From positions 372,001 through 436,000 of the forward strand of contig JAFRUE010000007.1 of NCBI GenBank assembly GCA_017441925.1: a stretch of DNA of 64,000 bases. Direction: 5' to 3'. Below are positions 1 to 64,000 of the stretch, one piece after another (within the stretch, counting starts at the first letter, position 1; each line of letters starts with the position of its first letter). Below the pieces are notes generated by a model, which was given only the letters and a program-made list of their open reading frames with translations, was not told where the DNA came from and searched no databases. Made by a program: the position numbers and the translations under genes. This stretch comes from Bacillota bacterium (GTDB lineage: Bacteria; Bacillota; Clostridia; Lachnospirales; Bianqueaceae).

Positions 1-1964
1 AACGAGAGAATCTCGTCGCGGAAGACAGCGGCATCTTCGAAACGGAGATCCGCTGATGCTTTCTTCATCTGTTTCTCAAGATCGGCGATCGTCTGGCGCA
101 GCTCCTTACGCGTCATGGATTCAGAATCCTTGCGCTGACGTATGTCTCCGGAAGCGCTTTCCGTCTCGATTGCGGCATGGATCACATCGCGGACTTCCTT
201 ATGGATCGTCTGCGGGATGATACCGTGAGCCTTGTTGTACTCATCCTGGATCGTACGGCGGCGGTTCGTCTCATTGATGGCGTTCTTCATCGAATCCGTC
301 ATCATGTCGGCGTACAGGATGACATGACCGTCGGCATTACGCGCTGCACGTCCGATCGTCTGGATCAGAGCTGTCTCGGAACGCAGGAAACCTTCTTTAT
401 CCGCGTCCAGGATAGCGATCAATGAAACCTCCGGGAGATCCAGGCCTTCTCTCAGCAGGTTGATGCCGACCAGTACATCATATTTACCGATACGCAGATC
501 GCGGACGATCTCAAGACGCTCCAGTGTATCGATCTCCGAATGCAGATACTGGACCTTGATGCCGGCCTCGGCCAGATATCCGGTCAGATCCTCCGCCATC
601 TTTTTGGTCAGCGTCGTTACAAGCGTTTTCTGTTCTTTAGCTGTCGTCTTGCGGATCTCGGAGATCAGATCATCGATCTGTCCCTCGGAGGGACGTACCG
701 TAACGCGCGGATCCAGCAGTCCTGTCGGCCGGATGACCTGTTCGGCTTTGAGCTGTTCATGACTGGCTTCATACACACCGGGCGTTGCGGATACAAAAAG
801 CATCTGATGGATCTTTTTCTCAAATTCGTCGAACTTAAGCGGTCGGTTGTCGAGCGCAGACGGCAGACGGAAGCCGTAATCGACCAGTGTCTCCTTACGG
901 GAGCGGTCGCCGTTATACATGCCGCGCACCTGCGGGATCGTCATATGGGATTCATCGACGATCATCAGAAAATCTTCCGGGAAATAATCCATCAGGGTGA
1001 ACGGTGTACTGCCCGGCTCACGGCCTGACAGCGGCGCTGAATAGTTCTCGATACCGCTGCAGAAACCGGTCTCCCGCAGCATCTCGATGTCAAAATTAGT
1101 CCGCTGCTCAATTCGCTGAGCCTCGATCAGTCTGTCGCGGCTGCGGAAGAAACGGATCCGGTCCTCAAGCTCCGCTTCGATACGCGCAATGGCGTCTGCC
1201 ATTTTCTCATAAGAGATCACATAATGGGACGCCGGAAAGATCATGATATGTTTGCAGTTCTCCAGCACTTCCCCGGTCACGGTATCGACTTCGGTAATAC
1301 GATCGATCTCGTCGCCCCAGAACTCGACCCGGTATCCCTTGGTCTCCTCCGCGATCGGCAGGATCTCGAGCACATCGCCGCGTACACGGAAAGTACCTCG
1401 TTCAAGGACCATGTCGTTGCGGTGATACTGCAGATCTACAAGCTTGCGCAGGATCTCGTCGCGGTCACGGACCATCCCCGGACGCAGCGAGAGAGACAGG
1501 CTGGAGTACTCTTCCGGACTTCCAAGTCCGTAAATACAGGATACAGAACTGACGATAACAACGTCTTTCCGCTCAAAAAGCGATGCAGTCGCGGAATGAC
1601 GCAGTTTATCGATCTCATCGTTGATCGCGCTGTCTTTTTCGATATAGAGGTCAGTCTGCGGCACATAGGCCTCAGGCTGATAATAATCGTAATAGGAAAC
1701 GAAATACTCCACAGCGTTATGCGGGAAGAATTCCTTGAACTCACTGTAAAGCTGGGCTGCAAGGGTCTTGTTGTGGGCAAGCACGAGCGTCGGCTTGTTC
1801 AGGGCCTGGATGACATTGGCCATCGTAAATGTCTTGCCGGATCCGGTGACACCGAGAAGCGTCTCAAATTTCTTACCGCTTCTGAATCCGTTGATTAGAC
1901 TTTCGATCGCCTGCGGCTGATCGCCCGTCGGCTGAAAGGGTGAAACCAGTTCAAAATGATCCAT
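1..1964 (-). CDS. uvrB: Excinuclease ABC subunit B (partial, C-terminus off the left edge)
   Basis: UvrB is the DNA-damage verification helicase of nucleotide excision repair. It is loaded by UvrA and recruits UvrC. The minus-strand frame reads [20 protein letters not shown], then the Walker A motif GVTGSGKT near residues 38-45 and the beta-hairpin region with [10 protein letters not shown] near residue 92. Helicase motifs [10 protein letters not shown] and QTIGRAARN follow, and the start of the C-terminal UVR domain ([19 protein letters not shown]). About 654 codons are visible, so only roughly the last ten residues are missing. The start at 1964 has an AGGGAGGG ribosome binding site. It overlaps the 3' end of the upstream methyltransferase gene by 14 bp, which suggests translational coupling. 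Confidence 0.97.
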
Positions 1965-3165
1965 AGACACCCTCCCTGAAGACCTGAAGAATAAAGAACT
2001 TCAGGTAGAACGTCTCATCCGCTCCCCACAGATACGGATGGTCCGGAGACTGTGCGCGGACCTCGACCTGGCGTATCCTGCGGTGTGAAGTGTTCGCAGC
2101 CTGTGTCAGCATGGACAGGAAGAGCTCGTTCGTCATAAAGTGCGAGCAGGAACATGTCGCGAGGAATCCTCCGTCATTTAAGAGCCTCATCGCCCGCATA
2201 TTGATGTCCCGGTAACCGCGCACCGCGTTCTTGACGGAATTCCGTGACTTAGTAAAAGCCGGAGGATCCAGTATGATCACGTCATAGCGCTCACCTCTGC
2301 GCTCAAGCTCCGGAAGCAGCTCCAGCACATCGGCTGTCTGAAAATGCACGATATTTTCAAGATGATTCAGCCGGGCATTCTCTTCCGCCTGCGCGATTGC
2401 AAGATCGGACGCGTCCACACCTGTTACCTCCGCAGCTCCTGCGATCCCGGCATTCAGCGCGAAAGAACCGGTATGCGTAAAGCAGTCCAGGACTCTTGCG
2501 CCTTTGCATAGCTTCTGAACCGCAAGACGGTTGTATTTCTGATCGAGGAAGAAACCGGTCTTCTGGCCATTCTCCACATCAACAATATAACGGACACCGT
2601 TCTCTGTGATCGGAACTTTTGTATCAAACGGCGCGCTCAGGAAGCCCTTGACTCGCTCCATGCCCTCAAGAGTACGGACTTTGGCATCGCTCCGCTCATA
2701 GATCCCGCGGATCCGGATACCGTCCTCTGCGAGGATCCGGGTAATACATTCAGCGGCAGAATTCTTGAAAAGATCCATCCCGAGACACAGTGATTCGAAT
2801 ACGAGTACGTCGCCGAATTTATCGATAACCAGGCCCGGCATGCCGTCTGCTTCCGCAAAAACGATCCTGCAGGCATCGGTATCGACTGTCTTCTTCCGAT
2901 AATCCCAGGAATTACGCAGCCGTCTCTCAAAGAATGCCTCGTCGATCACGTCTTTCGCATATCGTGAAAGGATGCGGACACGGATCCTGGAATGTGAATT
3001 GTAGAATCCCCAAGCCAGGAAATCGCCTCTGTCATTGCAGACGCGTACAGCATCTCCGTCTTGGATCACACCGTTAATACGGTCGATCTCATTATCGTAA
3101 ATCCACGGTCCGCCGGCGAAAAAACTGCGCCCCTCGCCTTTCTTCAGGATCACTGTGCCCTGCAT
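1951..3165 (-). CDS. Class I SAM-dependent rRNA methyltransferase, RlmI/RlmK family
   Basis: This 404-residue protein has an N-terminal PUA-like RNA-binding domain ([20 protein letters not shown]), a central EEHEE-like region, and a C-terminal Rossmann methyltransferase with [17 protein letters not shown] (SAM motif) and [13 protein letters not shown] (motif IV, DPP). The family methylates a 23S rRNA cytosine at C5; the exact target here is inferred. The reading frame stays open upstream through the tRNA-Gly gene, but that extension is not coding. The start at 3165 has a perfect AGGAGG site 8 nt upstream. It follows tRNA-Gly by 36 bp under the same promoter and overlaps uvrB. Confidence 0.93.
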
Positions 3166-3201
3166 GAAGAGTCCTCCTTTCGGAAATAATGGTAAAGAAA
3201 A

Positions 3202-3273
3202 AGCACGCGACGGGATTCGAACCCGCGGCCTCCGGCTTGGGAAGCCAGCGCTCCACCACTGAGCCACGCGTGC
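3202..3273 (-). tRNA. tRNA-Gly (anticodon CCC)
   Basis: The 72-nt sequence folds into a full cloverleaf. The acceptor stem is GCACGCG/CGCGTGC, the D stem GCTC/GAGC, and the anticodon stem CTGGC/GCCGG around the loop TTCCCAA, which gives anticodon CCC. The T arm is GCGGG-TTCGAAT-CCCGT. No CCA is encoded; the discriminator T is followed by TTTTCTTT. A perfect promoter lies directly upstream and the rRNA methyltransferase gene starts 36 bp downstream, so the tRNA is probably processed from a transcript that continues into rlmI-like and uvrB. Confidence 0.96.
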
Positions 3274-3282
3274 AACACTGTA

Positions 3283-3311
3283 ATTATACTATTCCAAGCC
3301 AGGATTGTCAA
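3283..3311 (-). promoter_or_regulatory. Consensus sigma-A promoter for tRNA-Gly/rlmI-like/uvrB
   Basis: On the minus strand TTGACA (3306-3311) and TATAAT (3283-3288) are separated by exactly 17 nt. Both hexamers match the consensus perfectly. The predicted start of transcription is within a few bases of the mature tRNA 5' end at 3273. Confidence 0.9.
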
Positions 3312-3327
3312 GCGTTTCAGAGAGTTT

Positions 3328-4053
3328 TCAGTCTATGAAAACTCCTTTCTTAAGGTTTGCAGCGGATCCGTTCTCTCCGTAGATCTCGCTGCGGATCTCC
3401 TGCATTCTGCGGTCCGTTTCCGCAATGATCTCGGCGGATTCGGCAAGCATGCGTTCGACCGCCTCAAGATCAACGTTGCCGGACGCATGCTTTTTATAAT
3501 GCAGTTCATGATCAAGACTTGCCCAGAAATCCATGGCCATCGTACGGATCTGGACTTCTACAGTCATGTTCCTGGTCTGATCCGCGAAAAAGACCGGGAC
3601 CTGAACGATCAGATGCAGACTCCTGTAACCGTTCGGCTTCGGGTTCTGAATATAATCCTTGATTTCAACAATCGTAATATCGTCCTGTCCGGCGATCAGA
3701 CGGGCCAGACTGTAGATGTCATCAATAAAAGAACACACGACGCGTACGCCTGCAATATCGTGGATCTGATTTATCAGCGTGTCTTCGTCAAGAGGAAGCT
3801 CCCGCTCCATGATCTTACGGTACAGACTGACAGGCTGTTTGACACGTGTTTTAATGACTTCGATGGGATTGCGGTTATATCGAACGGAAAAATCCGAATT
3901 GAGCACTTCAAATTTGGTACGGATCTCTCTGGCCGCGCAGTCGTACATCATCATGATCTCCCTGAAATGCGCGACTGTGTCGAACAGATGCGTCGTATCC
4001 TGCGCAACACTGCTGAGGTCCGGATAATAGCTCTGTAATTCAATGTCTGGCAC
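3328..4053 (-). CDS. Small alarmone synthetase, (p)ppGpp synthetase of the RelA/SpoT-domain family
   Basis: The protein is a single RelA/SpoT synthetase domain with no HD hydrolase, TGS or ACT domain, as in YjbM/YwaC-type small alarmone synthetases. It would transfer pyrophosphate from ATP to GDP or GTP in the cytosol. Synthetase motifs seen are DIAGVRVVCSF, NPKPNGYRSLHLIV and VEVQIRTMAMDFWASLDHEL. The frame is open to 4122, but the best start is GTG at 4053. A GGGAGG site (4061-4066) lies 7 nt upstream of it, whereas the ATG at 4059 is only 1 nt from that site. The predicted length is 241 residues. It is transcribed divergently from the cupin gene. Confidence 0.93.
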   Translation of the reverse strand: MPDIELQSYYPDLSSVAQDTTHLFDTVAHFREIMMMYDCAAREIRTKFEVLNSDFSVRYNRNPIEVIKTRVKQPVSLYRKIMERELPLDEDTLINQIHDIAGVRVVCSFIDDIYSLARLIAGQDDITIVEIKDYIQNPKPNGYRSLHLIVQVPVFFADQTRNMTVEVQIRTMAMDFWASLDHELHYKKHASGNVDLEAVERMLAESAEIIAETDRRMQEIRSEIYGENGSAANLKKGVFID

Positions 4054-4072
4054 TTGCATCCCTCCCGTTGGT

Positions 4073-4100
4073 ATTGTATCATAGGCGGTTCTTTTGTCAA
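4073..4100 (-). promoter_or_regulatory. Promoter of the small alarmone synthetase gene
   Basis: TTGACA (4095-4100) and TACAAT (4073-4078) are 16 nt apart on the minus strand. The expected start of transcription falls around 4066-4070, right at the ribosome binding site, so the leader would be only about 15 nt long. Confidence 0.8.
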
Positions 4101-4104
4101 GGAC

Positions 4105-4133
4105 TTGATTTATCCGCCGCAATGCTATAAAAT
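4105..4133 (+). promoter_or_regulatory. Promoter of the cupin gene
   Basis: TTGATT (4105-4110) and TAAAAT (4128-4133) are 17 nt apart on the plus strand. The -35 box is only 4 bp from the -35 box of the divergent alarmone synthetase promoter, so the two promoters are back to back. Confidence 0.6.
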
Positions 4134-4190
4134 GTCTTTAACGGACGGCGGTAACGCTTCCGATAATCAGTCTGAAGGGGGTACATTTAG

Positions 4191-4532
4191 ATGAAAAACG
4201 ACAAATACACATTCTTTGACGAGATTCCGTTTGAAGATCTCGGAGGCGGTGTCCGCCGCAAGATCCTTGCTTACGGTGACGATATCATGCAGGTCTACGT
4301 TCAGTTCGAAACCGGAGCGATCGGAGCGATGCATACACATCCTCACACTCAGCTGACGTACGTTCTGGAGGGCGAATTCGAGTTCACGATCGACGGTGAG
4401 AAAAAGATCGTCCGTAAGGGTGATACACTGCTCAAGCTGCCCAATATGCCGCACGGCTGCGTATGTCTTAAAGCAGGCGTGCTGCTTGACACCTTTACAC
4501 CGATGCGCGAAGATTTTGTAAAGGGCAAATAA
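4191..4532 (+). CDS. Small cupin-domain protein
   Basis: This 113-residue protein is a single cupin barrel. It has the metal-binding motif pair GAIGAMHTHPHTQLTYVLEGEFEF (about residues 42-65; HTHPHT with the following E) and LPNMPHGCVCL near residues 84-94. Such proteins bind a divalent metal and serve as small isomerases, dioxygenases or sensors; the substrate cannot be read from the sequence. A GGGGGT ribosome binding site precedes the ATG. The gene is monocistronic, with its own promoter and an intrinsic terminator. Confidence 0.88.
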   Translation: MKNDKYTFFDEIPFEDLGGGVRRKILAYGDDIMQVYVQFETGAIGAMHTHPHTQLTYVLEGEFEFTIDGEKKIVRKGDTLLKLPNMPHGCVCLKAGVLLDTFTPMREDFVKGK

Positions 4533-4563
4533 ACAACCATCAGGGAAACAACGATGTAACAGA

Positions 4564-4615
4564 CAAGCTGCCTTCAGCAGAGCCACCGGCCCGTGAAGGC
4601 AGCTTGATTTTTATT
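4564..4615 (+). terminator. Intrinsic terminator of the cupin gene
   Basis: A perfect 13-bp stem (CAAGCTGCCTTCA at 4564-4576 with TGAAGGCAGCTTG at 4594-4606) is followed by ATTTTTATTT. It sits in the gap between the convergent cupin and CBS genes. Confidence 0.92.
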
Positions 4616-4620
4616 TCAGA

Positions 4621-5064
4621 TCAGACGGATACAGGCTTGACGGAGGACTTATCGTCCTGATCGGCCATATGCTGATAACAGTAGTTCATGATATCGCCTC
4701 TTCGGATGATCCCGATGAAGATCCCGGTATCATCCACGACCGGTACAAAACTCTGCATCTCAGCTACCCGGATCAGATTGTCGATATCCTCACTGATCGA
4801 GACCGGTTCATATTTCCAGTATCTTGGGCAATCTTCAAGGCGGATCTTCTCGGTATCCTTGAACGTCATCTCGGGATTCCTCTTCATTTCCCACAGGATA
4901 TCGCCTTCCGTCAGGACACCGTAGTACGTGCCGTCCTCGTTCAGAATCGAAATTGATTTATACCGGTGCTTTTCCATTTTTTCAAGCGCCTGCCGCACGG
5001 TCATGTTCTTGGTAACATAGACCACGCTGCTCTTGGGCGTCAGAAAAAACGCGATGTTGCGCAA
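4621..5064 (-). CDS. CBS-domain pair protein
   Basis: The 147-residue protein consists of two CBS motifs (about residues 10-65 and 80-135), with VRQALEKMEKHRYKSISILN and VAEMQSFVPVVDDTGIFIGI as the two halves. Free-standing CBS pairs bind adenine nucleotides or cyclic di-AMP. The organisation resembles the DarB/CbpB type, which in other Bacillota binds cyclic di-AMP and regulates the alarmone enzyme Rel. That link is inference here, though a small alarmone synthetase lies two genes away. The start is TTG at 5064, chosen for the strong GGAGGTGAG site 5 nt upstream. An extended -10 promoter precedes it. Confidence 0.86.
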   Translation of the reverse strand: MRNIAFFLTPKSSVVYVTKNMTVRQALEKMEKHRYKSISILNEDGTYYGVLTEGDILWEMKRNPEMTFKDTEKIRLEDCPRYWKYEPVSISEDIDNLIRVAEMQSFVPVVDDTGIFIGIIRRGDIMNYCYQHMADQDDKSSVKPVSV

Positions 5065-5137
5065 GAAAACTCACCTCCATTATACAGTTTTACAAGCTTC
5101 AATTATGATGAGAAGAATGTCTCATTTCATCAGTTAT

Positions 5138-5146
5138 ATTATAACA
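5138..5146 (-). promoter_or_regulatory. Extended -10 promoter of the CBS-domain gene
   Basis: The minus strand reads TG-T-TATAAT (5146 to 5138), an extended -10 element with a perfect -10 hexamer. No good -35 box is visible. Confidence 0.6.
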
Positions 5147-5224
5147 CAGAATTATGTACAAAGAGTAAACGAGATATTACTTTTTTAGAGACCGTACCGG
5201 GCGTCTGCAGACTCTCCTGCTAAC

Positions 5225-5253
5225 TTGCAAATAAGGAAGAAACAGGCTATAAT
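5225..5253 (+). promoter_or_regulatory. Promoter of tex
   Basis: TTGCAA (5225-5230) and TATAAT (5248-5253) are separated by 17 nt. They lie 32 bp upstream of the tex start codon. Confidence 0.88.
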
Positions 5254-5284
5254 AGTACAATCAATTTGTAAAGGAGTATCCGAT

Positions 5285-7453
5285 ATGTTATCTTTTGCCG
5301 AACAGATCGCCTCTGCCCTGTCTCTGAAAGCAGAACAGGTCCAGGCTGTCATAGATTTGCTGAATGAAGGGAATACGATTCCTTTCATCGCGCGCTACCG
5401 TAAGGAAGCTCACGGTTCTCTGGACGATCAGACGATCCGTCAGATCGCGGACAAACTGGAATCGATCCGCAATCTGGAAGCCCGCCGCGAGGAGATCCGC
5501 AATCTGATCGAAAAAGCCGGTGTGATGAATGACGAGATCAAGGCTGCGATCGACGCGGCTGCGACGCTTTCTTCACTGGAAGATATCTACCGTCCGTACC
5601 GTCCGAAACGCAGGACCAGAGCATCAGCAGCGAAGGAGAAAGGCCTTGAGCCTCTTGCCGATGAGATCCTTGCGCAGCACAGGAAGAGTCCGGAGCCCGC
5701 GGTGCTTGCCGAGGCATACGTGGACGCGGAGAAAGGCGTCAACAATGTGGAAGAAGCCGTAGCCGGCGCAATGGATATTATTGCGGAGAAGATCTCTGAT
5801 GACGCGGATATGCGCAAAGAACTGCGGGATGAGATGACAGAGAACGGCATCCTGACGTCCGAAGGGACGACCGAAGAGACCTCTGTTTACAGTCAGTACT
5901 ATGATTTCAGACAGTCCGTGAAAACAATTTCCGGATACCGTGTGCTCGCGATCAACCGCGGTGAGAAAGAGAAATTCCTTAAAGTCGCGATCACTTCCGA
6001 TCCTGTGCGTGCTCAGCGCATTCTGTACAAAAAATATGTCCGGAAGAACAATTCGCTTTGCTGCGGGACAGTTTCCGCGGCTGCGGATGATGCCTATACC
6101 CGTCTGATCCAGCCGGCACTGGAGCGTGAGATCCGTTCAGACCTGACAGATAAGGCTTCAGAAGCCGCGATCAAGGTGTTCGGCATGAATCTGCGCGAAC
6201 TGCTCCTCGCCCCTCCTGTTAAGGGGAAAGTTACGGTCGGCCTGGATCCCGGTTACCGTACGGGCTGCAAGACAGCTGTCGTCAGCGCGACCGGACAGGT
6301 CCTCGCTACGACTGTCCTCTATCTGACACACGGTGAAGCCCGTGCAGAACAGTCTGCTGCCGAGCTGATGCGGCTGATCCGTAAGTATCATGTTGAACTG
6401 ATCGCGATCGGCAACGGCACAGCATCCAAGGAGACGGAGATTTTCACGTCCAATCTGCTGAAGCGTGAGAAGCTGACCGGTACAGTCCATTATATGGTCG
6501 TAAGTGAAGCCGGTGCTTCTGTATATTCTGCTTCTGAGCTTGCCGCAAGCGAATATCCTGAGCTTGATCTGACGCTTCGGAGCGCTGTATCCATTGCCCA
6601 TCGTCTGCAGGATCCGCTTGCCGAGCTTGTCAAGATCGATCCGAAAGCGATCGGTATCGGTCAGTATCAGCACGACATGCCGCCCAAGCGTCTGTCCGAT
6701 ACACTGGACGGTGTCGTCGAAGATTGTGTCAATTCCGTCGGCGTCGATCTGAATACGGCCTCCCCTTCTCTATTAAAAAACGTCGCCGGCATTACACCGG
6801 CGATCGCTAAGAATATCGTTGCCTATCGTGAAGAGAACGGCGCATTCACAAGCCGTGCAGAGCTTAAGAAAGTACCTAAGCTCGGTCCAAAGGCTTATGA
6901 ACAGTGTGCAGGTTTCCTGCGCGTTCCGGAGAGCTCCAATGTTCTGGACAATACGGCTGTCCATCCGGAATCCTATCCTGCAGCAGCCGGGCTCCTCGAA
7001 TTCTGCGGTTACGATCCGAAACACCTGCAGGCTAAAGGTTATTCCGATCTGCGGGAGCGTCTTGCTTCTGCAGGCGGCGAGAAGAAAGCTGCCGAATCCA
7101 TGGGGATCGGTGTGCCTACGCTGCATGACATCGTAGAAGAACTTCTGAAGCCGGGCCGTGATCCGCGTGACGAAATTCCTGTACATGAGATCCACAGCGA
7201 CATTCTGGACATCAAGGACCTCAAGCCGGGCATGGAATTTACCGGAACCGTCCGCAACATCGTGGACTTCGGCGCTTTTGTCGATATCGGCGTGCATCAG
7301 GACGGCCTTGTGCATATCACGCAGATCAGCCGTCAGTTCGTCAGACACCCGTCAGACGTTCTGCACGTAGGTCAGATCGTTAAAGTCTGGGTCCTTACGG
7401 TCGATGTGGACCGCGGCAGGATCGGTCTTACGATGAAGGGGCCTCTTCAGTAA
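5285..7453 (+). CDS. tex: Tex-family S1 RNA-binding transcription accessory protein
   Basis: Tex is a cytosolic nucleic-acid-binding protein with YqgF-like, helix-hairpin-helix and S1 domains, related to eukaryotic Spt6. The 722-residue product shows the N-terminal helical region (IPFIARYRKEAHGSLDDQTI), the YqgF-like core (VGLDPGYRTGCKTAVV, near residue 320), paired HhH motifs (LLKNVAGITPAIAKNIV) and a C-terminal S1 domain (GTVRNIVDFGAFVDIGVHQD). The ATG at 5285 has an AAAGGAG site and its own promoter. The last 26 bp overlap the 3' end of the convergent malQ gene. Confidence 0.96.
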   Translation: MLSFAEQIASALSLKAEQVQAVIDLLNEGNTIPFIARYRKEAHGSLDDQTIRQIADKLESIRNLEARREEIRNLIEKAGVMNDEIKAAIDAAATLSSLEDIYRPYRPKRRTRASAAKEKGLEPLADEILAQHRKSPEPAVLAEAYVDAEKGVNNVEEAVAGAMDIIAEKISDDADMRKELRDEMTENGILTSEGTTEETSVYSQYYDFRQSVKTISGYRVLAINRGEKEKFLKVAITSDPVRAQRILYKKYVRKNNSLCCGTVSAAADDAYTRLIQPALEREIRSDLTDKASEAAIKVFGMNLRELLLAPPVKGKVTVGLDPGYRTGCKTAVVSATGQVLATTVLYLTHGEARAEQSAAELMRLIRKYHVELIAIGNGTASKETEIFTSNLLKREKLTGTVHYMVVSEAGASVYSASELAASEYPELDLTLRSAVSIAHRLQDPLAELVKIDPKAIGIGQYQHDMPPKRLSDTLDGVVEDCVNSVGVDLNTASPSLLKNVAGITPAIAKNIVAYREENGAFTSRAELKKVPKLGPKAYEQCAGFLRVPESSNVLDNTAVHPESYPAAAGLLEFCGYDPKHLQAKGYSDLRERLASAGGEKKAAESMGIGVPTLHDIVEELLKPGRDPRDEIPVHEIHSDILDIKDLKPGMEFTGTVRNIVDFGAFVDIGVHQDGLVHITQISRQFVRHPSDVLHVGQIVKVWVLTVDVDRGRIGLTMKGPLQ

Positions 7454-8939
7454 AACGCTGACAGCGGGCGTATGTCTTCGTATACTCCGCCAGACGGTCC
7501 GCAAGCGTCTTGGTGAGAACGTCCTCGCGCATTCTCCAGTCCCAGTTTCCATCCGTTGTTGCAGGTGTATTCATGCGGGCGTAATTATCCAGTCCGAGGA
7601 TATCCTGCATCTGGAAGACCGTCTTGGAGGCGATGGATCCCATCAGTGTACTGATGGCGCCCCAGCCGTATCCTTCTTTCTCCGACAGGCGCAGATAACG
7701 GAACGCTTTCTCACGGTCCGCCTTGGGTGTCTTCGGATTAGAGAGCCATCCGAGGAAAGTCTCATTATCATGTGTTCCGATGTAGGCAACACAGTTCTCT
7801 GTATAATGGTGGCACAGATATTCGGAATCATTGCCGCCGAAACCGAACAGCAGGACCTTCATGCCGGGAAGGCCTGTTGTCTTAAGCAGTGCCCGGACGG
7901 GATCGTCCAGAATACCAAGATCTTCGGCAATCAGGGCTTCGAGTGAAACATGTTCCTTCAAAGCACGGAACAGTTCCATTCCGGGGCCCTTTTTCCATTC
8001 TCCGTTTGCGGCGGTCTTGCTGCCGGCCGGGATGGAATAATAGCCTGCAAATCCGCGAAAATGATCGATCCTGATATAGTCGTGGCGTTCAAGGGCTTTT
8101 TCCAGGCGTCGGATCCACCATGTATAGCCGCTCTCCTTCATCGCGTCCCAATCATAGAGCGGATTGCCCCACAGCTGTCCATCCGCGGAGAAATAATCCG
8201 GCGGGACTCCGGCAACAGAAGAAGGCATGCCGTCCTCTCCCAGCTGGAAGAGCTCGGGATGGCTCCACAGATCCGCACTGTCCTGAGCCGTGTAGATCGG
8301 AATGTCACCGATGATCTCTACATGATGCTCTTCGGCATAATCCTTCATATCTCTCCACTGCCGGTCAAAAAGGAACTGCAGGAAGCTGAGGCACCGAATA
8401 TCCTCTGCATACATCTCCTGATAACGAGCGACTGCTTCCGGTTTATGGGCGCGGATATCCTCAGGCCATTCCCAGAACGCGCAGCTGCCTGTGTGATTGC
8501 GGATCGCCTGGAACAGCGCATAATCCGGCAGCCAGTCTTTATTGTCCTCGTAGAAGGATATTTCCTCCTGACCGTACTGTCCGTATCCCCTCTTTGCTGC
8601 CTTCATGAGCAGCGGAAGCCTTGTCCTGGAAATATACTCAAAATCCACATGCTCAGAGATAGAATGAGATGAGGCTTCTATTACCTCTGAGATCTCAAGC
8701 AGTCCTTCATTAACAAGCTGCTCGATGTCGATCATATAGGGATTCCCGGCAAATGTCGACAGGCCCTGGTACGGAGAATTGCCGTAACCGGTCGGTCCGA
8801 TCGGAAGGATCTGCCAGAGTGTCTGGCCGGACTCATACAGGAAATCGATAAAACGATAGGCTTCCTTGCCAAGCGTACCGATCCCGAAGCGGGACGGCAA
8901 TGATGTGATGTGCAGCAGGATTCCGCTTTGTCTGATCAT
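7428..8939 (-). CDS. malQ: 4-alpha-glucanotransferase (amylomaltase)
   Basis: MalQ is a GH77 enzyme that transfers alpha-1,4-glucan segments between maltodextrins in the cytosol. The 503-residue protein carries IRIDHFRGF (nucleophile Asp), IAEDLGIL (acid/base Glu) and GTHDNETFLGW (third carboxylate). The frame is open further upstream into the end of pulA, but the start at 8939 fits family alignment (MIRQSGILLHITSLPS) and has an AGAGGT site. It lies 19 bp after pulA, and the two should be co-transcribed for glycogen or starch breakdown. Confidence 0.96.
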   Translation of the reverse strand: MIRQSGILLHITSLPSRFGIGTLGKEAYRFIDFLYESGQTLWQILPIGPTGYGNSPYQGLSTFAGNPYMIDIEQLVNEGLLEISEVIEASSHSISEHVDFEYISRTRLPLLMKAAKRGYGQYGQEEISFYEDNKDWLPDYALFQAIRNHTGSCAFWEWPEDIRAHKPEAVARYQEMYAEDIRCLSFLQFLFDRQWRDMKDYAEEHHVEIIGDIPIYTAQDSADLWSHPELFQLGEDGMPSSVAGVPPDYFSADGQLWGNPLYDWDAMKESGYTWWIRRLEKALERHDYIRIDHFRGFAGYYSIPAGSKTAANGEWKKGPGMELFRALKEHVSLEALIAEDLGILDDPVRALLKTTGLPGMKVLLFGFGGNDSEYLCHHYTENCVAYIGTHDNETFLGWLSNPKTPKADREKAFRYLRLSEKEGYGWGAISTLMGSIASKTVFQMQDILGLDNYARMNTPATTDGNWDWRMREDVLTKTLADRLAEYTKTYARCQRFTEEAPSS

Positions 8940-8958
8940 GATGAATACCTCTTTATGA

Positions 8959-10971
8959 TTATTCTGACTCTTTGACGGAAACAAGGACCAACGCACTGCG
9001 GCCGTGAACGGAGATCTCCGGACCGTGGACATACCGAAGCGGTACAAGTCCTGCTCTGGTACGGTCTGCGATGACTGCCCAGCGCTCCGGCAGCGGATGA
9101 TCGTTCCACGATTTCAGACGGATCATCTGATCCTTCGTGGAAGCGTTTAGGAGAACAGCAGCCATCTCCCACTCGTCCTCTTCCGTTCCGGGGACCGTGA
9201 ACGCGACAGAGAGCGCCTGCTGTTCTGAGAAAACCATATTGCGGATCGCATTACAGGACGCGTCGTGGAACGGATGGAAAGCTTTACGGATCTGAATCAG
9301 TCCCTGATAGTACGCGGCAAGCTGTCCGAACATCCCGCAGCGTTTCCATTCCAGCGCGTTTACAGACGACGGAGAAGCATAGCTGTTGCCGTCTCCTTCT
9401 TTGGTACGGGCAAATTCCTCACCTGCCTGCATGAAAGGAATGCCCTGCGCAAGCAGATATATCACGGCAGCAAGACGGTTCGAATCAAGCGCGTCCGCGT
9501 CCGGAATGTGGAAAGCCTCCGGAGCGGTGCCGTTCCCGTATACGAGTTTATCCCATAATGTGAAGTTGTCATGCGCTGATACATATGAAATGGTCTGTGT
9601 AGGCTGCCGGACTGTATTATAAGGTCCGGCCCATCCTTTCAGGCTGTTCTCTATCTTGGATTCAAGGAACCATGCACCGTTGATAAAACCGGTGCTGTAC
9701 ATATCAAAATTGTTGCCTTTGACGGCATCGCGGGTCTCATCGTTAAAGATCCCGACTCGGTCGGGGATCTGTGCAATGTGACTTTTGTCGGCCGGAACAC
9801 TGCCCTCGTTCATATGAGGCGGCTGAGCGGCCCATGGCTCGCCGTACATCAGAATCTGCCTGCCGTCCGGTAGACTGTCGAGCATCTCTCGAGCCTGACG
9901 GATGGTTTCGGTATCGATCAGTCCCATCAGGTCGAAGCGGAAGCCGTCCACATGATACTCTTCCGCCCAGTATCTGAGCGAGGAAAGGATCAGATTACGG
10001 ACCATACCGCGCTCCGACGCGATCTCATTGCCGCATCCCGAGCCGTTTGCAGGAGTGCCGTCACCCCAGTAGCGGTAATAATAGCCAGGCATCAGTGTAT
10101 CAAAGATCGATCCCTGCAGCCGGTAGGTATGATTATAGACGACGTCGAGAATCACACCGATTCCGGCTTTATGCAGACTCTGGATCATCTGCCTGCATTC
10201 TCTAAGCCGGACGGCGCCGTGATACGGATCAGTCGAATAAGAACCCTCCGGAATGAAATAATGCAGTGGATCATAACCCCAGTTATAGTTCTTGCAGGGA
10301 TCACATTCGTCGACCGTCTCAAAATCCATAACAGGAAGCAGCTGAACATGTGTGATCCCGAGCTGCTTCAGATAAGCTGTACCGGTCGGAAGTTCAGGAT
10401 GCTCCGGAACATGTGTGCTGTCCTCTGTAAACGCCAGGAACTTCCCTTTATGTATCATTCCCGAGTCCGGTCCCCAGGAGAAATCCCTTACATGGACCTC
10501 CCAGATCACGGCATCCGTAGGATCCTGCAGGACCGGCCGTCTGTCCTCGGCCCATTCTTCCGGAACCGCGTCATCCGGATTCAGCACCATGGACCGGCCG
10601 CCGTTCACGCCGCATGCTCTGGCATAAGGATCCGGTATTTCTCTTGCTTCACGATAAGGCAGATGCACCCGGTATGTATAATAAACGTTTGCGTAGTCAC
10701 CCGCGAGGGTCAGATTCCAGATCCCGCGGACGCCCTGCAGCAAAGGAAATTCTCCCAGAGACCGTGCTCCGGTCTCCTGATCGGAACCAGTCGCATAGAG
10801 ACAAAGTGTGATCTTAGCGGCAAGAGGCGACCAGACGTTCCAGGTCGTACTTTCCCTGCGGTAGTTATTACCCAGATCATTGCCATCGTAACGATACTGA
10901 AACTCAAATTCCTTAGAGTTGTACTGCATCGATACAGGCAGATCCGTTGTTTCGTACCCGTAGTAATCCAT
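8959..10971 (-). CDS. pulA: Type I pullulanase / glycogen debranching enzyme
   Basis: This 670-residue GH13 protein has an N-terminal CBM48-like sandwich (about residues 20-110). The type I pullulanase signature YNWGYDP is followed by the four GH13 regions: DVVYNH, GFRFDLMG (nucleophile), LMYGEPW (acid/base) and YVSAHDNFTLWD. It hydrolyses alpha-1,6 branches of glycogen, starch or pullulan. No signal peptide is visible, so it acts in the cytosol. A GGGAGG site precedes the ATG. It is the partner of the downstream malQ. Confidence 0.96.
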   Translation of the reverse strand: MDYYGYETTDLPVSMQYNSKEFEFQYRYDGNDLGNNYRRESTTWNVWSPLAAKITLCLYATGSDQETGARSLGEFPLLQGVRGIWNLTLAGDYANVYYTYRVHLPYREAREIPDPYARACGVNGGRSMVLNPDDAVPEEWAEDRRPVLQDPTDAVIWEVHVRDFSWGPDSGMIHKGKFLAFTEDSTHVPEHPELPTGTAYLKQLGITHVQLLPVMDFETVDECDPCKNYNWGYDPLHYFIPEGSYSTDPYHGAVRLRECRQMIQSLHKAGIGVILDVVYNHTYRLQGSIFDTLMPGYYYRYWGDGTPANGSGCGNEIASERGMVRNLILSSLRYWAEEYHVDGFRFDLMGLIDTETIRQAREMLDSLPDGRQILMYGEPWAAQPPHMNEGSVPADKSHIAQIPDRVGIFNDETRDAVKGNNFDMYSTGFINGAWFLESKIENSLKGWAGPYNTVRQPTQTISYVSAHDNFTLWDKLVYGNGTAPEAFHIPDADALDSNRLAAVIYLLAQGIPFMQAGEEFARTKEGDGNSYASPSSVNALEWKRCGMFGQLAAYYQGLIQIRKAFHPFHDASCNAIRNMVFSEQQALSVAFTVPGTEEDEWEMAAVLLNASTKDQMIRLKSWNDHPLPERWAVIADRTRAGLVPLRYVHGPEISVHGRSALVLVSVKESE

Positions 10972-10999
10972 GCGGGCCTCCCAGTAGTTTATTTAGGTA

Positions 11000-11983
11000 T
11001 TACAGCATGGTCTTCCTTAATTCTTCAGGAGATTTGGCACTGAAATAAGCTGGCGGGATATCCAGGACCGTCTTGCATCCGCGCATACCTTCCTGAGCCA
11101 TTTTATAGACGGCACGGGCACAGCAGACCAGTACGGAGGAAGTGAATTCCGGATTGGAATCGAGCGTCAGCTTGTATTCGATCACATGACGATGCGCAAG
11201 ACCTTCTCCGGTCTTACCCGTACGGATAACGGAACCGCCGTGCGGCAGTCCGCTGTGATCTCTCTTCAGTTCTTCTTCGGTAATGAAATTGACAGTCGTA
11301 TCATACTCGTCAAAGTAATTGGGCATGGTAACGATAGCCTGACGGATCGCTTCAAGGTCTGCGCCTTCTTCAGCCACAACAAAGCACTCACGGGTGTGCT
11401 TCTCGCGGGTCGTAAGCTCCGGATCCTTTCCGGAACGGACAGCTTCGAGTGCAGCATCGATCGGTACGGTGTACTGACGCGCGTCCTTAACGCCGGGGAT
11501 CCTGCGGATCGCATCAGAATGTCCCTGGCTGACGCCTTTGCCCCAGAAGGTGTAAGCCTTGCCGTCAGGAAGGATCGAGTCCGCATATACGCGGTTCAGA
11601 GAGAACATACCCGGATCCCACCCGGCGGAGATAACAGCGGTATGACCGGAAGCAAGAGCCGCTTCATTGACGTCGCGGAAATGCTCCGGAATATGCGCGT
11701 GTGTATCAAAACTGTCGACAATGTTGAAATACTTTGCGTATTCCGGTCCCTGTACCGGCAGATCCGTCGCGCTGCCTCCGCAAAGGATCAGTACGTCGAT
11801 CTTGTCCGTGTAGGACTGGATATCCGAAATCGGAAGCACAACAGCTCCTTCTGTCAGGATCTTAACGTTCTCAGGATTTCTTCTCGTAAAAACTGCTACA
11901 AGCTGGAAGTCCGGATTCTGACGGACCGCAAGCTCTACTCCTCTGCCAAGATTACCGTAACCGCAAATACCAAGTCTGATCAT
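11000..11983 (-). CDS. ddh: meso-Diaminopimelate dehydrogenase
   Basis: Ddh reductively aminates tetrahydrodipicolinate to meso-DAP in one NADPH-dependent step, bypassing the succinylase or acetylase branches of lysine and peptidoglycan synthesis. The 327-residue protein has the N-terminal Rossmann motif GICGYGNLGRGVE, the substrate-domain segments SAGWDPGMFSLNR and FWGKGVSQGHSDAIRRI, and the C-terminal LDSNPEFTSSVLV. The start overlaps the thyX stop by 4 bp (ATGA), so the two are translationally coupled. Confidence 0.95.
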   Translation of the reverse strand: MIRLGICGYGNLGRGVELAVRQNPDFQLVAVFTRRNPENVKILTEGAVVLPISDIQSYTDKIDVLILCGGSATDLPVQGPEYAKYFNIVDSFDTHAHIPEHFRDVNEAALASGHTAVISAGWDPGMFSLNRVYADSILPDGKAYTFWGKGVSQGHSDAIRRIPGVKDARQYTVPIDAALEAVRSGKDPELTTREKHTRECFVVAEEGADLEAIRQAIVTMPNYFDEYDTTVNFITEEELKRDHSGLPHGGSVIRTGKTGEGLAHRHVIEYKLTLDSNPEFTSSVLVCCARAVYKMAQEGMRGCKTVLDIPPAYFSAKSPEELRKTML

Positions 11984-12612
11984 TCTTTCTCCTCCTCAAT
12001 ATCGTCAAATACGACCGGAACCTCCTTATGCAGCATCGCAAGCAGCATTCCGGCGACTTCACGGATCTGAGGATGTGCGGCAGGAGCGGTCCTGAGCTTC
12101 AGGAAATGTCTCCATTCTCTGAGATTAGCCGTCATCACGATCTCTGTTTTCAGACTGTTTGGAAGTACATCACGCGCCTGTTCAGGTTTCGCGCCCATTG
12201 CGATCAGGTCATTATAAGCCTTCTCGCAGGATTCCATTGCTTCCAGCCAGCGTTTATATTCCGGCTGATCCTCCGTCCAGAAGCACGGCTTGATAAAAGT
12301 CACACCGGCCTGGTTCCCGTCCGGACTGTAATTGCAGTAACGGGAGCTCTCCTGGCTGTAAGAGGCAATACGATGTCTGACCATCTCATGAGTAACCCCG
12401 CGGTCGCAGATAAAACGCACCGTGATCTTCTCATGTTCAAGGACGGACTCATGTCCTCTCTTGATCAGAGCTTTAATGAATTTCTCGGCGGATCCTTCCG
12501 TGATCCGGCCTTCACTCTTGTAGCATACACGGCCTGCGAGCTCGATCTTGCGGATCATTTCCTTACCGTCGAGCTTATCCATGATTTCAACACTTGGTTC
12601 AATGATTCTCAT
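11980..12612 (-). CDS. thyX: FAD-dependent thymidylate synthase
   Basis: ThyX methylates dUMP using methylene-tetrahydrofolate and FADH2. The protein carries the signature RHRIASYSQESSRY (RHRxxSxxxxSxR) and the FAD and dUMP regions GHESVLEHEKITVRF and LREWRHFLKLR. I chose ATG at 12612 (MRIIEPSVEI). A ribosome binding site (AAAGGAG) lies about 14 nt upstream, which is longer than usual, and the frame is open to 12642, so the exact start is uncertain. It overlaps ddh by 4 bp. Confidence 0.94.
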   Translation of the reverse strand: MRIIEPSVEIMDKLDGKEMIRKIELAGRVCYKSEGRITEGSAEKFIKALIKRGHESVLEHEKITVRFICDRGVTHEMVRHRIASYSQESSRYCNYSPDGNQAGVTFIKPCFWTEDQPEYKRWLEAMESCEKAYNDLIAMGAKPEQARDVLPNSLKTEIVMTANLREWRHFLKLRTAPAAHPQIREVAGMLLAMLHKEVPVVFDDIEEEKE

Positions 12613-12660
12613 AATAATCCGTATATCTCCTTTCTTAACCATAAGACCGTCCGGCCTTGA

Positions 12661-15600
12661 TTATCTTTGTCCGATCAGACTGTAGGGACACAGCCTGACT
12701 CCGCGGATCCCGTATTCCTGAACAGCAGGATGCTCCGCGGTCCAGCCGGAACGGACCTTATCATATCCGCGCTGACGCATCCGGTTGGTCAATGTGGATG
12801 AAACTTCGATCTGAACCGTATTGCGTCCGGGGACCAGATATCCGCTGATGTCCAGAGCACGGTCTCTGTGCGGTACAAGACCTGCTTTCTGACCGTTTAC
12901 TGTAACCATTACGGTACCACCTCCGTCTTCATCAAGGCAAAGGACCGCTCCGTATTTCCAGTCGTCCGGCAGATCAATTACAGCCGTATATCGGCCGATA
13001 CCGGAAACCTGATCCATCCGCGGTTCAGGAGTGAGCTTTGCAAGCTCTGACTCCGGCATAGGCAGATCTTTCCACGGAACCGGTACAGCGTTCTCAAGAT
13101 GCAGCAGCGTCTTCTTCGTCTTGTACCAGACTTCACGTGTCGTATGACCGAATTTCGTCTCGAGATTCAGGACCTTCTCACCTTCGTTCCAGTCCTCTAT
13201 CTCGATATCCCATCGGTCTATCGGGATCTCGGCCGGTACCTCGGCTTCTGCCGTTGTGACCGTGCCGTCAGACCATTTCGTCGTATATTTACCCGACCTG
13301 AAGACCTGAACCGATGCCGTCTGTCCGTCAAGACACACGCTGGCAGCATCGCTCTCTACTGCGTGCAGGCCTGCCGGTTCAGACAGATTCAGAACAATCA
13401 GTCTCGCTTCTCCGGGACGCAGGATCAGATCGATCGAAGTCCTGCCGTCACCTGAACGGTATGCTCCGATCGGGGTCACCGATCCGGTCCAGGGATCAAG
13501 CTGATACGGTGTCCCTGTCCCCTCAAGCTCAACGGTACAGCTGATAGATCCCGCATCTTTCAGAACTTCAAATTTATAATCATACACAAAGGTATACAGG
13601 ATCTTATGCTCCCTGTCAAGACGGGAAGCTGTAAGAATTCTGTTATTTGGTTTGGCGAAACCCGCTCTTGGACGAATTCCAAGCTTCTGCAGCAGAGGCA
13701 GGAGTTCCGAAGGCTGATCGAGCTCATGAACGTTCGGGAGAGCTTTGATCTTAGAGACTTTTTCCTGCAGCTCAGTGTCGCTGACCGCAAGTGTTTTGCT
13801 CTTTGAAGCAGCTTTACCGTGGACAATATCCGGCGCCTCGTGGAAACGGGTCTCTGTATTGTGATTGACAAAAATAAGCGGAAGGCCGCCTTTGGCTATT
13901 TCATACAGCTTATCCGCGCACTCCGGCTCCAGATCCTCCTGGTAGACGACCAATGCCTTATAAGAAGGTCCATGCGGCTGCAGCACAGTGCTGTTCCAGG
14001 CTACGTTATCGGAATCCATGAGAAGGAGCGGAGAGAAATAATCATACGTATATCCTGCCTGCTGGAGGCTCAGATCCTTCCAGAAATAGGCCATGTCATA
14101 CATCATGAAACCTTTGCGGAAATCCGAATATTCCTTGGGCTTACCATAGCTGATGAAGAAATAATCCGTACGTAGGATCGCGATATCTCGGAGCGCGCTC
14201 CCCTGCCTCATCGCTTTCTGTACGCGGCCGAGCATCTTCGTCCATTCCGGATAATGTACGGAAGCGGGCTGCCGGCAACTGAAACGTTCAGAGAAAAACG
14301 GATACATTCCTTCATGGCCGGGCCATTTTGTGTCCTGCTCAGAACCTTCGATCGCGGAATATCCGTGGAAAACCGTCCTATTGACGCCTTCTGCAAACTG
14401 CAGGAAGCACAGGCAGGTCCATGTATCCATATTAAAGAAATAGTTATGCCCGCCGACTGCGCCTGTCTCACTGGAGAACTTCCTGCCGTACATATTGGCG
14501 GACCCGGAAAGCCCTCTGTATAGGTCGATATCCGCCGTCTGGGCAAAGCTCTCTGTCTCGATGCCGTCAACAGCCTTAGCAGGCGTAGAGATCTCGTAAT
14601 TGGCTCCGTAGGAAGGTTCTGCACGCAAGGTCATTCCATGCGTATGCAGCCAGTCTGAAAGCGGTGTCAGGACGTTTTCAACATACAGATCACTGAAAAC
14701 GCTGTAATAATCCGTTCTGACCTTACGGATCAGATCGTCCGCGTCCGGAGCCGTATAGTCGTAGACCTTGGGCTTGCCGGATTCGATGCGTCCGTCATCC
14801 ATCGTGATCAGCGGCAGATAACGGGTAATATCATATCCCTTGCGGGCAAGGAATTCTTTCTTGAATTCATATCCCCAGAAAACACCTCCGGCGCCGAAGG
14901 TATGCAGTTCCAGTGAATCCATGTAGATCTCGCCGCGGCCGTTTTTGCGGATATAACTGTCAAGCTCCGGGGTAAAGATCACTGCGTCCCAGTAGGCTTT
15001 CAGCGCATCCACACCGTATTTATCGGTATAATTGATCGAATAGTTCGTCGCTACGGAAGGACTTGCCGTCTGGCAGGTTCCATGCATCCAGTAAACGAAA
15101 AGCGCATATTCGCCGTCATCCGGAGCTGTAAATTCAAGCGTTTCCCTGCCGTCCGCAATACGTACGCTTTCTGTCAGATCCTGCAGGGTCGATGCATCGA
15201 GCTCGCCGGGTTCCGTCCCTTCCGCGTACGCATGATCCTGCCCGCTCTCCGGCCGCTCTTTCAGTATCTTTGCGCAGACAACACCCTGGAAGACCTGGAC
15301 CTTATAATTGGCTTTCGTTCCATGTGCGTCCTCGGATTTGGAAACAACAGGCGCCGGATACGGCAGCACGCCGGACCATTTCTCGCCAGGTTCCAGCAGG
15401 ATCGTCGCGTAATCGAGCTCTTTCGAAGCGGCGCGGCTGTCCGGACCGAAAGGCTCTCCTTCCCATGTATAGGTGTCAGGGAGGTTCGCAGTTGCCCAGT
15501 GAGCGCCGTTCGTCAGGCTGAACCCGAGTCCGAGTTCTGTGGCCTTGCGTACGATAAGCTGTGTATCAGCCGTCCATTCATCAGAGCCCCAGCCATAGAT

Positions 15601-15804
15601 GGATGAATCCGCACCCGGCTCAGGCATGGCTAGGAATTCCGCGGCTCCGAACCCGAGATCATGGATCTGCTGGACATTTTTCTCAAGCGTCTTGTCGGTG
15701 TTAAGTCCTTCGGCAAGCCACCAGCGCAGATCCGGACGGTATACGGTCTCCGGATCACGGAACATTTCGGTCATCTTTCTCTGAAAATCGTTCTGATTCG
15801 ACAT
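12661..15804 (-). CDS. Large glycoside hydrolase, GH106-like (putative alpha-L-rhamnosidase)
   Basis: The 1047-residue protein starts with the pattern of GH106 proteins: LRWWLAEGLNTDKTLEKNV, then LGFGAAEFLAMPEP. The middle reads FWGYEFKKEFLARKGYDITRY and EGVNRTVFHGYSA. A C-terminal jelly-roll region (about 900-1040) contains VTVNGQKAG and GYLVPGRNTVQIEVS. The family cleaves terminal alpha-L-rhamnose. No signal peptide is seen, so it would act on imported oligosaccharides. A second rhamnosidase-like gene (GH78) lies 5.5 kb upstream. The family is recognised from local motifs only, so the substrate is tentative. An AAGGGGA site precedes the ATG. Confidence 0.75.
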   Translation of the reverse strand: MSNQNDFQRKMTEMFRDPETVYRPDLRWWLAEGLNTDKTLEKNVQQIHDLGFGAAEFLAMPEPGADSSIYGWGSDEWTADTQLIVRKATELGLGFSLTNGAHWATANLPDTYTWEGEPFGPDSRAASKELDYATILLEPGEKWSGVLPYPAPVVSKSEDAHGTKANYKVQVFQGVVCAKILKERPESGQDHAYAEGTEPGELDASTLQDLTESVRIADGRETLEFTAPDDGEYALFVYWMHGTCQTASPSVATNYSINYTDKYGVDALKAYWDAVIFTPELDSYIRKNGRGEIYMDSLELHTFGAGGVFWGYEFKKEFLARKGYDITRYLPLITMDDGRIESGKPKVYDYTAPDADDLIRKVRTDYYSVFSDLYVENVLTPLSDWLHTHGMTLRAEPSYGANYEISTPAKAVDGIETESFAQTADIDLYRGLSGSANMYGRKFSSETGAVGGHNYFFNMDTWTCLCFLQFAEGVNRTVFHGYSAIEGSEQDTKWPGHEGMYPFFSERFSCRQPASVHYPEWTKMLGRVQKAMRQGSALRDIAILRTDYFFISYGKPKEYSDFRKGFMMYDMAYFWKDLSLQQAGYTYDYFSPLLLMDSDNVAWNSTVLQPHGPSYKALVVYQEDLEPECADKLYEIAKGGLPLIFVNHNTETRFHEAPDIVHGKAASKSKTLAVSDTELQEKVSKIKALPNVHELDQPSELLPLLQKLGIRPRAGFAKPNNRILTASRLDREHKILYTFVYDYKFEVLKDAGSISCTVELEGTGTPYQLDPWTGSVTPIGAYRSGDGRTSIDLILRPGEARLIVLNLSEPAGLHAVESDAASVCLDGQTASVQVFRSGKYTTKWSDGTVTTAEAEVPAEIPIDRWDIEIEDWNEGEKVLNLETKFGHTTREVWYKTKKTLLHLENAVPVPWKDLPMPESELAKLTPEPRMDQVSGIGRYTAVIDLPDDWKYGAVLCLDEDGGGTVMVTVNGQKAGLVPHRDRALDISGYLVPGRNTVQIEVSSTLTNRMRQRGYDKVRSGWTAEHPAVQEYGIRGVRLCPYSLIGQR

Positions 15805-15822
15805 GTTGTGTCCCCTTCTGTC

Positions 15823-16506
15823 TCAGCGGTCCCCACCGGCCGGATTAATACCGGTAACGGTCAGATGATCTCCGGAGACTCTGAATTGAATATTATATCC
15901 GGCATAGGTGATGCCATAGGTCCTTTCAGGATCGTTCTGGTAGCCAGGACGCGGATCCAGCGCGAGTGCTTCTGTAAGTCCCTGCAGCTTGTCTTCCGGG
16001 ATCTTTCCGGACAGTTCGGCAGGGATCTCGACAGATAACTTTTTATCGCACAGATCTCCGGCAAAACCGCTTCTTGCATCCGGGAAACTGTCCGCATATG
16101 CAAGATACGGCTTGATATCATATACCGGAGTACCGCTCATCATATCAGCTCCGCGGATCACAAGCTGCGGCCCGAGCGGTGTGTCCCATTCCACACGTTC
16201 CAGCTGAACACACGTAAGTCCGACCGGATTCGGCCTGAACGGCGAACGCGTCGCAAAAACACCCATACGCATATTGCCGCCGAGCCTTGGCGGACGGACT
16301 GTCAGTGATACATTTTCACGGATTGCTTCGGAGAACTCCCAGATGATCCACAGTCTGTCATACCCGTCGATCCCTCTGAGAGCGTCTTCACTGCGGTATT
16401 CCGGCTCCATCACGATACGGGCCTCTAGATCAGGAGCCAGAACACCTTGCCGCGGGATTCCGAACTTATCGGGAAAATCCGAATAAACTGTCGCTATCTT
16501 TTTCAA
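15823..16506 (-). CDS. trmO: tRNA (t6A37) N6-methyltransferase, TrmO/TsaA family
   Basis: TrmO methylates N6-threonylcarbamoyladenosine at position 37 of tRNAs reading ACY codons. The 227-residue protein shows the family signature GVFATRSPFRPNPVGLTCVQ and DIKPYLAYADS. Its beta-barrel SAM-binding domain is N-terminal, followed by a C-terminal accessory domain from about residue 150. The start overlaps the stop of the DUF4349 gene by 4 bp. Confidence 0.92.
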   Translation of the reverse strand: MKKIATVYSDFPDKFGIPRQGVLAPDLEARIVMEPEYRSEDALRGIDGYDRLWIIWEFSEAIRENVSLTVRPPRLGGNMRMGVFATRSPFRPNPVGLTCVQLERVEWDTPLGPQLVIRGADMMSGTPVYDIKPYLAYADSFPDARSGFAGDLCDKKLSVEIPAELSGKIPEDKLQGLTEALALDPRPGYQNDPERTYGITYAGYNIQFRVSGDHLTVTGINPAGGDR

Positions 16507-17651
16507 TCGTTCTCTTTCTCTTCCTTGGGCTCTGCTTCTGCCTCTGCGGCGAAAAAATCAACAGGCTCTGCTTTTACAGCAGGTTCCGAAACGACGGGCT
16601 CTGCTGCCGCAGGCGCCTCGGGAACAGCTGCAGCCGCAGGCTCTGCCGGTGATTTAGCAGCGGCTTTTGCAGCAGCTTTAGCCTCTCTCTTGGCGATCCT
16701 CGCTTCCTTGCGAAGCTCACGTCTTGACTTGGGCAGTGTGCCGTTCCTGCGGGCACGGTTCTTTCTGACGATACCGCGGATGATCAGGAACAGGATGAAA
16801 GCAATGAAGAGGAATACAAGCCATCCGAACCAGCTCTCTGCCATGTACAGTGTGAAATCCTGCAGCCCTTCTACAGCGTTCTCACAGCCGGTCTTCCAGG
16901 CTTTCTGCAGTCTCTCTCCGAAGGTGATCGGAGGAACTTCCTGTCCGCGCAGGACACCGACTTCATTCAGTCTGATTTCGATCGTGGAATAGCTGACCAG
17001 CGAATCGTAATGACGCAGCGTTCCGGACAGATCGTCGATCATGTACTCGGTCTCGCTGATCGCGTTCTCAAGCTCGATAATATCGGTCATTGTATCCGCC
17101 TTGCGCAGTAGTTCCTGCAGTCTGGCAAGTTTTGTCTTCTCTGTCGTCAGACGGTTCTCGGTATCATAATAGTACTCGGATACGTCCTTGGCGTTCTCTC
17201 GGGAGCTCAGCACCTGTGCCGCTTCTCCGCTCCTGTCCAGAAAATCGCGGAAAGAACCTGCCGGCACGCGGACCGTCATGGATGTATTACGGTAATATCC
17301 CGACATTGTATTGGAGATATTCTCAATGTATCCGCCGACTTCTTCCGTCAGGGCTTTCAGCGTATTGAGCGCTTCATCATAAGTCGTCGTCTCCATCTCG
17401 ACAGTCGCAGTATAAATGATCTTTACTCCGTCAGGAATGTTGCTGCGGGATGACGAGTCAGAAGCTTTGGATTCAGCAGCCGGCTTTTCAGCTTCATTCG
17501 CATAACCGTTATAGTCATAGTCGTCCCGGTACGCTTCTGCTGCCGTGTCCTGTTTGTAGTAATTTCCGGATTTGCCGGAACCTCCCGCACAGCCCGCGAA
17601 CATCATGACCGCAAGCAGCACGGCGATCCAACTGAACAATGTCTTTTTCAT
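16503..17651 (-). CDS. DUF4349 lipoprotein with C-terminal membrane segment
   Basis: The 382-residue protein begins with a lipoprotein signal peptide (MKKTLFSWIAVLLAVMMFAG, lipobox Cys near residue 21). A DUF4349 domain (about 75-265) follows, with a coiled-coil stretch near TTEKTKLARLQELLRKADTM. A single transmembrane helix (LVFLFIAFILFLIIRGIV, about 270-290) ends in a basic and then Ala/Pro/Glu-rich cytosolic tail. A lipid anchor plus a C-terminal helix makes a protein attached to the membrane at both ends. Function is unknown. Its own promoter lies at 17702-17730, and trmO is coupled downstream. Confidence 0.85.
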   Translation of the reverse strand: MKKTLFSWIAVLLAVMMFAGCAGGSGKSGNYYKQDTAAEAYRDDYDYNGYANEAEKPAAESKASDSSSRSNIPDGVKIIYTATVEMETTTYDEALNTLKALTEEVGGYIENISNTMSGYYRNTSMTVRVPAGSFRDFLDRSGEAAQVLSSRENAKDVSEYYYDTENRLTTEKTKLARLQELLRKADTMTDIIELENAISETEYMIDDLSGTLRHYDSLVSYSTIEIRLNEVGVLRGQEVPPITFGERLQKAWKTGCENAVEGLQDFTLYMAESWFGWLVFLFIAFILFLIIRGIVRKNRARRNGTLPKSRRELRKEARIAKREAKAAAKAAAKSPAEPAAAAVPEAPAAAEPVVSEPAVKAEPVDFFAAEAEAEPKEEKEND

Positions 17652-17701
17652 GTCATTTCCTCCTTATCTGGTGTTACGGAACTGTCTGTCTGATTTATGA
17701 C

Positions 17702-17730
17702 AGTATAACATATTCAGACAGTGTTTGCAA
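17702..17730 (-). promoter_or_regulatory. Promoter of the DUF4349/trmO transcript
   Basis: TTGCAA (17725-17730) and TATACT (17702-17707) are 17 nt apart on the minus strand, with an extended TG-T before the -10. The -35 box lies inside the last codons of the upstream ABC transporter gene. Confidence 0.82.
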
Positions 17731-19492
17731 ACTGGCTGTTATAGAGATGCTTATAGAAACCGTCCTGTTCCATCAGCTCGTTGTGACTGCCCTGCTCGAT
17801 GATATGTCCGTCCTTCATGACCAGGATCACGTCGGCGCTCCGGATCGTAGACAGACGGTGGGCAACGATAAAGCTTGTCCTGCCTTCCATCAGCTTGTCA
17901 AAAGCCTCCTGGATCTGCAGCTCGGTACGGGTATCGATACTGGAAGTCGCTTCGTCGAGGATCAGCATCGGCGGCAGACACAGCATGACACGCGTGATAC
18001 ACAGAAGCTGTTTCTGTCCCTGGCTCAAACTGTCTTCGGTAAGAACTGTGTCAAGCCCCTGCGGCAGCCTGCGGATGAACTCCCAGCTATGCGCTTCTCT
18101 GGCGGCTTTGATGATCTCATCCTCCGTCGCATCAGGTTTGCCGAAACGGATATTGTCCCTTACCGTTGTATTGGACAGCCAGGTATCCTGCAGGACCATA
18201 CCATACTGGGCACGCAGCTCATGCCGGCTCATTTCGTAAATACTCCTGCCGTCGACTTTGATTGAACCGCTGTCCGCGTCGTAGAAACGCATCAGTAGAT
18301 TGATCATCGTGGTCTTGCCGCATCCGGTCGGACCGACGATAGCGATCCTCATGCCGGGTTTTGCATGCAGCGTATAGTTCTCAATCAGCTGTCTGTCCTT
18401 CCTGTAGCTGAAGAATACATCATCGATATCCACATATCCCTCCGCTGCGGGAATAACCTCCGCAGACGGTGTATCATCTGTACCGTCTCCGATAGATACA
18501 GCATCCTTCTCGGGATCTGTCTCGATCAGTTCAAAGATACGGGAAGCGCATGCCAGTGCGTTCTGCAGTTCGGCAACGACAGAACTGATGTCATTGAAAG
18601 GCTTCATGTACTGGTTAGAATAATTGAGCAGCACGGAAAGTCCGCCGACAGTGAGCTGCCCATTGATGATGAGCAATGCACCCGCAAGGGCTACTGCCGC
18701 ATAGATCACATTGTTAACGAACCTTGTGGACGGATTCGTGATACTGGAATAGAAAACCGCCCTCTGACTGTAATCGCGCAGCACTTTATTGAGCTCTGCA
18801 AAACGTCTGGAGGCCGTCTTCTCATAACCGAAAGCCTTCACGACCCGGGACCCGCCGACCATCTCCTCGATCAGAGCTGTCTGCGCATCCCTTGTCTCGG
18901 CCTGTTTGCGGAACATTTTATAGGTCCGGCTTGCGATAAACCGTGCAACGAAGAAACTCAGCGGTGTCAGCAGGATCACAAGACCCGTTACCAGCAGATT
19001 CTTGCTCAGCATGAATCCGAGAGTTACAAGGATCGTGATCACGCCGGAGAAAAGCTGTGTGAATCCGAGCAGCAGTCCGTCCGAGAGCTGATCCGCGTCT
19101 GCGATGACTCGGCTTACGATGTCGCCTGTACTGTGCCGGTCCAGATAGGATAAAGGCAGCACTTGAATATGCCTGATCGCTTTGGAACGGATCTCTTCGA
19201 CGACCTTATAGGCCATGCGGTTATTGATCAGATTCATGATCCAGGATGCAATCCCGGAGATCAGGATAAGAATCAGAATCCGGCTGAGATAATAGGCGAC
19301 ACCGTTGAAATCAACACGGCCGGTGTCTATGATCCGATCGATCGCGTCACCGAACAGAATCGGCACGTACAGCTGTATTACGACAGATACAGCCGCGAGA
19401 ACAATGCTTGCCGCAAGCAGCAGTTTATAGTTCCCGATGACTTTAAGAACCTTACGGAGAATCACACTGCCGGCGCTGTTTTCTTTTTTCAT
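17714..19492 (-). CDS. ABC exporter half-transporter (subunit with the canonical catalytic site)
   Basis: The 592-residue type IV ABC exporter half has six transmembrane helices (about residues 15-310) and an ATPase domain. The ATPase has Walker A GPTGCGKT, signature LSQGQ, and Walker B LILDEATSSID with the catalytic Glu. It pairs with the gene just upstream, whose start and stop overlap by 4 bp. The pair matches heterodimeric multidrug or peptide exporters of the BmrCD/LmrCD type. The substrate is not predictable. Confidence 0.93.
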   Translation of the reverse strand: MKKENSAGSVILRKVLKVIGNYKLLLAASIVLAAVSVVIQLYVPILFGDAIDRIIDTGRVDFNGVAYYLSRILILILISGIASWIMNLINNRMAYKVVEEIRSKAIRHIQVLPLSYLDRHSTGDIVSRVIADADQLSDGLLLGFTQLFSGVITILVTLGFMLSKNLLVTGLVILLTPLSFFVARFIASRTYKMFRKQAETRDAQTALIEEMVGGSRVVKAFGYEKTASRRFAELNKVLRDYSQRAVFYSSITNPSTRFVNNVIYAAVALAGALLIINGQLTVGGLSVLLNYSNQYMKPFNDISSVVAELQNALACASRIFELIETDPEKDAVSIGDGTDDTPSAEVIPAAEGYVDIDDVFFSYRKDRQLIENYTLHAKPGMRIAIVGPTGCGKTTMINLLMRFYDADSGSIKVDGRSIYEMSRHELRAQYGMVLQDTWLSNTTVRDNIRFGKPDATEDEIIKAAREAHSWEFIRRLPQGLDTVLTEDSLSQGQKQLLCITRVMLCLPPMLILDEATSSIDTRTELQIQEAFDKLMEGRTSFIVAHRLSTIRSADVILVMKDGHIIEQGSHNELMEQDGFYKHLYNSQFANTV

Positions 19493-21258
19493 ACGGCAGG
19501 CACCTCCCTTCCGTCCGGCTTCTGTTCAGGGAACTGGGAGTAATAGATCTCCTGATAGACCGCGCAGTTCTGCATCAGCTCGTCATGCGTACCCATACCA
19601 GCAAGCATACCGTCGTCCAGTACCAGGATACAGTCAGCCTGAATGATGCTGGAAGCTCTCTGCGAGACGATAAAGACGGTCGTATTGCCGTCCATGGAAT
19701 GAATGGCTTTGCGCAGCGCTGCGTCAGTCGCGAAATCCAGTGCGCTTGCGCTGTCGTCAAGGATCAGGATCTCCGGCTTCTTGACCAGAGCGCGGGCAAT
19801 CGTGAGCCTCTGCCTCTGACCGCCGGACAGATTGCGTCCGTTCTGCTCGACCCGGGCATCCAGTCCGTTATCCTTGTTTAGGACGACCTCCTCCGCCTGC
19901 GCGGTACGGACCGCATCCCACAAAGCTTCATCGTCTGCGTCAGGATTCCCCCAAAGCAGATTTTCGCGGATCGTGCCAGAGAACAGTTCGGCTTTCTGCG
20001 GCACAATGCCGATACGGGAGATCAATTCGCCCTTCGGATAGGATTTTACATCCTGCCCGTCCACGTAAACCGTCCCGTCCGTCGTATCATAGAAACGCGG
20101 GATCAGATTCGCGAGGCTGGATTTACCGCTGCCGGTACCTCCGATGATCCCGATAGTCTGTCCCGGTCCGGCCGTAAAACTAATATCGGTCAGCGACGGA
20201 GCGCCTGCTCCGTCATATGTGAATGTAACATGATCGAAACGGACGGTGCCTTTCTGTGCCTTCGGATCAGCTGTCTGAAGATCTGTCTGTATCACGGCGT
20301 CCGGATATTCCATCCCGGTATCGGTCTCCAGTATTCTGCTCACCCGACCCATGCACGCAATCGCACGGTTGATCGTGATGATCAGCGAAGCAAGCTTGAC
20401 AAGTTCTACGATCATCTGAGCCATATAGTTATACAACGCGACGACATCGCCCTGCTGCAGGGATCCGAGGTTTACGCGGACCGCGCCCTGGCGGATCAGA
20501 AAAATCGTCGCGAGGTTGATCAGAACATAAGTCAGCGGATTCATCAAGGATGAGATTCGGCCGACGAACTCATTCGTTTTCGTCAGGTCAATGTTGCTGC
20601 GGTCAAAGTCCCGTACCTGGTCCGGCTCCTTGCGGAACGCGCGGATCACGCGCACTCCGGTCAGGTTTTCCCGGGTCAGGCCGGTCACAACGTCGAGTTT
20701 GCCCTGTACTTTGCGGTACAGTGGGATCGTGATGATCATGATTCCGTAAACGACGATCGACAGTACCGGAATGGCAACAGCGAATACAAGTGCGCACTGA
20801 GCATCGATCGTAAAGGCCATGATCATGGATCCGAATACGATGAAGGGACTCCGCAGCAGCAACCGCAGACCCATGTTCACGCCGTTCTGCGCCTGGTTGA
20901 TATCACTTGTCAGCCGGGTCATGAGCGTGCTCGTACCAAGCTTATCGGTCTTGGAATAGGACAGATTCTGAATATGGTCAAACAGTGCCTGCCGCAGGCC
21001 GGTCGAGAATCCGACAGATGCTCTCGCTGCGAAGTATTGTGCCGTGATACTGCATACAAGTCCGACAAAAGCCAGCAGGACCAGTATCAGTACCCGTTTT
21101 ATAACATAAGAATTGTTCCCCTGTGCGATGCCGACGTCGATAATATCCGCGACGACAAGGGGTACGAGCAGATCAAAGAAAGCCTCCAGCATCTTAAACG
21201 CAGGTGCGAGGATGCTTTCTTTCTTGTAATCCTTCAGGAAAGCCAGCATTCTTTTCAT
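19489..21258 (-). CDS. ABC exporter half-transporter (subunit with Asp in place of the catalytic Glu)
   Basis: The 589-residue half-exporter has six transmembrane helices (about 15-300) and an ATPase domain with Walker A GGTGSGKS, a perfect LSGGQ signature and Walker B LILDDSASALD. Asp replaces the catalytic Glu, the mark of the degenerate site in heterodimeric ABC exporters. The stop overlaps the start of the partner gene by 4 bp. It begins 18 bp after the GH78 gene with an AAGGATC site, so it is probably part of the same transcript. Confidence 0.93.
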   Translation of the reverse strand: MKRMLAFLKDYKKESILAPAFKMLEAFFDLLVPLVVADIIDVGIAQGNNSYVIKRVLILVLLAFVGLVCSITAQYFAARASVGFSTGLRQALFDHIQNLSYSKTDKLGTSTLMTRLTSDINQAQNGVNMGLRLLLRSPFIVFGSMIMAFTIDAQCALVFAVAIPVLSIVVYGIMIITIPLYRKVQGKLDVVTGLTRENLTGVRVIRAFRKEPDQVRDFDRSNIDLTKTNEFVGRISSLMNPLTYVLINLATIFLIRQGAVRVNLGSLQQGDVVALYNYMAQMIVELVKLASLIITINRAIACMGRVSRILETDTGMEYPDAVIQTDLQTADPKAQKGTVRFDHVTFTYDGAGAPSLTDISFTAGPGQTIGIIGGTGSGKSSLANLIPRFYDTTDGTVYVDGQDVKSYPKGELISRIGIVPQKAELFSGTIRENLLWGNPDADDEALWDAVRTAQAEEVVLNKDNGLDARVEQNGRNLSGGQRQRLTIARALVKKPEILILDDSASALDFATDAALRKAIHSMDGNTTVFIVSQRASSIIQADCILVLDDGMLAGMGTHDELMQNCAVYQEIYYSQFPEQKPDGREVPAV

Positions 21259-21276
21259 CAGTAAGATCCTTATCTG

Positions 21277-23580
21277 TTATATTTCAAATGATCCGTGGTC
21301 AGCTTCATAGATCTGTCCGTTAACGCGGATCGTAACAGGTACGTCCGGAGCCTGCACATTAAGGTGCAGAAGTCCGTCCTTTGCCCGAGTCCAGCTTACA
21401 GAAAGGTCACCGACAGGCGTAGGCACGGTTCCTGACAGCGAATCGACCCATATCGCGTGAGGCTCGATACGGATCTTCTTCCAGCCTGGCGCGTCCGGCT
21501 GTACGCCCAGCAGCATTCTGGGAAATTCATACAGCGGCAGCGCGCTCCAGGCGTGACAATCGCTTCGCGTATCTCCCGGTGACTCTGCGAGAGTCGTCAG
21601 ATGGCATCTGAGAATGTCCCTGTACTGTTCCCAGACCGGTTCGGAAAGATCATACATGCCCAGTTTATCCAGCGCGCGCAGGAGTGTGTACTGCCATGGA
21701 TAGGTGCAGGCAAGCACATTCTGATCCTGAAGAGCATGCAATAGGGCGTTTCTGCCTTCTTCCTCGTTGAAGCCGCCGGCAAGCACCATCATTGCCTGTG
21801 TATGCTGCGTAAATTCACGAAAATCCGGTCCTTCCCGCAGCATATCGCGATCTGCGTCATAACAGATCGCTTTCACAGCACAGCATACAGCTTCAGCCCT
21901 GTCATCATATTCATCGCCAAGACCGGAACGGCCGGCAAGACGCATCATCCGTGCAGCCGACTGCAGTGTAAGCGCGTATCTAAGGCTATGAAGAGCGGAC
22001 GGACCGTGCCCGTCGGCATTCGGTATGCCGTGCTCCCACTCCGCGACCCAGTCGGCAAACTGCCAGTAGCCTAGTCCTTCCACCAGGCCGTTTGAAGTGA
22101 TATGTCTCTCATAGTAATGCAGGATCGCGTCCATAGCGGGACTGCAGTCCCGGATCAGCCCGATATCTCCCGTCTGCAGTACGTAATCCTCCACCATCAG
22201 GATCCAGTCGAGAGAAAAATCCGGGATCACCTGCTCCCGTACGCAGGGATAACGGCTCTGCACCAATCCATAGGGATACTGTGAAGCATGGAAATCCTTA
22301 ATTGCATTGAGCGCAAGTCTTGTATCGCCGGATACCGCATAAGTGAAAAGAATCTGATTGCGTGTATCCAGATCGTATTGCAGCTGCTCATAATACGGGC
22401 AATCTTCGTATGTCTCGTGCATGCAGCATTCCAGAGTGTGGATCGATGTCTGCCAGAGTTCGCTGAAAACAGGGTCGGATGAATTGAGCTTCGCACGGAC
22501 ATTGAGCGGATAGGCTGTCTCAAGGAAGTCAGGCATCTCCATTGTCAGCGGCTCGGTTCCGGCCTGCATCTCGATCCTGACAAAACGGAACGTGCGGAAC
22601 CAGAAGCTCTCGTAAATCTGTTTCTCCGGAGCAAGCAGATACTCGTCCGAATGTCCTCTGAGAACACCGTGTGCCGCATCATCCCGCAGCATAGGGCCGG
22701 AGGGTGTCTTTTCGTCAGCAGGGAAGTATCTTTCAGCAAAAATCACTTTGATCTTGCCGCCCTTACCGGCCGCAGACAGACGGAAATAGGCAGTCCTCAG
22801 GATGCCGGCATCCAGCTCGATCACACGGGATCCGCCCGCAGGGACCTGCATATGACCATTTTCAAAAGCGCAATCTGTGTGTTCAGGAACGACCCGTACA
22901 AAACTCCCCTGCCGTTCATACATTTTGGGGATCTCACGAAGTATCAGAACGACCGGGGAATGTTCTCCGTACGGATTGATCTCATCGTGGAAAGCTTTTA
23001 CAGCCGGCTCCAGACGGAGGTCCGGATCATTCCTCCAGGACAGCATTTTACTGCCATCCTGCTTCTCTATATCGATCACATAATCATTGATCTTGCTGCA
23101 GATGTGGAAAGATTCATCGATACAGGCTTCCCACCCTGCTTCGCCGGTCGAGAGCGGGATATTACCGCTTCTGGTCCGGACCTCACCGCGCAGCACGAAA
23201 AGCGGCCCTAGTCCTTCGCAATAAACCGACATCGGTCCATAATCCTCTGCTGTGCTGCCTCTCTTGGCAAAAGAAAGCACTCTGGCTGCGATCGTATTCT
23301 GTCCCCTGTGAAGCATAGGAGCTAAATCCGCTGATTCATAGTAATGACGGGTCCTGTCCCCTTTGCGCGGTCCGCAGAAAACAGACTGTCCGTTGACATA
23401 CAGTCTGTACCGGTCGCAGGCGGATACATGGATCTCTGCTCTTCGCGGCTCTTCATCTATCTCAAAATGAAGCAGAAAGAGTGCTGCCTGTGTGACAGCA
23501 GGTGTTGCTCCGACCGCGGGACGGATCCATATGGAACCTGTCATCTCATCCGTTCTGTTGAATATCATTTTATTTGTCAA
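21277..23580 (-). CDS. Alpha-L-rhamnosidase, GH78 family
   Basis: The 767-residue protein has N-terminal beta-sandwich domains (RYRLYVNGQSVFCGPRKGD, about residue 55). A catalytic (alpha/alpha)6 barrel follows, with the GH78-type signature YEDCPYYEQLQYDLDTRNQ near residue 395 and DGHGPSALHSLRYALTL. A C-terminal sandwich ends in TIRVNGQ. GH78 enzymes invert and release terminal alpha-L-rhamnose from plant or host glycans. No signal peptide is seen. The start overlaps the stop of the upstream sugar isomerase by 11 bp, which fits an operon for a rhamnose-type glycan. Confidence 0.85.
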   Translation of the reverse strand: MTNKMIFNRTDEMTGSIWIRPAVGATPAVTQAALFLLHFEIDEEPRRAEIHVSACDRYRLYVNGQSVFCGPRKGDRTRHYYESADLAPMLHRGQNTIAARVLSFAKRGSTAEDYGPMSVYCEGLGPLFVLRGEVRTRSGNIPLSTGEAGWEACIDESFHICSKINDYVIDIEKQDGSKMLSWRNDPDLRLEPAVKAFHDEINPYGEHSPVVLILREIPKMYERQGSFVRVVPEHTDCAFENGHMQVPAGGSRVIELDAGILRTAYFRLSAAGKGGKIKVIFAERYFPADEKTPSGPMLRDDAAHGVLRGHSDEYLLAPEKQIYESFWFRTFRFVRIEMQAGTEPLTMEMPDFLETAYPLNVRAKLNSSDPVFSELWQTSIHTLECCMHETYEDCPYYEQLQYDLDTRNQILFTYAVSGDTRLALNAIKDFHASQYPYGLVQSRYPCVREQVIPDFSLDWILMVEDYVLQTGDIGLIRDCSPAMDAILHYYERHITSNGLVEGLGYWQFADWVAEWEHGIPNADGHGPSALHSLRYALTLQSAARMMRLAGRSGLGDEYDDRAEAVCCAVKAICYDADRDMLREGPDFREFTQHTQAMMVLAGGFNEEEGRNALLHALQDQNVLACTYPWQYTLLRALDKLGMYDLSEPVWEQYRDILRCHLTTLAESPGDTRSDCHAWSALPLYEFPRMLLGVQPDAPGWKKIRIEPHAIWVDSLSGTVPTPVGDLSVSWTRAKDGLLHLNVQAPDVPVTIRVNGQIYEADHGSFEI

Positions 23581-24454
23581 GTCTGTTTGCCTCGACCAGA
23601 TTTGCCAGATAGCGTGCGGTCGAAGCCATCAGTTTTACGGCATCATGCCAGAGTTCACGCGGCATCTTCTTAATGAAATTATCGGCCTCAAGCGTAAGAT
23701 ACCCTTTATAGCCGCTCTCGCCCAGCGCCTGGCAGATCGAGCCCCAGTCCAGCTTCTGCGTAAAGGGCATCGTATGCAGATCACTAAAGCAATCCACATC
23801 ATGGACATGCAGTGCATGCAGACGCTCTGGTCCCAGCGCGCGGATAAAATAAGCCGGATCGATGCCGACAAGCGCACTGTGTCCGAGATCCAGACAGCCC
23901 TTGATCCGTGGGGAATCCATCAGATCGACGAACTCACAGAAATCATCCGGCTCACCGCAGAAATAGCTTTCGATATTTTTGGTGACAGGGCTGCGTCCCC
24001 ACATATTCTCCGTGCAGACGCAGATGTCGAATTTCTCACAGTATGGCAGCAGCTGGGAGTAGAAATCCTTGTTCACTTCCCAGGCGGTCTTCCTGTTGGT
24101 CCGGTAGCCCATGCAGGTAATCGGATGCACAATAATATTCTTTACACCAAGGATGGAAGCGACCTCCATCGATCGCACGATCCTGTCGAATACGACCGTG
24201 TCGCGTTCCGGATCATCGTATCCGGACGGGAACGGCGCATGTGCCTGGACGATCGGGATCCCGCGGGAATCGGCTTTTGCACGGACCTCATGTGCGCGCT
24301 CTTTCCAGCCGTTCTCGCACCAGATTCCCTGACCGTTGATCATCTCAAAGAAGGACCAGTCGATCGCGTCATATCCTGCATCGGCAAGAATATCAATGAC
24401 TTCCTCCGGTGCGTATGCTTGTCCCAGAACATCTGTCTGTGTACAGGTCTTCAT
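23570..24454 (-). CDS. Sugar phosphate isomerase/epimerase, xylose-isomerase-like TIM barrel
   Basis: The 294-residue protein is an AP endonuclease 2-type TIM barrel. Likely metal ligands are in CVCTENMWGRS (Glu), GCLDLGHSALVG (Asp, His), LHALHVHDVD (His, Asp) and GYLTLEADN (Glu). Such enzymes isomerise or epimerise keto-sugars, inositols or sugar acids; which one is not clear. It is the first gene of the GH78 operon. Confidence 0.88.
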   Translation of the reverse strand: MKTCTQTDVLGQAYAPEEVIDILADAGYDAIDWSFFEMINGQGIWCENGWKERAHEVRAKADSRGIPIVQAHAPFPSGYDDPERDTVVFDRIVRSMEVASILGVKNIIVHPITCMGYRTNRKTAWEVNKDFYSQLLPYCEKFDICVCTENMWGRSPVTKNIESYFCGEPDDFCEFVDLMDSPRIKGCLDLGHSALVGIDPAYFIRALGPERLHALHVHDVDCFSDLHTMPFTQKLDWGSICQALGESGYKGYLTLEADNFIKKMPRELWHDAVKLMASTARYLANLVEANRLDK

Positions 24455-24501
24455 GATGTTTCTCCTGTTGTATCAGTTTATAAGCAGTCTGTAAGAAAAG
24501 A

Positions 24502-24927
24502 TCAGCGGATCATTTTGCCCGGATGAACGATTGCCTGCGGAGCGCAGTTCTTGATATCGTGTCCGGTAAATCCGAATCCGCTGCCGCCTGACGTAGCAAA
24601 CGGAAAGATCTCTTTGCCTTTGAAATCGTGGCTTTCAAGGAACGTGTAAATAATATGCGGCGCCACGCCCCACCAGATCGGGAATCCGACATAGATCTGG
24701 TCATATGGCGTAATATCGATATTCTCCGCAAGCTCCGGACGGGATTTACGGTCCTTCATCTCAATCGTGCTGCGGCTGTGTTTGTCACGCCAGTCAAGAT
24801 CAGCTTCCGAATACGGGACGGGCGGACGGATCTCAAAAAGGTCCGCGCCGAGTTCCTTTGCCATTTTTTCGGCGGCCGCCTTGGTCACTCCGCTTGCCGA
24901 GAAATATGTTACCAGTATTTTGCTCAT
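24502..24927 (-). CDS. Flavodoxin, short form
   Basis: The 141-residue protein has the FMN phosphate-binding loop TYFSASGVTKAAAEKMAK and the core segments YDQIYVGFPIWWGVAPHII and FATSGGSGFG. Family members I know usually continue about 20 residues past the GKM/GKVL motif. This one stops at HPGKMIR with a clean stop codon and no obvious frameshift. It is an electron carrier or small oxidoreductase. An AAGGAGG site and an extended -10 promoter precede it. Confidence 0.9.
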   Translation of the reverse strand: MSKILVTYFSASGVTKAAAEKMAKELGADLFEIRPPVPYSEADLDWRDKHSRSTIEMKDRKSRPELAENIDITPYDQIYVGFPIWWGVAPHIIYTFLESHDFKGKEIFPFATSGGSGFGFTGHDIKNCAPQAIVHPGKMIR

Positions 24928-24970
24928 TGTATTCCCTCCTTATCGGATAAGACACATTATAGATGTCTGA

Positions 24971-24979
24971 ATTATACCA
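24971..24979 (-). promoter_or_regulatory. Extended -10 promoter of the flavodoxin gene
   Basis: The minus strand reads TG-G-TATAAT (24979 to 24971), about 45 bp upstream of the start codon. No convincing -35 box is present. Confidence 0.6.
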
Positions 24980-25047
24980 CACTCTGCGTCTGTTTAATAG
25001 ACCATTCTATGAATCTTTTGAAAACATCCGTCCCACGGTAATATAAA

Positions 25048-25081
25048 AGGAGCCGTGAAACATTATCATTTCACAGCTCCT
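25048..25081 (-). terminator. Intrinsic terminator downstream of the larA-like gene
   Basis: On the minus strand AGGAGCTGTGAAA pairs with TTTCACGGCTCCT (13 bp with one G-T pair), followed by TTTATATT. It begins 7 bp after the stop codon. Confidence 0.9.
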
Positions 25082-25087
25082 GCGGAT

Positions 25088-26338
25088 TTATCCGAGGTGC
25101 GGAAGCGTTGAGCCTCCATATGGCATTGCCAGTACGGACGCATCAGACCCGAGAACGGCAAAAGCGTCATTGAGCGCGGTCTGCGCGTCGTGATACGGTC
25201 TCAAGAAGCAGGCCCGGACAAGCTCGTCCGGCATTTCGGATACGAGATAGACCTGCGCGTGCTCGAGTACCATCGCGATAGCGGCGGCTTTATGACCGCC
25301 AAGTTTGAAATCCGTCCTGACTCTGTCGATCAGATCGTGCGGCGCTTTTGCATCATGGATCCAGGCTTCAAAAGTCTTCTCTCCCAGGCCTTCGCGGCAG
25401 GAACCGATCAGGATGACGATCCCGCCGTCGCGCACCGCGTGTTTCGCGTTATCCAGTGCCTTTTGCGTCTGATAGAGATTCAGATCCTTAGGCGCTCCGC
25501 CCTGACTGACGATCACGATGTCGGCTTTCCGTTCGATCGTTTTGCTGTACAGTGTGTCGAGGAAAGCACATCCGGCACGATGGGCCTTTATGACATCCCC
25601 TGCAGCCGCATATACGATCTTTTTATGCTCATCCAGTACAACATTGACGATATAATCAATGCCGAGAATCTGTCCCGCCTGTTCGATATCTTCACGGATC
25701 GGATTGCCTTCGAGACGGCCGGCACAGGCCTCATCCCGCACCATCATCGAATGATTGCTCTGGATCGCTTCCCGCGTGGAAACGCCTGGCATAATGGCCT
25801 TTGCACCACCTGAATACCCAGCAAAATAGTGATATTCGATATTGCCGAGACAGATCACACGGTCTGCCTCCGCGACCGGCCGGAAGATATCGACCGGTGT
25901 TCCTGCGTCCGTAGTTCCGAGATGAACACAATCACCCGGATCCGAATCGATGCATCGGATCTCGGAATAGGCCCGGTCCCCGGCAAGATGCTTTTTCTCT
26001 TCTTCTGTCAGCTTACGGTGACTGCCCAGTGCGAATACTAGTGTAATGTCTTCCTGCCTGATCTCGGCGGCATACAGCCGGTCCAGAACAGACGGCAGGA
26101 TCTGCCAGGAAGGACATGGCCTCGTAATGTCGGATGTAACGATTGCGACAGTTTCGCCGGCATGTACGGCTTCTTCAAGGCACGGAGCGCCGATCGGCGC
26201 ATCTAATGCTCTTCTTACGGCCTCTTCCCCGACCGGCCCTGCAGGAACAGGGTTAGCCTGCAGACAGCCTGTATAATTTGCTTCAGGCACTTCAACAGTC
26301 TGTACTCCGCACCCGAATCCAAATTCCAGTTTCATCAT
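25088..26338 (-). CDS. larA: LarA-family nickel-pincer-dependent 2-hydroxyacid racemase/epimerase
   Basis: The 416-residue protein matches the lactate racemase fold. It has the N-terminal catalytic His in ALGSHRKLTEEE and the core HYFAGYSGGAKAIMPGVS, which supplies a His and the Lys that binds the nickel pincer nucleotide. The C-terminal domain contains VIVSQGGAPKDLNLYQTQKAL. Many LarA paralogues act on other 2-hydroxyacids, so lactate is only one option. The cofactor makers larB, larC and larE are not in this window. Two adjacent ATGs (26338 and 26335) are possible; the second is better spaced from AGAGGA. Confidence 0.9.
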   Translation of the reverse strand: MMKLEFGFGCGVQTVEVPEANYTGCLQANPVPAGPVGEEAVRRALDAPIGAPCLEEAVHAGETVAIVTSDITRPCPSWQILPSVLDRLYAAEIRQEDITLVFALGSHRKLTEEEKKHLAGDRAYSEIRCIDSDPGDCVHLGTTDAGTPVDIFRPVAEADRVICLGNIEYHYFAGYSGGAKAIMPGVSTREAIQSNHSMMVRDEACAGRLEGNPIREDIEQAGQILGIDYIVNVVLDEHKKIVYAAAGDVIKAHRAGCAFLDTLYSKTIERKADIVIVSQGGAPKDLNLYQTQKALDNAKHAVRDGGIVILIGSCREGLGEKTFEAWIHDAKAPHDLIDRVRTDFKLGGHKAAAIAMVLEHAQVYLVSEMPDELVRACFLRPYHDAQTALNDAFAVLGSDASVLAMPYGGSTLPHLG

Positions 26339-26379
26339 TCAGTCCTCTCTTGTAATGCCCGACGGCACACAGCTGCCCG

Positions 26380-27336
26380 TTAATTTTTCTCCGGATTCGT
26401 AACGATCAGCTGCCCGTCCTTATATTCGATCCTGACTTTGTTTCCGTTGATACCCATATCTTCCAGGATCTCACGCGGGATCTGTATCCGTCCCGCACGG
26501 TCCAGTACAGAGAATTCTTCCTGGGTCTCGTCATCTTTACCGATAATATCTTCTGCAGCAAGATTCCCCAGATTCTCCAGTCTTTCGCGGTAACTCTGCT
26601 TCATGATCCGCTCACTGCTTGTCTTTCCGTCCCGGATAGATACAACGCGGTTGACCTTCTTGGCCAGCAGCCTGTCATGCGTAACGATCACGATCGTGAG
26701 ATCCTGTTCCTGATTCAGTTTGCGGAAGACCTGCAGGATAAAGCTTCCTGTCGCAACATCGACGGAACCCGTCGGTTCATCCGCAAGCAGCAGCTTTGGG
26801 CGGTTCGCAAGAGCGATCGCAATGGCGATCCTCTGCTGCTCGCCGCCGGAGAGCTCTTTCAGTGTGCGGTCCTTGTATTTGGTCATTCCGACGAGATCAA
26901 GGAGCTCCAGAGCTCTTTCATGCCGGTCCGGAGCGCCTTCGAAAACCATCGGCAGCTCAATGTTCTGCGTGGCGGTCAGATACGGCAGTAGATTCCTGGC
27001 ATTGTTCTGCCATACAAAACCGACTGTATCCTGTTTATATGACACGAGTTCCTTCTCATTCAGCCTGAAAAGGTCTTTGCCGTCGACCCACAACCGTCCC
27101 ATAGTCGGTCTGTCCAGTCCGCCGATCATATTGAGCAGCGTGGACTTGCCGGAACCGCTGTTGCCGATAACTGCCATCAGCTCGCCGCGCTCAACTGTCA
27201 GATCGAGTCCCGCAAGCGCCATTACTTCGATATCGGAGGTCTTGTAGATCTTAACGAGATTCTCGGCTTTGATCATAGCGGTCGAATCGACCTCGGGCGT
27301 CTCCTCGGTAGCTGTTTCTGCAGCATCAAGCCTCAT
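26380..27336 (-). CDS. ABC transporter ATPase with C-terminal SpoVT/AbrB-type domain
   Basis: The ATPase core shows Walker A GNSGSGKST, signature LSGGEQQR and Walker B LLLADEPTGSVD, typical of MacB/LolD-type ATPases. After about residue 260 the protein continues into an AbrB-like swapped-hairpin segment (SVLDRAGRIQIPREILEDMG, then KVRIEYKDGQLIVTN). That domain normally binds DNA or dimerises. The start is ambiguous: ATG at 27336 overlaps the upstream stop by 11 bp, and a TTG at 27360 is preceded by AGGTGAG. It is the last gene of the six-gene ABC cluster. Confidence 0.88.
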   Translation of the reverse strand: MRLDAAETATEETPEVDSTAMIKAENLVKIYKTSDIEVMALAGLDLTVERGELMAVIGNSGSGKSTLLNMIGGLDRPTMGRLWVDGKDLFRLNEKELVSYKQDTVGFVWQNNARNLLPYLTATQNIELPMVFEGAPDRHERALELLDLVGMTKYKDRTLKELSGGEQQRIAIAIALANRPKLLLADEPTGSVDVATGSFILQVFRKLNQEQDLTIVIVTHDRLLAKKVNRVVSIRDGKTSSERIMKQSYRERLENLGNLAAEDIIGKDDETQEEFSVLDRAGRIQIPREILEDMGINGNKVRIEYKDGQLIVTNPEKN

Positions 27337-28027
27337 CTTCTGTCTTATCTTCAGCGCCAATCAACTCACCTGCCTCTATCTCGTATACGGTATCACCAAG
27401 TTCCATCAGACCCGGATCGTGTGTGGAAACAACGACCGTAATGCCTTCCTCGGCGATCAGTTCCTTAAAAATCTTCATGACCATCAGTCCGGTATTCGTA
27501 TCAAGTTCTGCTGTCGGCTCGTCAGCAAATATGACATTCGGCTTGTGGCAGATCGCCCGCGCGATCGCGACACGCTGCTGCTCACCGCCACTCATCTCCT
27601 CCGGCATATGATCCATACGGGACTGCAGACCGACCATGTGCAGGCACTCCGCGGCACGTTTTGCGTGATTGCCCTCATATCCGGCAAGCCGAAGCGCGAA
27701 CTCAACATTCTCATACGCTGTCATCATCGGAACGAGCGCGACTGACTGGAAAACAAAACCCATCTGATGTCTGCGCAGCAGCTCTCGCTGTTCATCGCTC
27801 CATGTGCTGATCTCTTCTCCTTTGTACTGGATCGAACCGTCAGTCGGCAGATCCAGTGCTCCGAGAATGTTCAGCAGTGTTGTTTTACCGGAGCCGGAAC
27901 GTCCGCGGAGTATTGTAAGCTGTCCCTCGCGGATCTCCATATCGATGCCCTTTAATGCCCAGAAAGTGTCGCCGTCCGGCATCTGGAATCCCTTACGGAT
28001 TTTATTCAAAGTAATCAATGCGCTCAT
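27326..28027 (-). CDS. ABC transporter ATPase, MacB/LolD type
   Basis: This 233-residue ATPase has Walker A GRSGSGKTT, Q-loop VFQSVALVPMMTAYENVEFA, signature MSGGEQQR, Walker B VIFADEPTAELD and the switch His in VSTHD. It begins right after the FtsX-like permease, with GGAGAAG as ribosome binding site inside the end of that gene. A second ATPase follows, so the complex may run with two different nucleotide-binding subunits on one fused permease. Confidence 0.92.
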   Translation of the reverse strand: MSALITLNKIRKGFQMPDGDTFWALKGIDMEIREGQLTILRGRSGSGKTTLLNILGALDLPTDGSIQYKGEEISTWSDEQRELLRRHQMGFVFQSVALVPMMTAYENVEFALRLAGYEGNHAKRAAECLHMVGLQSRMDHMPEEMSGGEQQRVAIARAICHKPNVIFADEPTAELDTNTGLMVMKIFKELIAEEGITVVVSTHDPGLMELGDTVYEIEAGELIGAEDKTEDEA

Positions 28028-28028
28028 A

Positions 28029-30827
28029 TCAGTCTTCTCCGAGTTTCAATGCCTGTGAGATATGGATACGGGAAATGATCATCCACAGGATCCCGAGGCA
28101 CGCAGCGATCGTAAGCAGTATCAGGACGAACAGTCTTGTGATGTCGCCTCCCGCCTGTGCGATCTGAAGCGGCAGCGGCTGGTCATAAGACGCGTACGAA
28201 ATCATGATCAAAGGTACGTACAGTTTCGCGGCCACGAGTCCGATCCCTGTCCCTGCTATGAGCGACAGACCTGTGATAAAGACCTGCTCGTTAACAAGTC
28301 CGGTCAAAATTTCTTTCAGCGACATGCCCATCGCGCGGAAGATACCGAACTGCAGCGCGCGGGACTGAATGGAAAGGATCCAGTAGATCAGGAAACCGAC
28401 GATACACAGGAGCAGCACGACGATAAAACTTACCGTCAGGCTGCCGCTCGTGCCCTGGAAGACCGGATTATTGCGGATCCTGATGATCTCGTCCGACGCA
28501 TCGCGAAATTCCCTGACCGTGAGTGTGCCTTCTGTCATTGCGTCGTACAGAGCATCCGCCGATCCGTCCGTACGGATCCACACCTGATATGGTCTCATAC
28601 CGAAAGCAGCCTGTACCGTCGACAGATGCGCGACGATCAGATACCGTTCTGTCTGGGAATACAGACCATCCGAGCCTCTGCGGTAATCATAGGGATTATA
28701 ACCGGGCCAGTATTCGACAAAATCACTGATGATGCCTCTTTGCATGGTACCGGACTGGCCGCGGTAGACCAGCGCGTCACCGATCTGATATCCGAAATTG
28801 GTCTGGAAATTGCGGGAAACGATGATATTTTGGGCGTCAGCCGCCATCCGGTTCAGATAATTGTACCAGTGTTCCGGTAGCAGACCTTCTTCCATATACG
28901 CAGTTTCGCCAAATTCCCGGGTATGGATGCCCATCAGCTGTACAGACGTCAGTTTATCACTTGTGACCGCTGCATCCTTTTCAATATACACGCGAGTCGC
29001 GCTGACAACATGATCCATTACGCGGAATCTGTCGAAATCCGGTTCATAATAGATGATATCCGATGGATTTTCTTCGCCTTCAAAGCTGTTCGTCTGCCAG
29101 TCTTCCGTGAGCGCTACGTCGGCGCCGATCTCGTAGCGGATACGCTTCTCTTCGTTCTGGTTGATCGTACGTGCGGATTTCGCGTTAAATATGCCAAGCG
29201 CCACCGTTACGATCAGGAACAGCATGATAAAGCCCTGACGGTATCTTGTCCTGATGATCCGCAGGAACGACGAATACAAGGCTGGACTCCATTTCTCTTT
29301 GCCGATCCGGTAGACCAGCCGTGAAATAAACGGAACGATGCGCAGGCTTACCAGTCCGGCACCCATAATGAATAGCGAAGACGACAGGAAAAGCAGCGGA
29401 TCCAGCTGTGCTCCGTCCGCTACCGCAGCCGCGAGAGCGTCTTTCTGATGATTGAAGCTGTACAGACCGTACAGTGATACTCCAAGAAGCAGTAAATCCA
29501 GGAAATATCTCTGCCACCACGGAGCCTGGTTCCCTCGTGTTTTGTGCTGTTTCTGCGCTACAATGGTAATGTCCGCATAGCGGAAAGCCGGTACGACCAT
29601 AACAAAGATGGCAAATACCGCTGTCCCGAGGCCTGCCGCGATCACAGATCCGTTCAGACGGACAGGGAGCGCGGATCGTGATACGAATTCAAGGAACGCG
29701 TTAGCCGAACCGACGATCTGGCATAATATGAACGCGAGCGGGAGGCCGATCAGGAACCCGGCGGCTGAAGTCAGTCCGCTTTGCAGCAGATAGGTCTGAA
29801 GGATCTGTTCTCTCGACGCTCCGCGGCTTTTCATGACTGAGATTTCGCTCTGTTCAAGCTCCAGGAGCTGACGCGCGACCATGTAGATAAAGAGTCCGAG
29901 CAGCACAAATACCGGCACCTGCAGGACCCACAGGGTCGTACGGACTTTCACCGCGTTTACTTTATATGACTGCAGGATCTTGGAATAGGCTTCGCGGAAT
30001 TTAGTTTCGCTGTGCAGTTTTGTAAGCTGCTCCGACGTTGTGATGATGTGCTCGGTATTCTCCGGTCTGACTTTGCTGTAGTCAAGCAGACAGTACCACA
30101 TCGTCCGCAGCGGATACTGAGGCGGCTCGGCAGCGTATGTTTTCTCAAAAAGCTCACGGTTCATCAGGAATTCCGCGTTCAGTGCATTCGGCGAAAGCAC
30201 CCAGTAACCATCGCTGATCTCTTTGTTAGACGTATAGACACCGACGACCTTGATGCGGTATTCCGGCTCTTCGCCCTCTTCATGGATGGCTCTAAAAGTG
30301 TCCCCGATGACGATGCTCTGTGTATACATCATCTGTTCGCTGATCATGACTTCAATATATCCGTCCGTAACAGATGCCGACGGATATGTGCCGGCGACCA
30401 TTTTTACATGCCTTTCAAGATCGGAGATGGATCCCAGATAGAGCCTGGCGGAAGCCTGTGTTGCGGATCTCGGGAGATCCATCATAGTCAGCGGTTTGCT
30501 TAGCTGGTCATGACGGATCTGCATCGCGGCCGGGATCCCGAAGAGCTCTTCAGGCTCGCTCCAGATTTCTCTGCACGTATTATAGATCGGCAGATTCTGC
30601 ACATTGCCGTTATTCACAGTCAGTGTGGACTGCATGGAATACAGCATCGGATAAGTGCCGTGTTCATCGAGATAGTCCGAGAAACCGGTATTGATCATAC
30701 GCTGCAGACTGGCTCTGGTGTAGATGATATTGCAGCAGACGACAGATACGAGCAGAATTGTCCCCAGAAGCAAGCTGGCTACCATGCCTTTCTTGGTCTT
30801 CAGCTTCTGCAGGATCAGCTGGAACAT
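28029..30827 (-). CDS. Duplicated FtsX-domain ABC permease
   Basis: The 932-residue protein has an N-terminal transmembrane helix (VASLLLGTILLVSVVCC, about 17-33) and a large extracellular domain. A first FtsX block follows (VFVLLGLFIYMVARQLL, GFLIGLPLAFILCQIV, AAGLGTAVFAIFVMVVP). A second block starts with FIMLFLIVTVALGIFN and another ectodomain and ends in three helices (SFIVVLLLCIVGFLIYWIL, GLSLIAGTGIGLVAAKL, LFVLILLTIAACLGILW). One chain thus replaces the usual permease dimer. I chose ATG at 30827 because of the AGGGGGGTGG site; the longer frame has no such site. It mechanically couples ATP use to the adaptors encoded upstream. Confidence 0.88.
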   Translation of the reverse strand: MFQLILQKLKTKKGMVASLLLGTILLVSVVCCNIIYTRASLQRMINTGFSDYLDEHGTYPMLYSMQSTLTVNNGNVQNLPIYNTCREIWSEPEELFGIPAAMQIRHDQLSKPLTMMDLPRSATQASARLYLGSISDLERHVKMVAGTYPSASVTDGYIEVMISEQMMYTQSIVIGDTFRAIHEEGEEPEYRIKVVGVYTSNKEISDGYWVLSPNALNAEFLMNRELFEKTYAAEPPQYPLRTMWYCLLDYSKVRPENTEHIITTSEQLTKLHSETKFREAYSKILQSYKVNAVKVRTTLWVLQVPVFVLLGLFIYMVARQLLELEQSEISVMKSRGASREQILQTYLLQSGLTSAAGFLIGLPLAFILCQIVGSANAFLEFVSRSALPVRLNGSVIAAGLGTAVFAIFVMVVPAFRYADITIVAQKQHKTRGNQAPWWQRYFLDLLLLGVSLYGLYSFNHQKDALAAAVADGAQLDPLLFLSSSLFIMGAGLVSLRIVPFISRLVYRIGKEKWSPALYSSFLRIIRTRYRQGFIMLFLIVTVALGIFNAKSARTINQNEEKRIRYEIGADVALTEDWQTNSFEGEENPSDIIYYEPDFDRFRVMDHVVSATRVYIEKDAAVTSDKLTSVQLMGIHTREFGETAYMEEGLLPEHWYNYLNRMAADAQNIIVSRNFQTNFGYQIGDALVYRGQSGTMQRGIISDFVEYWPGYNPYDYRRGSDGLYSQTERYLIVAHLSTVQAAFGMRPYQVWIRTDGSADALYDAMTEGTLTVREFRDASDEIIRIRNNPVFQGTSGSLTVSFIVVLLLCIVGFLIYWILSIQSRALQFGIFRAMGMSLKEILTGLVNEQVFITGLSLIAGTGIGLVAAKLYVPLIMISYASYDQPLPLQIAQAGGDITRLFVLILLTIAACLGILWMIISRIHISQALKLGED

Positions 30828-30855
30828 GTCCCCACCCCCCTCTTTCAATCGTCTG

Positions 30856-31968
30856 TCAGCGCTTCTGGATACGGTCATCCGGCGAAAGACCGGCGACGAT
30901 CCAGAGGTAAGTAATATCGCTGCCCGCAATGTGCAGGTACTGTTTGCGATTCGAGTTGTTCTCTTCGATCGTTACATAGTAGCGACCGTTTTCATTCTTG
31001 GCGTACTGTCTCAGCAGAATCCCTACGTTTTCCTCATATTTGCGGACTCCGGTAACGACGGGCGATGCAAAGGAATAAGGATTCTCCATTACCTGACTGA
31101 GATCGACGCCTTCGATCTCGACCACATAGATTTCCTCATCTCTGTAAACGTTCAGAATATCAGAAAGACTGACGTTCTCCATGGCCAGCAGATTGTCGCC
31201 GGCAACGATACGTCCCTTAACCGTCTGACGGTTTCCCTTGATACCGTATTCGATCGCGACTTCCATACCGTAGCGGAAACCGCTTGAGCTTGCAAGTACG
31301 ACCCTGTAGGAATCCGGATCGGCGATCTGGATCCGTTCCGATTCGATCAGATCTCCGACGCTCCTTGACTGGATGTTCTGATAAAAGACAATACCGGAAA
31401 CTTCCGCACAGTACGTGCGTGTCTCATATTCTTCTTCCAGCTTGTCACAATCCTTCTGACACTGCTCGATCAGCCGGTTCTGCTGGACTTTGTACAGTTC
31501 AAGATCCGCCTGCATCTGCTCGAGCCGTATCGCCTGAATGCGCTGATCATAACCGTTCAGGATCGAAGCATCTTCCAGCTTCTCGATGTCCTTTTCTCGC
31601 TGGGCAATTCCTTCCTCAGTCTCAAGTTTAGTGCGCTCAAGCAGCAGCTTTGCTTCCTCTAAAGGCGCCGCGCTCATGACTCTTGTATAGGTGAAAAGCG
31701 CGTCTCCGGCCTTTACCGTGGCTCCGTTGTCAACGAGCCGTTCTTTGAGCCTGGCGTCTTTCTGCTCGAACACAAACGTGTCGTAATGCAGCGGTATGCA
31801 GTAGACTGCCGTACTGGAAGCCGTTTCCTGATATGTTCCGATCGTGAAAGGCTGCTCTGAAGTGTCCTGGCTTTCCTCTTCGGCACGCAGATGCATGCTG
31901 AATGACGGAATGATGAGACAGACAGTAAGGAAAGCCGTGATCAGGCGCATGAACTTATTCTTTAACAT
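30856..31968 (-). CDS. Secreted efflux adaptor (HlyD/RND-type), third of three
   Basis: The 370-residue protein has a signal peptide (LITAFLTVCLIIPSFSMHLR, cleavage likely after LRA). A coiled-coil hairpin (about 95-175, rich in E, K, Q and L) lies between two lipoyl-like half-motifs, and beta-barrel segments follow. No lipobox Cys is present, unlike the two adaptors before it. ATG at 31968 follows AAGGAGCG. It overlaps the preceding adaptor gene by 14 bp. It likely links the permease to the cell surface or to a substrate. Confidence 0.82.
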   Translation of the reverse strand: MLKNKFMRLITAFLTVCLIIPSFSMHLRAEEESQDTSEQPFTIGTYQETASSTAVYCIPLHYDTFVFEQKDARLKERLVDNGATVKAGDALFTYTRVMSAAPLEEAKLLLERTKLETEEGIAQREKDIEKLEDASILNGYDQRIQAIRLEQMQADLELYKVQQNRLIEQCQKDCDKLEEEYETRTYCAEVSGIVFYQNIQSRSVGDLIESERIQIADPDSYRVVLASSSGFRYGMEVAIEYGIKGNRQTVKGRIVAGDNLLAMENVSLSDILNVYRDEEIYVVEIEGVDLSQVMENPYSFASPVVTGVRKYEENVGILLRQYAKNENGRYYVTIEENNSNRKQYLHIAGSDITYLWIVAGLSPDDRIQKR

Positions 31969-33067
31969 AGACCTGCGCTCCTTCCTCAAGTCCATCGGTG
32001 ATCTCATAATAGAGTTCTGTAACAGCTCCTACAGAGACCGTCTGACGCACGTTATGGTCACCGTCCGCGAGATACACGTAGTATCCGTCACTGTCGCGGT
32101 AGACTGCCGTGGATGGCAGCGCAAGCACGTCTTCCCTATAATTCGTATAGAGGAAAACAGCCGCGTAGTCACCCATTTTCACATTGTCCGTCTTCGCGCC
32201 GCGAATCTTGTAATACGTATATACACTGCTTCCGGAAATGATCCGGCGGGAATACTCGATCTGATCGTACGGCTGAGCCGCAATCGGATAGGTATCCGCA
32301 GCAATCCGCGCTTCTATTTTGCTGCAGGATTCGATTACCCGTGAAGACTTATACTCGCTTCTGATCTGGAACTTCTTCTCCGACGCAATGATGAAAAGCA
32401 GATCTTTCTGCTGGATCTGCGTCCCGTACTGCAGATTGGCAGTATAGACGACGATCCCGTTAACGGGACTCTTCATAACGTTATTGTTGACCGTCTCTTC
32501 AAGATCGGCAAGCTCCGCTTCCGCCTTTTTCAGTTCAAAAGCCCGTTCCTCCGCGTGCTGAGTGTTCTCCAGCTCAAGCCGCTCGATCTCCTGCTCCTTG
32601 CGCAGGATCGACATATATCCGGCTCCCTGCCAGCGCATCTTATCAAGCTCGATCCGCGCGATATCGATGTCGCCGGCTTCTTTGCTCTCTTCTGTCTCGA
32701 GCTTCAGTTTGAGAAAATCATAATCAGCCTTAAGGTCTTCTAGCCGCTCCTCAGCGTCTTGCAGATCGTATTCCAGCAAAATGTCCCCAGCCTTAACCTT
32801 CTGACCGGGAATCACTTTGCAGGAAAGCGCAAGCGTTGCTTTGTCAGCTCTGACCTGAGTGATCTCAGGAACGACTTCTCCGTCAAGGACCTCAACGTCA
32901 TAGATCGTCTTGCGGACCGCGGTGCAAGTCGGACGCTGTGCATTCTGCGGCTCTATGAGCTCCGGGACACCGGCTGAACCGCTGCATCCTGAGGCGATCA
33001 GCAGGATCGTGATGGCAAGCAAGGCGGCAGTCAGTCTGCCTTTGCCGCGTAATGGATGAACTGTCAT
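31955..33067 (-). CDS. Lipoprotein efflux adaptor (HlyD/RND-type), second of three
   Basis: The 370-residue protein has a lipoprotein signal peptide with ITILLIASGCSGSAG (lipobox Cys near residue 28). The lipoyl half-motif KVIPGQKVKAGDILLEYDLQ is followed by a coiled-coil hairpin (about 105-190) and the second half MKSPVNGIVVYTANLQYGTQ. The C-terminal beta-barrel/MP domain ends in GLEEGAQVYVKE. This is the architecture of MacA-like adaptors, here membrane-anchored by lipid. Confidence 0.88.
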   Translation of the reverse strand: MTVHPLRGKGRLTAALLAITILLIASGCSGSAGVPELIEPQNAQRPTCTAVRKTIYDVEVLDGEVVPEITQVRADKATLALSCKVIPGQKVKAGDILLEYDLQDAEERLEDLKADYDFLKLKLETEESKEAGDIDIARIELDKMRWQGAGYMSILRKEQEIERLELENTQHAEERAFELKKAEAELADLEETVNNNVMKSPVNGIVVYTANLQYGTQIQQKDLLFIIASEKKFQIRSEYKSSRVIESCSKIEARIAADTYPIAAQPYDQIEYSRRIISGSSVYTYYKIRGAKTDNVKMGDYAAVFLYTNYREDVLALPSTAVYRDSDGYYVYLADGDHNVRQTVSVGAVTELYYEITDGLEEGAQVYVKE

Positions 33068-33126
33068 ATTCTACCTCGTAAAGGGATAATTCCAATCATT
33101 ACCGTATCAGCAGGAATGCCGAAGGA

Positions 33127-34236
33127 TCAGGAATCTACCGTTACCTGATCTCCTTCTTCAAGGCCTCCTGTGACCTCGACAAATGAACCTGTGTCAAGTC
33201 CGATCGTAACTTCCCGGATATTCAGAATATCATTATCATCAAAACAGTATACGATATACCGTCCGTCGGACTGCTCGTGTACGGCTTTGCTTGGGATATA
33301 CAGCACGTTCTCTTTGGAATCTGTCGTAAGCCGGATCACACCTCTTGTTCCGTTCTCAAGCGATACGTCAAGACTCGTCAGCCGGAAATACACGTACTGT
33401 TTCGCGGCTCCAGGATCCTTCATATCAGCGCTGATCGTCTTTGCGTCGACGACCTCCAGCTCGTATTCGTCCGACTTGATCATGATCGGATATCTGTCCC
33501 CGGCCTTGAATTTCTTGAAGTACTCTGTTTCGGCGCGGAAATACGAGTTGGCGATATCGGATACCGTCGCTACGACCGAAGCACTGGCGACGTTAAGGTA
33601 ACCTTTCTCATCCATGCCCATCATATAGGTCACGGTGCCATGGATCGTTGTCCGCAGCTCGCGGCCTGCGATCGTCGCTCTGCATTCTTCGATCAGAATC
33701 TCCAGGACCTTAAGTCTGTCTTCGACCTTACGGATCTGCGCGGTGTAGGAAGCATAGACTTCCTCTTCCGTCTGCATGTTCTCGCGCTCTTTATAAGAAG
33801 CCGCATACCAGAGCTCGCTCTGCTGCTCAGTCTTAAGCTCGCGCATTTCTTCGAGATTGGACTTCTCCATCTCTTTCTGGGCCTGTTCCGTAAGCAGCCC
33901 GTCAAGCTGTTTCTCAAGCTCCGTGCAATCCTGCCGCGCGATCAAGTCGCCGGGTTCCACCTGGTCCCCGATACTGCACAGAATCTCTGTGAATGGCAGC
34001 CTGGTATCCGCAATCGTAAGATCTTCATCCGCAACCGGCATGTACTGGACGTTTATTACAACGACTTTTGAAATGTCGCCGCGCTTAACTTCCCGCATGT
34101 CGTAGGTAGGCTTACCAGCCGCTTCGGGCACGGGTACAGTCTTGATCGCTTCTTCTTTTGGAAAAAGCGCACAGCCCTGCAGTATGACACACAGGGTCAG
34201 CATAGCCATCCACATTCGTATATATAAATGTTTCAT
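33127..34236 (-). CDS. Lipoprotein efflux adaptor (HlyD/RND-type), first of three
   Basis: The 369-residue protein has a lipoprotein signal (MLTLCVILQGCALF, lipobox Cys near residue 22) and a lipoyl-like segment SIGDQVEPGDLIARQDCTEL. A long coiled coil (about 110-190) and the C-terminal VLYIPSKAVHEQSDGRYIVY with GGLEEGDQVTV follow. ATG at 34236 is preceded by AGAGGAGGACT. It is the promoter-proximal gene of the ABC cluster, divergent from the panE-like gene. Confidence 0.86.
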   Translation of the reverse strand: MKHLYIRMWMAMLTLCVILQGCALFPKEEAIKTVPVPEAAGKPTYDMREVKRGDISKVVVINVQYMPVADEDLTIADTRLPFTEILCSIGDQVEPGDLIARQDCTELEKQLDGLLTEQAQKEMEKSNLEEMRELKTEQQSELWYAASYKERENMQTEEEVYASYTAQIRKVEDRLKVLEILIEECRATIAGRELRTTIHGTVTYMMGMDEKGYLNVASASVVATVSDIANSYFRAETEYFKKFKAGDRYPIMIKSDEYELEVVDAKTISADMKDPGAAKQYVYFRLTSLDVSLENGTRGVIRLTTDSKENVLYIPSKAVHEQSDGRYIVYCFDDNDILNIREVTIGLDTGSFVEVTGGLEEGDQVTVDS

Positions 34237-34296
34237 AGTCCTCCTCTGTTCCATCTCCGGGAATTCCGGAAGGCTTTTTAATCAAATATCTTAATA

Positions 34297-34326
34297 ATTA
34301 TAACACAGTCCATGACTATAATACAA
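34297..34326 (-). promoter_or_regulatory. Promoter of the ABC/adaptor cluster
   Basis: TTGTAT (34321-34326) and TATAAT (34297-34302) are 18 nt apart on the minus strand, with an extended TG-T before the -10. Confidence 0.75.
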
Positions 34327-34375
34327 TACTGCAGATAAAAAAGACACTCCCGGTCCGGCAAAATCATCTTCCTGC

Positions 34376-34404
34376 TTGACGATTCCGTATAAATTGGTTA
34401 GTAT
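34376..34404 (+). promoter_or_regulatory. Promoter of the panE-like gene
   Basis: TTGACG (34376-34381) and TAGTAT (34399-34404) are 17 nt apart, 32 bp upstream of the ATG. Confidence 0.8.
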
Positions 34405-34435
34405 GAGTCTATACAGTTCTTAAGGAGGTCACATC

Positions 34436-35344
34436 ATGAATATAACAGTAATCGGCCCGGGAGCTATGGGAATGCTCTTCGGCGGCCTGCTCTCTCAGAA
34501 CAACTCCGTTACCCTGATCGGCCGTGATCCTGTCAAAATGGAGCATATCCGCGAGCAGGGCCTTCTGATCCGGGATGTCGACGGGACAGAGAATATCTAT
34601 CATCCGGACGCCGTAACTTCTTCCAAAAATATACCTGTACAGGATCTTGTCATCGTTTTTGTGAAATCGGCCGATACACAGACCGCTCTGTCCGCGCACA
34701 GCGGCATTATCGGTGAGAACACGATCCTCATGACGCTTCAGAACGGTGCAGGACATGAGCCTGATCTCTTACAGTTCGTGCGTCCCGGCCAGGCAGCTGT
34801 AGGAGTGACGATGCAGGGCAGCTATATTCTGTCCGACCGTGCGGTCTGCCACAGCGGCGGCGGAGACAGCTTTATCGGAGCTGTCGAAGGAGATCCGTCA
34901 CGATTTGCCGCAATTGCCGCTGCTCTCACGGAAAGCGGTCTCCCCTGCCACCTGTCAGATTCTGTCCGTCAGATGGTCTGGAACAAGCTGATGATCAATG
35001 CTTCTTCCAGTGTACTGTCCGGCATCCTGCAGGTAGCTCAAGGTTACGTCATCAAGGACGCATCTGCCTGGAAACTTGCACAGGCTCTGATCCGCGAGCT
35101 GTGCGCCGTAGCGACGGCTGATGGCTATTCTTTTGATCCGGATGCTCAGATCGATCGTCTCTACCATCATCTGGAAGCTGCTCCTGGCGGTTTCACAAGT
35201 ATCTATGCCGATCTTAAAAACGGCCGCCGTACTGAAGTCGACTACATCAACGGCTTTGTTGTCCGTACCGGGAAAAAGTACGATATCCCGACTCCGACAC
35301 ACGAACTTATCGTGGATCTTGTTCACGCAATGGAGAACCGCTGA
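34436..35344 (+). CDS. panE: Ketopantoate reductase family protein (2-dehydropantoate 2-reductase)
   Basis: The 302-residue protein has the N-terminal NADPH motif VIGPGAMGMLFGG, the catalytic Lys region VWNKLMINASSSVLSGIL and the C-terminal substrate domain SIYADLKNGRRTEVDYINGFV. PanE reduces ketopantoate to pantoate in coenzyme A synthesis. The ApbA/PanE family also contains paralogues acting on other 2-keto acids, and no other pantothenate gene is nearby. An AAGGAGGT site, promoter and terminator make it a single-gene unit. Confidence 0.88.
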   Translation: MNITVIGPGAMGMLFGGLLSQNNSVTLIGRDPVKMEHIREQGLLIRDVDGTENIYHPDAVTSSKNIPVQDLVIVFVKSADTQTALSAHSGIIGENTILMTLQNGAGHEPDLLQFVRPGQAAVGVTMQGSYILSDRAVCHSGGGDSFIGAVEGDPSRFAAIAAALTESGLPCHLSDSVRQMVWNKLMINASSSVLSGILQVAQGYVIKDASAWKLAQALIRELCAVATADGYSFDPDAQIDRLYHHLEAAPGGFTSIYADLKNGRRTEVDYINGFVVRTGKKYDIPTPTHELIVDLVHAMENR

Positions 35345-35367
35345 ATTCATCACATTTATCAGAAACC

Positions 35368-35398
35368 AAAAGCCGGGCCGCAGCAGTCCGGCTTTTTT
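35368..35398 (+). terminator. Intrinsic terminator of the panE-like gene
   Basis: AAAAGCCGG (35368-35376) pairs with CCGGCTTTT (35388-35396) and runs into a T tract. The A run on the other side means it may also stop the convergent ZIP transporter transcript. Confidence 0.88.
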
Positions 35399-35414
35399 AC
35401 TGCATTTCGATCTG

Positions 35415-36194
35415 TTATCCAAGTGTCACATCGAGGATCATCATCAATACAAAACCGAGCGAAAACGCTATAGTCCCGATATTAGAATGTTTTCCTTCCG
35501 AAATCTCCGGAATCAGCTCTTCGACGACGACATACATCATTGCGCCTGCCGCGAAAGCAAGCAGATACGGCAAGATCGGCACGACAGCATTGGCTGCCAC
35601 GATTGTGATCAGAGCCGCAATCGGTTCTACGACACCGGAGAGCACTCCATACAGAAACGTTTTGGGCTTGCTCATGCCTTCCGCACGCAGCGGCATCGAT
35701 ACGATCGCGCCTTCAGGGAAGTTCTGGATCGCAATACCAAGCGCAAGTGCGAGAGCTCCGGCTGATGTGATCCCGGCGTTTCCGGACAGAAAACCAGCGT
35801 ATACAACACCGACTGCCATGCCCTCCGGAATGTTATGAAGAGTAACGGCTAAGATCAGCTTTGTCGTCCGTTTTAAGCCGGATTTAAGACCTTCCTCCTG
35901 CTTATCAAAATGCATATGCGGAGTGATTACGTCCAGGAGCAGCAGGAAGCCGACACCGACCAGAAATCCCACGGCTGCAGGCAGGAATGAGAGTTTTCCC
36001 ATCCCTTCGCTGCTCTCGATCGCAGGCTGCAGGAGACTCCAGAACGAGGCAGCAACCATCACGCCCGCCGCAAATCCGGTCAGAACTTTCTGCAGACTAT
36101 CAGAGATGTTTTTCTGCAGTATGAAAACCATCGCGGCGCCAAGGCTTGTACCGATCAAGGGTATCCATACACCCAGCATAACTTCTGTATTCAT
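35415..36194 (-). CDS. ZIP-family divalent metal transporter
   Basis: The 259-residue membrane protein has eight predicted helices. The metal-path motifs are TLHNIPEGMAVGV (helix IV) and AIQNFPEGAIVSMPL (helix V), and a His-containing loop HMHFDKQE lies before helix IV. ZIP proteins import zinc, iron or manganese into the cytosol. ATG at 36194 is preceded by GCAGGAGA. Confidence 0.94.
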   Translation of the reverse strand: MNTEVMLGVWIPLIGTSLGAAMVFILQKNISDSLQKVLTGFAAGVMVAASFWSLLQPAIESSEGMGKLSFLPAAVGFLVGVGFLLLLDVITPHMHFDKQEEGLKSGLKRTTKLILAVTLHNIPEGMAVGVVYAGFLSGNAGITSAGALALALGIAIQNFPEGAIVSMPLRAEGMSKPKTFLYGVLSGVVEPIAALITIVAANAVVPILPYLLAFAAGAMMYVVVEELIPEISEGKHSNIGTIAFSLGFVLMMILDVTLG

Positions 36195-36210
36195 TGCATA
36201 TTCTCCTGCT

Positions 36211-36576
36211 TTAACAAATTGTGTAGTCTTCCTTCTCAAGAGAAGCAAGTGCTCTATCGAAGTCTTCTTTCTTAACGAGGATGTAATCCGTATTGTAGGT
36301 GGAAACCGCAAATATGCCGATCTTATGATCGGCCAGGACAGACGAGATCCCGGAGAGAATCCCTATCAAGCTGAAATCAAGTGTCCCCTGTATCCGGAAC
36401 CCTTTCCAGCCGTCACTCCGGTGTGCAACACCTGCCGGAACATCTTCTGTACGGCAGACGAGTGAAATCTCTTCATCCGTACGTCCGATAAAATAGAATT
36501 CCGCATTCAGATCCATATCTGCCACGGACTGAATCTTGCAGACAGACAGGCTGTAAGACAGTTTCTTAAGTTTCAT
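36211..36576 (-). CDS. ACT-domain protein
   Basis: The 121-residue protein is a small double-ACT-like protein of the CASTOR/ACT_7 type, with LDFSLIGILSGISSVLADHK and IGIFAVSTYNTDYILVKKED. Such proteins sense amino acids. Its ribosome binding site (AAAGGAG) lies directly behind the stop codon of the deformylase remnant. Confidence 0.85.
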   Translation of the reverse strand: MKLKKLSYSLSVCKIQSVADMDLNAEFYFIGRTDEEISLVCRTEDVPAGVAHRSDGWKGFRIQGTLDFSLIGILSGISSVLADHKIGIFAVSTYNTDYILVKKEDFDRALASLEKEDYTIC

Positions 36577-36585
36577 AATGCTCCT

Positions 36586-36697
36586 TTAGATCAGAATCCC
36601 TTCCAGATGGTCGCATTCATGCTGAATGATCTGCGGCTGCTGCAGACTCAGACTTTCTGGACAGCAAGAACACGTCATGTGCAATAGGCCGGATCAT
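36586..36697 (-). pseudogene. Peptide deformylase remnant, internal deletion
   Basis: The minus strand starts with ATG and reads MIRPIAHDVFLLSRK, the N-terminus of short peptide deformylases. After a junction near 36640 a different frame gives QPQIIQHECDHLEGILI and a stop, the family's C-terminal end with the metal motif HExDH. The central roughly 100 residues, including the EGCLS motif, are gone. The 112-bp length is not a multiple of three, so the two ends are out of frame. The start overlaps the DUF4298 stop by 4 bp, as an intact operon gene would. Confidence 0.85.
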
Positions 36698-36996
36698 TTT
36701 ATCCTGAATTCTTTCTTGATCTGACGGGCACGGTTATACAGTTCGGTATTGTCCTCAAGTACATGGTCAATTCCGTCTTCTGACAGTACACCGCACAGCA
36801 GATCAGCAGGCAGTTCGTTGTTCTCGGATGCAGCGAAATCCGTTTTCCATTCGTCGCTGATAAAGTATTTTTCCAGCTCTTTGATCTTGTCCTGAACAGC
36901 AGCATATGCATCAAAAGCTGTTTCAAACTGCTTCAGTGCAGCTGTTGCTTCATTCAGCAGGCTTTCATAATACCGGATTCTCTCGATCTGTTCCAT
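36694..36996 (-). CDS. DUF4298 protein
   Basis: The 100-residue protein is mostly helical, with an N-terminal coiled coil (ERIRYYESLLNEATAALKQF) and the conserved ending LLCGVLSEDGIDHVLEDNTE. It matches DUF4298 proteins of Clostridia, whose function is unknown. It lies 18 bp after the NifX-FKBP gene. Confidence 0.82.
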   Translation of the reverse strand: MEQIERIRYYESLLNEATAALKQFETAFDAYAAVQDKIKELEKYFISDEWKTDFAASENNELPADLLCGVLSEDGIDHVLEDNTELYNRARQIKKEFRIK

Positions 36997-37014
36997 TGTT
37001 TCTCCCTTACCGGA

Positions 37015-37899
37015 TCAGTCTTCTACGATTTCTACAAGTGTAATTTCAAAGTTCAGTTCCTTGCCGGCCATTTCGTGGTTGGCGTCGAAAGTGATCGTCT
37101 TGTCGTCTTTCGCTGTGACTTTGACTCTGAACGGTCTGCCCATTGAATTGCGCAGATATACCTGCTGTCCGACAGTAAGCCCTTCTGCTCCTTGCAGGTC
37201 TGACAGATCGACTGTGATAATCGCGTTGGGATCGGCTTCGCCATAGGCTTCAAACGGCATCAGATGGACGTTTACTGTCTGTCCGACGTCCATGTCCGCA
37301 ACTGCCGAGTCGAATCCGAGAATCATCATACCGGCTCCGCAGATAAATTCCAAAGGCTCTCCGCGGTCATACGATGAGTCAAACTGTGTCCCATCATTGA
37401 ACGTTCCGCGGTAATGTGTGCGTACCTTCTTGCCAACGTTCTTGCCGGTGATCACAGGACGTCTGTGGCATCCGGAACACCCCTCGCCGCAGTCTTCACC
37501 GCAATTCTCTCCGCAATCTTCCTCACAGTTTTCACCGCAGCCGCCTTCTTCATGATGATGGCCCTCTCCGTGATGATCACAGTTGGCTCCGGTATTCTCC
37601 AGTTCGCCTCTCAGATACGCCGCTACAGCTTCATCCGCATCGCCGGAAGCTCCTGCGCAAAGTTCGATTCCCTGCTGAGCAAGGGCTGCTGTAGCTCCTC
37701 CGCCGATGCCACCGCAGATCAGAACATCGATGCCTTTACCGGAAAGAAGGCCTGCGAGCGCTTCATGTCCGGCTCCGTCTGAGCCGACAACCTCAGCCGA
37801 AACGACTTTGCCGTCTTCGACCTCGTAAACCTTAAACTGTTCTGTGTGTCCAAAGTGCTGGAAAACCTGTCCATTGTCGTACGTAACTGCGATTCTCAT
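37015..37899 (-). CDS. NifX/NafY-like domain fused to a SlyD-type FKBP prolyl isomerase
   Basis: Residues 1-105 form a NifX/NafY-type FeMo-cofactor-binding-like domain (MRIAVTYDNGQVFQHFGHTE, VLICGGIGGGATAALAQQGI). Residues about 108-145 are a His/Cys-rich linker with repeated GENC/GEDC units (CDHHGEGHHHEEGG, then six or more Cys). Residues 150-294 are a SlyD-like FKBP with insert-in-flap domain (VRTHYRGTFNDGTQFDSSYD, FEAYGEADPNAIITV). SlyD proteins fold clients and deliver nickel through a metal-binding tail; here the metal segment sits between the two domains. A metallochaperone role is inferred. Confidence 0.88.
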   Translation of the reverse strand: MRIAVTYDNGQVFQHFGHTEQFKVYEVEDGKVVSAEVVGSDGAGHEALAGLLSGKGIDVLICGGIGGGATAALAQQGIELCAGASGDADEAVAAYLRGELENTGANCDHHGEGHHHEEGGCGENCEEDCGENCGEDCGEGCSGCHRRPVITGKNVGKKVRTHYRGTFNDGTQFDSSYDRGEPLEFICGAGMMILGFDSAVADMDVGQTVNVHLMPFEAYGEADPNAIITVDLSDLQGAEGLTVGQQVYLRNSMGRPFRVKVTAKDDKTITFDANHEMAGKELNFEITLVEIVED

Positions 37900-37931
37900 G
37901 TTTCCTGTTGCTCCTTTTCTTTAACTTTTTC

Positions 37932-38012
37932 TATACTCAACCTCTGTCGGCGGTATATTTAGCGTTTTTCTTGATTTACACTGCCGCTTCAAGATCAATC
38001 AACTTGAGTATA
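37932..38012. repeat. Inverted repeat TATACTCAA/TTGAGTATA upstream of the NifX-FKBP gene
   Basis: TATACTCAA (37932-37940) and its exact complement TTGAGTATA (38004-38012) flank 63 bp in the gap before the NifX-FKBP start. A partial GGCGG/CTGCC pair lies inside. It could be an operator pair or a long leader stem. Confidence 0.5.
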
Positions 38013-38019
38013 AGTTCTT

Positions 38020-38433
38020 TTATTCTCTATACTGCTTCTTGCATCCGCTGCAGATCCCTGTATGAACACAGATCGGGCTGCCGCATTCTTCACAGGTCCA
38101 GCGCCTGCGTTCCTGGTCGAGAAATGCATCCATGCCCTGTTCGCGGATCATCTGAAGATTCCAGAGCACCGACTCCTTTAACGGATACTTTGAAGTATAC
38201 CGGTTCTCCTTCTCCATGACGTCTTCACAAGGGAAGTCCGGACATTCGTCACAGAAACGGTATCCATTCGTCTTACGCTTCTCGCATAGTATTATACCAC
38301 ATTTATGAGCGCAGAAGTCAGGTTTATTTTCATTCGGTCCATTGCAGCCAGGACAAGGATCGACTTCCTTAAGCGCCTGCGAACAAATGCTGCAATCCAG
38401 CCCGCAAGGGGCAATCATATCAGCTGTAAACAT
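38020..38433 (-). CDS. DUF3795 cysteine-rich protein
   Basis: The 137-residue protein starts with the family pattern MIAPCGLDCSICSQALK and continues with CPGC, CAHKCGIILC, FCDECPDFPC and a C-terminal zinc-ribbon-like CEECGSPICVHTGICSGC. The cysteines suggest bound zinc or an iron-sulfur cluster. Function is unknown. AAAAGGAC precedes the ATG. Confidence 0.88.
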   Translation of the reverse strand: MFTADMIAPCGLDCSICSQALKEVDPCPGCNGPNENKPDFCAHKCGIILCEKRKTNGYRFCDECPDFPCEDVMEKENRYTSKYPLKESVLWNLQMIREQGMDAFLDQERRRWTCEECGSPICVHTGICSGCKKQYRE

Positions 38434-38462
38434 GTTCTGTCCTTTTCAATTCATTAAAATAC

Positions 38463-38969
38463 CTATATCTTCCGTTCTCCCATCACAATCGTGTACAGCT
38501 CCTGCTGCGACTTCACGCCGGTCTCGGCAAACCCGTTCTTCTTCCAGAAGGCTTCGGCCTGGGGATTGCCTTCGACCCAGCCTAGGTGGACAGCCCGGAT
38601 ACCGCAGCCTGCGAGATACTCGCAGAGCTCACCAACGATCCTACTGCCGACCCCTGTTCCGGATATCTCCGAACGTACCATAAAGAATCCGATGAATGCT
38701 GTCTCGTCGTTTGGGAAGGCGTCGATCAGATCAAGAAGCGCGATCAGCTGCCCCTCTTTATAATACCCGACATAGTATTTGTCATCAGATGTCTTCTGCG
38801 GTGGGAGCGCCTGCAGATCAGCCAGAAGCGTTTCCTCTGATGCCGTCGGCGGACAATACCTGTAATACTGAGGATTGCCTTTGCATAGTGTCAGCATCTC
38901 CGGGACATCCGCCTCCGTCAGCCGGCGGACCTCATAACTCCCGGAAAACTCCCTAATCTCAAATCTCAT
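38463..38969 (-). CDS. GNAT-family N-acetyltransferase
   Basis: The 168-residue protein has a GNAT fold with the acetyl-CoA loop EISGTGVGSRIVGELCEYL (about 97-115) and the C-terminal NPQAEAFWKKNGFAETG. The substrate is unknown. I chose ATG at 38969 (MRFEIREFSG) by similarity; no strong ribosome binding site is seen for it or for the ATG at 38984. Confidence 0.88.
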   Translation of the reverse strand: MRFEIREFSGSYEVRRLTEADVPEMLTLCKGNPQYYRYCPPTASEETLLADLQALPPQKTSDDKYYVGYYKEGQLIALLDLIDAFPNDETAFIGFFMVRSEISGTGVGSRIVGELCEYLAGCGIRAVHLGWVEGNPQAEAFWKKNGFAETGVKSQQELYTIVMGERKI

Positions 38970-39080
38970 TTTACCAACGCACATTCACGTGCGTCCGTAT
39001 TACATATATCATTCTAACAGACGTCCCTCTCAAAAGGTCGCCTGGAAAGCGACATTTGCTGCCGAGCCAGCCTAAGCTCA

Positions 39081-39530
39081 TTATTCCTCATCTTTGGGCT
39101 CTTCGCGGCTTTCGGGTTCTTCGTGACTTTCTGGCCTCTCGGGCTCTTTGCGTTTTTCACGTTTCTTCCGCCGCTGCTCACGATTGTTCTTCTCTGATTC
39201 AAACAGCTCCACAGCGGCGTCCGTCAGCTCCTCCGGCCAGACCTTGCCGCTCTTCATGACCTTTGCCCAGGGGCACAGTTTCTCATAATCTTCATCGAAT
39301 ACAACCGTATACGGCGGACCGCAGCGGTCATCGACAGACATATACAGATGCCTGCCTTCATACATGATTTTACCGGCATCCCATTCAGACATTGTCTCAT
39401 CAAGCTGGTCGAATATCTCCTTCGTGAGTTCAAACAGATGATACGACTGCGTACCGCCGTATTCGCCGTAATACCTCTCATTCTCCTCATCGTAAAAAGC
39501 ATTCCAGCCGGATCCTTTTATTTGCTGCAT
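39081..39530 (-). CDS. Hypothetical protein with charged C-terminal tail
   Basis: The 149-residue protein is not recognised. Residues 1-105 look globular (MQQIKGSGWNAFYDEENERY, VDDRCGPPYTVVFDEDYEKL). The tail from about 113 on is almost only K, R, E, P and S. GGAGGAAGAA precedes the ATG. It sits 29 bp after the WYL regulator gene and probably belongs to that transcript. Confidence 0.75.
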   Translation of the reverse strand: MQQIKGSGWNAFYDEENERYYGEYGGTQSYHLFELTKEIFDQLDETMSEWDAGKIMYEGRHLYMSVDDRCGPPYTVVFDEDYEKLCPWAKVMKSGKVWPEELTDAAVELFESEKNNREQRRKKREKRKEPERPESHEEPESREEPKDEE

Positions 39531-39559
39531 TTCTTCCTCCGTAAACCAGCGTTCTGCCC

Positions 39560-40681
39560 TTATGCCCGGAAAGTCTCCATTACTACCCGCATCAGGAAAG
39601 ATTTGAACTCATTCTTCACGTCAAGGGGCCCTGCAATGGAGACTTTGCCGCCGAAGCCAAACACCCATGAGAAGAAAACATTGCTGACGGCGACGTCGAC
39701 TTTCACGCGGAAATGGCCTTCGTCGGGAACATCCGCGTTCCCGGCCGATTCGGAGCTTTCAGCGCCTTTCTCTGCGTCCTCAGCATCCTCTCCGTCCCGG
39801 TCTGTCTCTAAGCACTCTGCACCCTTTGCCTGCTCGTCCCCGGCTGCTGTCTCCTCATCGATAGGCTCGATCTCCACATCCTTCCCGAACTTGTCGAGAA
39901 TCGCGTCTACGACATCGTTCGTGCAGACGAGTTCGACTGTCTTATGATCTGTCCCGAACATACGGAAACTGGTCTGCAGATATTTGTTGAAGTCAAAGTC
40001 CGCAGGGAACGGATCTGCGGCCTCGTCCAGCACATCAGGCCGTGCCGCGAAACGGTCCAGCCGGAAGATGCCGACGTGTTCTCCGTCATCAAATACGCCT
40101 ACAACATAATAGAAATCGCCGTTCCACACGAGCTGGTGCGGGCTGAAAACAAACGGCCGGCCTTCATTGCGGAGCTGCTGTTCTTTGTGAACATTGTACT
40201 TAAAGTACTGGAAAGCGATCTTCTTTCGTTCGTTGATCGCCTGATTGACGCCATCGATGATCAGCAGGATGCTTTCGTTATCGTATTTAATCCGGTCTTC
40301 TACGGAGATGTTGCGCCTCAGCGCCTCTGCCTGGTTGCGTCCGGCCATCCGCGAGAGCTTCTCCACCAGCTGCTCGCTTTTCTTCTTCGTGATGAACTTG
40401 GAGGATTGTACTGCATCGATCAGCAGCTTGATTTCCGCAAGGTCATATGAGCGGCTGACTACGTTGTAACGCTTCTGGGAAGACATGACTTCCTGTATCT
40501 CCATGCCGAAATCCCGCAGGACCGCGACATCAGCGGGGATCGTCTGCCGATGCGTTTTGATCCCGTATTCCTCTTCCAGAATCTGCATAAGGTCGGCTGT
40601 AGTCAGATAATGATCCTCATCCGTCCGTTCATAAAGGATCCTGGCCAGTAACAAAGGACGAAGCAGGGCTTGTTTATTCAT
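39560..40681 (-). CDS. WYL-domain transcriptional regulator
   Basis: The 373-residue protein has an N-terminal winged helix (YLTTADLMQILEEEYGIKTH), a WYL domain (about 165-250; KIAFQYFKYN, PHQLVWNGDFYYVVGVFDD, GIFRLDRF) and a WCX domain. The WCX domain is split by an acidic, low-complexity insert (about 285-330). WYL regulators often control defence and DNA-repair genes in response to a bound ligand or nucleic acid. Its start overlaps the stop of the Cas4-like nuclease gene by 4 bp, so the two are coupled. Confidence 0.9.
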   Translation of the reverse strand: MNKQALLRPLLLARILYERTDEDHYLTTADLMQILEEEYGIKTHRQTIPADVAVLRDFGMEIQEVMSSQKRYNVVSRSYDLAEIKLLIDAVQSSKFITKKKSEQLVEKLSRMAGRNQAEALRRNISVEDRIKYDNESILLIIDGVNQAINERKKIAFQYFKYNVHKEQQLRNEGRPFVFSPHQLVWNGDFYYVVGVFDDGEHVGIFRLDRFAARPDVLDEAADPFPADFDFNKYLQTSFRMFGTDHKTVELVCTNDVVDAILDKFGKDVEIEPIDEETAAGDEQAKGAECLETDRDGEDAEDAEKGAESSESAGNADVPDEGHFRVKVDVAVSNVFFSWVFGFGGKVSIAGPLDVKNEFKSFLMRVVMETFRA

Positions 40682-41367
40682 TTTACCTCTTCTGCTTGTG
40701 TGTTTTCTGTATTCTCTGCCGGATGGCAGTATTCGTAGTACCAGCATCTGTAAGGCTTCTCACACTGCTCGCCGGGCTCGGTCTCGACCTCGTCCGGCTG
40801 CTTCTGCATGCGGTTCAAAGCCCATATGTTCTGATTGACCCAGTTTGCGTAACCTTTGGCCTGCTCGGTCACATCTGTGACGGCAAAAGGATGCTCGTCA
40901 TCCGGTCCGTGCGTGACGATGTAGATCCTGCCGATCGGCACTTTGCAGCGGTTGATGATGTAGTACTGGAAGCCCGCATCCTTAATGTGCTGCTCATAGA
41001 CCCGCGGAGCGCTCTTCACTTCGTACATGTCGTAACCGTCATCCGTCTTACGCAGGATATCGGCCGCGCAATAGTTGTTATAGTTGGAGAAAGCCGCTTC
41101 GCAGATCACCTCGGTTCCCTTCTCAAGATGCTCCTGCGTCCGCGCGATCATCGCCTTGGTATCCGGCACATGCCTGCCTGGCAGATAAACAGTCATCTCT
41201 TCATACGGTCCGAACATCGCCATAGCCCTGTCGCCGAAATCATTCCCGGCGTCGAGCCTCTCCTGTACCTCCGGCGGAATAATCCTAAGACGAGGCTTAT
41301 GCTTATCCAGCCAAAGCATCTTGCGGCACTGCATACCGCGCATAAAATCTGTTTTAGTGATGGACAT
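40678..41367 (-). CDS. Cas4/Dna2-like PD-(D/E)XK nuclease, probable Fe-S protein
   Basis: The 229-residue protein begins ITKTDFMRGMQCRKMLWL, as do Cas4-like and DUF2779 proteins. It has the nuclease core DDGYDMYEVKSAP (E-x-K) and AGFQYYIINRC. A Cys cluster CEKPYRCWYYEYC near the end, plus the N-terminal Cys, could hold a 4Fe-4S cluster. DUF2779 proteins are usually much longer, and only the nuclease part is present here. The ATG has no ribosome binding site and lies about 7 nt from a -10 box, so it may be translated leaderless. Confidence 0.78.
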   Translation of the reverse strand: MSITKTDFMRGMQCRKMLWLDKHKPRLRIIPPEVQERLDAGNDFGDRAMAMFGPYEEMTVYLPGRHVPDTKAMIARTQEHLEKGTEVICEAAFSNYNNYCAADILRKTDDGYDMYEVKSAPRVYEQHIKDAGFQYYIINRCKVPIGRIYIVTHGPDDEHPFAVTDVTEQAKGYANWVNQNIWALNRMQKQPDEVETEPGEQCEKPYRCWYYEYCHPAENTENTQAEEVK

Positions 41368-41375
41368 TTTCTAAT

Positions 41376-41404
41376 ATTATATATGCATCACATATAGCCT
41401 TAAA
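41376..41404 (-). promoter_or_regulatory. Possible promoter of the nuclease/WYL transcript
   Basis: TTTAAG (41399-41404) and TATAAT (41376-41381) are 17 nt apart on the minus strand. The -10 is perfect and the -35 weak. The -10 is only 8 bp from the start codon at 41367. Confidence 0.5.
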
Positions 41405-41422
41405 CCTCTTGATTATTGTTTT

Positions 41423-43129
41423 TTATCCAAAGAATCTACGTAAATATCCCTGCAATTTAGGATCACAAGCATATATGAAAGCTCCGCGAATACCCCTTGT
41501 CAGTAATGTACAGTAGATATTTAATATATATGTTCGGAGCGCTTCTATGTCACCACTAACTGCTCTTCCGAGACTATCTTTATAGTTATCTTTTATGATC
41601 TCTATGCGTCGTGTAATAGGATCAAATACAACTTCCGGTCCGAAGATTACGCCAACATAGTTCAAATCATATCCCTGAACAGTATGTATACATCCGACCT
41701 CATATGGCAATCTGTCTGAATTGATCCAATCGGTGTCACTGCGGTTCCAAATATACCCTTTCCCTATAGTGATATCTCTTTTGTCTGTATCTTTAGGAGC
41801 ATTTTTCGTAATCCATGGCCAGGCATATCCAGCTACAGTACAAGATAAACCATATTCTTTGTCCAGTCTGTTGATCTCATCTACCAGAGAATCAACATTA
41901 TCAAACATCTCAATTCGGTAATTCTCAAACGGGCCATGCGGGGACACTTCCTCCCCATTCAGAACCTTTTTAACGTATTGAATATAATCATCTCCGCCAA
42001 GGCATCTCAACTGAGACTGTAATTTCAGACGAATCATACTGCCATGCTCAAATGATCCCATAAAAGAGCTTGCAGGGATATCAGATGGTTTTACAGACTG
42101 TGCCTGATCATAAAACAATACCTGCACTTTGCTGCTTTTCAATATCCAGTCAAGTTCAGTTGCGTCTTTAGGAAGTCCCAGCAGCTTATTATTCTTGTCA
42201 TAAGCAGGATACTGTGATAATGCTTTCCGTTGATGCAATCGGTGTGCCTCATCAACAACTAACAGATCAAAAGGTCCTTTCTTTACGATTTCATTTGGGC
42301 TAAGAATCATGTTATCAGACAGCCCATCTATTGTTCTGAAAACTTTTTTGATTGTCTGACGCAGCGATTGCATAGGAACAACAAAACCGATTTTCAGATT
42401 ATGAAAATTAGACATAACCTCTTGTGCTATGCCTGCATTAAGGAGATCCCCCTCGTTCTCTGTTCTTGTCACATTGTTATTTGCAATATCCGTTAATAGT
42501 TTGATTAGAAAAACAGCCAGAATTGTCTTGCCGGTTCCTGCGCCACCCTCTACAATTATTGAATGGTCAATGTTATATTTCAGATAGCCGTTCAGATAGT
42601 ATAGTATCTGATTAAGCACCTCTGTTTGATCATCATTCAATGCTTTGTATGGCGAATACTTAAAGAGGTCAGAATTCTGTATATCAGCGATTCCGCTCTG
42701 TACTAGTCCAAGATCTCTGAGCTTCTCCCATACTTTCTGAAACTGATCTTCGTATTCTTTACGACCATAGTAATCGAAATCATTCAAACCATTATTTCCG
42801 TTCTGCAATTTATACTTACCGTCTGCAGAAATGTACTTGATAAGGAATGACTCCAGATCCAGTATAACAGACTTGTTGAACGATTCGTCTGTCATAATAT
42901 GAATCGTACTTAGCCGCTGTCTTTCTGAAATCTGCCAATGTTGTGCAGCTCGCTTCCCTGCATTCAGGGTCTCTCCAATATAGCCTTCTCGCAAAGTCTC
43001 GTTATGAATAAAATAAACTACAGGCCAGTTTGAACCGAATTCGCGCTGACCTTTCCGCCACCCTTCAATCTTTGTCTGACTATTTGAATTGAAAGGAAAC
43101 TCTCGTACCTGCAGATCAAAGTTTATCAT
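41423..43129 (-). CDS. GIY-YIG nuclease fused to a DUF2075 superfamily 1 helicase-like ATPase
   Basis: The protein (568 residues from ATG 43129, with AGGAG 8 nt upstream) has an N-terminal GIY-YIG domain. Its residues VYFIHNE, GYIGETLNAGKRAAQH, DLESFLI (catalytic Glu) and LQNGNNG are all kept. A DUF2075 ATPase follows: Walker A VEGGAGTGKTI, Walker B LLVVDEAHRL, VLFYDQAQS, CIHTVQGYDLNYVGVI and YCTLLTRGIRGAFIYACD. Such proteins recur in defence loci as nuclease-helicases. It overlaps the MazG-like gene by 14 bp, and both are AT-richer than the genes around, suggesting transfer. Confidence 0.88.
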   Translation of the reverse strand: MINFDLQVREFPFNSNSQTKIEGWRKGQREFGSNWPVVYFIHNETLREGYIGETLNAGKRAAQHWQISERQRLSTIHIMTDESFNKSVILDLESFLIKYISADGKYKLQNGNNGLNDFDYYGRKEYEDQFQKVWEKLRDLGLVQSGIADIQNSDLFKYSPYKALNDDQTEVLNQILYYLNGYLKYNIDHSIIVEGGAGTGKTILAVFLIKLLTDIANNNVTRTENEGDLLNAGIAQEVMSNFHNLKIGFVVPMQSLRQTIKKVFRTIDGLSDNMILSPNEIVKKGPFDLLVVDEAHRLHQRKALSQYPAYDKNNKLLGLPKDATELDWILKSSKVQVLFYDQAQSVKPSDIPASSFMGSFEHGSMIRLKLQSQLRCLGGDDYIQYVKKVLNGEEVSPHGPFENYRIEMFDNVDSLVDEINRLDKEYGLSCTVAGYAWPWITKNAPKDTDKRDITIGKGYIWNRSDTDWINSDRLPYEVGCIHTVQGYDLNYVGVIFGPEVVFDPITRRIEIIKDNYKDSLGRAVSGDIEALRTYILNIYCTLLTRGIRGAFIYACDPKLQGYLRRFFG

Positions 43130-43439
43130 ATTTCGTGCTCCTGCCCTTGCTCTTATCAACCGGATATTTCTGTGAAGAAATCTGTAACTTTTTCTCAACA
43201 ATCTCTACCGGATCAAGATTGAGTTTATAAGCCAATAATAAGGCATAATTCAAAACATCTGCCAGTTCTTCTTCAACACTACTAAGATCTGCTTCTGTAT
43301 TCCATTGGTAGCACTCTAACAATTCGCCTGCTTCTATAGCAATGGATTTGGCTAGATTTTCCGGACTATGAAACTGATCCCAATCACGTTCTTCGGAAAA
43401 AGAAACAATCTTATTGATTAAATCATTTATCTTGTCCAT
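43116..43439 (-). CDS. MazG-like nucleotide pyrophosphohydrolase
   Basis: The 107-residue all-alpha protein has the MazG/dCTPase motifs EAGELLECYQW (ExxE) and EELADVLNYALLLAYKLNLD (ExxD). It would hydrolyse (d)NTPs to monophosphates. I chose ATG at 43439, which has AAGGA 6 nt upstream; the first ATG (43472) lies almost on the predicted transcription start. The translational overlap with the helicase gene suggests a functional pair, possibly nucleotide depletion plus nuclease action. Confidence 0.86.
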   Translation of the reverse strand: MDKINDLINKIVSFSEERDWDQFHSPENLAKSIAIEAGELLECYQWNTEADLSSVEEELADVLNYALLLAYKLNLDPVEIVEKKLQISSQKYPVDKSKGRSTKYDKL

Positions 43440-43481
43440 ATCTGATCCTTGTCTGATATCGATTTGCTTCATGCAAAATGT

Positions 43482-43510
43482 AATATACCATAATAGTATA
43501 TGATTTACAA
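43482..43510 (-). promoter_or_regulatory. Promoter of the MazG/GIY-YIG-helicase operon
   Basis: TTGTAA (43505-43510) and TATATT (43482-43487) are exactly 17 nt apart on the minus strand, upstream of ATG 43439. Confidence 0.78.
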
Positions 43511-43536
43511 TAGCAAAGGCATTGGCTAATTATATG

Positions 43537-43615
43537 TTGACGTTTATATTCGTCAAGTGACAGAGATATAGACGCCTGTTTTAAGCTTATACACCATTGA
43601 CTGACGTCTATATTC
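43537..43615. repeat. Operator-like repeats TGACGTYTATATTC
   Basis: TTGACGTTTATATTC (43537-43551) and CTGACGTCTATATTC (43601-43615) are direct copies 64 bp apart. A third, inverted and weaker copy (GATATAGACGCC) lies at 43565-43576. The first copy also forms the palindrome TTGACG-N8-CGTCAA (43537-43556). They sit 26 bp and more upstream of the MazG promoter -35 box, where a regulator could bind. Confidence 0.6.
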
Positions 43616-43628
43616 TCTCATCATTCTA

Positions 43629-44414
43629 TTAATTCAATTGTTTAGCCTTCTTTTTCTCTGCAACATAGACCTTATACCTCGCATTCAGCGTTATTTCCTC
43701 TTCCCCGCCTGCGTCCGTAAACAGCTCCCGCTCATACTGAATCCCTTCATGCGCAAGGCAGATGTCCAGGAAGCACATGAAGATGCCCATGTCGATCCGG
43801 TTGTAATACGGGACCAGTTTTGCCGGCATGATGCCGACTCTGCCCGGCTTCCTGTGGCGGTAGACGGTGAGTCCGTCTTCGTTCGTGACTCGCCAGGGCT
43901 GTGAGTTGCAGGCGCTCGGTGTAAAGCGGACGATCTCACTGACGCCCGGGATCGTTTCTCCCTGCCAGAGCTCGCCAAGCGGCAGCCGCTTACTGGCAAA
44001 CATATCTTTGCGGAAGGCGGATGCGTCTGCGACTTTGCGGATCGCGATCATGATGACATAGATCATGCCCGCGGGCGGATCCTCTTTGGGCTTGCCGATG
44101 CCGTACCACAGCGTTCCGATATTCTGTGACACCAGGTACAGATCCAGCTGTTCGCCCAAATAGCCAATATTCTGCAGATATCCGTCTTTAGGCTCACTGT
44201 ACATCAGGACGCAATACTCCTGCCCGCGCCTGCAGGTGCTACGCTCATTCGTGACAATGCGGATCTCCGTCCGGATGTCCGGATCAAGCGGTGTGAAAGC
44301 CTGCCAGGCCTCCATGATCCTGGCAAGCTCCGCTTCGGTGATTTTGCCGTCCCCCACGTTCCGGAACTGGTGGAAAGACTTGCGCTTATAGATGGCGTTG
44401 TATAGATCTTTCAT
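43629..44414 (-). CDS. Nitroreductase-family protein
   Basis: The 261-residue protein starts MKDLYNAIYKRKSFHQFRNV, the FMN-binding start of nitroreductases. It has VSQNIGTLWYGIGKPKED and FTPSACNSQPWRV, the second typical of the double-domain TM-nitroreductase group. It reduces an unknown substrate with FMN. Its GC content is like the chromosome, unlike the AT-rich genes on both sides. It begins 16 bp after the Abi gene. Confidence 0.86.
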   Translation of the reverse strand: MKDLYNAIYKRKSFHQFRNVGDGKITEAELARIMEAWQAFTPLDPDIRTEIRIVTNERSTCRRGQEYCVLMYSEPKDGYLQNIGYLGEQLDLYLVSQNIGTLWYGIGKPKEDPPAGMIYVIMIAIRKVADASAFRKDMFASKRLPLGELWQGETIPGVSEIVRFTPSACNSQPWRVTNEDGLTVYRHRKPGRVGIMPAKLVPYYNRIDMGIFMCFLDICLAHEGIQYERELFTDAGGEEEITLNARYKVYVAEKKKAKQLN

Positions 44415-44429
44415 GACTGCAGATCTCCA

Positions 44430-45311
44430 TTAATTAATCATTATCTCATGCCAGTTCTTTGGGAATCCCATAAAACCAGGTTTTGCTTCAGGAAACCTGG
44501 CAAACAAATCATGTAGATTCTTAACAAAAATATTCCACATCGATTCTTTTACAAGCATTTTTAGTACAAGCAGTATTGGAAATAATTTGTTTCCTTGATA
44601 CTGTTGATACTCTGCTGGCAGGAAAACAGTTTGCTTAAAATACATATTATAGATACGATTGTAATGAGCACACATATTGCGAAGCTCTAATAGAGCTATC
44701 ATCCAACCAGATAAGTGCTTAGGATCAATTCTATATTCCGTTGCGATTTTCTTTCTATCTTGATTTGAGCATATGCTGTATAGTGAACAGACCATTCCAA
44801 AGCTGAACAATTCTATAGCTACCCAGATTGGAAAGTGCCCTCCATAAGTATCAATGTGATGCTTTACGAAAGGAAGTTTATTCTGCCGGTTGATCTCATC
44901 GTTTAATTGTCTGGAAACTCTTGCAAAAATATCATTTCCCTCTTTATCCTTCTTTGAGCGGAAATTTGTTGAATCTATATATCCTTCAGCTCCGTATGTC
45001 ATCGCTAACTGATAGGCAAGTTTTGTTCTAAATGAAATCTCAACGTATTCTATCAATGGAGTAATGATATTACGAAGACAACTATCAAATTGATATAGAT
45101 TATAGATATGTTCAATCGAAATACCAGGTTTGTATTTTTCAGGATTCTCCTTCTGCATAAGTCCAATCCCGAAAGCACTAAGTCTATAGTAGTTTACGGT
45201 TGAGAGAATTTCTTTTGCACTGGTCCGATCTAAAACTAATAGACCATGTACTTCGATGAGATTATTTATTTGTTCTTCATAGCTTTTTGCTTCTTTTAAG
45301 GGACGTTCCAT
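44430..45311 (-). CDS. Abi_2 (AbiD/AbiF-like) abortive infection protein
   Basis: The 293-residue protein shows the Abi_2 pattern: SYEEQINNLIEVHGLLVLDR, VNYYRLSAFGIGL, LIEYVEISFRTKLAYQLA and IALLELRNMCAHYNRIYN. The last holds an R-x4-H element like HEPN ribonucleases. The family blocks phage growth by killing or stopping the host; RNase activity is inferred. The start is ATG at 45311, with GGAGGAAAAC just upstream; the TTG at 45323 overlaps that site. The gene is AT-rich. A promoter and a structured leader RNA precede it. Confidence 0.88.
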   Translation of the reverse strand: MERPLKEAKSYEEQINNLIEVHGLLVLDRTSAKEILSTVNYYRLSAFGIGLMQKENPEKYKPGISIEHIYNLYQFDSCLRNIITPLIEYVEISFRTKLAYQLAMTYGAEGYIDSTNFRSKKDKEGNDIFARVSRQLNDEINRQNKLPFVKHHIDTYGGHFPIWVAIELFSFGMVCSLYSICSNQDRKKIATEYRIDPKHLSGWMIALLELRNMCAHYNRIYNMYFKQTVFLPAEYQQYQGNKLFPILLVLKMLVKESMWNIFVKNLHDLFARFPEAKPGFMGFPKNWHEIMIN

Positions 45312-45334
45312 GTTTTCCTCCAATATAGAAAAGT

Positions 45335-45387
45335 CCCAGCGTGGTTCGCATGTACTACAGGAGTACCTCAGCGTGCTGGGCTCTTAC
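45335..45387 (-). ncRNA. Structured leader RNA upstream of the Abi gene
   Basis: From a predicted start near 45387 the RNA folds at once. An outer 6-bp stem CCCAGC/GCUGGG (45375-45380 with 45335-45340) encloses a 3-bp CGC/GCG stem (45371-45373 with 45347-45349) and an inner 5-bp hairpin GUACU/AGUAC with loop CCUGU (45352-45366). ACUUUUC follows the stem as a weak terminator. A conserved 'abiF' RNA motif next to such genes has been described (from memory); I cannot confirm that this is a member. Confidence 0.6.
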
Positions 45388-45393
45388 ACATAT

Positions 45394-45422
45394 AGTATAT
45401 ACGATCAATTATAAAAAAGCAA
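45394..45422 (-). promoter_or_regulatory. Promoter of the leader RNA and Abi gene
   Basis: TTGCTT (45417-45422) and TATACT (45394-45399) are 17 nt apart on the minus strand. The predicted start lies about 7 nt before the outer stem of the leader RNA. Confidence 0.75.
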
Positions 45423-45476
45423 GTGTTATTCCGTCCGCTAAGCAAAATTCATAATCTAGTAACATTTTGTCCGATA

Positions 45477-45974
45477 TTAGTTCTTGTACTGCCTTGCGTA
45501 CTCGCACAGTGCCTTATACTCCCGCAGATACATGCCGCGGCGCATTTCGTCGATGTCCGTCCAGTCCGCATGGTGCGAAAAGATATCGATCGCTTCTGTC
45601 AGCGGGATCCATCTGGGCTCCATGCCGACCCTGCGTTCCCGCTCCGTCAGGCGGATCTCGGCCGTACCGATGATTTCGCCGGCAAAGTAATAGTCGATGT
45701 ATTTGCAGTGTTCGTAGTATTCGTCAAGCTCGAAGAGGCACTCCGAGGGGCGGATCTTATAGCCTGTCTCCTCCCCTACTTCTCGGACACAACACTCGGC
45801 GAAACTTTCGCTGTCTTCAAGGCCGCCGCCCGGGATCATCCACTGATCCGTCACTGTTTCGTACGAAAGCAGGATATTGCCGTCCCGCACGATGATCGCA
45901 CGACAGCCTGTACGAGTCTGATCGTATCTGCCGAAATAGTTCGCGCCAAAGGTCTCGATGATTTTTGGCTGCAT
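45477..45974 (-). CDS. Nudix hydrolase
   Basis: The 165-residue protein has a perfect Nudix box: GGLEDSESFAECCVREVGEE followed by TGY. It hydrolyses a nucleoside diphosphate derivative of unknown identity. The frame is open to 46052, but ATG at 45974 (MQPKIIETFG) has GGAGGAG 6 nt upstream and fits the fold. Confidence 0.9.
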   Translation of the reverse strand: MQPKIIETFGANYFGRYDQTRTGCRAIIVRDGNILLSYETVTDQWMIPGGGLEDSESFAECCVREVGEETGYKIRPSECLFELDEYYEHCKYIDYYFAGEIIGTAEIRLTERERRVGMEPRWIPLTEAIDIFSHHADWTDIDEMRRGMYLREYKALCEYARQYKN

Positions 45975-46095
45975 AGGCCGCTCCTCCTTACCGTTCATTT
46001 GCCGTCCTTTTCTGTTCATCAAGTGTTCATAGCAGGTGCGTATCAGGCGCAACGGGAGCGCTGTACGCGATGACGCTCGGACTTATCTGTCCTTG

Positions 46096-46104
46096 ATTGT
46101 AACA
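46096..46104 (-). promoter_or_regulatory. Extended -10 element upstream of the Nudix gene
   Basis: The minus strand reads TG-T-TACAAT (46104 to 46096). The -35 region is poor. Confidence 0.45.
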
Positions 46105-46132
46105 TAATCTGCGGCAATATTCCAGCACGTCC

Positions 46133-46161
46133 TTGAAGATCCGCGGATTTGGGTGTATGAT
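46133..46161 (+). promoter_or_regulatory. Promoter of the gene at 46230
   Basis: TTGAAG (46133-46138) and TATGAT (46156-46161) are 17 nt apart, about 70 bp upstream of the start codon. Confidence 0.7.
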
Positions 46162-46229
46162 ACAGGTAAGCAAAATATACAGAATACATTCGTCGGCGCT
46201 TACATCGTCTGGCCGGAAGGAGTCACATC

Positions 46230-47141
46230 ATGCTGCCTACCATTAAACTCGGTTCGCTGGAGGTCACCCGCCTGATCATCGGCGGCAATCCGTTCAGCGG
46301 CAACAGCCATGTCAACGAATCACTGAGCGAAGCCATGCGCGATTATTTCACCACCGCGCGGATCAAAGAGACGCTTTTCCGCTGCGAGGAGTACGGGATC
46401 AACACGATGCAGCTGCGCGGCGATGCGCACATCATGCGGATGATCCGCGAATACCGGGCCGAAGGCGGCACCATGAAGTGGATCGGCCAGACGGCGACGG
46501 AGTTCCTTTCCTTCGAAAACAACGTGCGGCAGATGGTGAAAGCCGGCGCCGACGCGATCTACCACCACGGCTCCTCGACAGACAAGCTTTTCCTCGCCGG
46601 CGATCTCGCGACGCTGCGCGATCACCTCAAAATCCTGCGTGATACCGGGCTGCCGGTCGGGCTCTGCACGCACATTCCCGAGGTAATCCGCTACTCGGAA
46701 GAACACGGCTGGGACGTGGATTTCTACATGGGCTGCGTGTACAACATCAGCCGCAAAGAGAAAGGATATGACGAGTTCCGGGCGGCATGCGGCGCTGGGA
46801 ATGATCAGCCCGATACAACGATTTACGACGTTGCTGGTACCAGCAGCGGGATCCATGACATCGCCGGGCCGGACGGCGTGCTGTCCGGCGAGCCTTTCTA
46901 TGATTCCGACATTCCCGTTATGTACGACCGGATCCGCAAGACAAACAAGCCCTGCCTTGCGTTCAAAATTCTCGGCGCTACCAGGCGCTGCGCCTCGCAG
47001 GAAACCGTACGTGCGGCTTTCCACGAGTCTTTCCGCGAGATCAAGCCGACTGACGGTGTGATCGTCGGCATGTTCCCAAAGGACCTCGACCAGGTCCGGC
47101 TGAACACCGGCTATGTCCGTGAAGCGCTCGGTGTCGAATAA
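46230..47141 (+). CDS. Uncharacterised protein with aldo/keto-reductase-like start, probable TIM barrel
   Basis: The 303-residue protein begins LGSLEVTRLIIGGNPFSGNS, like aldo/keto reductases, but the AKR tetrad motifs are not seen. Other segments are GINTMQLRGDAHIMRMIREY, AGADAIYHHGSSTDK, FYMGCVYNISR and KPCLAFKILGATRRCASQET. They suggest an eight-strand barrel with a CCxGAxR-like segment near the end. I do not know its function. GGAAGGAG precedes the ATG, and promoter and terminator make it a single-gene unit. It is visibly GC-richer at third positions than the neighbouring defence genes. Confidence 0.8.
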   Translation: MLPTIKLGSLEVTRLIIGGNPFSGNSHVNESLSEAMRDYFTTARIKETLFRCEEYGINTMQLRGDAHIMRMIREYRAEGGTMKWIGQTATEFLSFENNVRQMVKAGADAIYHHGSSTDKLFLAGDLATLRDHLKILRDTGLPVGLCTHIPEVIRYSEEHGWDVDFYMGCVYNISRKEKGYDEFRAACGAGNDQPDTTIYDVAGTSSGIHDIAGPDGVLSGEPFYDSDIPVMYDRIRKTNKPCLAFKILGATRRCASQETVRAAFHESFREIKPTDGVIVGMFPKDLDQVRLNTGYVREALGVE

Positions 47142-47162
47142 AACCGAATCATGAATCACCAG

Positions 47163-47190
47163 ACAGCCGGGGCTTGACTCCCGGCTGTTT
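47163..47190 (+). terminator. Intrinsic terminator of the gene at 46230
   Basis: ACAGCCGGG (47163-47171) pairs with CCCGGCTGT (47180-47188), followed by TTTGTTGTCCTTTT. Confidence 0.88.
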
Positions 47191-47212
47191 TGTTGTCCTT
47201 TTAGATCAAATG

Positions 47213-47234
47213 AAAAGGCCGCCGGAGGGCGGCC
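47213..47234 (-). terminator. Intrinsic terminator of the flavoprotein gene at 47259
   Basis: On the minus strand GGCCGCC pairs with GGCGGCC around CTCC (47217-47234) and is followed by TTTTCATTT. Confidence 0.85.
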
Positions 47235-47258
47235 CATATGGCTTGTGCAGATCAGAAA

Positions 47259-47810
47259 TCAAAGATTTTTCCCGAGTGTGTAGGCGCGCTGCATGATCTC
47301 GCTGCCGGCGTCGTAAGGCGCGTTTCCGGCATGGATCAGGATGTCCTGCAGGACCATGTCGCGGTTTTCGAAGTCGCCGAGATACCACTTATAGGTGTCG
47401 AGGTAAGCGTCGGCTTTGTCATACCCCTGCGAGAAAACGCCGATCAGCTTGATGCCGGGATGGACGCGGACAGGCGGTTTGCCGGGCAGTCCGGAAACGA
47501 GACAATAGTGACGGTTCATGTACGTGATCATCGGGCCGCAGATCTGAGAGCAATAGTTCGGTGCGGCAACGATGAGCGCGCCAGCCTCGTGCAGATCTTT
47601 CCAATACGGCTTGAGATCGTCGTTCTGGATGCAGTCGCAGTAGTTCTTCTTGCAATAGCCGCAGGCCATGCAGCCCTTCACGTTCATCTCACTGATGTTG
47701 TAGACCACAACCTCGTGTCCGGCCTCGCGCGCTCCGCGCAGGACCTCTTTTGCGATCGTGCTGGACGGCCCGTCAGCATGCGGACTTCCAAGAACAGCAA
47801 CAACTTTCAT
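47259..47810 (-). CDS. NAD(P)H-dependent FMN reductase / iron-sulfur flavoprotein-like
   Basis: The 183-residue flavodoxin-fold protein has VAVLGSPHADGPSSTIAKEV (FMN loop) and a Cys-rich stretch KGCMACGYCKKNYCDCIQ near residues 45-62. The stretch resembles the cluster-binding motif of iron-sulfur flavoproteins. AAGGAG precedes the ATG. It lies 23 bp after the aldo/keto reductase pseudogene, so the two were probably an operon. Confidence 0.87.
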   Translation of the reverse strand: MKVVAVLGSPHADGPSSTIAKEVLRGAREAGHEVVVYNISEMNVKGCMACGYCKKNYCDCIQNDDLKPYWKDLHEAGALIVAAPNYCSQICGPMITYMNRHYCLVSGLPGKPPVRVHPGIKLIGVFSQGYDKADAYLDTYKWYLGDFENRDMVLQDILIHAGNAPYDAGSEIMQRAYTLGKNL

Positions 47811-47833
47811 GGCAAAAACTCCTTTATGTTAAT

Positions 47834-48803
47834 TTATACGTGCACGTTGGAAAGGTACCGGCACTCCTCGGCTGTGAGCTCAAGTTCAAGTGCCGCGATG
47901 TTGTCGACGATGTGATCCGTCCCTGTCGGACTCACGATCGGGAAAATGTTCTGCGGCTGGGCGAGCAGCCAGGCGAGCGCTATCGTCGAGACCGCTGTGC
48001 CCTTCTTCCGGGACAGTTCCCAGGCGCGGCGCAGGCACTCGCGGTTGGCCGGAGAATCATACTCTTTGATCGGCGAAGGCGGCAGGGAGTCCTCGATTGA
48101 GAGGCCGCTGTCCGGGTCGTATTTTCCGCTGAAAAATCCGCGTGAAATCGACGAATACGTGAAAACGGGCAGCCGGTTCTGCGCCAGCCACTCACGGTAT
48201 TCTGTCCCCTGCGCGCCTGACAAAGTCACGCTGCCGCCCCACGGGTCGCGCTCCAGCACGCCAAGACTATAATTCGGACTCACCGCCGAAAAAGGCTTCA
48301 GTCCGTGCTCGGCCGCGTACCGGTTTGCCTCAAGTACCCGTGCAAGGGTCCAGTTTGACCCGCCGAAAAGCCCGATCACGCCGGCTTCATGCAGTTCGTT
48401 CAGGACCTCGACAATCGGCCCGACAGGCCGGGACGGATCATCCCGGTGCAGGATGTAGAGGTCCAGGAAACCGGTCTGCATGCGTTCCTGGCTCATTTTC
48501 ACGTGTTCTCTGATCGTCTCCGCGCTGAAAATGTCCGGGCTTCCGTTCTGTCCCGGATTGCATCCTTTGTCAAGGATCACGATGTCGTCGCGCAGCCCGC
48601 GGGACGCTGCCCACGCGCCAAGGTTCTCCTCGGCCCGGCCATACGAATGCGCCGTATCAAAAACGCGGAAGCCGGCCTCGTATGCCTGATCCAGACAGGC
48701 AGCGGTCAGTTCTTTGTCGTCGGAATTCAGCTTGCGGACACGTACCGTAAACGAGCCGGGACAACGGTTTCGCAACGCCGGGGATCTGAACGTATTTCAT
48801 CAT
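47834..48803 (-). pseudogene. Aldo/keto reductase, frameshifted near its N-terminus
   Basis: From ATG at 48803 (AAAGGA upstream) the minus strand reads MMKYVQ, then PGVAKPLSRLVYGT, the normal start of this AKR group. Near 48740 the frame must shift by one base to continue as VRKLNSDDKELTAACLDQAY and FRVFDTAHSYGRAEENLGAW. From there the protein is intact: ILDKGCNPGQ (catalytic Lys), LYILHRDDP (His), IALAWLLAQPQ. The long open frame to 48775 replaces the true N-terminus with unrelated residues. It is a one-base indel, either a real mutation or a sequencing error. Confidence 0.82.
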
Positions 48804-48826
48804 AATAATCGGTCCTTTCTGTACTG

Positions 48827-48946
48827 CCGGGGACAGTTCTGCATCATTTCATCATCATAGCCTAACAGCACCGAAGTATGTCTGCCTTTCCGGCCAAAAC
48901 CTTCATCTGAGAGGCCCTGTAAGCCTCTGAATCACCGGGGACAGTT
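48827..48946. repeat. Two CCGGGGACAGTT motifs in a 264-bp intergenic region
   Basis: CCGGGGACAGTT occurs at 48827-48838 and again at 48935-48946 between the AKR pseudogene and the acetyltransferase gene. A 6-bp hairpin AGAGGC/GCCTCT lies between. The same core appears inverted at 51079-51088 and as GGGACAGTT at the end of repeat copy 3. I see no gene in 48804-49067. Confidence 0.55.
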
Positions 48947-49067
48947 ATTTGCCCGTCCCGGCATCCAAAACTCCTCCTGGGGCCTTCCAGAGCAATAAAC
49001 GGGCTTCCTGTGCACCGACCATGCAAATAGCTTGGAATCAGCCTTCTGCTAAGGCAGTCAGAGAGAT

Positions 49068-50000
49068 TTACCTGTGAATATACATCCTCGTCATATCAGG
49101 TTCTCCGTCCCCCTGCACCATACACAGGAATTCCCAGCCGTATCTTTCATAGAAACCGGTGTGATCTGTCACCAGATAGACGGGCGTAATCCCGTGAGCT
49201 CTCTGGTCTTCCACCACCATATTCAGCAAATGTCCTGCAATGCCTCTGCCGCGGTATTTTTCATCCGTATACACGGCACACACGTTGGGGGACAGATCTT
49301 TCCTGTCATGAAAATCGTTCTCGATAACGCCCATACCGCCGATGATCTCACCGCCGCACAGACATAGATACCAGCCGTATTCCGTTTCGTGATTCAGATA
49401 CTGATCCATACACTCCAGATACGCTTCTTTAGGAACGCCCCACTTGCTGTGAAACCATTCCGCGGCGGTATCTTTAAGGTCGGGGGCCTCTCTCAATGTA
49501 ATAAAAGCAAATCGCTCCGTTTTCATTTCCATATATATCGAATTGTATTGCTCATGCTCCGCGGCAAGATACGCGGGAAAATCTTTCTGCTGAAAGCCGA
49601 GTCTCTCATACAGTGCGATCGCTTTTGTGTTTTCCGGAACCGGATCGACCCAGACAGTCTCCGCACCGTTCCGGAAAGCCTCATTAATCGCGTGGGTAAG
49701 ACCTGCCGCAGCAATGCCCCGTCCCCGGGCAAACGCAAACAGCTTGATGTCCAGTGCTGCGCTTTTATGCTCTCTATCGATATTATAGAAGGATTCCCCG
49801 CAGTATTTCCCATCCTCGAATATCGAATAATGATTCAGCGCCGGCCTGTTGGATTCAATCCATTTATACCAGTTCCGCATCTCTTCATCGGTCTGGATCA
49901 GGCCGTCCGGGAATCCCACGAACCGCATGACATCGCCGTCCGCCCAGAGCCGTTTGACATCGCCTAGATCGGCCGCCGTTGTTTCTTTTACTTCAATCAT
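49068..50000 (-). CDS. Tandem-GNAT acetyltransferase
   Basis: The 310-residue protein carries two GNAT domains. Domain one (about 1-150) has LFAFARGRGIAAAGLTHAIN and PENTKAIALYERLGF. Domain two (about 165-310) has YTDEKYRGRGIAGHLLNMVV and TGFYERYGWEFL. Substrates are unknown. ATG at 50000 overlaps the stop of the preceding gene by 4 bp. Confidence 0.86.
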   Translation of the reverse strand: MIEVKETTAADLGDVKRLWADGDVMRFVGFPDGLIQTDEEMRNWYKWIESNRPALNHYSIFEDGKYCGESFYNIDREHKSAALDIKLFAFARGRGIAAAGLTHAINEAFRNGAETVWVDPVPENTKAIALYERLGFQQKDFPAYLAAEHEQYNSIYMEMKTERFAFITLREAPDLKDTAAEWFHSKWGVPKEAYLECMDQYLNHETEYGWYLCLCGGEIIGGMGVIENDFHDRKDLSPNVCAVYTDEKYRGRGIAGHLLNMVVEDQRAHGITPVYLVTDHTGFYERYGWEFLCMVQGDGEPDMTRMYIHR

Positions 50001-50425
50001 TCCTTGCGCGATCCTTTCAGCATATCGTATGTTTCTGAAAGCCATTCATTATAGTGGTCATAGGGAGTCTCGGTCCACCAGTCCAGCAGCCTGTTCAAAG
50101 ACTCGATGTCCGCTTCAATACCGGTGCTCCTGTACTGTTCCGGGTCGCGGTTGACCGTCACGACATGCTTATTATCTGCCATAAAATCGATCCGGTAGAT
50201 GCAGTCCCCCGACCAGCTCCGGTGTGCCCAGAGCGTCGATCCCTCCATGTACCAGAACCATTTATCCTCCATCGACTGCGGAACATTGCCGCAGCGGAGC
50301 GCCTCCATCTCTTTTTCGCTGAAACTCCTGTTGAGGATAAAAGTCTCGTGCTGCGCGGGCATGGGGTTTGTTTTCCAATCGCCACGGCGGGCAATGGTTC
50401 TTCCGTTATGCTTGTCGTCTGTCAT
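49997..50425 (-). CDS. Conserved hypothetical protein (KWFWYMEG...HRSW motif)
   Basis: The 142-residue protein is not assigned to a named family. The central segment FSEKEMEALRCGNVPQSMED, KWFWYMEGSTLWAHRSWSGD and CIYRIDF looks like a compact beta-rich domain with conserved W, H and R. It lies in an operon after the azoreductase-like gene (12-bp gap) and overlaps the acetyltransferase gene by 4 bp. GAAGGG precedes the ATG. Confidence 0.75.
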   Translation of the reverse strand: MTDDKHNGRTIARRGDWKTNPMPAQHETFILNRSFSEKEMEALRCGNVPQSMEDKWFWYMEGSTLWAHRSWSGDCIYRIDFMADNKHVVTVNRDPEQYRSTGIEADIESLNRLLDWWTETPYDHYNEWLSETYDMLKGSRKE

Positions 50426-50437
50426 TTTAACCCTTCT

Positions 50438-51013
50438 TTAGCTCAAAACCTGCGGAATCCGTCCCATTGCGTCACGCATGATCTGCTCGACGTCCGCGCC
50501 GTAGATATCCAGCCCTGTGGCCTGAATCAGCCTGAAGTCCTGGATCCCGTAATACCCCTGAGCCAGTGCTTTCACGTAGCCAAAGCCGTATTCATCGGGG
50601 ACATAATTGCCGCCTGCGGTCGTCACGTAGATCAGCTCTTTCGCGCGGCACAAGCCCTTCGGAATACCTTCCGGCGTATAGTAAAATGTGATCCCGGGGA
50701 CATTTATCTTCTCAAAATACTGCTTGAGCGAGGCCGGGAAAGACAGGTCCCAATACGGTGCGGCGATCACGATCCTCTCCGCGCAGCAGAACTGGTTCGC
50801 GAGCTTAAATTCCGGGGCTTCGAAATTGCCGTCCGCGATCAGCTCGTCGCGGAGCTCAAGATACTCCGCGTCCGTCGGCCCGAAATCAATCTCGTCGAGG
50901 CGGACTTCTGTAATCTCGTCATTTGTCGTGGCCGCGATCCGGGACAGAACACAGTCTGCCAGAAGCTTGGTCCGCGACTCCTCCCGCACACAGGCATTGA
51001 TAAATAGTATCAT
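50438..51013 (-). CDS. Azoreductase/NAD(P)H-quinone oxidoreductase-like flavoprotein
   Basis: The 191-residue protein has the flavodoxin-like fold of FMN-dependent NADH-azoreductases: FINACVREESRTKLLADCVL, RIVIAAPYWDLSFPASLKQY and VTTAGGNY. The frame is open to 51061, but ATG at 51013 has GGAGGAAC at the right distance. The upstream codons come from an 18-bp tandem duplication that repeats the ribosome binding site. Confidence 0.86.
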   Translation of the reverse strand: MILFINACVREESRTKLLADCVLSRIAATTNDEITEVRLDEIDFGPTDAEYLELRDELIADGNFEAPEFKLANQFCCAERIVIAAPYWDLSFPASLKQYFEKINVPGITFYYTPEGIPKGLCRAKELIYVTTAGGNYVPDEYGFGYVKALAQGYYGIQDFRLIQATGLDIYGADVEQIMRDAMGRIPQVLS

Positions 51014-51017
51014 AAAG

Positions 51018-51053
51018 TTCCTCCACAGATCTTTGTTCCTCCACAGATCTTTG
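51018..51053. repeat. 18-bp tandem duplication of a ribosome binding site
   Basis: TTCCTCCACAGATCTTTG occurs twice in a row (51018-51035, 51036-51053), with a partial third copy (TTCTCCA). On the minus strand each unit contains TGGAGGAAC, so the azoreductase-like gene has two identical ribosome binding sites 18 nt apart, only the near one properly spaced. Confidence 0.85.
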
Positions 51054-51060
51054 TTCTCCA

Positions 51061-51181
51061 AAGGTCTTTTTCAGACAGAACTGTCCCCATTCTGAACAAG
51101 CAAACACAGCCATGTATAAATGCCTGCCGATATCTGTCCCTAAAGGCCCAAATATCGTTTCCGGCGCTCATTTCTTCTGCT
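51061..51181. other. Intergenic stretch with two GTCCC motifs
   Basis: The stretch holds AACTGTCCCC at 51079-51088 and TCTGTCCC at 51133-51140, related to the GGGGACAGTT motif seen elsewhere in the region. No gene or clear promoter is visible. Confidence 0.4.
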
Positions 51182-51461
51182 GAAGATCTTCTTGTGCTCA
51201 TTACGGCGGTAAAAAATCGATAAACGCTGTTTTTTACCGCCAGTTTTGGGCATTAGATACCTTGAAATCAGTCAAGAACAGCTGGCTTGCGACCAATTCA
51301 GGGCTTCCGTGCTATTTAATTCATTAAATTCACTGGAAATCCTATTTTTTAGCTGTATTTTCAAGGCTTCAAGGTCTATTTTCACGGCAAAAGATTGAAC
51401 CCTGGCGGTAAAATTACGAAAAATAGACGCTTTTACCGCCAAACCCCGGCCCGAAAGGGAC
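51182..51461 (+). repeat. Hairpin-bounded intergenic repeat, copy 1
   Basis: Hairpin A is a perfect 12-bp stem GGCGGTAAAAAA/TTTTTTACCGCC (51205-51216 with 51230-51241). Hairpin B is a 10-bp stem GGCGGTAAAA/TTTTACCGCC (51404-51413 with 51431-51440). Between them is a core with GAAATCAGTCAAGAACAGCT. The unit ends in GGCCCGAAAGGGAC, which contains a CCC-GAAA-GGG mini-hairpin and touches the stop codon of the next gene. It lines up without gaps with copy 2 (constant offset 1359). No open frame is convincing. Confidence 0.88.
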
Positions 51462-52270
51462 TATTTACAATAAGCCAGGATTTTCTTCTCCACAATACGC
51501 ATGTCCAGCGGCATATCGGACGTCTCTGATGATATGATCAGTTTCTGCCCCAGCATATACCCGTTCATCTGGTAAGTCCGGATTTTCCACAAATTCCGGG
51601 CAAGATAGTTCGGATTATCAAGCAGACCCAAATGCTCCCAGTACAGTTCAGTTCTGTCCCTCACTCGCAGAATCGTAAAATCCGGGTAGACTGCAGTCAT
51701 TGAATAATCTTCCGGATCTTCCAGATTCAGAGGGCATTCATATCGATACGGAACCTCATATTTGAGGAGCATATTCGCAATGATCACCTCGGACTTGGAT
51801 CGGACGCGCTCTCCGCGATCCGTGTAAAAAACTTCAGGACCAAACGGATAATCCGATTGTGGAAACGTCTGTTCAAGCCACTTTCGCACGAATTCGTCAT
51901 CCGGTTCCGTGACCGGACGGACTAAACCGCGCTTAACAGAATTAAGCCTGTTATATAAATACTCATGTGCGGATTTGTGCTCGTAAAAAAGCTTAAGCCG
52001 GCGGATCAGTTTGCTCTCATGTTCAGCCGCTTTCAGGATCGAACGGTCATATTCCGACTGAGCAATCCTGCGGATCTCGGGGCTGTCCTTCGGCAGATAT
52101 TTCTTGCCGCCGTGCGGAATCGCCTGATAGAACTGCAGTTCATCCCTGTGAGGACTGATATAAAGCCTGCCTGCATCCTCGCCCAGCGAAGCCTGTGTTG
52201 TCCGGATCAGCTGTGAAAGCTCCGTCTCCCTTGCCTCAACCATTTCAATCAACTCTTTCAAATAATGCAA
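51461..52270 (-). CDS. Uncharacterised protein with a probable PD-(D/E)XK nuclease domain
   Basis: The 269-residue protein has a charged helical N-terminal half and a C-terminal region fitting a PD-(D/E)XK fold: RSKSEVIIANMLLKYEVPYR (Glu on the first helix), VYPDFTILRVRDR (Asp) and LYWEHLGLLDNPNY (Glu/His). Catalysis is inferred from this spacing only. The start is TTG at 52270 because GGGAGG lies 7 nt upstream; no ATG is well placed. It has its own promoter. The stop codon abuts repeat copy 1. Confidence 0.8.
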   Translation of the reverse strand: MHYLKELIEMVEARETELSQLIRTTQASLGEDAGRLYISPHRDELQFYQAIPHGGKKYLPKDSPEIRRIAQSEYDRSILKAAEHESKLIRRLKLFYEHKSAHEYLYNRLNSVKRGLVRPVTEPDDEFVRKWLEQTFPQSDYPFGPEVFYTDRGERVRSKSEVIIANMLLKYEVPYRYECPLNLEDPEDYSMTAVYPDFTILRVRDRTELYWEHLGLLDNPNYLARNLWKIRTYQMNGYMLGQKLIISSETSDMPLDMRIVEKKILAYCK

Positions 52271-52330
52271 TAATTATCCTCCCGCTGCAAGAATCTAATT
52301 GTATCCAGGTTGCCGGATTCAATATATTCT

Positions 52331-52359
52331 ATTATAGGGAGCAAAGAGTTGGAATGCAA
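52331..52359 (-). promoter_or_regulatory. Promoter of the gene at 52270
   Basis: TTGCAT (52354-52359) and TATAAT (52331-52336) are 17 nt apart on the minus strand. Confidence 0.82.
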
Positions 52360-52540
52360 GGGAAGTACAAAGTGTACCATGCGAACAATCTGTAACCAGA
52401 GGAATTTGTGCTGGCTGCAGCAGTTCAGCTGACTACTTGGACTGGCGCCGGCAGAAAAGCTGTTCTGAAATTTGCACGTTAGTCAAGTGTTATATTCGTT
52501 GAAGACAAGAAATGCGTATCTTGCGTTCGTTTTTTCCTCA
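52360..52540. other. Intergenic stretch without recognised features
   Basis: This lies between the promoter of the gene at 52270 and repeat copy 2. Only short, unconvincing open frames and the palindrome-like GCAGCAGTTCAGCTG are seen. Confidence 0.4.
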
Positions 52541-52820
52541 GAAGATCGTCTTGTGCTCATTGCGGCGGTAAAAAATCGATAAACGCTGTTTTTTACCGCC
52601 AGTTTTGAGCATTAGTTACCTTGAAATCAGTCAAGAACAGCTGGCTTGCAGCCAATCCAGAGTAACCCGGCTATTTAATTCATTTAATTCATCGGCAACC
52701 CTGTCTTTTAGATGTTCTTTCAAGACTTCAAAGCCTATTATTATGAAAAGGAACTGAACTGTGGCGGTAAAATAACGAAAAATAGGCGCTTTTACCGCCA
52801 GATCCTGGCCCGAAAGAGAC
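52541..52820 (+). repeat. Hairpin-bounded intergenic repeat, copy 2
   Basis: Hairpin A (52564-52575 with 52589-52600, including the loop TCGATAAACGCTG) is identical to copy 1. Hairpin B is at 52763-52772 with 52790-52799. The end is GGCCCGAAAGAGAC (52807-52820). The 236-bp distance between the outer hairpin ends is the same as in copy 1. The core carries many base changes but no length change. Confidence 0.88.
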
Positions 52821-52886
52821 AGTTCTAGCTATTGTATGGGCTATCGATCATCCGGTTCCATGGAACAGCGGGATGCATCTGTTCTA

Positions 52887-54641
52887 TTACCGCACTATCT
52901 CCAGATAGACCGTGCGCCCCGGCCCGACGGGAATGTCAAACGCGTATTCCGGAAGCGCCGCACGGGTGCGCGCCGCGTCGCCGGCTTTCATCGGGCCGCG
53001 CAGGAGGACAGGCGCTGTATACTCTCTGCCGGACTCGAGATCCCGCACCAGGCGGCATTCGCCGCGGACGACCAGGCGCAGATCCGTCGTCATTGGGCGG
53101 AAAGAATGAACCGTGCAGACGTGATTGTCATACAGCATCAGGCTGGCTTTGGGCTCGCCGTACAGATAAGCCTCCAGTCCATCGGACAGAACCGCATTGA
53201 TCACCTGGATCACGTCCGCCGGCAGCTTATACAAGTCGGCGAAATTCTCCGGGACATTCAGAATGAAGAGTCTGCCTTTGCCGTACATATCCTCGGTCAG
53301 AAGCGGGAAATTGTCCTCGCCGGCCAGGACAAGTACATCTGCCCAGGTCGCGTTCGTCATATAATCAAGCGCCTCGAAAAGGATCTTTTCCTTGCCGCTT
53401 GCGTATCTGCCACCGGCATAATCCAGCCGGTCGATCATATAATCGCTGCCGAGAATGTGCCTGTGCGTCAGTCTCACGCTGGTCAGCTCTTTGATGCCGC
53501 GCTCATATGTCTCGTGCACAAAACCGACCGTCACGACAGCTTTACCGCCCTTGCGGATATAAGCCTCCAGTTTGTCGACGATATCCGGATTACAAGCCGT
53601 ACGGCTGGTCAGAAGGAGCGTCGGCGCGTCTTCCGGGAAATCGGGAGTCGGCTCGATCGCCGCGCCGCACATGCCCAGATAACTGATCAGCTGGTCTTCA
53701 CCTTTCGCGTCATACGGCTCCCAGACCGCGCAGCCGACATGCCTGCCGGCACGGTCGAGGAAACGGTCCACACGGCGCAGCACCGGATCCATGGCGTTCA
53801 GCGCCGGGCTGTCCAGCAGGCTCGGGAAATTGAAAAGCGTCAGTTCTTTGGCTCCGCCGAGGAAGCTGAATTCGGCCTGTTCGAGCCAGCGGCTGATGTT
53901 GTCGGAAGATCCGCCAAGATCGATCCAGCCGCCGCCGTTCCTGCCGGGCGCAGTATTCTCCATCAGACGCATCAGCGAATAGGATTCGTAGCGCTGCAGA
54001 TGCTGCTGGCTGTAATTCGGCTCACGGGTCTCCGTCCCTGTATAGACCATGTCAAAGATATTCCGCTGGGTCATCGGGACGTAACCGCTCTCGTGATAGC
54101 TTTCGTACCAGTTCGGATATTTGATGATGAAATTCATCTTGGGGTTGATACGCTTGGCCTCAGTTACAATCTCTCTGGAGAACTCTGTCATCTGCTCCTG
54201 GCGGAAATCTTTCCATGAGCGTTTGCCTTTCGCCGCGATACACATCTCGCAGCGGCAGGATGTGAAGAAGAAATCGTCCAGAATGATCTCGTCAAAGACC
54301 GAGGCGGCTTCGCGGACGATGCGGAGATAGGTCTCCCTATGGCACGGATCCGTATAGCAGAAAGTATCGAAAATCGCGGGTTTCTGGATGTCGTCGACAA
54401 GGACCGTTGACGTGATGCCGCCGGACACGGTCAGACCGTAGCTTTCAAGCAGGGCCTTGATTTCTCGCAGGCGTTCGACAGGAACATCAGTTGTCCCGCG
54501 GTGATTCTCCAGATAGACTTTCTTAAGGGGAATGTTGGCCAGATAATACTCTACGCCCCGGCGGATCTCATCATTCGTCGCGCGGCCGGCGTAATAGGCG
54601 TACATATAGCTGGCAATACTGAAATTGCGATACGCTTCCAT
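52887..54641 (-). CDS. Uncharacterised glycosidase-like protein (TIM barrel, amidotransferase-like and beta domains)
   Basis: The 584-residue protein has an N-terminal barrel-like half with FDEIILDDFFFTSCRCEMCI and MNFIIKYPNWYESYHESGYV, patterned like GH42-type and related hypothetical glycosidases. A middle region (PTLLLTSRTACNPDIVDKLE, KAVVTVGFVHETYERG) resembles the glutamine-amidotransferase-like domain of beta-galactosidases. The C-terminal beta sandwich ends in GPGRTVYLEIVR. No signal peptide is seen. GGAGGTCAATGAG precedes the ATG. Substrate and activity are not known. Confidence 0.72.
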   Translation of the reverse strand: MEAYRNFSIASYMYAYYAGRATNDEIRRGVEYYLANIPLKKVYLENHRGTTDVPVERLREIKALLESYGLTVSGGITSTVLVDDIQKPAIFDTFCYTDPCHRETYLRIVREAASVFDEIILDDFFFTSCRCEMCIAAKGKRSWKDFRQEQMTEFSREIVTEAKRINPKMNFIIKYPNWYESYHESGYVPMTQRNIFDMVYTGTETREPNYSQQHLQRYESYSLMRLMENTAPGRNGGGWIDLGGSSDNISRWLEQAEFSFLGGAKELTLFNFPSLLDSPALNAMDPVLRRVDRFLDRAGRHVGCAVWEPYDAKGEDQLISYLGMCGAAIEPTPDFPEDAPTLLLTSRTACNPDIVDKLEAYIRKGGKAVVTVGFVHETYERGIKELTSVRLTHRHILGSDYMIDRLDYAGGRYASGKEKILFEALDYMTNATWADVLVLAGEDNFPLLTEDMYGKGRLFILNVPENFADLYKLPADVIQVINAVLSDGLEAYLYGEPKASLMLYDNHVCTVHSFRPMTTDLRLVVRGECRLVRDLESGREYTAPVLLRGPMKAGDAARTRAALPEYAFDIPVGPGRTVYLEIVR

Positions 54642-54658
54642 CTCATTGACCTCCGTAT

Positions 54659-55240
54659 TTATGTGTTTTGTGTTCCTGCTTGTTCGACAAAATGGACCGG
54701 ATATTTCTGCTTGTATTTATCATAGACCCTTGTCTCGTTCCCGTCAAGATTCAGCTGATACATGCGGAAAATGACCGGGAAATCTTTTGGGTGCCACTGC
54801 TCCATATATGAATAGCAGTACTTCATGCCGAGCCGCTGCATCACCCGGCCGCTCGGCTCATTGTTCCGGTCGTGCGTGGCCGTGATGTACGGGATTCCTT
54901 CAGCCCGCAGATGCCCGATGACAGCTCTCGCCGCTTCCGTCACGATCCCCTGGTGCCAGAGCTCCTTGCGCAATGCATAGCCAAAATCATGGTTCTCACC
55001 TTCGTCCATGTCGACGTAGCCGACGGGTCGGTTATCCGTCTTCAGACAGATTGCATACCAATGCCGGGCTGTCAGATTCTTCTCGTAAAATGCCGCTGCC
55101 TCTTCGCGCGATTTGACAGGAAACCACGGCAGGTAGCGGTTTACTTCTTCATCAGCCAGCAATGTGTAGATATCATCAAGGTCGTCAGTGGTAAAACTCC
55201 GCAGGATCAGACGGTCGGTTATGATCCGTTTATTGTCCAT
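54659..55240 (-). CDS. GNAT acetyltransferase, RimJ/RimL-like
   Basis: The 193-residue protein begins ITDRLILRSFTTDDLDDIYT and has DFGYALRKELWHQGIVTEAA and NEPSGRVMQRLGMKYC, the standard order of RimJ/RimL-type acetyltransferases. ATG at 55240 has GAGG about 11 nt upstream. It sits 17 bp before the glycosidase-like gene and probably shares its transcript. Confidence 0.88.
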   Translation of the reverse strand: MDNKRIITDRLILRSFTTDDLDDIYTLLADEEVNRYLPWFPVKSREEAAAFYEKNLTARHWYAICLKTDNRPVGYVDMDEGENHDFGYALRKELWHQGIVTEAARAVIGHLRAEGIPYITATHDRNNEPSGRVMQRLGMKYCYSYMEQWHPKDFPVIFRMYQLNLDGNETRVYDKYKQKYPVHFVEQAGTQNT

Positions 55241-55333
55241 GTTGCGATTATCCTCAATCACAGGTCGATTAATGTTATAACAAATGCCGCAGGTGCTCAT
55301 TTATATTGCTTGAGAATGCCTTTCCTTGGTTGC

Positions 55334-55568
55334 GGCGGTAAAAATACAAAAAATGTCTGTTTTTACCGCCGGTTTTAGAGGCAGATGGCTGAAACAATCA
55401 TAAAAACCTCTGTTTTTTCAGCCGAGTCCGGCTCTACGAATAAATAGAGCCGCTAAATCACTTATTTCATGGCTTCACAAGCTATTTTCAAGCTGTACAA
55501 ACGAAAACTCGGCGGTAAAATAGAGAAAAATAGGCGCTTTTACCGCCGCGGCCCGGGCCGAAAGGGAC
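55334..55568 (+). repeat. Hairpin-bounded intergenic repeat, copy 3 (divergent)
   Basis: Hairpin A is an 11-bp stem GGCGGTAAAAA/TTTTTACCGCC (55334-55344 with 55360-55370). Hairpin B is GGCGGTAAAA/TTTTACCGCC (55511-55520 with 55538-55547). The end GGGCCGAAAGGGAC (55555-55568) is 21 nt from hairpin B, as in copy 1. The core is unlike copies 1 and 2 in sequence and 22 bp shorter. So the hairpins and the end are conserved, not the core. Confidence 0.85.
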
Positions 55569-55580
55569 AGTTCCCTTACG

Positions 55581-55643
55581 GGGGACACTTCTCTGGGCAG
55601 AAATTGGATCCCGTTCGCACGAATCCGGGGAGAAATTGTCCCC
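55581..55643. repeat. Inverted repeat GGGGACA...TGTCCCC next to the truncated YczE-like gene
   Basis: GGGGACACTTCTC (55581-55593) is nearly complementary to GAGAAATTGTCCCC (55630-55643). The second arm ends one base before the stop codon of the truncated membrane protein gene. It joins directly to repeat copy 3 through GGGACAGTTCCC. Confidence 0.7.
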
Positions 55644-55997
55644 TCACTTAACAACCAGCTCCCGCGAGACCTCGACTACGTCGCGGTGACGGACAGCACG
55701 CGGCTCAAACCGGATCAGGCTGTACACGAGCCGCATGACATTACCGGTCAAAAGGGCATCAATAATGGTCCCGTAGCCGATCCGCTCGCACAGCAGCAGA
55801 TCGATAATCAGGATCACTACAGACATGGCTGTCATTGAAAGCCCGTAGTTAAGCGGCGTGTGCTTTGCGATGCCCATACCGAGACAGTCCCACGGTGCCA
55901 ATCCGATATTCGCATAGATCGTCAGATGTACGCCGAATGCAAAAACCGCGAGCCCAGCCGCGATCTGCAGCCACTGCAATAAGATCTTTTTCCTCAT
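55644..55997 (-). CDS. Truncated YczE/YitT-like membrane protein
   Basis: The 117-residue product has the first half of a YczE-type membrane protein: AAGLAVFAFGVHLTIYANIG, LAPWDCLGMGIAKHTPLNYG and IGYGTIIDALLTGNVM. Full members have about 200 residues with a second similar half. Here the frame ends as RHRDVVEVSRELVVK, with no membrane segment, just where the inverted repeat at 55581-55643 begins. No clear ribosome binding site is seen at ATG 55997; a longer frame starts inside the aldolase gene. It is probably a broken gene. Confidence 0.68.
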   Translation of the reverse strand: MRKKILLQWLQIAAGLAVFAFGVHLTIYANIGLAPWDCLGMGIAKHTPLNYGLSMTAMSVVILIIDLLLCERIGYGTIIDALLTGNVMRLVYSLIRFEPRAVRHRDVVEVSRELVVK

Positions 55998-56032
55998 TCT
56001 GTCCGAAAATAACTCTGCCGCATCCGGACAGA

Positions 56033-56803
56033 TCAGAAATCCTTCAGCGCGTCGAGATTCGCTTTCAGGCCGCTGCTCATAATCCTTGCGTCCTGCCCAA
56101 AGACAACCCACTGCACACCCACGTCCATGTGGCGTTTTGCTGATGCCGGATTCGGACCGATCGCAGCGCCCATGTAGAAACCGGCCTTGCGGACACGTGT
56201 GCTGACATCATCGATCACGTGATTCAGATCGATGTCTTCACCGCTGCCTTTGATGGACCGTCCCATATCGGCCGCCCCGATAAAGAAAGAATCAAAGCCT
56301 TTTACCTGCAGGATTTCGTCAAGATTCCGATAGCCTTCCAGCGTCTCGATCTGGCCGATCAGGAAAACTTCTTCTGCAGAATGCGCGATATACTCCGACT
56401 CCTCTGTGAAACCATATTGGATCGCACGAATCGGTCCCTGGCCTCTTACTCCCCCTGCGTCCGGATATGTACAGGCACGGATCTCTTCCTCTGCGATTTC
56501 ACGATTATTGGTAAAAGGAAAGATGATTCCGTCCGGGCCCATATCGAGGATCGCCTTGATCAGTGTCCGCTCCGGTCCGGGTACACGCACGATCGCAGCG
56601 CATCCGCTGCCTTGTGCAGCCATGATATGATGCAGGATCTCCTGCCGGCCGAGCGGTCCATGCTCAGCGTCAAGCCAGACAAAATCATATCCTGCGTACC
56701 CCGCCATCTCCGATATGATCGGATCCGCCATATTGATGAATACGCCCTTTACAAGCTTACCGGCATTCATCTTAGCCTTCAGCGCGTCAACTCTCTGTTT
56801 CAT
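56033..56803 (-). CDS. HpcH/HpaI-family aldolase
   Basis: The 256-residue TIM barrel has the family motifs GYAGYDFVWLDAEHGPLGRQ, ILDMGPDGIIFPFTNN, EVFLIGQIETLEGYRNLDEI and FFIGAADMGRSI. These enzymes cleave 4-hydroxy-2-oxo acids (or 2-keto-3-deoxy sugar acids) to pyruvate and an aldehyde with a divalent metal. The exact substrate is unknown. GAGGGG precedes the ATG. Confidence 0.9.
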   Translation of the reverse strand: MKQRVDALKAKMNAGKLVKGVFINMADPIISEMAGYAGYDFVWLDAEHGPLGRQEILHHIMAAQGSGCAAIVRVPGPERTLIKAILDMGPDGIIFPFTNNREIAEEEIRACTYPDAGGVRGQGPIRAIQYGFTEESEYIAHSAEEVFLIGQIETLEGYRNLDEILQVKGFDSFFIGAADMGRSIKGSGEDIDLNHVIDDVSTRVRKAGFYMGAAIGPNPASAKRHMDVGVQWVVFGQDARIMSSGLKANLDALKDF

Positions 56804-56837
56804 GGCAACCCCTCCGTAGATAAATAATTATATTTCT

Positions 56838-58580
56838 TTATTCCTTCAGCACGATCATCAGGTTGTTCATGCTCATCGAATACGTGTAACGGATATCGTC
56901 TGCAAGGCCCATGACCAGACGGATGCCCATGCATTCAGCCTTGCTCTCCGAATGCGGCACATATCGGACCGGGTCAAAAGCTGTGCAGTCGTCACGGAAA
57001 CGAAGCGTCCAGTGATCATTCTTGTGTATCAGACGGATCGACAGCTGATGAGCCTTGTCGTCCTTGGTAAAACCGTGACTGACCACATTTGAAGCCATTT
57101 CTTCGATACAGACAGCAATCCGGTGGTTCGTCCGAACGTCCGTGCTTTTAGCCGTACAGAAGTCGTGAGCCTTCTTGGAAGCCACGACGACATCGTCAAG
57201 CGTCCTGACGTCCATCTCGATCATTTCATCTGGAGGCACGCTGAAATCAGCCGGCAGGATAAGGGCGTTCAGATCTTTCCAGGCAGGTCCGCCTGTCTTC
57301 CTGCGTACGAAGAGACAGATGAGTACAAGCATCAGGCTTTCTCCGCAAAGAGCATAGAACCAGGCGCCTGTCGTACCGAACGGGATCGTCAGGATGAGCG
57401 CTGCCGCAATTGGGAGCACCATTATCTCAATAATCGAGATGACCTCAATATAACGCACTCTCCCCGATCCCTGATAAGCGTTCTTCAGCATGCTGTTCAG
57501 GCCATACGGAATCAGACTCGGCGCATAGATCCGCAGACCCAGAACAGCCATATCCTTGGACCGGCCAGCGTCGCCGATAAACAGCGCGACGGCATACGGT
57601 GCGAAGATCAGGAGCAGGATGCCGACGATGGCTCCGAGCATCACAGACGCGCGCGTAAGCTCCTGCAGCAGGGTCTTGAGACTCGTCCGGTCTTCTTCAT
57701 TGTAGAAGATACCTGTCAGCGTCAGCGAAACTCCGCCGATACCGGTCGTTATGCAGTTGCTCGTATTTCCGATGGTAGACATGACGGAGAAAGCCGCTAC
57801 CGCCATACTGCCGCCCGTTCCCATCAGGATGCGGTTCATGACGAATACCAGAACGACAGAGGCCGCCATGTGAAAAACCGCAGGGATACTGTTGCTGACG
57901 AGTTCCTTGATTTTGCTCTTCAGAATCTGCCGAAACGAAAACCTGAAGAAACACTTTTTTGACAGGAAATAGGAGCCGCCGATGAGGAGCGCCGCGTAAT
58001 AGCTGAGCGAGGACGCCAGCCCCATACCGAACATTCCGCCGTTGAAAACCGTCACGTTCAGGATATCCAAGGTTATATCAACAACTGTCATAGCTCCGAC
58101 CGACGCAATCAGAAGCCCCATCTGCCCGGCCATTTGAAGGAACGGCACTAGGATCAGCGCTCCCATCGTTGCAGGAGCACCGATGATGAAACCTCTGAGG
58201 TAGGCATTCGTGTCGTACAGCAGCTGCCCTGAATTCGCGCCAAGAGCCGCGCTGATCGGTCGGCTCAGTACAAATACGACGATCGTAAAAGGGATCGAGA
58301 AGGCTGCTGCCATAGCGATCGCGGAAGAATATCCCTGATTGGTCTCTTCCTGCGAACCTTTGCCGAGCGATTTGCTGCAGGTGACCTGTACCCCGGCGGA
58401 CAGCGCGCCGCCGAATGCTCCGATAATCAGCAGTATCGGATTCGCGAGTCCGTACGCGGCGATCGCGTTTTCACCCAGGAAACGCCCGATGACGATACTG
58501 TCGATCAGTAAACATAAAGACACGGTCAGTGCCGACAGGATCTGCGCTGTCAGCATCTGACGAATCAGTTTTTTAATCAT
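56838..58580 (-). CDS. MATE-family transporter fused to an RsbW-like ATPase domain
   Basis: Residues 1-445 form a twelve-helix MATE transporter (SLCLLIDSIVIGRFLGENAI, GGALSAGVQVTCSKSLGKGS). After about 450 the protein continues into a GHKL ATPase domain of the RsbW/SpoIIAB type. N box IAVCIEEMASNVVSHGF, G1 box RFRDDCTAFDP (Cys where Gly is common) and G2 box MGIRLVMGLADDIRYTY lead to NLMIVLKE. The first half exports drugs or metabolites; the second would bind ATP and perhaps a partner protein. A promoter and a short leader peptide gene precede it. Confidence 0.88.
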   Translation of the reverse strand: MIKKLIRQMLTAQILSALTVSLCLLIDSIVIGRFLGENAIAAYGLANPILLIIGAFGGALSAGVQVTCSKSLGKGSQEETNQGYSSAIAMAAAFSIPFTIVVFVLSRPISAALGANSGQLLYDTNAYLRGFIIGAPATMGALILVPFLQMAGQMGLLIASVGAMTVVDITLDILNVTVFNGGMFGMGLASSLSYYAALLIGGSYFLSKKCFFRFSFRQILKSKIKELVSNSIPAVFHMAASVVLVFVMNRILMGTGGSMAVAAFSVMSTIGNTSNCITTGIGGVSLTLTGIFYNEEDRTSLKTLLQELTRASVMLGAIVGILLLIFAPYAVALFIGDAGRSKDMAVLGLRIYAPSLIPYGLNSMLKNAYQGSGRVRYIEVISIIEIMVLPIAAALILTIPFGTTGAWFYALCGESLMLVLICLFVRRKTGGPAWKDLNALILPADFSVPPDEMIEMDVRTLDDVVVASKKAHDFCTAKSTDVRTNHRIAVCIEEMASNVVSHGFTKDDKAHQLSIRLIHKNDHWTLRFRDDCTAFDPVRYVPHSESKAECMGIRLVMGLADDIRYTYSMSMNNLMIVLKE

Positions 58581-58611
58581 AACGCAGGATCTCGGTCTTA
58601 TAGATATACAT
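58573..58611 (-). CDS. Putative 12-residue leader peptide overlapping the MATE start
   Basis: ATG at 58611, preceded by AAGG 7 nt upstream, opens a frame reading MYIYKTEILRYD and then TAA. Its stop lies inside the first codons of the MATE gene (start 58580, different frame). The MATE start itself has no good ribosome binding site, so translation may depend on the leader. Tiny frames occur by chance, so this is tentative. Confidence 0.45.
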   Translation of the reverse strand: MYIYKTEILRYD

Positions 58612-58645
58612 TTTACAGCCTTCTTTCTGAAGAGTATTTGTCGAT

Positions 58646-58674
58646 ATTATACTACTCTTTGGCTATGACTTCAA
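58646..58674 (-). promoter_or_regulatory. Promoter of the MATE-ATPase gene
   Basis: TTGAAG (58669-58674) and TATAAT (58646-58651) are 17 nt apart on the minus strand, leaving a leader of about 60 nt. Confidence 0.83.
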
Positions 58675-58682
58675 GATTTCAT

Positions 58683-58710
58683 AAAAAGAGCAGTCTGTTT
58701 TTCAGACTGC
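58683..58710 (-). terminator. Intrinsic terminator of the acetyltransferase gene at 58722
   Basis: On the minus strand GCAGTCTG pairs with CAGACTGC around AAAAA (58690-58710) and is followed by TCTTTTTAT. Confidence 0.9.
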
Positions 58711-58721
58711 CCTGTAACTGC

Positions 58722-59210
58722 TTAATAATCAAATGTTTCATCCTCGACATGTATGGTCGTCGTCAGGTTTTCACCCTTGTAAGGCTTACGGATCTCGAGC
58801 ATATTCAGGACAGTATAGCCCTTGGACCGCAGAAAAGCGATCATGCCCTGATTGTTCGGATGGACGAAATTATAGACCGTATCTTCACCCATTGAGCGTG
58901 CGATCTCCTCCGCTTTGCTGAAAAGCAGGGTCGCCGCGCCTTTCCGCCTATATTCCTCACAGACATAAATATGCTCGACCCACAGACACGGCTCTTCGAT
59001 CCGGCAGACGATATAGCCGATATAAGCACCGCAGTCCTCTACTGCAAATACCGGAAAACCAGACTCCAGGAACTCCTGTATCTCTTCTGCAGCGGCTGTT
59101 GTATTGGGTTGAGACTTGATGCCTTTATAGGCATTCAGCTGAACTCTGAACGCGGCTACAAGAGAAGAGATCCTGTCCGCATTATCATGATCTACAGCAA
59201 TCAGTTCCAT
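58722..59210 (-). CDS. GNAT-family N-acetyltransferase
   Basis: The 162-residue protein starts MELIAVDHDNADRISSLVAA and has the acetyl-CoA region HIYVCEEYRRKGAATLLFSK and the ending FVHPNNQGMIAFLRSKGYTV. The substrate is unknown. ACGGAGGT precedes the ATG. It lies 13 bp after the membrane protein gene and ends at an intrinsic terminator. Confidence 0.9.
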   Translation of the reverse strand: MELIAVDHDNADRISSLVAAFRVQLNAYKGIKSQPNTTAAAEEIQEFLESGFPVFAVEDCGAYIGYIVCRIEEPCLWVEHIYVCEEYRRKGAATLLFSKAEEIARSMGEDTVYNFVHPNNQGMIAFLRSKGYTVLNMLEIRKPYKGENLTTTIHVEDETFDY

Positions 59211-59223
59211 AGATACCTCCGTG

Positions 59224-59643
59224 TCATAAATCCTGTTCTGTCACTTTCGGAGCAGCATTTCTGCGGTTCAATTCGCTTTCAATTCGATTCAGTGTCCGGA
59301 AGAAACGTTCAGTCGCGATCATCGGCCCGAAACACAGACAGCCGAGCACATTCCACCAGAACATGTGCTGCCAGGATGTGTGAGGACCTTCAATGCCAAG
59401 TTCCACAGCTCTTGCCTTAAGCTCGTCCGCGATCCGTGCCATCCAGACGAGCGGATAGATGAACAGGTCCGGTATTCCAAGCAGATAAGCCTGCCAGTAC
59501 GGCCTGATCCTGTGGCCGAGTATTGTCTCCAGTTCATTCTGCAGACCCATCGGCATGTAAATCAGGAAAAACAGTCCGGCTGTAAAGAAAACGATAAAAC
59601 CGAGCCAGAATCCGGGCCGGTTTGTATGTTCAAATCTTTTCAT
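59224..59643 (-). CDS. Small membrane protein of unknown function
   Basis: The 139-residue protein has two or three hydrophobic segments: FWLGFIVFFTAGLFFLIYMP (about 12-31), YLLGIPDLFIYPLVWMARIA (about 53-72) and MFWWNVLGCLCFGPMIATE (about 93-111). A charged helix ends it. It resembles small integral membrane DUFs of Clostridia (DUF4234-like) but I am not sure of a family. No clear ribosome binding site is visible. Confidence 0.7.
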   Translation of the reverse strand: MKRFEHTNRPGFWLGFIVFFTAGLFFLIYMPMGLQNELETILGHRIRPYWQAYLLGIPDLFIYPLVWMARIADELKARAVELGIEGPHTSWQHMFWWNVLGCLCFGPMIATERFFRTLNRIESELNRRNAAPKVTEQDL

Positions 59644-59656
59644 CTTGTTATGAAGA

Positions 59657-59691
59657 AGACCGGTCCCATCCGAGACAAATGGAACCGGTCT
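59657..59691 (-). terminator. Hairpin downstream of ppdK
   Basis: AGACCGGT-CCCAT (59657-59669) pairs with ATGGA-ACCGGTCT (59679-59691). The T run on the minus side is poor (TTCTTC), so it may be an attenuating or stabilising hairpin rather than a full terminator. Confidence 0.5.
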
Positions 59692-59735
59692 GATTTTACT
59701 TTTGCGTCAATGAATCGACTCAGCGGGAAGCCGGA

Positions 59736-62579
59736 TTATTTATCCTTTCTCTCCGCGCCGTATGTCTTCTTGGCTTCTTCCCATCCGGCCAGAAGGCTCT
59801 TGAATCCTGCGGACAGGATGTCCTTGAGCTCAGCGCCGGCATCAGCCGCAACGTTCGAGATCTTCTCGGTAGCGTCCTTAAGAGCAGCCTTGGCGGCTTC
59901 CATCTTGCGCTCTACCTCTTCCTCGATCTTCTGGAAATCTTCGTCAGCCTTCTTCTGCTGTGCAATCGCGGCCTGAGCAGCTGCCAGACGAGCGATCGGA
60001 ACACGGAACGGGCTGCAGGATACATAGTCCAGACCGATCTTGTTGCAGAATTCAACAGAGGACGGGTCTCCGCCATGCTCTCCGCAGATACCGATGTGCA
60101 GGTTCGGATTCGCGGGACGGCCAAGCTTGATCGCCATCTCCATCAGCTTGCCAACGCCAGTCTGATCCAGCTTTGCGAACGGATCGTTCTCAAAGATCTT
60201 GGCGTCATAGTAAGCACCAAGGAACTTGCCGGCATCGTCACGGCTGAAACCAAAGGTCATCTGGGTCAGATCGTTGGTGCCGAAGCAGAAGAAATCAGCT
60301 TCCTTCGCGATCTCGTCAGCGGTAAGAGCCGCTCTCGGGATCTCGATCATGGTACCGACTTCATATTCAAGGTTGGAACCGGCCGCCTTGATCTCAGCGT
60401 CAGCGGTCTCAACGACGAACTTCTTTACATACTTGAGTTCCTTGATATCTCCGACCAGCGGGATCATGATCTCAGGCTTGATCGTCCAGTCAGGATGAGC
60501 GGCCTGAACCTTGATCGCGGCACGGATAACGGCAGTCGTCTGCATCCTGGCGATTTCCGGATAGGTAACGGCCAGACGGCATCCGCGATGGCCCATCATC
60601 GGGTTGAATTCATGCAGGGAATCAATGATAGCCTTGATCTGCTCAACGCTCTTGCCCTGAGCATCAGCCAGCTTCTTGATGTCTGCTTCTTCGGTCGGAA
60701 CGAACTCATGCAGCGGGGGATCCAGGAAGCGGATGCATACCGGATATCCCTTAAGAGCCTCATACAGAGCCTCGAAATCGCTCTGCTGATACGGCAGGAT
60801 CTTGGCCAGAGCCTTCTCACGCTCTTCAACTGTCTCGGAGCAGATCATCTCACGGAAAGCGTCGATACGGCCTTCGCCGAAGAACATATGCTCTGTACGG
60901 CAGAGTCCGATGCCCTCAGCACCGAGCTCTACAGCTTTGGCAGCGTCAGCCGGTGTGTCGGCATTGGTGCGTACCTTCATGGTACGGTACTCATCAGCCC
61001 ATGCCATGATGCGTCCGAATTCGCCGGCGATCGTAGCGTCAACGGTCGGAATGATTCCGTCGTAGATGTTACCGGTGGTTCCGTCGATGGAGATGTAATC
61101 CCCCTCATGGAATTCCTTGCCGCCAAGAGTGAACTTCTTGTTGGCTTCATCCATAACGATGTCTCCGCATCCGGATACGCAGCACTCGCCCATACCGCGG
61201 GCAACAACGGCGGCGTGGGAGGTCATGCCTCCGCGGACGGTCAGGATACCCTGCGCGCTCTTCATACCGGTGATGTCCTCCGGAGAAGTCTCCAGACGTA
61301 CCAGTACGACCTTCTCTCCGCGAGCGGCCCACTCTACAGCGTCATCAGCGGTGAAGACGATCTTACCGCAGGCAGCGCCGGGAGAAGCTCCAAGTCCTCT
61401 GCCCATCGGAGTCGCAGCCTTAAGAGCGGCGGTATCGAACTGCGGATGCAGCAGAGTATCAAGGTTACGCGGGTCGATCATCGCAACGGCTTCCTTAGGA
61501 GTGCGCATGCCCTCGTCAACGAGGTCGCAGGCGATCTTAAGAGCAGCCTGAGCGGTCCTCTTGCCGTTACGGGTCTGCAGCATGTAGAGCTTGCCGTGCT
61601 CAACGGTGAACTCCATATCCTGCATGTCGCGGTAGTGTGCTTCCAGCTTGGCGCAGACGTCTACGAACTGCTTAAAAGCCTCGGGGAACTTCTGCTCCAT
61701 CTCGGTGATGTGCATCGGTGTGCGGACACCGGCTACAACGTCTTCACCTTGAGCGTTGGTCAGGAATTCGCCGAACAGACCCTTGGCTCCGGTAGCGGGG
61801 TCACGTGTGAACGCAACACCGGTACCGCAGTCCTCGCCCATGTTTCCGAATGCCATGGACTGTACGTTAACGGCAGTACCCCAGCTGTAGGGGATGTCGT
61901 TGTCGCGGCGGTATACATTGGCGCGCGGGTTGTCCCAGGAACGGAAAACGGCCTTGATCGCGCCGTAGAGCTGTTCCTTGGGATCAGACGGGAAGTCCTT
62001 GCCGATCTTGTCCTTGTATTCGGCCTTGAACTGGTTGGCCAGTTCCTTGAGATCCTCAGCGCTCAGCTCAACGTCGAGCTTAACGCCCTTGGCTTCTTTC
62101 ATCTTATCGATGAGTTCCTCGAAGTACTTCTTGCCGACTTCCATAACGACGTCGGAGTACATCTGGATGAAACGGCGGTAGCAGTCCCATGCCCAGCGCG
62201 GATTGCCGGACTTCTCAGCGATAACGTTAACGACTTCTTCGTTAAGACCAAGGTTCAGGATGGTATCCATCATACCCGGCATGGAAGCACGGGCGCCGGA
62301 GCGGACGGAAACCAGCAGCGGATTCTCCAGATCGCCGAACTTCTTGCCGGTGATCTCCTCCATTTTGCCAATATACTCTTCGATCTGTCCGAAGATCTCG
62401 TCATTGATCTCGCGGCCGTCTTCGTAATACTGCGTGCACGCTTCGGTCGTGATGGTGAAGCCCTGCGGTACAGGAAGGCCGATATTGGTCATTTCGGCCA
62501 GATTCGCGCCTTTGCCGCCAAGAAGCTCACGCATGTTGGCATTGCCTTCAGTGAACAGATAGACCCATTTTTTACTCAT
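59736..62579 (-). CDS. ppdK: Pyruvate, phosphate dikinase with C-terminal extension
   Basis: PPDK converts pyruvate, ATP and Pi to PEP, AMP and PPi, or the reverse in glycolysis of anaerobes. The order is: N-terminal ATP-grasp (VYLFTEGNANMRELLGGKGA), phosphohistidine domain with GGMTSHAAVVARGMG (catalytic His), and C-terminal PEP/pyruvate barrel (MMGHRGCRLAVTYPEIARMQ, FCFGTNDLTQMTFGFSRDDA, HIGICGEHGGDP). Family members end near the ARLAAAQAA motif; here about 71 more residues follow, charged and helical (EEEVERKMEAAKAALKDATE). GGAGGT precedes the ATG. It lies 54 bp after glyQS. Confidence 0.96.
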   Translation of the reverse strand: MSKKWVYLFTEGNANMRELLGGKGANLAEMTNIGLPVPQGFTITTEACTQYYEDGREINDEIFGQIEEYIGKMEEITGKKFGDLENPLLVSVRSGARASMPGMMDTILNLGLNEEVVNVIAEKSGNPRWAWDCYRRFIQMYSDVVMEVGKKYFEELIDKMKEAKGVKLDVELSAEDLKELANQFKAEYKDKIGKDFPSDPKEQLYGAIKAVFRSWDNPRANVYRRDNDIPYSWGTAVNVQSMAFGNMGEDCGTGVAFTRDPATGAKGLFGEFLTNAQGEDVVAGVRTPMHITEMEQKFPEAFKQFVDVCAKLEAHYRDMQDMEFTVEHGKLYMLQTRNGKRTAQAALKIACDLVDEGMRTPKEAVAMIDPRNLDTLLHPQFDTAALKAATPMGRGLGASPGAACGKIVFTADDAVEWAARGEKVVLVRLETSPEDITGMKSAQGILTVRGGMTSHAAVVARGMGECCVSGCGDIVMDEANKKFTLGGKEFHEGDYISIDGTTGNIYDGIIPTVDATIAGEFGRIMAWADEYRTMKVRTNADTPADAAKAVELGAEGIGLCRTEHMFFGEGRIDAFREMICSETVEEREKALAKILPYQQSDFEALYEALKGYPVCIRFLDPPLHEFVPTEEADIKKLADAQGKSVEQIKAIIDSLHEFNPMMGHRGCRLAVTYPEIARMQTTAVIRAAIKVQAAHPDWTIKPEIMIPLVGDIKELKYVKKFVVETADAEIKAAGSNLEYEVGTMIEIPRAALTADEIAKEADFFCFGTNDLTQMTFGFSRDDAGKFLGAYYDAKIFENDPFAKLDQTGVGKLMEMAIKLGRPANPNLHIGICGEHGGDPSSVEFCNKIGLDYVSCSPFRVPIARLAAAQAAIAQQKKADEDFQKIEEEVERKMEAAKAALKDATEKISNVAADAGAELKDILSAGFKSLLAGWEEAKKTYGAERKDK

Positions 62580-62633
62580 AAAATACCTCCTGGATTTATG
62601 TCTAAAAGGACCGGATGATCCTTTACAGATCTC

Positions 62634-64000
62634 TTAGAAATGTTCCTTGAGAAACGCGGACAGCTCTGCGATCGGGATGCGCTTCTGCTCCATCGAATCG
62701 CGCTCGCGGATCGTAACAGCCTGATCCTCCAGCGTGTCAAAATCGACAGTAATGCAGTACGGCGTACCGATCTCGTCCTGACGGCGGTAGCGCTTACCGA
62801 TGCTTCCCGTATCGTCGTACTGCGCCGGGACAAGCGCGGAGACCATCTCGAAAAGCTCCTGCGCCTTGTCGTTCAGCTTCTTGGAAAGCGGAAGGACGGC
62901 AGCCTTGACCGGAGCCAGCTCGTTGGAGAAATGCAGGACAGTCCTTACATCTCCGCCCTCCAGTGTCTCCTCGTCATAAGCCTCGCACAGGAAAGCGAGC
63001 GTTACACGGTCAGCGCCAAGCGACGGCTCAATGACGTAAGGCACATACTTCTCATTCGTAACAGGATCCAGATAGGACATATCCTCACCGGAATGCTCCT
63101 GATGACGGCCCAGATCGTAGTCCGTACGGTCTGCGATGCCCCAGAGCTCGCCCCATCCGAAGGGGAAGGTGTACTCGATATCGGTCGTCCCTTTGGAATA
63201 GAAAGCCCGCTCTTCCGCACTATGCTCGCGCAGACGGATATGATCCTCGTGGAGGCCCAGCCTCTTCAGCCAGTCCATTGCGAACTTCTTCCAGTATTCG
63301 TACCAGTCAAGATCCGTCCCCGGCTTGCAGAAGAATTCAAGCTCCATCTGCTCGAATTCGCGGGTGCGGAAAGTGAAGTTACCGGGTGTGATCTCGTTGC
63401 GGAAAGACTTGCCGATCTGGCCGATTCCGAACGGGATCTTGCGGCGGGACGTACGCTGGACATTCTTGAAATTGACGAAAATGCCCTGCGCGGTCTCGGG
63501 ACGTAGATAGACGACTGCCTTAGCGTCCTCGGTAACACCCTGGAACGTCTTGAACATCAGATTGAACTGACGGATCTTGGTGAAATCATGCTTACCGCAG
63601 TTGGGGCAGGCGATATTCTGCTCCTCGATGTACTGCTCCATTTCTTCATTGGTCCAGCCGTCGATCGGTCTCTCCGGAGCAAGTCCATGCTCCGTCATAT
63701 AGTCCTCGATCAGCTTGTCCGCGCGCCAGCGGGACTTGCAGGCCTTGCAGTCCATCAGCGGATCATCGAAATTGCCGACATGTCCGGTCGCGACCCAGGT
63801 CTCCGGGTTCATCAGAATGGCACTGTCCATGCCGACGTTATAAGGATTATGGCGGATAAAGGAATCCCACCATGCTTTCTTAACATTGTTCTTGAGCTCT
63901 ACGCCGAGAGGGCCGTAATCCCATGTATTGGCCAGTCCGCCGTAGATCTCGGAGCCGGCGTACATAAAACCGCGGGCCTTCGCAAGAGCAACGATCTTGT
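62634..64000 (-). CDS. glyQS: Glycyl-tRNA synthetase, single-chain type (partial, N-terminus off the right edge)
   Basis: This is the dimeric class II glycine-tRNA ligase. The visible part begins [20 protein letters not shown] and continues [27 protein letters not shown] and CPNCGKHDF (zinc-like Cys pairs). Motif 2 is [20 protein letters not shown] and motif 3 [17 protein letters not shown]-terminal anticodon-binding domain ([13 protein letters not shown]) follows. Only about the first ten residues should be missing beyond position 64000. Confidence 0.96.

Follow-up and report, generated by a model that had tools for sequence, protein, structure and literature searches.

The window analysed here is a stretch of 64,000 nucleotides from a Bacillota genome (G000, our study genome), in which three gaps between genes hold copies of one palindromic element. 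A sequence-only reading had described hairpins A and B in three copies together with a GGCCCGAAAGGGAC tail, and all of these features were found again. The copies and one further palindrome lie as follows:

51191..51461, + strand: copy 1 (C4a), with left edge CTTGTGCTCATTAC, palindrome A, phased core, palindrome B and GGCCCGAAAGGGAC tail
51205..51241, + strand: palindrome A of copy 1
51404..51440, + strand: palindrome B of copy 1, 199 bp (19 turns) from A
52550..52826, + strand: copy 2 (C4b), equal in length to copy 1
52564..52600, + strand: palindrome A of copy 2
52763..52799, + strand: palindrome B of copy 2, 199 bp from A
55320..55573, + strand: copy 3 (C4c), with a third palindrome mid-copy
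55334..55370, + strand: palindrome A of copy 3
55387..55423, + strand: middle palindrome of copy 3, with a GGCTGAAAC / GTTTTTTCAGCC type stem, 53 bp (5 turns) from A
55511..55547, + strand: palindrome B of copy 3, 177 bp (17 turns) from A
37949..37985, - strand: isolated palindrome, a weak match (26.1 bits) to the generic 37-nt model (R3) and only a putative member of the repeat

Copies 1 and 2 align without gaps at the constant offset of 1359 that had been reported, with 83% identity over 300 nt; from A to B they differ by 37 substitutions and 0 indels in 236 bp. Copy 3 does keep both hairpins, to which we add the third palindrome of the same type in its core. If up to one mismatch is allowed, the window contains 18 occurrences of the motif GGCGGTAAAA versus 2.6 expected, and none of 100 shuffles contained as many. 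Upstream of an azoreductase-like gene the 18-mer GTTCCTCCACAGATCTTT stands in exact tandem duplicate (window 51017-51052). Right after copy 3 there is an imperfect inverted pair, GGGGACACTTCTC ... GAGAAATTGTCCCC (window 55581-55644), which ends at the stop of the gene that follows.

The count of three is correct for the window and had to be corrected for the genome, where we found 16 copies of this intergenic repeat of ~240 bp (2.72 Mb in 16 contigs). A covariance model of the left end and hairpin A returned exactly 16, and pattern and blastn searches agree. Most copies outside the window lie many kb apart in unrelated contexts. All 16 are intergenic, judged by the surrounding ORFs; by our reading of the likely genes, 7 stand between convergent, 8 between co-directional and 1 between divergent neighbours, and at least one gene 3' end adjoins 15 of them. 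When the 16 copies are aligned, the unit runs from a left edge through palindrome A, a variable middle and palindrome B to a C-rich stretch. The left edge is sharp, CTTGTG(T/C)TGGTTGC with a constant CTTGTG, and hairpin A follows 14 nt further on; palindrome B spans 37 bp with the centre AAAAATAGGCGC. Behind the C-rich stretch the tail is GGGACAGTTC in some copies and its reverse complement AASTGTCCC in others, most copies having either, and the GGCCCGAAAGGGAC tail of the window copies is therefore not constant across the family. A related motif, GGGACASTTC, flanks hairpin B on its right side in many copies and may point either way; it also stands in tandem beside one array of the same-genus genome G002. 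It occurs in the window at 41941, 48010, 48830, 51078, 55564 and 55582, and genome-wide 151 times in G000 and 158 times in G002 (14 and 5 for a reversed-pattern control), with 15 occurrences in the same-genus G001 and 7-10 in G003, G006 and G017.

The repeat is built as a string of 37-bp palindromes, each consisting of a 10-bp stem and a 17-bp centre with an A-run. Palindromes A and B are common to all copies. Between them most copies carry one or two extra 37-bp palindromes with other stems (GGCTGA, GGCAGA, GGCAGT), which vary in number, position and orientation, some being inverted. Among 32 palindromes, 90% paired, covariation was seen at stem pairs 4, 6 and 8, with two-sided changes in 25 cells versus 9.2 +/- 2.4 in shuffles, in a test biased towards structure by the analyst's picking of palindromes for pairing. 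This agrees with the earlier suggestion that selection acts on structure rather than on sequence. A blind search of 464 kb returned 145 palindromes, where Markov sequence gave 83, and 34 close pairs versus 4, ratios which do not represent the genome average, the sample having been partly selected for known copies. In one copy (C15b, L249:6144-6348) the 13-14-nt centres of the two middle palindromes are complementary (AAACCGCTGATTTC, GAAATCAGCGGTTT), and mutual pairing may be possible.

The distances between palindromes follow the DNA helix. Measured from palindrome A, the offsets are 53, 63, 105, 126, 137, 146-147, 168, 177-179, 189-190 and 199 bp, all at most 1.5 bp off a multiple of 10.5 and corresponding to ~5 to 19 turns of B-DNA. 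A pooled period scan of these offsets peaks at 10.50 (R 0.948); the chance probability of such phasing is ~1e-5 for 12 distinct offsets and 0.002 for the four A-to-B classes alone. In the copies C2a, C2b, C2c and C13a the A-to-B distance is 226 bp throughout despite 53-71% ungapped identity. Because diverged copies have identical lengths, and because copies 1 and 2 accumulated their 37 substitutions without an indel, we conclude that length is held while the sequence drifts and that length changes come in whole turns.

The same periodicity runs through the core. AAA/TTT triplets have a mean power of 19.0 at 10.5 bp versus 1.7 in shuffles, with a sharp peak, and GC content alternates in antiphase to the A-tracts (power 22.8, peak 10.5; genome median 0.85, 99.9th percentile 15.1); in copy 1 the two powers are 22.2 and 22.4. 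Outside all palindromes the core keeps the A-tract phase of the palindromes (-3.02 and -3.26 bp), with a mean cosine of 0.66 versus 0.06 +/- 0.07, a value reached by 0/500 shuffles. When 464 kb of G000 were scanned blindly, the top 10.5-bp places were the repeat copies, followed by other palindrome arrays. Lower in the same scan came the stretch just upstream of a putative dnaA gene (C9, L245:13321-13560), with DnaA-box-like TGTGGATA motifs. Phased A/T runs are expected upstream of dnaA, and this stretch is a natural positive control for the scan. Phasing of both paired and unpaired parts, together with quantised length, is a signature of double-stranded DNA on a curved path and points to selection on double-stranded DNA shape. 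The core is therefore not free to drift, as had been thought, and is constrained by helical phase.

Similar arrays with different sequences occur in G000 itself and in related genomes. In a second phased family of G000 the arrays have AGCAGAAAA..TTTTCTGCT stems, spaced by 52 and 62 bp, and an A-tract period of 10.3-10.4 (C4:91498-91750, L204; C16:23225-23480, L208; C5:85317-85530, L205). A third, strongly phased family has GGCTGAA..TTCAGCC stems, in which a GTTCAGTAC..GTACTGAAC hairpin is often nested (C1:74351-74614 and C1:43271-43577, L202 and L203; C5, L250:771-1010 and L252:14051-14290). The arrays of G002 consist of 37-nt palindromes with different stems, spaced by 52, 63 and 73 bp; several of those rich in GGCAGTGTA stems have weak A-tract power, and A-tract phasing is thus not universal among arrays. 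In unrelated arrays of G006 (L223, L224, L225) and G017 (L226-L229) the pitch is off 10.5 bp: palindromes are spaced by 64.5 and ~61.5 bp, a sixth of which is 10.75 and 10.25, and the A-tract periods of the same arrays are 10.7 and 10.1-10.3. Since spacing matches the arrays' own A-tract period, the principle holds in unrelated sequences. In 200 kb of G006 three phased places exceeded the cut-off used for G000; in sampled stretches of 343 kb from G001 and 200 kb from G003 none did. The repeat is also absent from the sampled parts of G001, and it is therefore not essential across the genus.

In a single wedge model, using Bolshoy dinucleotide values, the predicted net bend is 169-341 degrees over 230 bp, ~250 per copy; across the genome the median is 57 and the 99th percentile 162. 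From the phasing and this modelled curvature we propose, with a probability of roughly one half, that the copies are architectural sites of curved, wrappable DNA which organise supercoiling and have spread in the manner of BIMEs. About 240 bp of phased A-tracts and GC blocks around 37-bp dyads would make the helix axis curve one way. We infer that such a curved copy could occupy the tip of a plectoneme, or could be wrapped by a protein that reads phased bends (gyrase, HU or another nucleoid protein), and that supercoiling would thereby be pinned or buffered next to gene ends. The dyads might offer symmetric contacts or extrude as hairpins, and the copies would have spread as a repeat family. 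Plectonemes are known to be pinned by intrinsic curvature, for which a curved piece of 75 bp suffices (PMC6301789). Bending does not need palindromes, yet the stems covary, and the dyads must therefore also be read or maintained by something: either their symmetry is important for something other than bending, or the palindromes are kept perfect by template switching. The pitch of the arrays differs between genomes (10.2, 10.5 and 10.7), which is not predicted by planar curvature alone.

Several other explanations have to be weighed against an architectural site. The sequence-only reading had suggested a non-autonomous mobile element; the dispersal over 16 intergenic sites agrees with this, the helical phasing had been missed, and neither a transposase with matching ends nor a clean empty site was found. 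A mobile origin of the copies is possible. The fuller version, a REP/REPIN-like or IS200/IS605-derived element whose single-stranded hairpins are recognised by a tyrosine (Y1/HUH) transposase and whose phasing is incidental, seems unlikely to us: it accounts for dispersed, lineage-specific copies with a sharp left edge, covarying stems and hairpins of the same orientation at both ends, but leaves the 10.5-bp core phasing and the quantised lengths unexplained. Palindrome-ended elements derived from IS200/IS605 have subterminal hairpins of the same orientation at both ends, as the repeat does; unlike them, the repeat has extra middle hairpins, helical phasing and no transposase with matching ends. 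Y1_Tnp gave one match in G000 (C10:7122) and none in G002, and the flanks of the G000 gene lack the palindromes of the repeat and form different ends. An IS200/IS605 end element was rejected, the sole Y1 locus having other ends and no tnpA copy sharing ends with the repeat. A RAYT gene was neither found in G000 (98% complete; a missed gene is possible) nor seen flanked by the repeat. The gene next to copy 2 has an orthologue in G002, with 81.6% nt identity. Behind that orthologue comes a plain terminator without the element, but the neighbour there is a different one, so the place is not a clean empty site. No close copies were present in plasmids and phages (blastn), in viral contigs (exact loop-and-stem pattern) or in 57 relatives. 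The stem pattern gave 66 scattered matches in ~85,000 genomes, weak with the hairpin B model, and the one inspected (L096) contained single unrelated hairpins. Integron-type attC cassettes, suggested by three copies alternating with genes, were discarded: most other copies lie far apart in unrelated surroundings, and the attC core motif was not seen.

It is doubtful, too, whether the copies are operator arrays for one specific DNA-binding protein (for partition, domain organisation or regulation), phased for cooperative binding of dimers to one face, with curvature as a by-product. The 37-bp dyads, in which the half-site spacing is fixed and the A-run centre conserved, their whole-turn phase and the 16 chromosomal clusters would suit such a protein; it would not be expected to tolerate half-sites that differ within one copy (GGCGGT, GGCTGA, GGCAGA), and the A-tracts between sites are phased too. 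A structured RNA family, the other suggestion of the earlier reading, is unlikely, and as a multi-hairpin non-coding RNA or 3' UTR element we give it very little weight. Stable hairpins, compensatory changes in the stems and adjoining gene 3' ends speak for RNA, but middle hairpins differ among copies in number and orientation, and the A-tract and GC periodicity of the unpaired core is a feature of double-stranded DNA that RNA does not explain. The proposed Rfam check gave no match other than one tRNA, and on these grounds, no Rfam match and a phased unpaired core, structured RNA was set aside as a candidate; intrinsic terminators were set aside for the lack of a T-run 3' of the palindromes. 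Template switching that corrects palindromes is an established mutational process. It would be available to a neutral repeat, in which an ancestral short tandem unit spread by segmental duplication, template-switch repair keeps the palindromes perfect and multiples of 10.5 merely reflect ancestral units of 52 and 63 bp. The spacings 52 and 63 do recur. We nevertheless hold neutrality to be very improbable: length is kept at 29-47% substitution, the phase of the non-palindromic core survives the shuffling control, and unrelated sequences of other genomes likewise couple spacing with A-tract period.

Compared with known systems, an architectural repeat of this kind comes close to the REP/BIME sequences of E. 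coli (palindromic units, REPINs), which are likewise intergenic and dispersed palindromes of 35-40 bp with variable stems, clustered in both orientations near gene 3' ends. It differs from them in having only 16 copies in the family and in the 10.5-bp phasing of its palindrome spacing and core, and the sucB-sucC BIME of E. coli, the only one checked, is without A-tract phasing. REP sequences bear an unpaired GTAG or CGTC tag at one palindrome end (PMC3733652); no such tag was seen at either foot of palindromes A and B in our alignments. The repeat is somewhat BIME-like in its working, but two defining REP features, the tag and RAYT, were not found. Gyrase prefers phased 10-bp variation in GC content and is enriched in BIME-2 palindromes (PMC6379681). 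By analogy the repeat may resemble strong gyrase sites (Mu SGS type; extended E. coli motif), which have phased ~10-bp GC variation in their wrapped stretch, a likeness judged on the GC signature alone. Those sites, however, have a 36-bp centre and two 47-bp arms, whereas in the repeat the phase is continuous over ~240 bp and the dyads are repeated. A-tract clusters are intergenic as well, with A-tracts phased with the helix (PMC3940949), and the A-tracts of the repeat are phased at ~10.5 bp above background; the clusters, however, are scattered unrelated sequences, whereas here the predicted curvature is carried by a homologous palindromic family with quantised lengths. In the part of the literature that our search reached we found no published account of dispersed palindromic repeats whose dimensions come in whole helical turns.

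In conclusion, where hairpins are conserved and the core between them drifts, the element need not be an RNA; the core is here held by helical phase, not by sequence. More speculatively, and with clearly less confidence than for the single copies, it might be that this lineage keeps repeat families selected for wrapping: superhelical templates of ~240 bp, with palindromes, cores and indels quantised to the helical turn, at which a dedicated protein would find nucleosome-like docking sites or sites for pinning plectonemes. Such families would have emerged more than once in related genomes, each time with different sequences. If the architectural reading is true, nucleoid research would gain short, natural, repeated sites in which curvature is encoded by sequence alone, with the diverged copies as replicates. 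Pinning of supercoils in vivo by curved repeats, or their recruitment of gyrase or nucleoid proteins, would then become directly testable.
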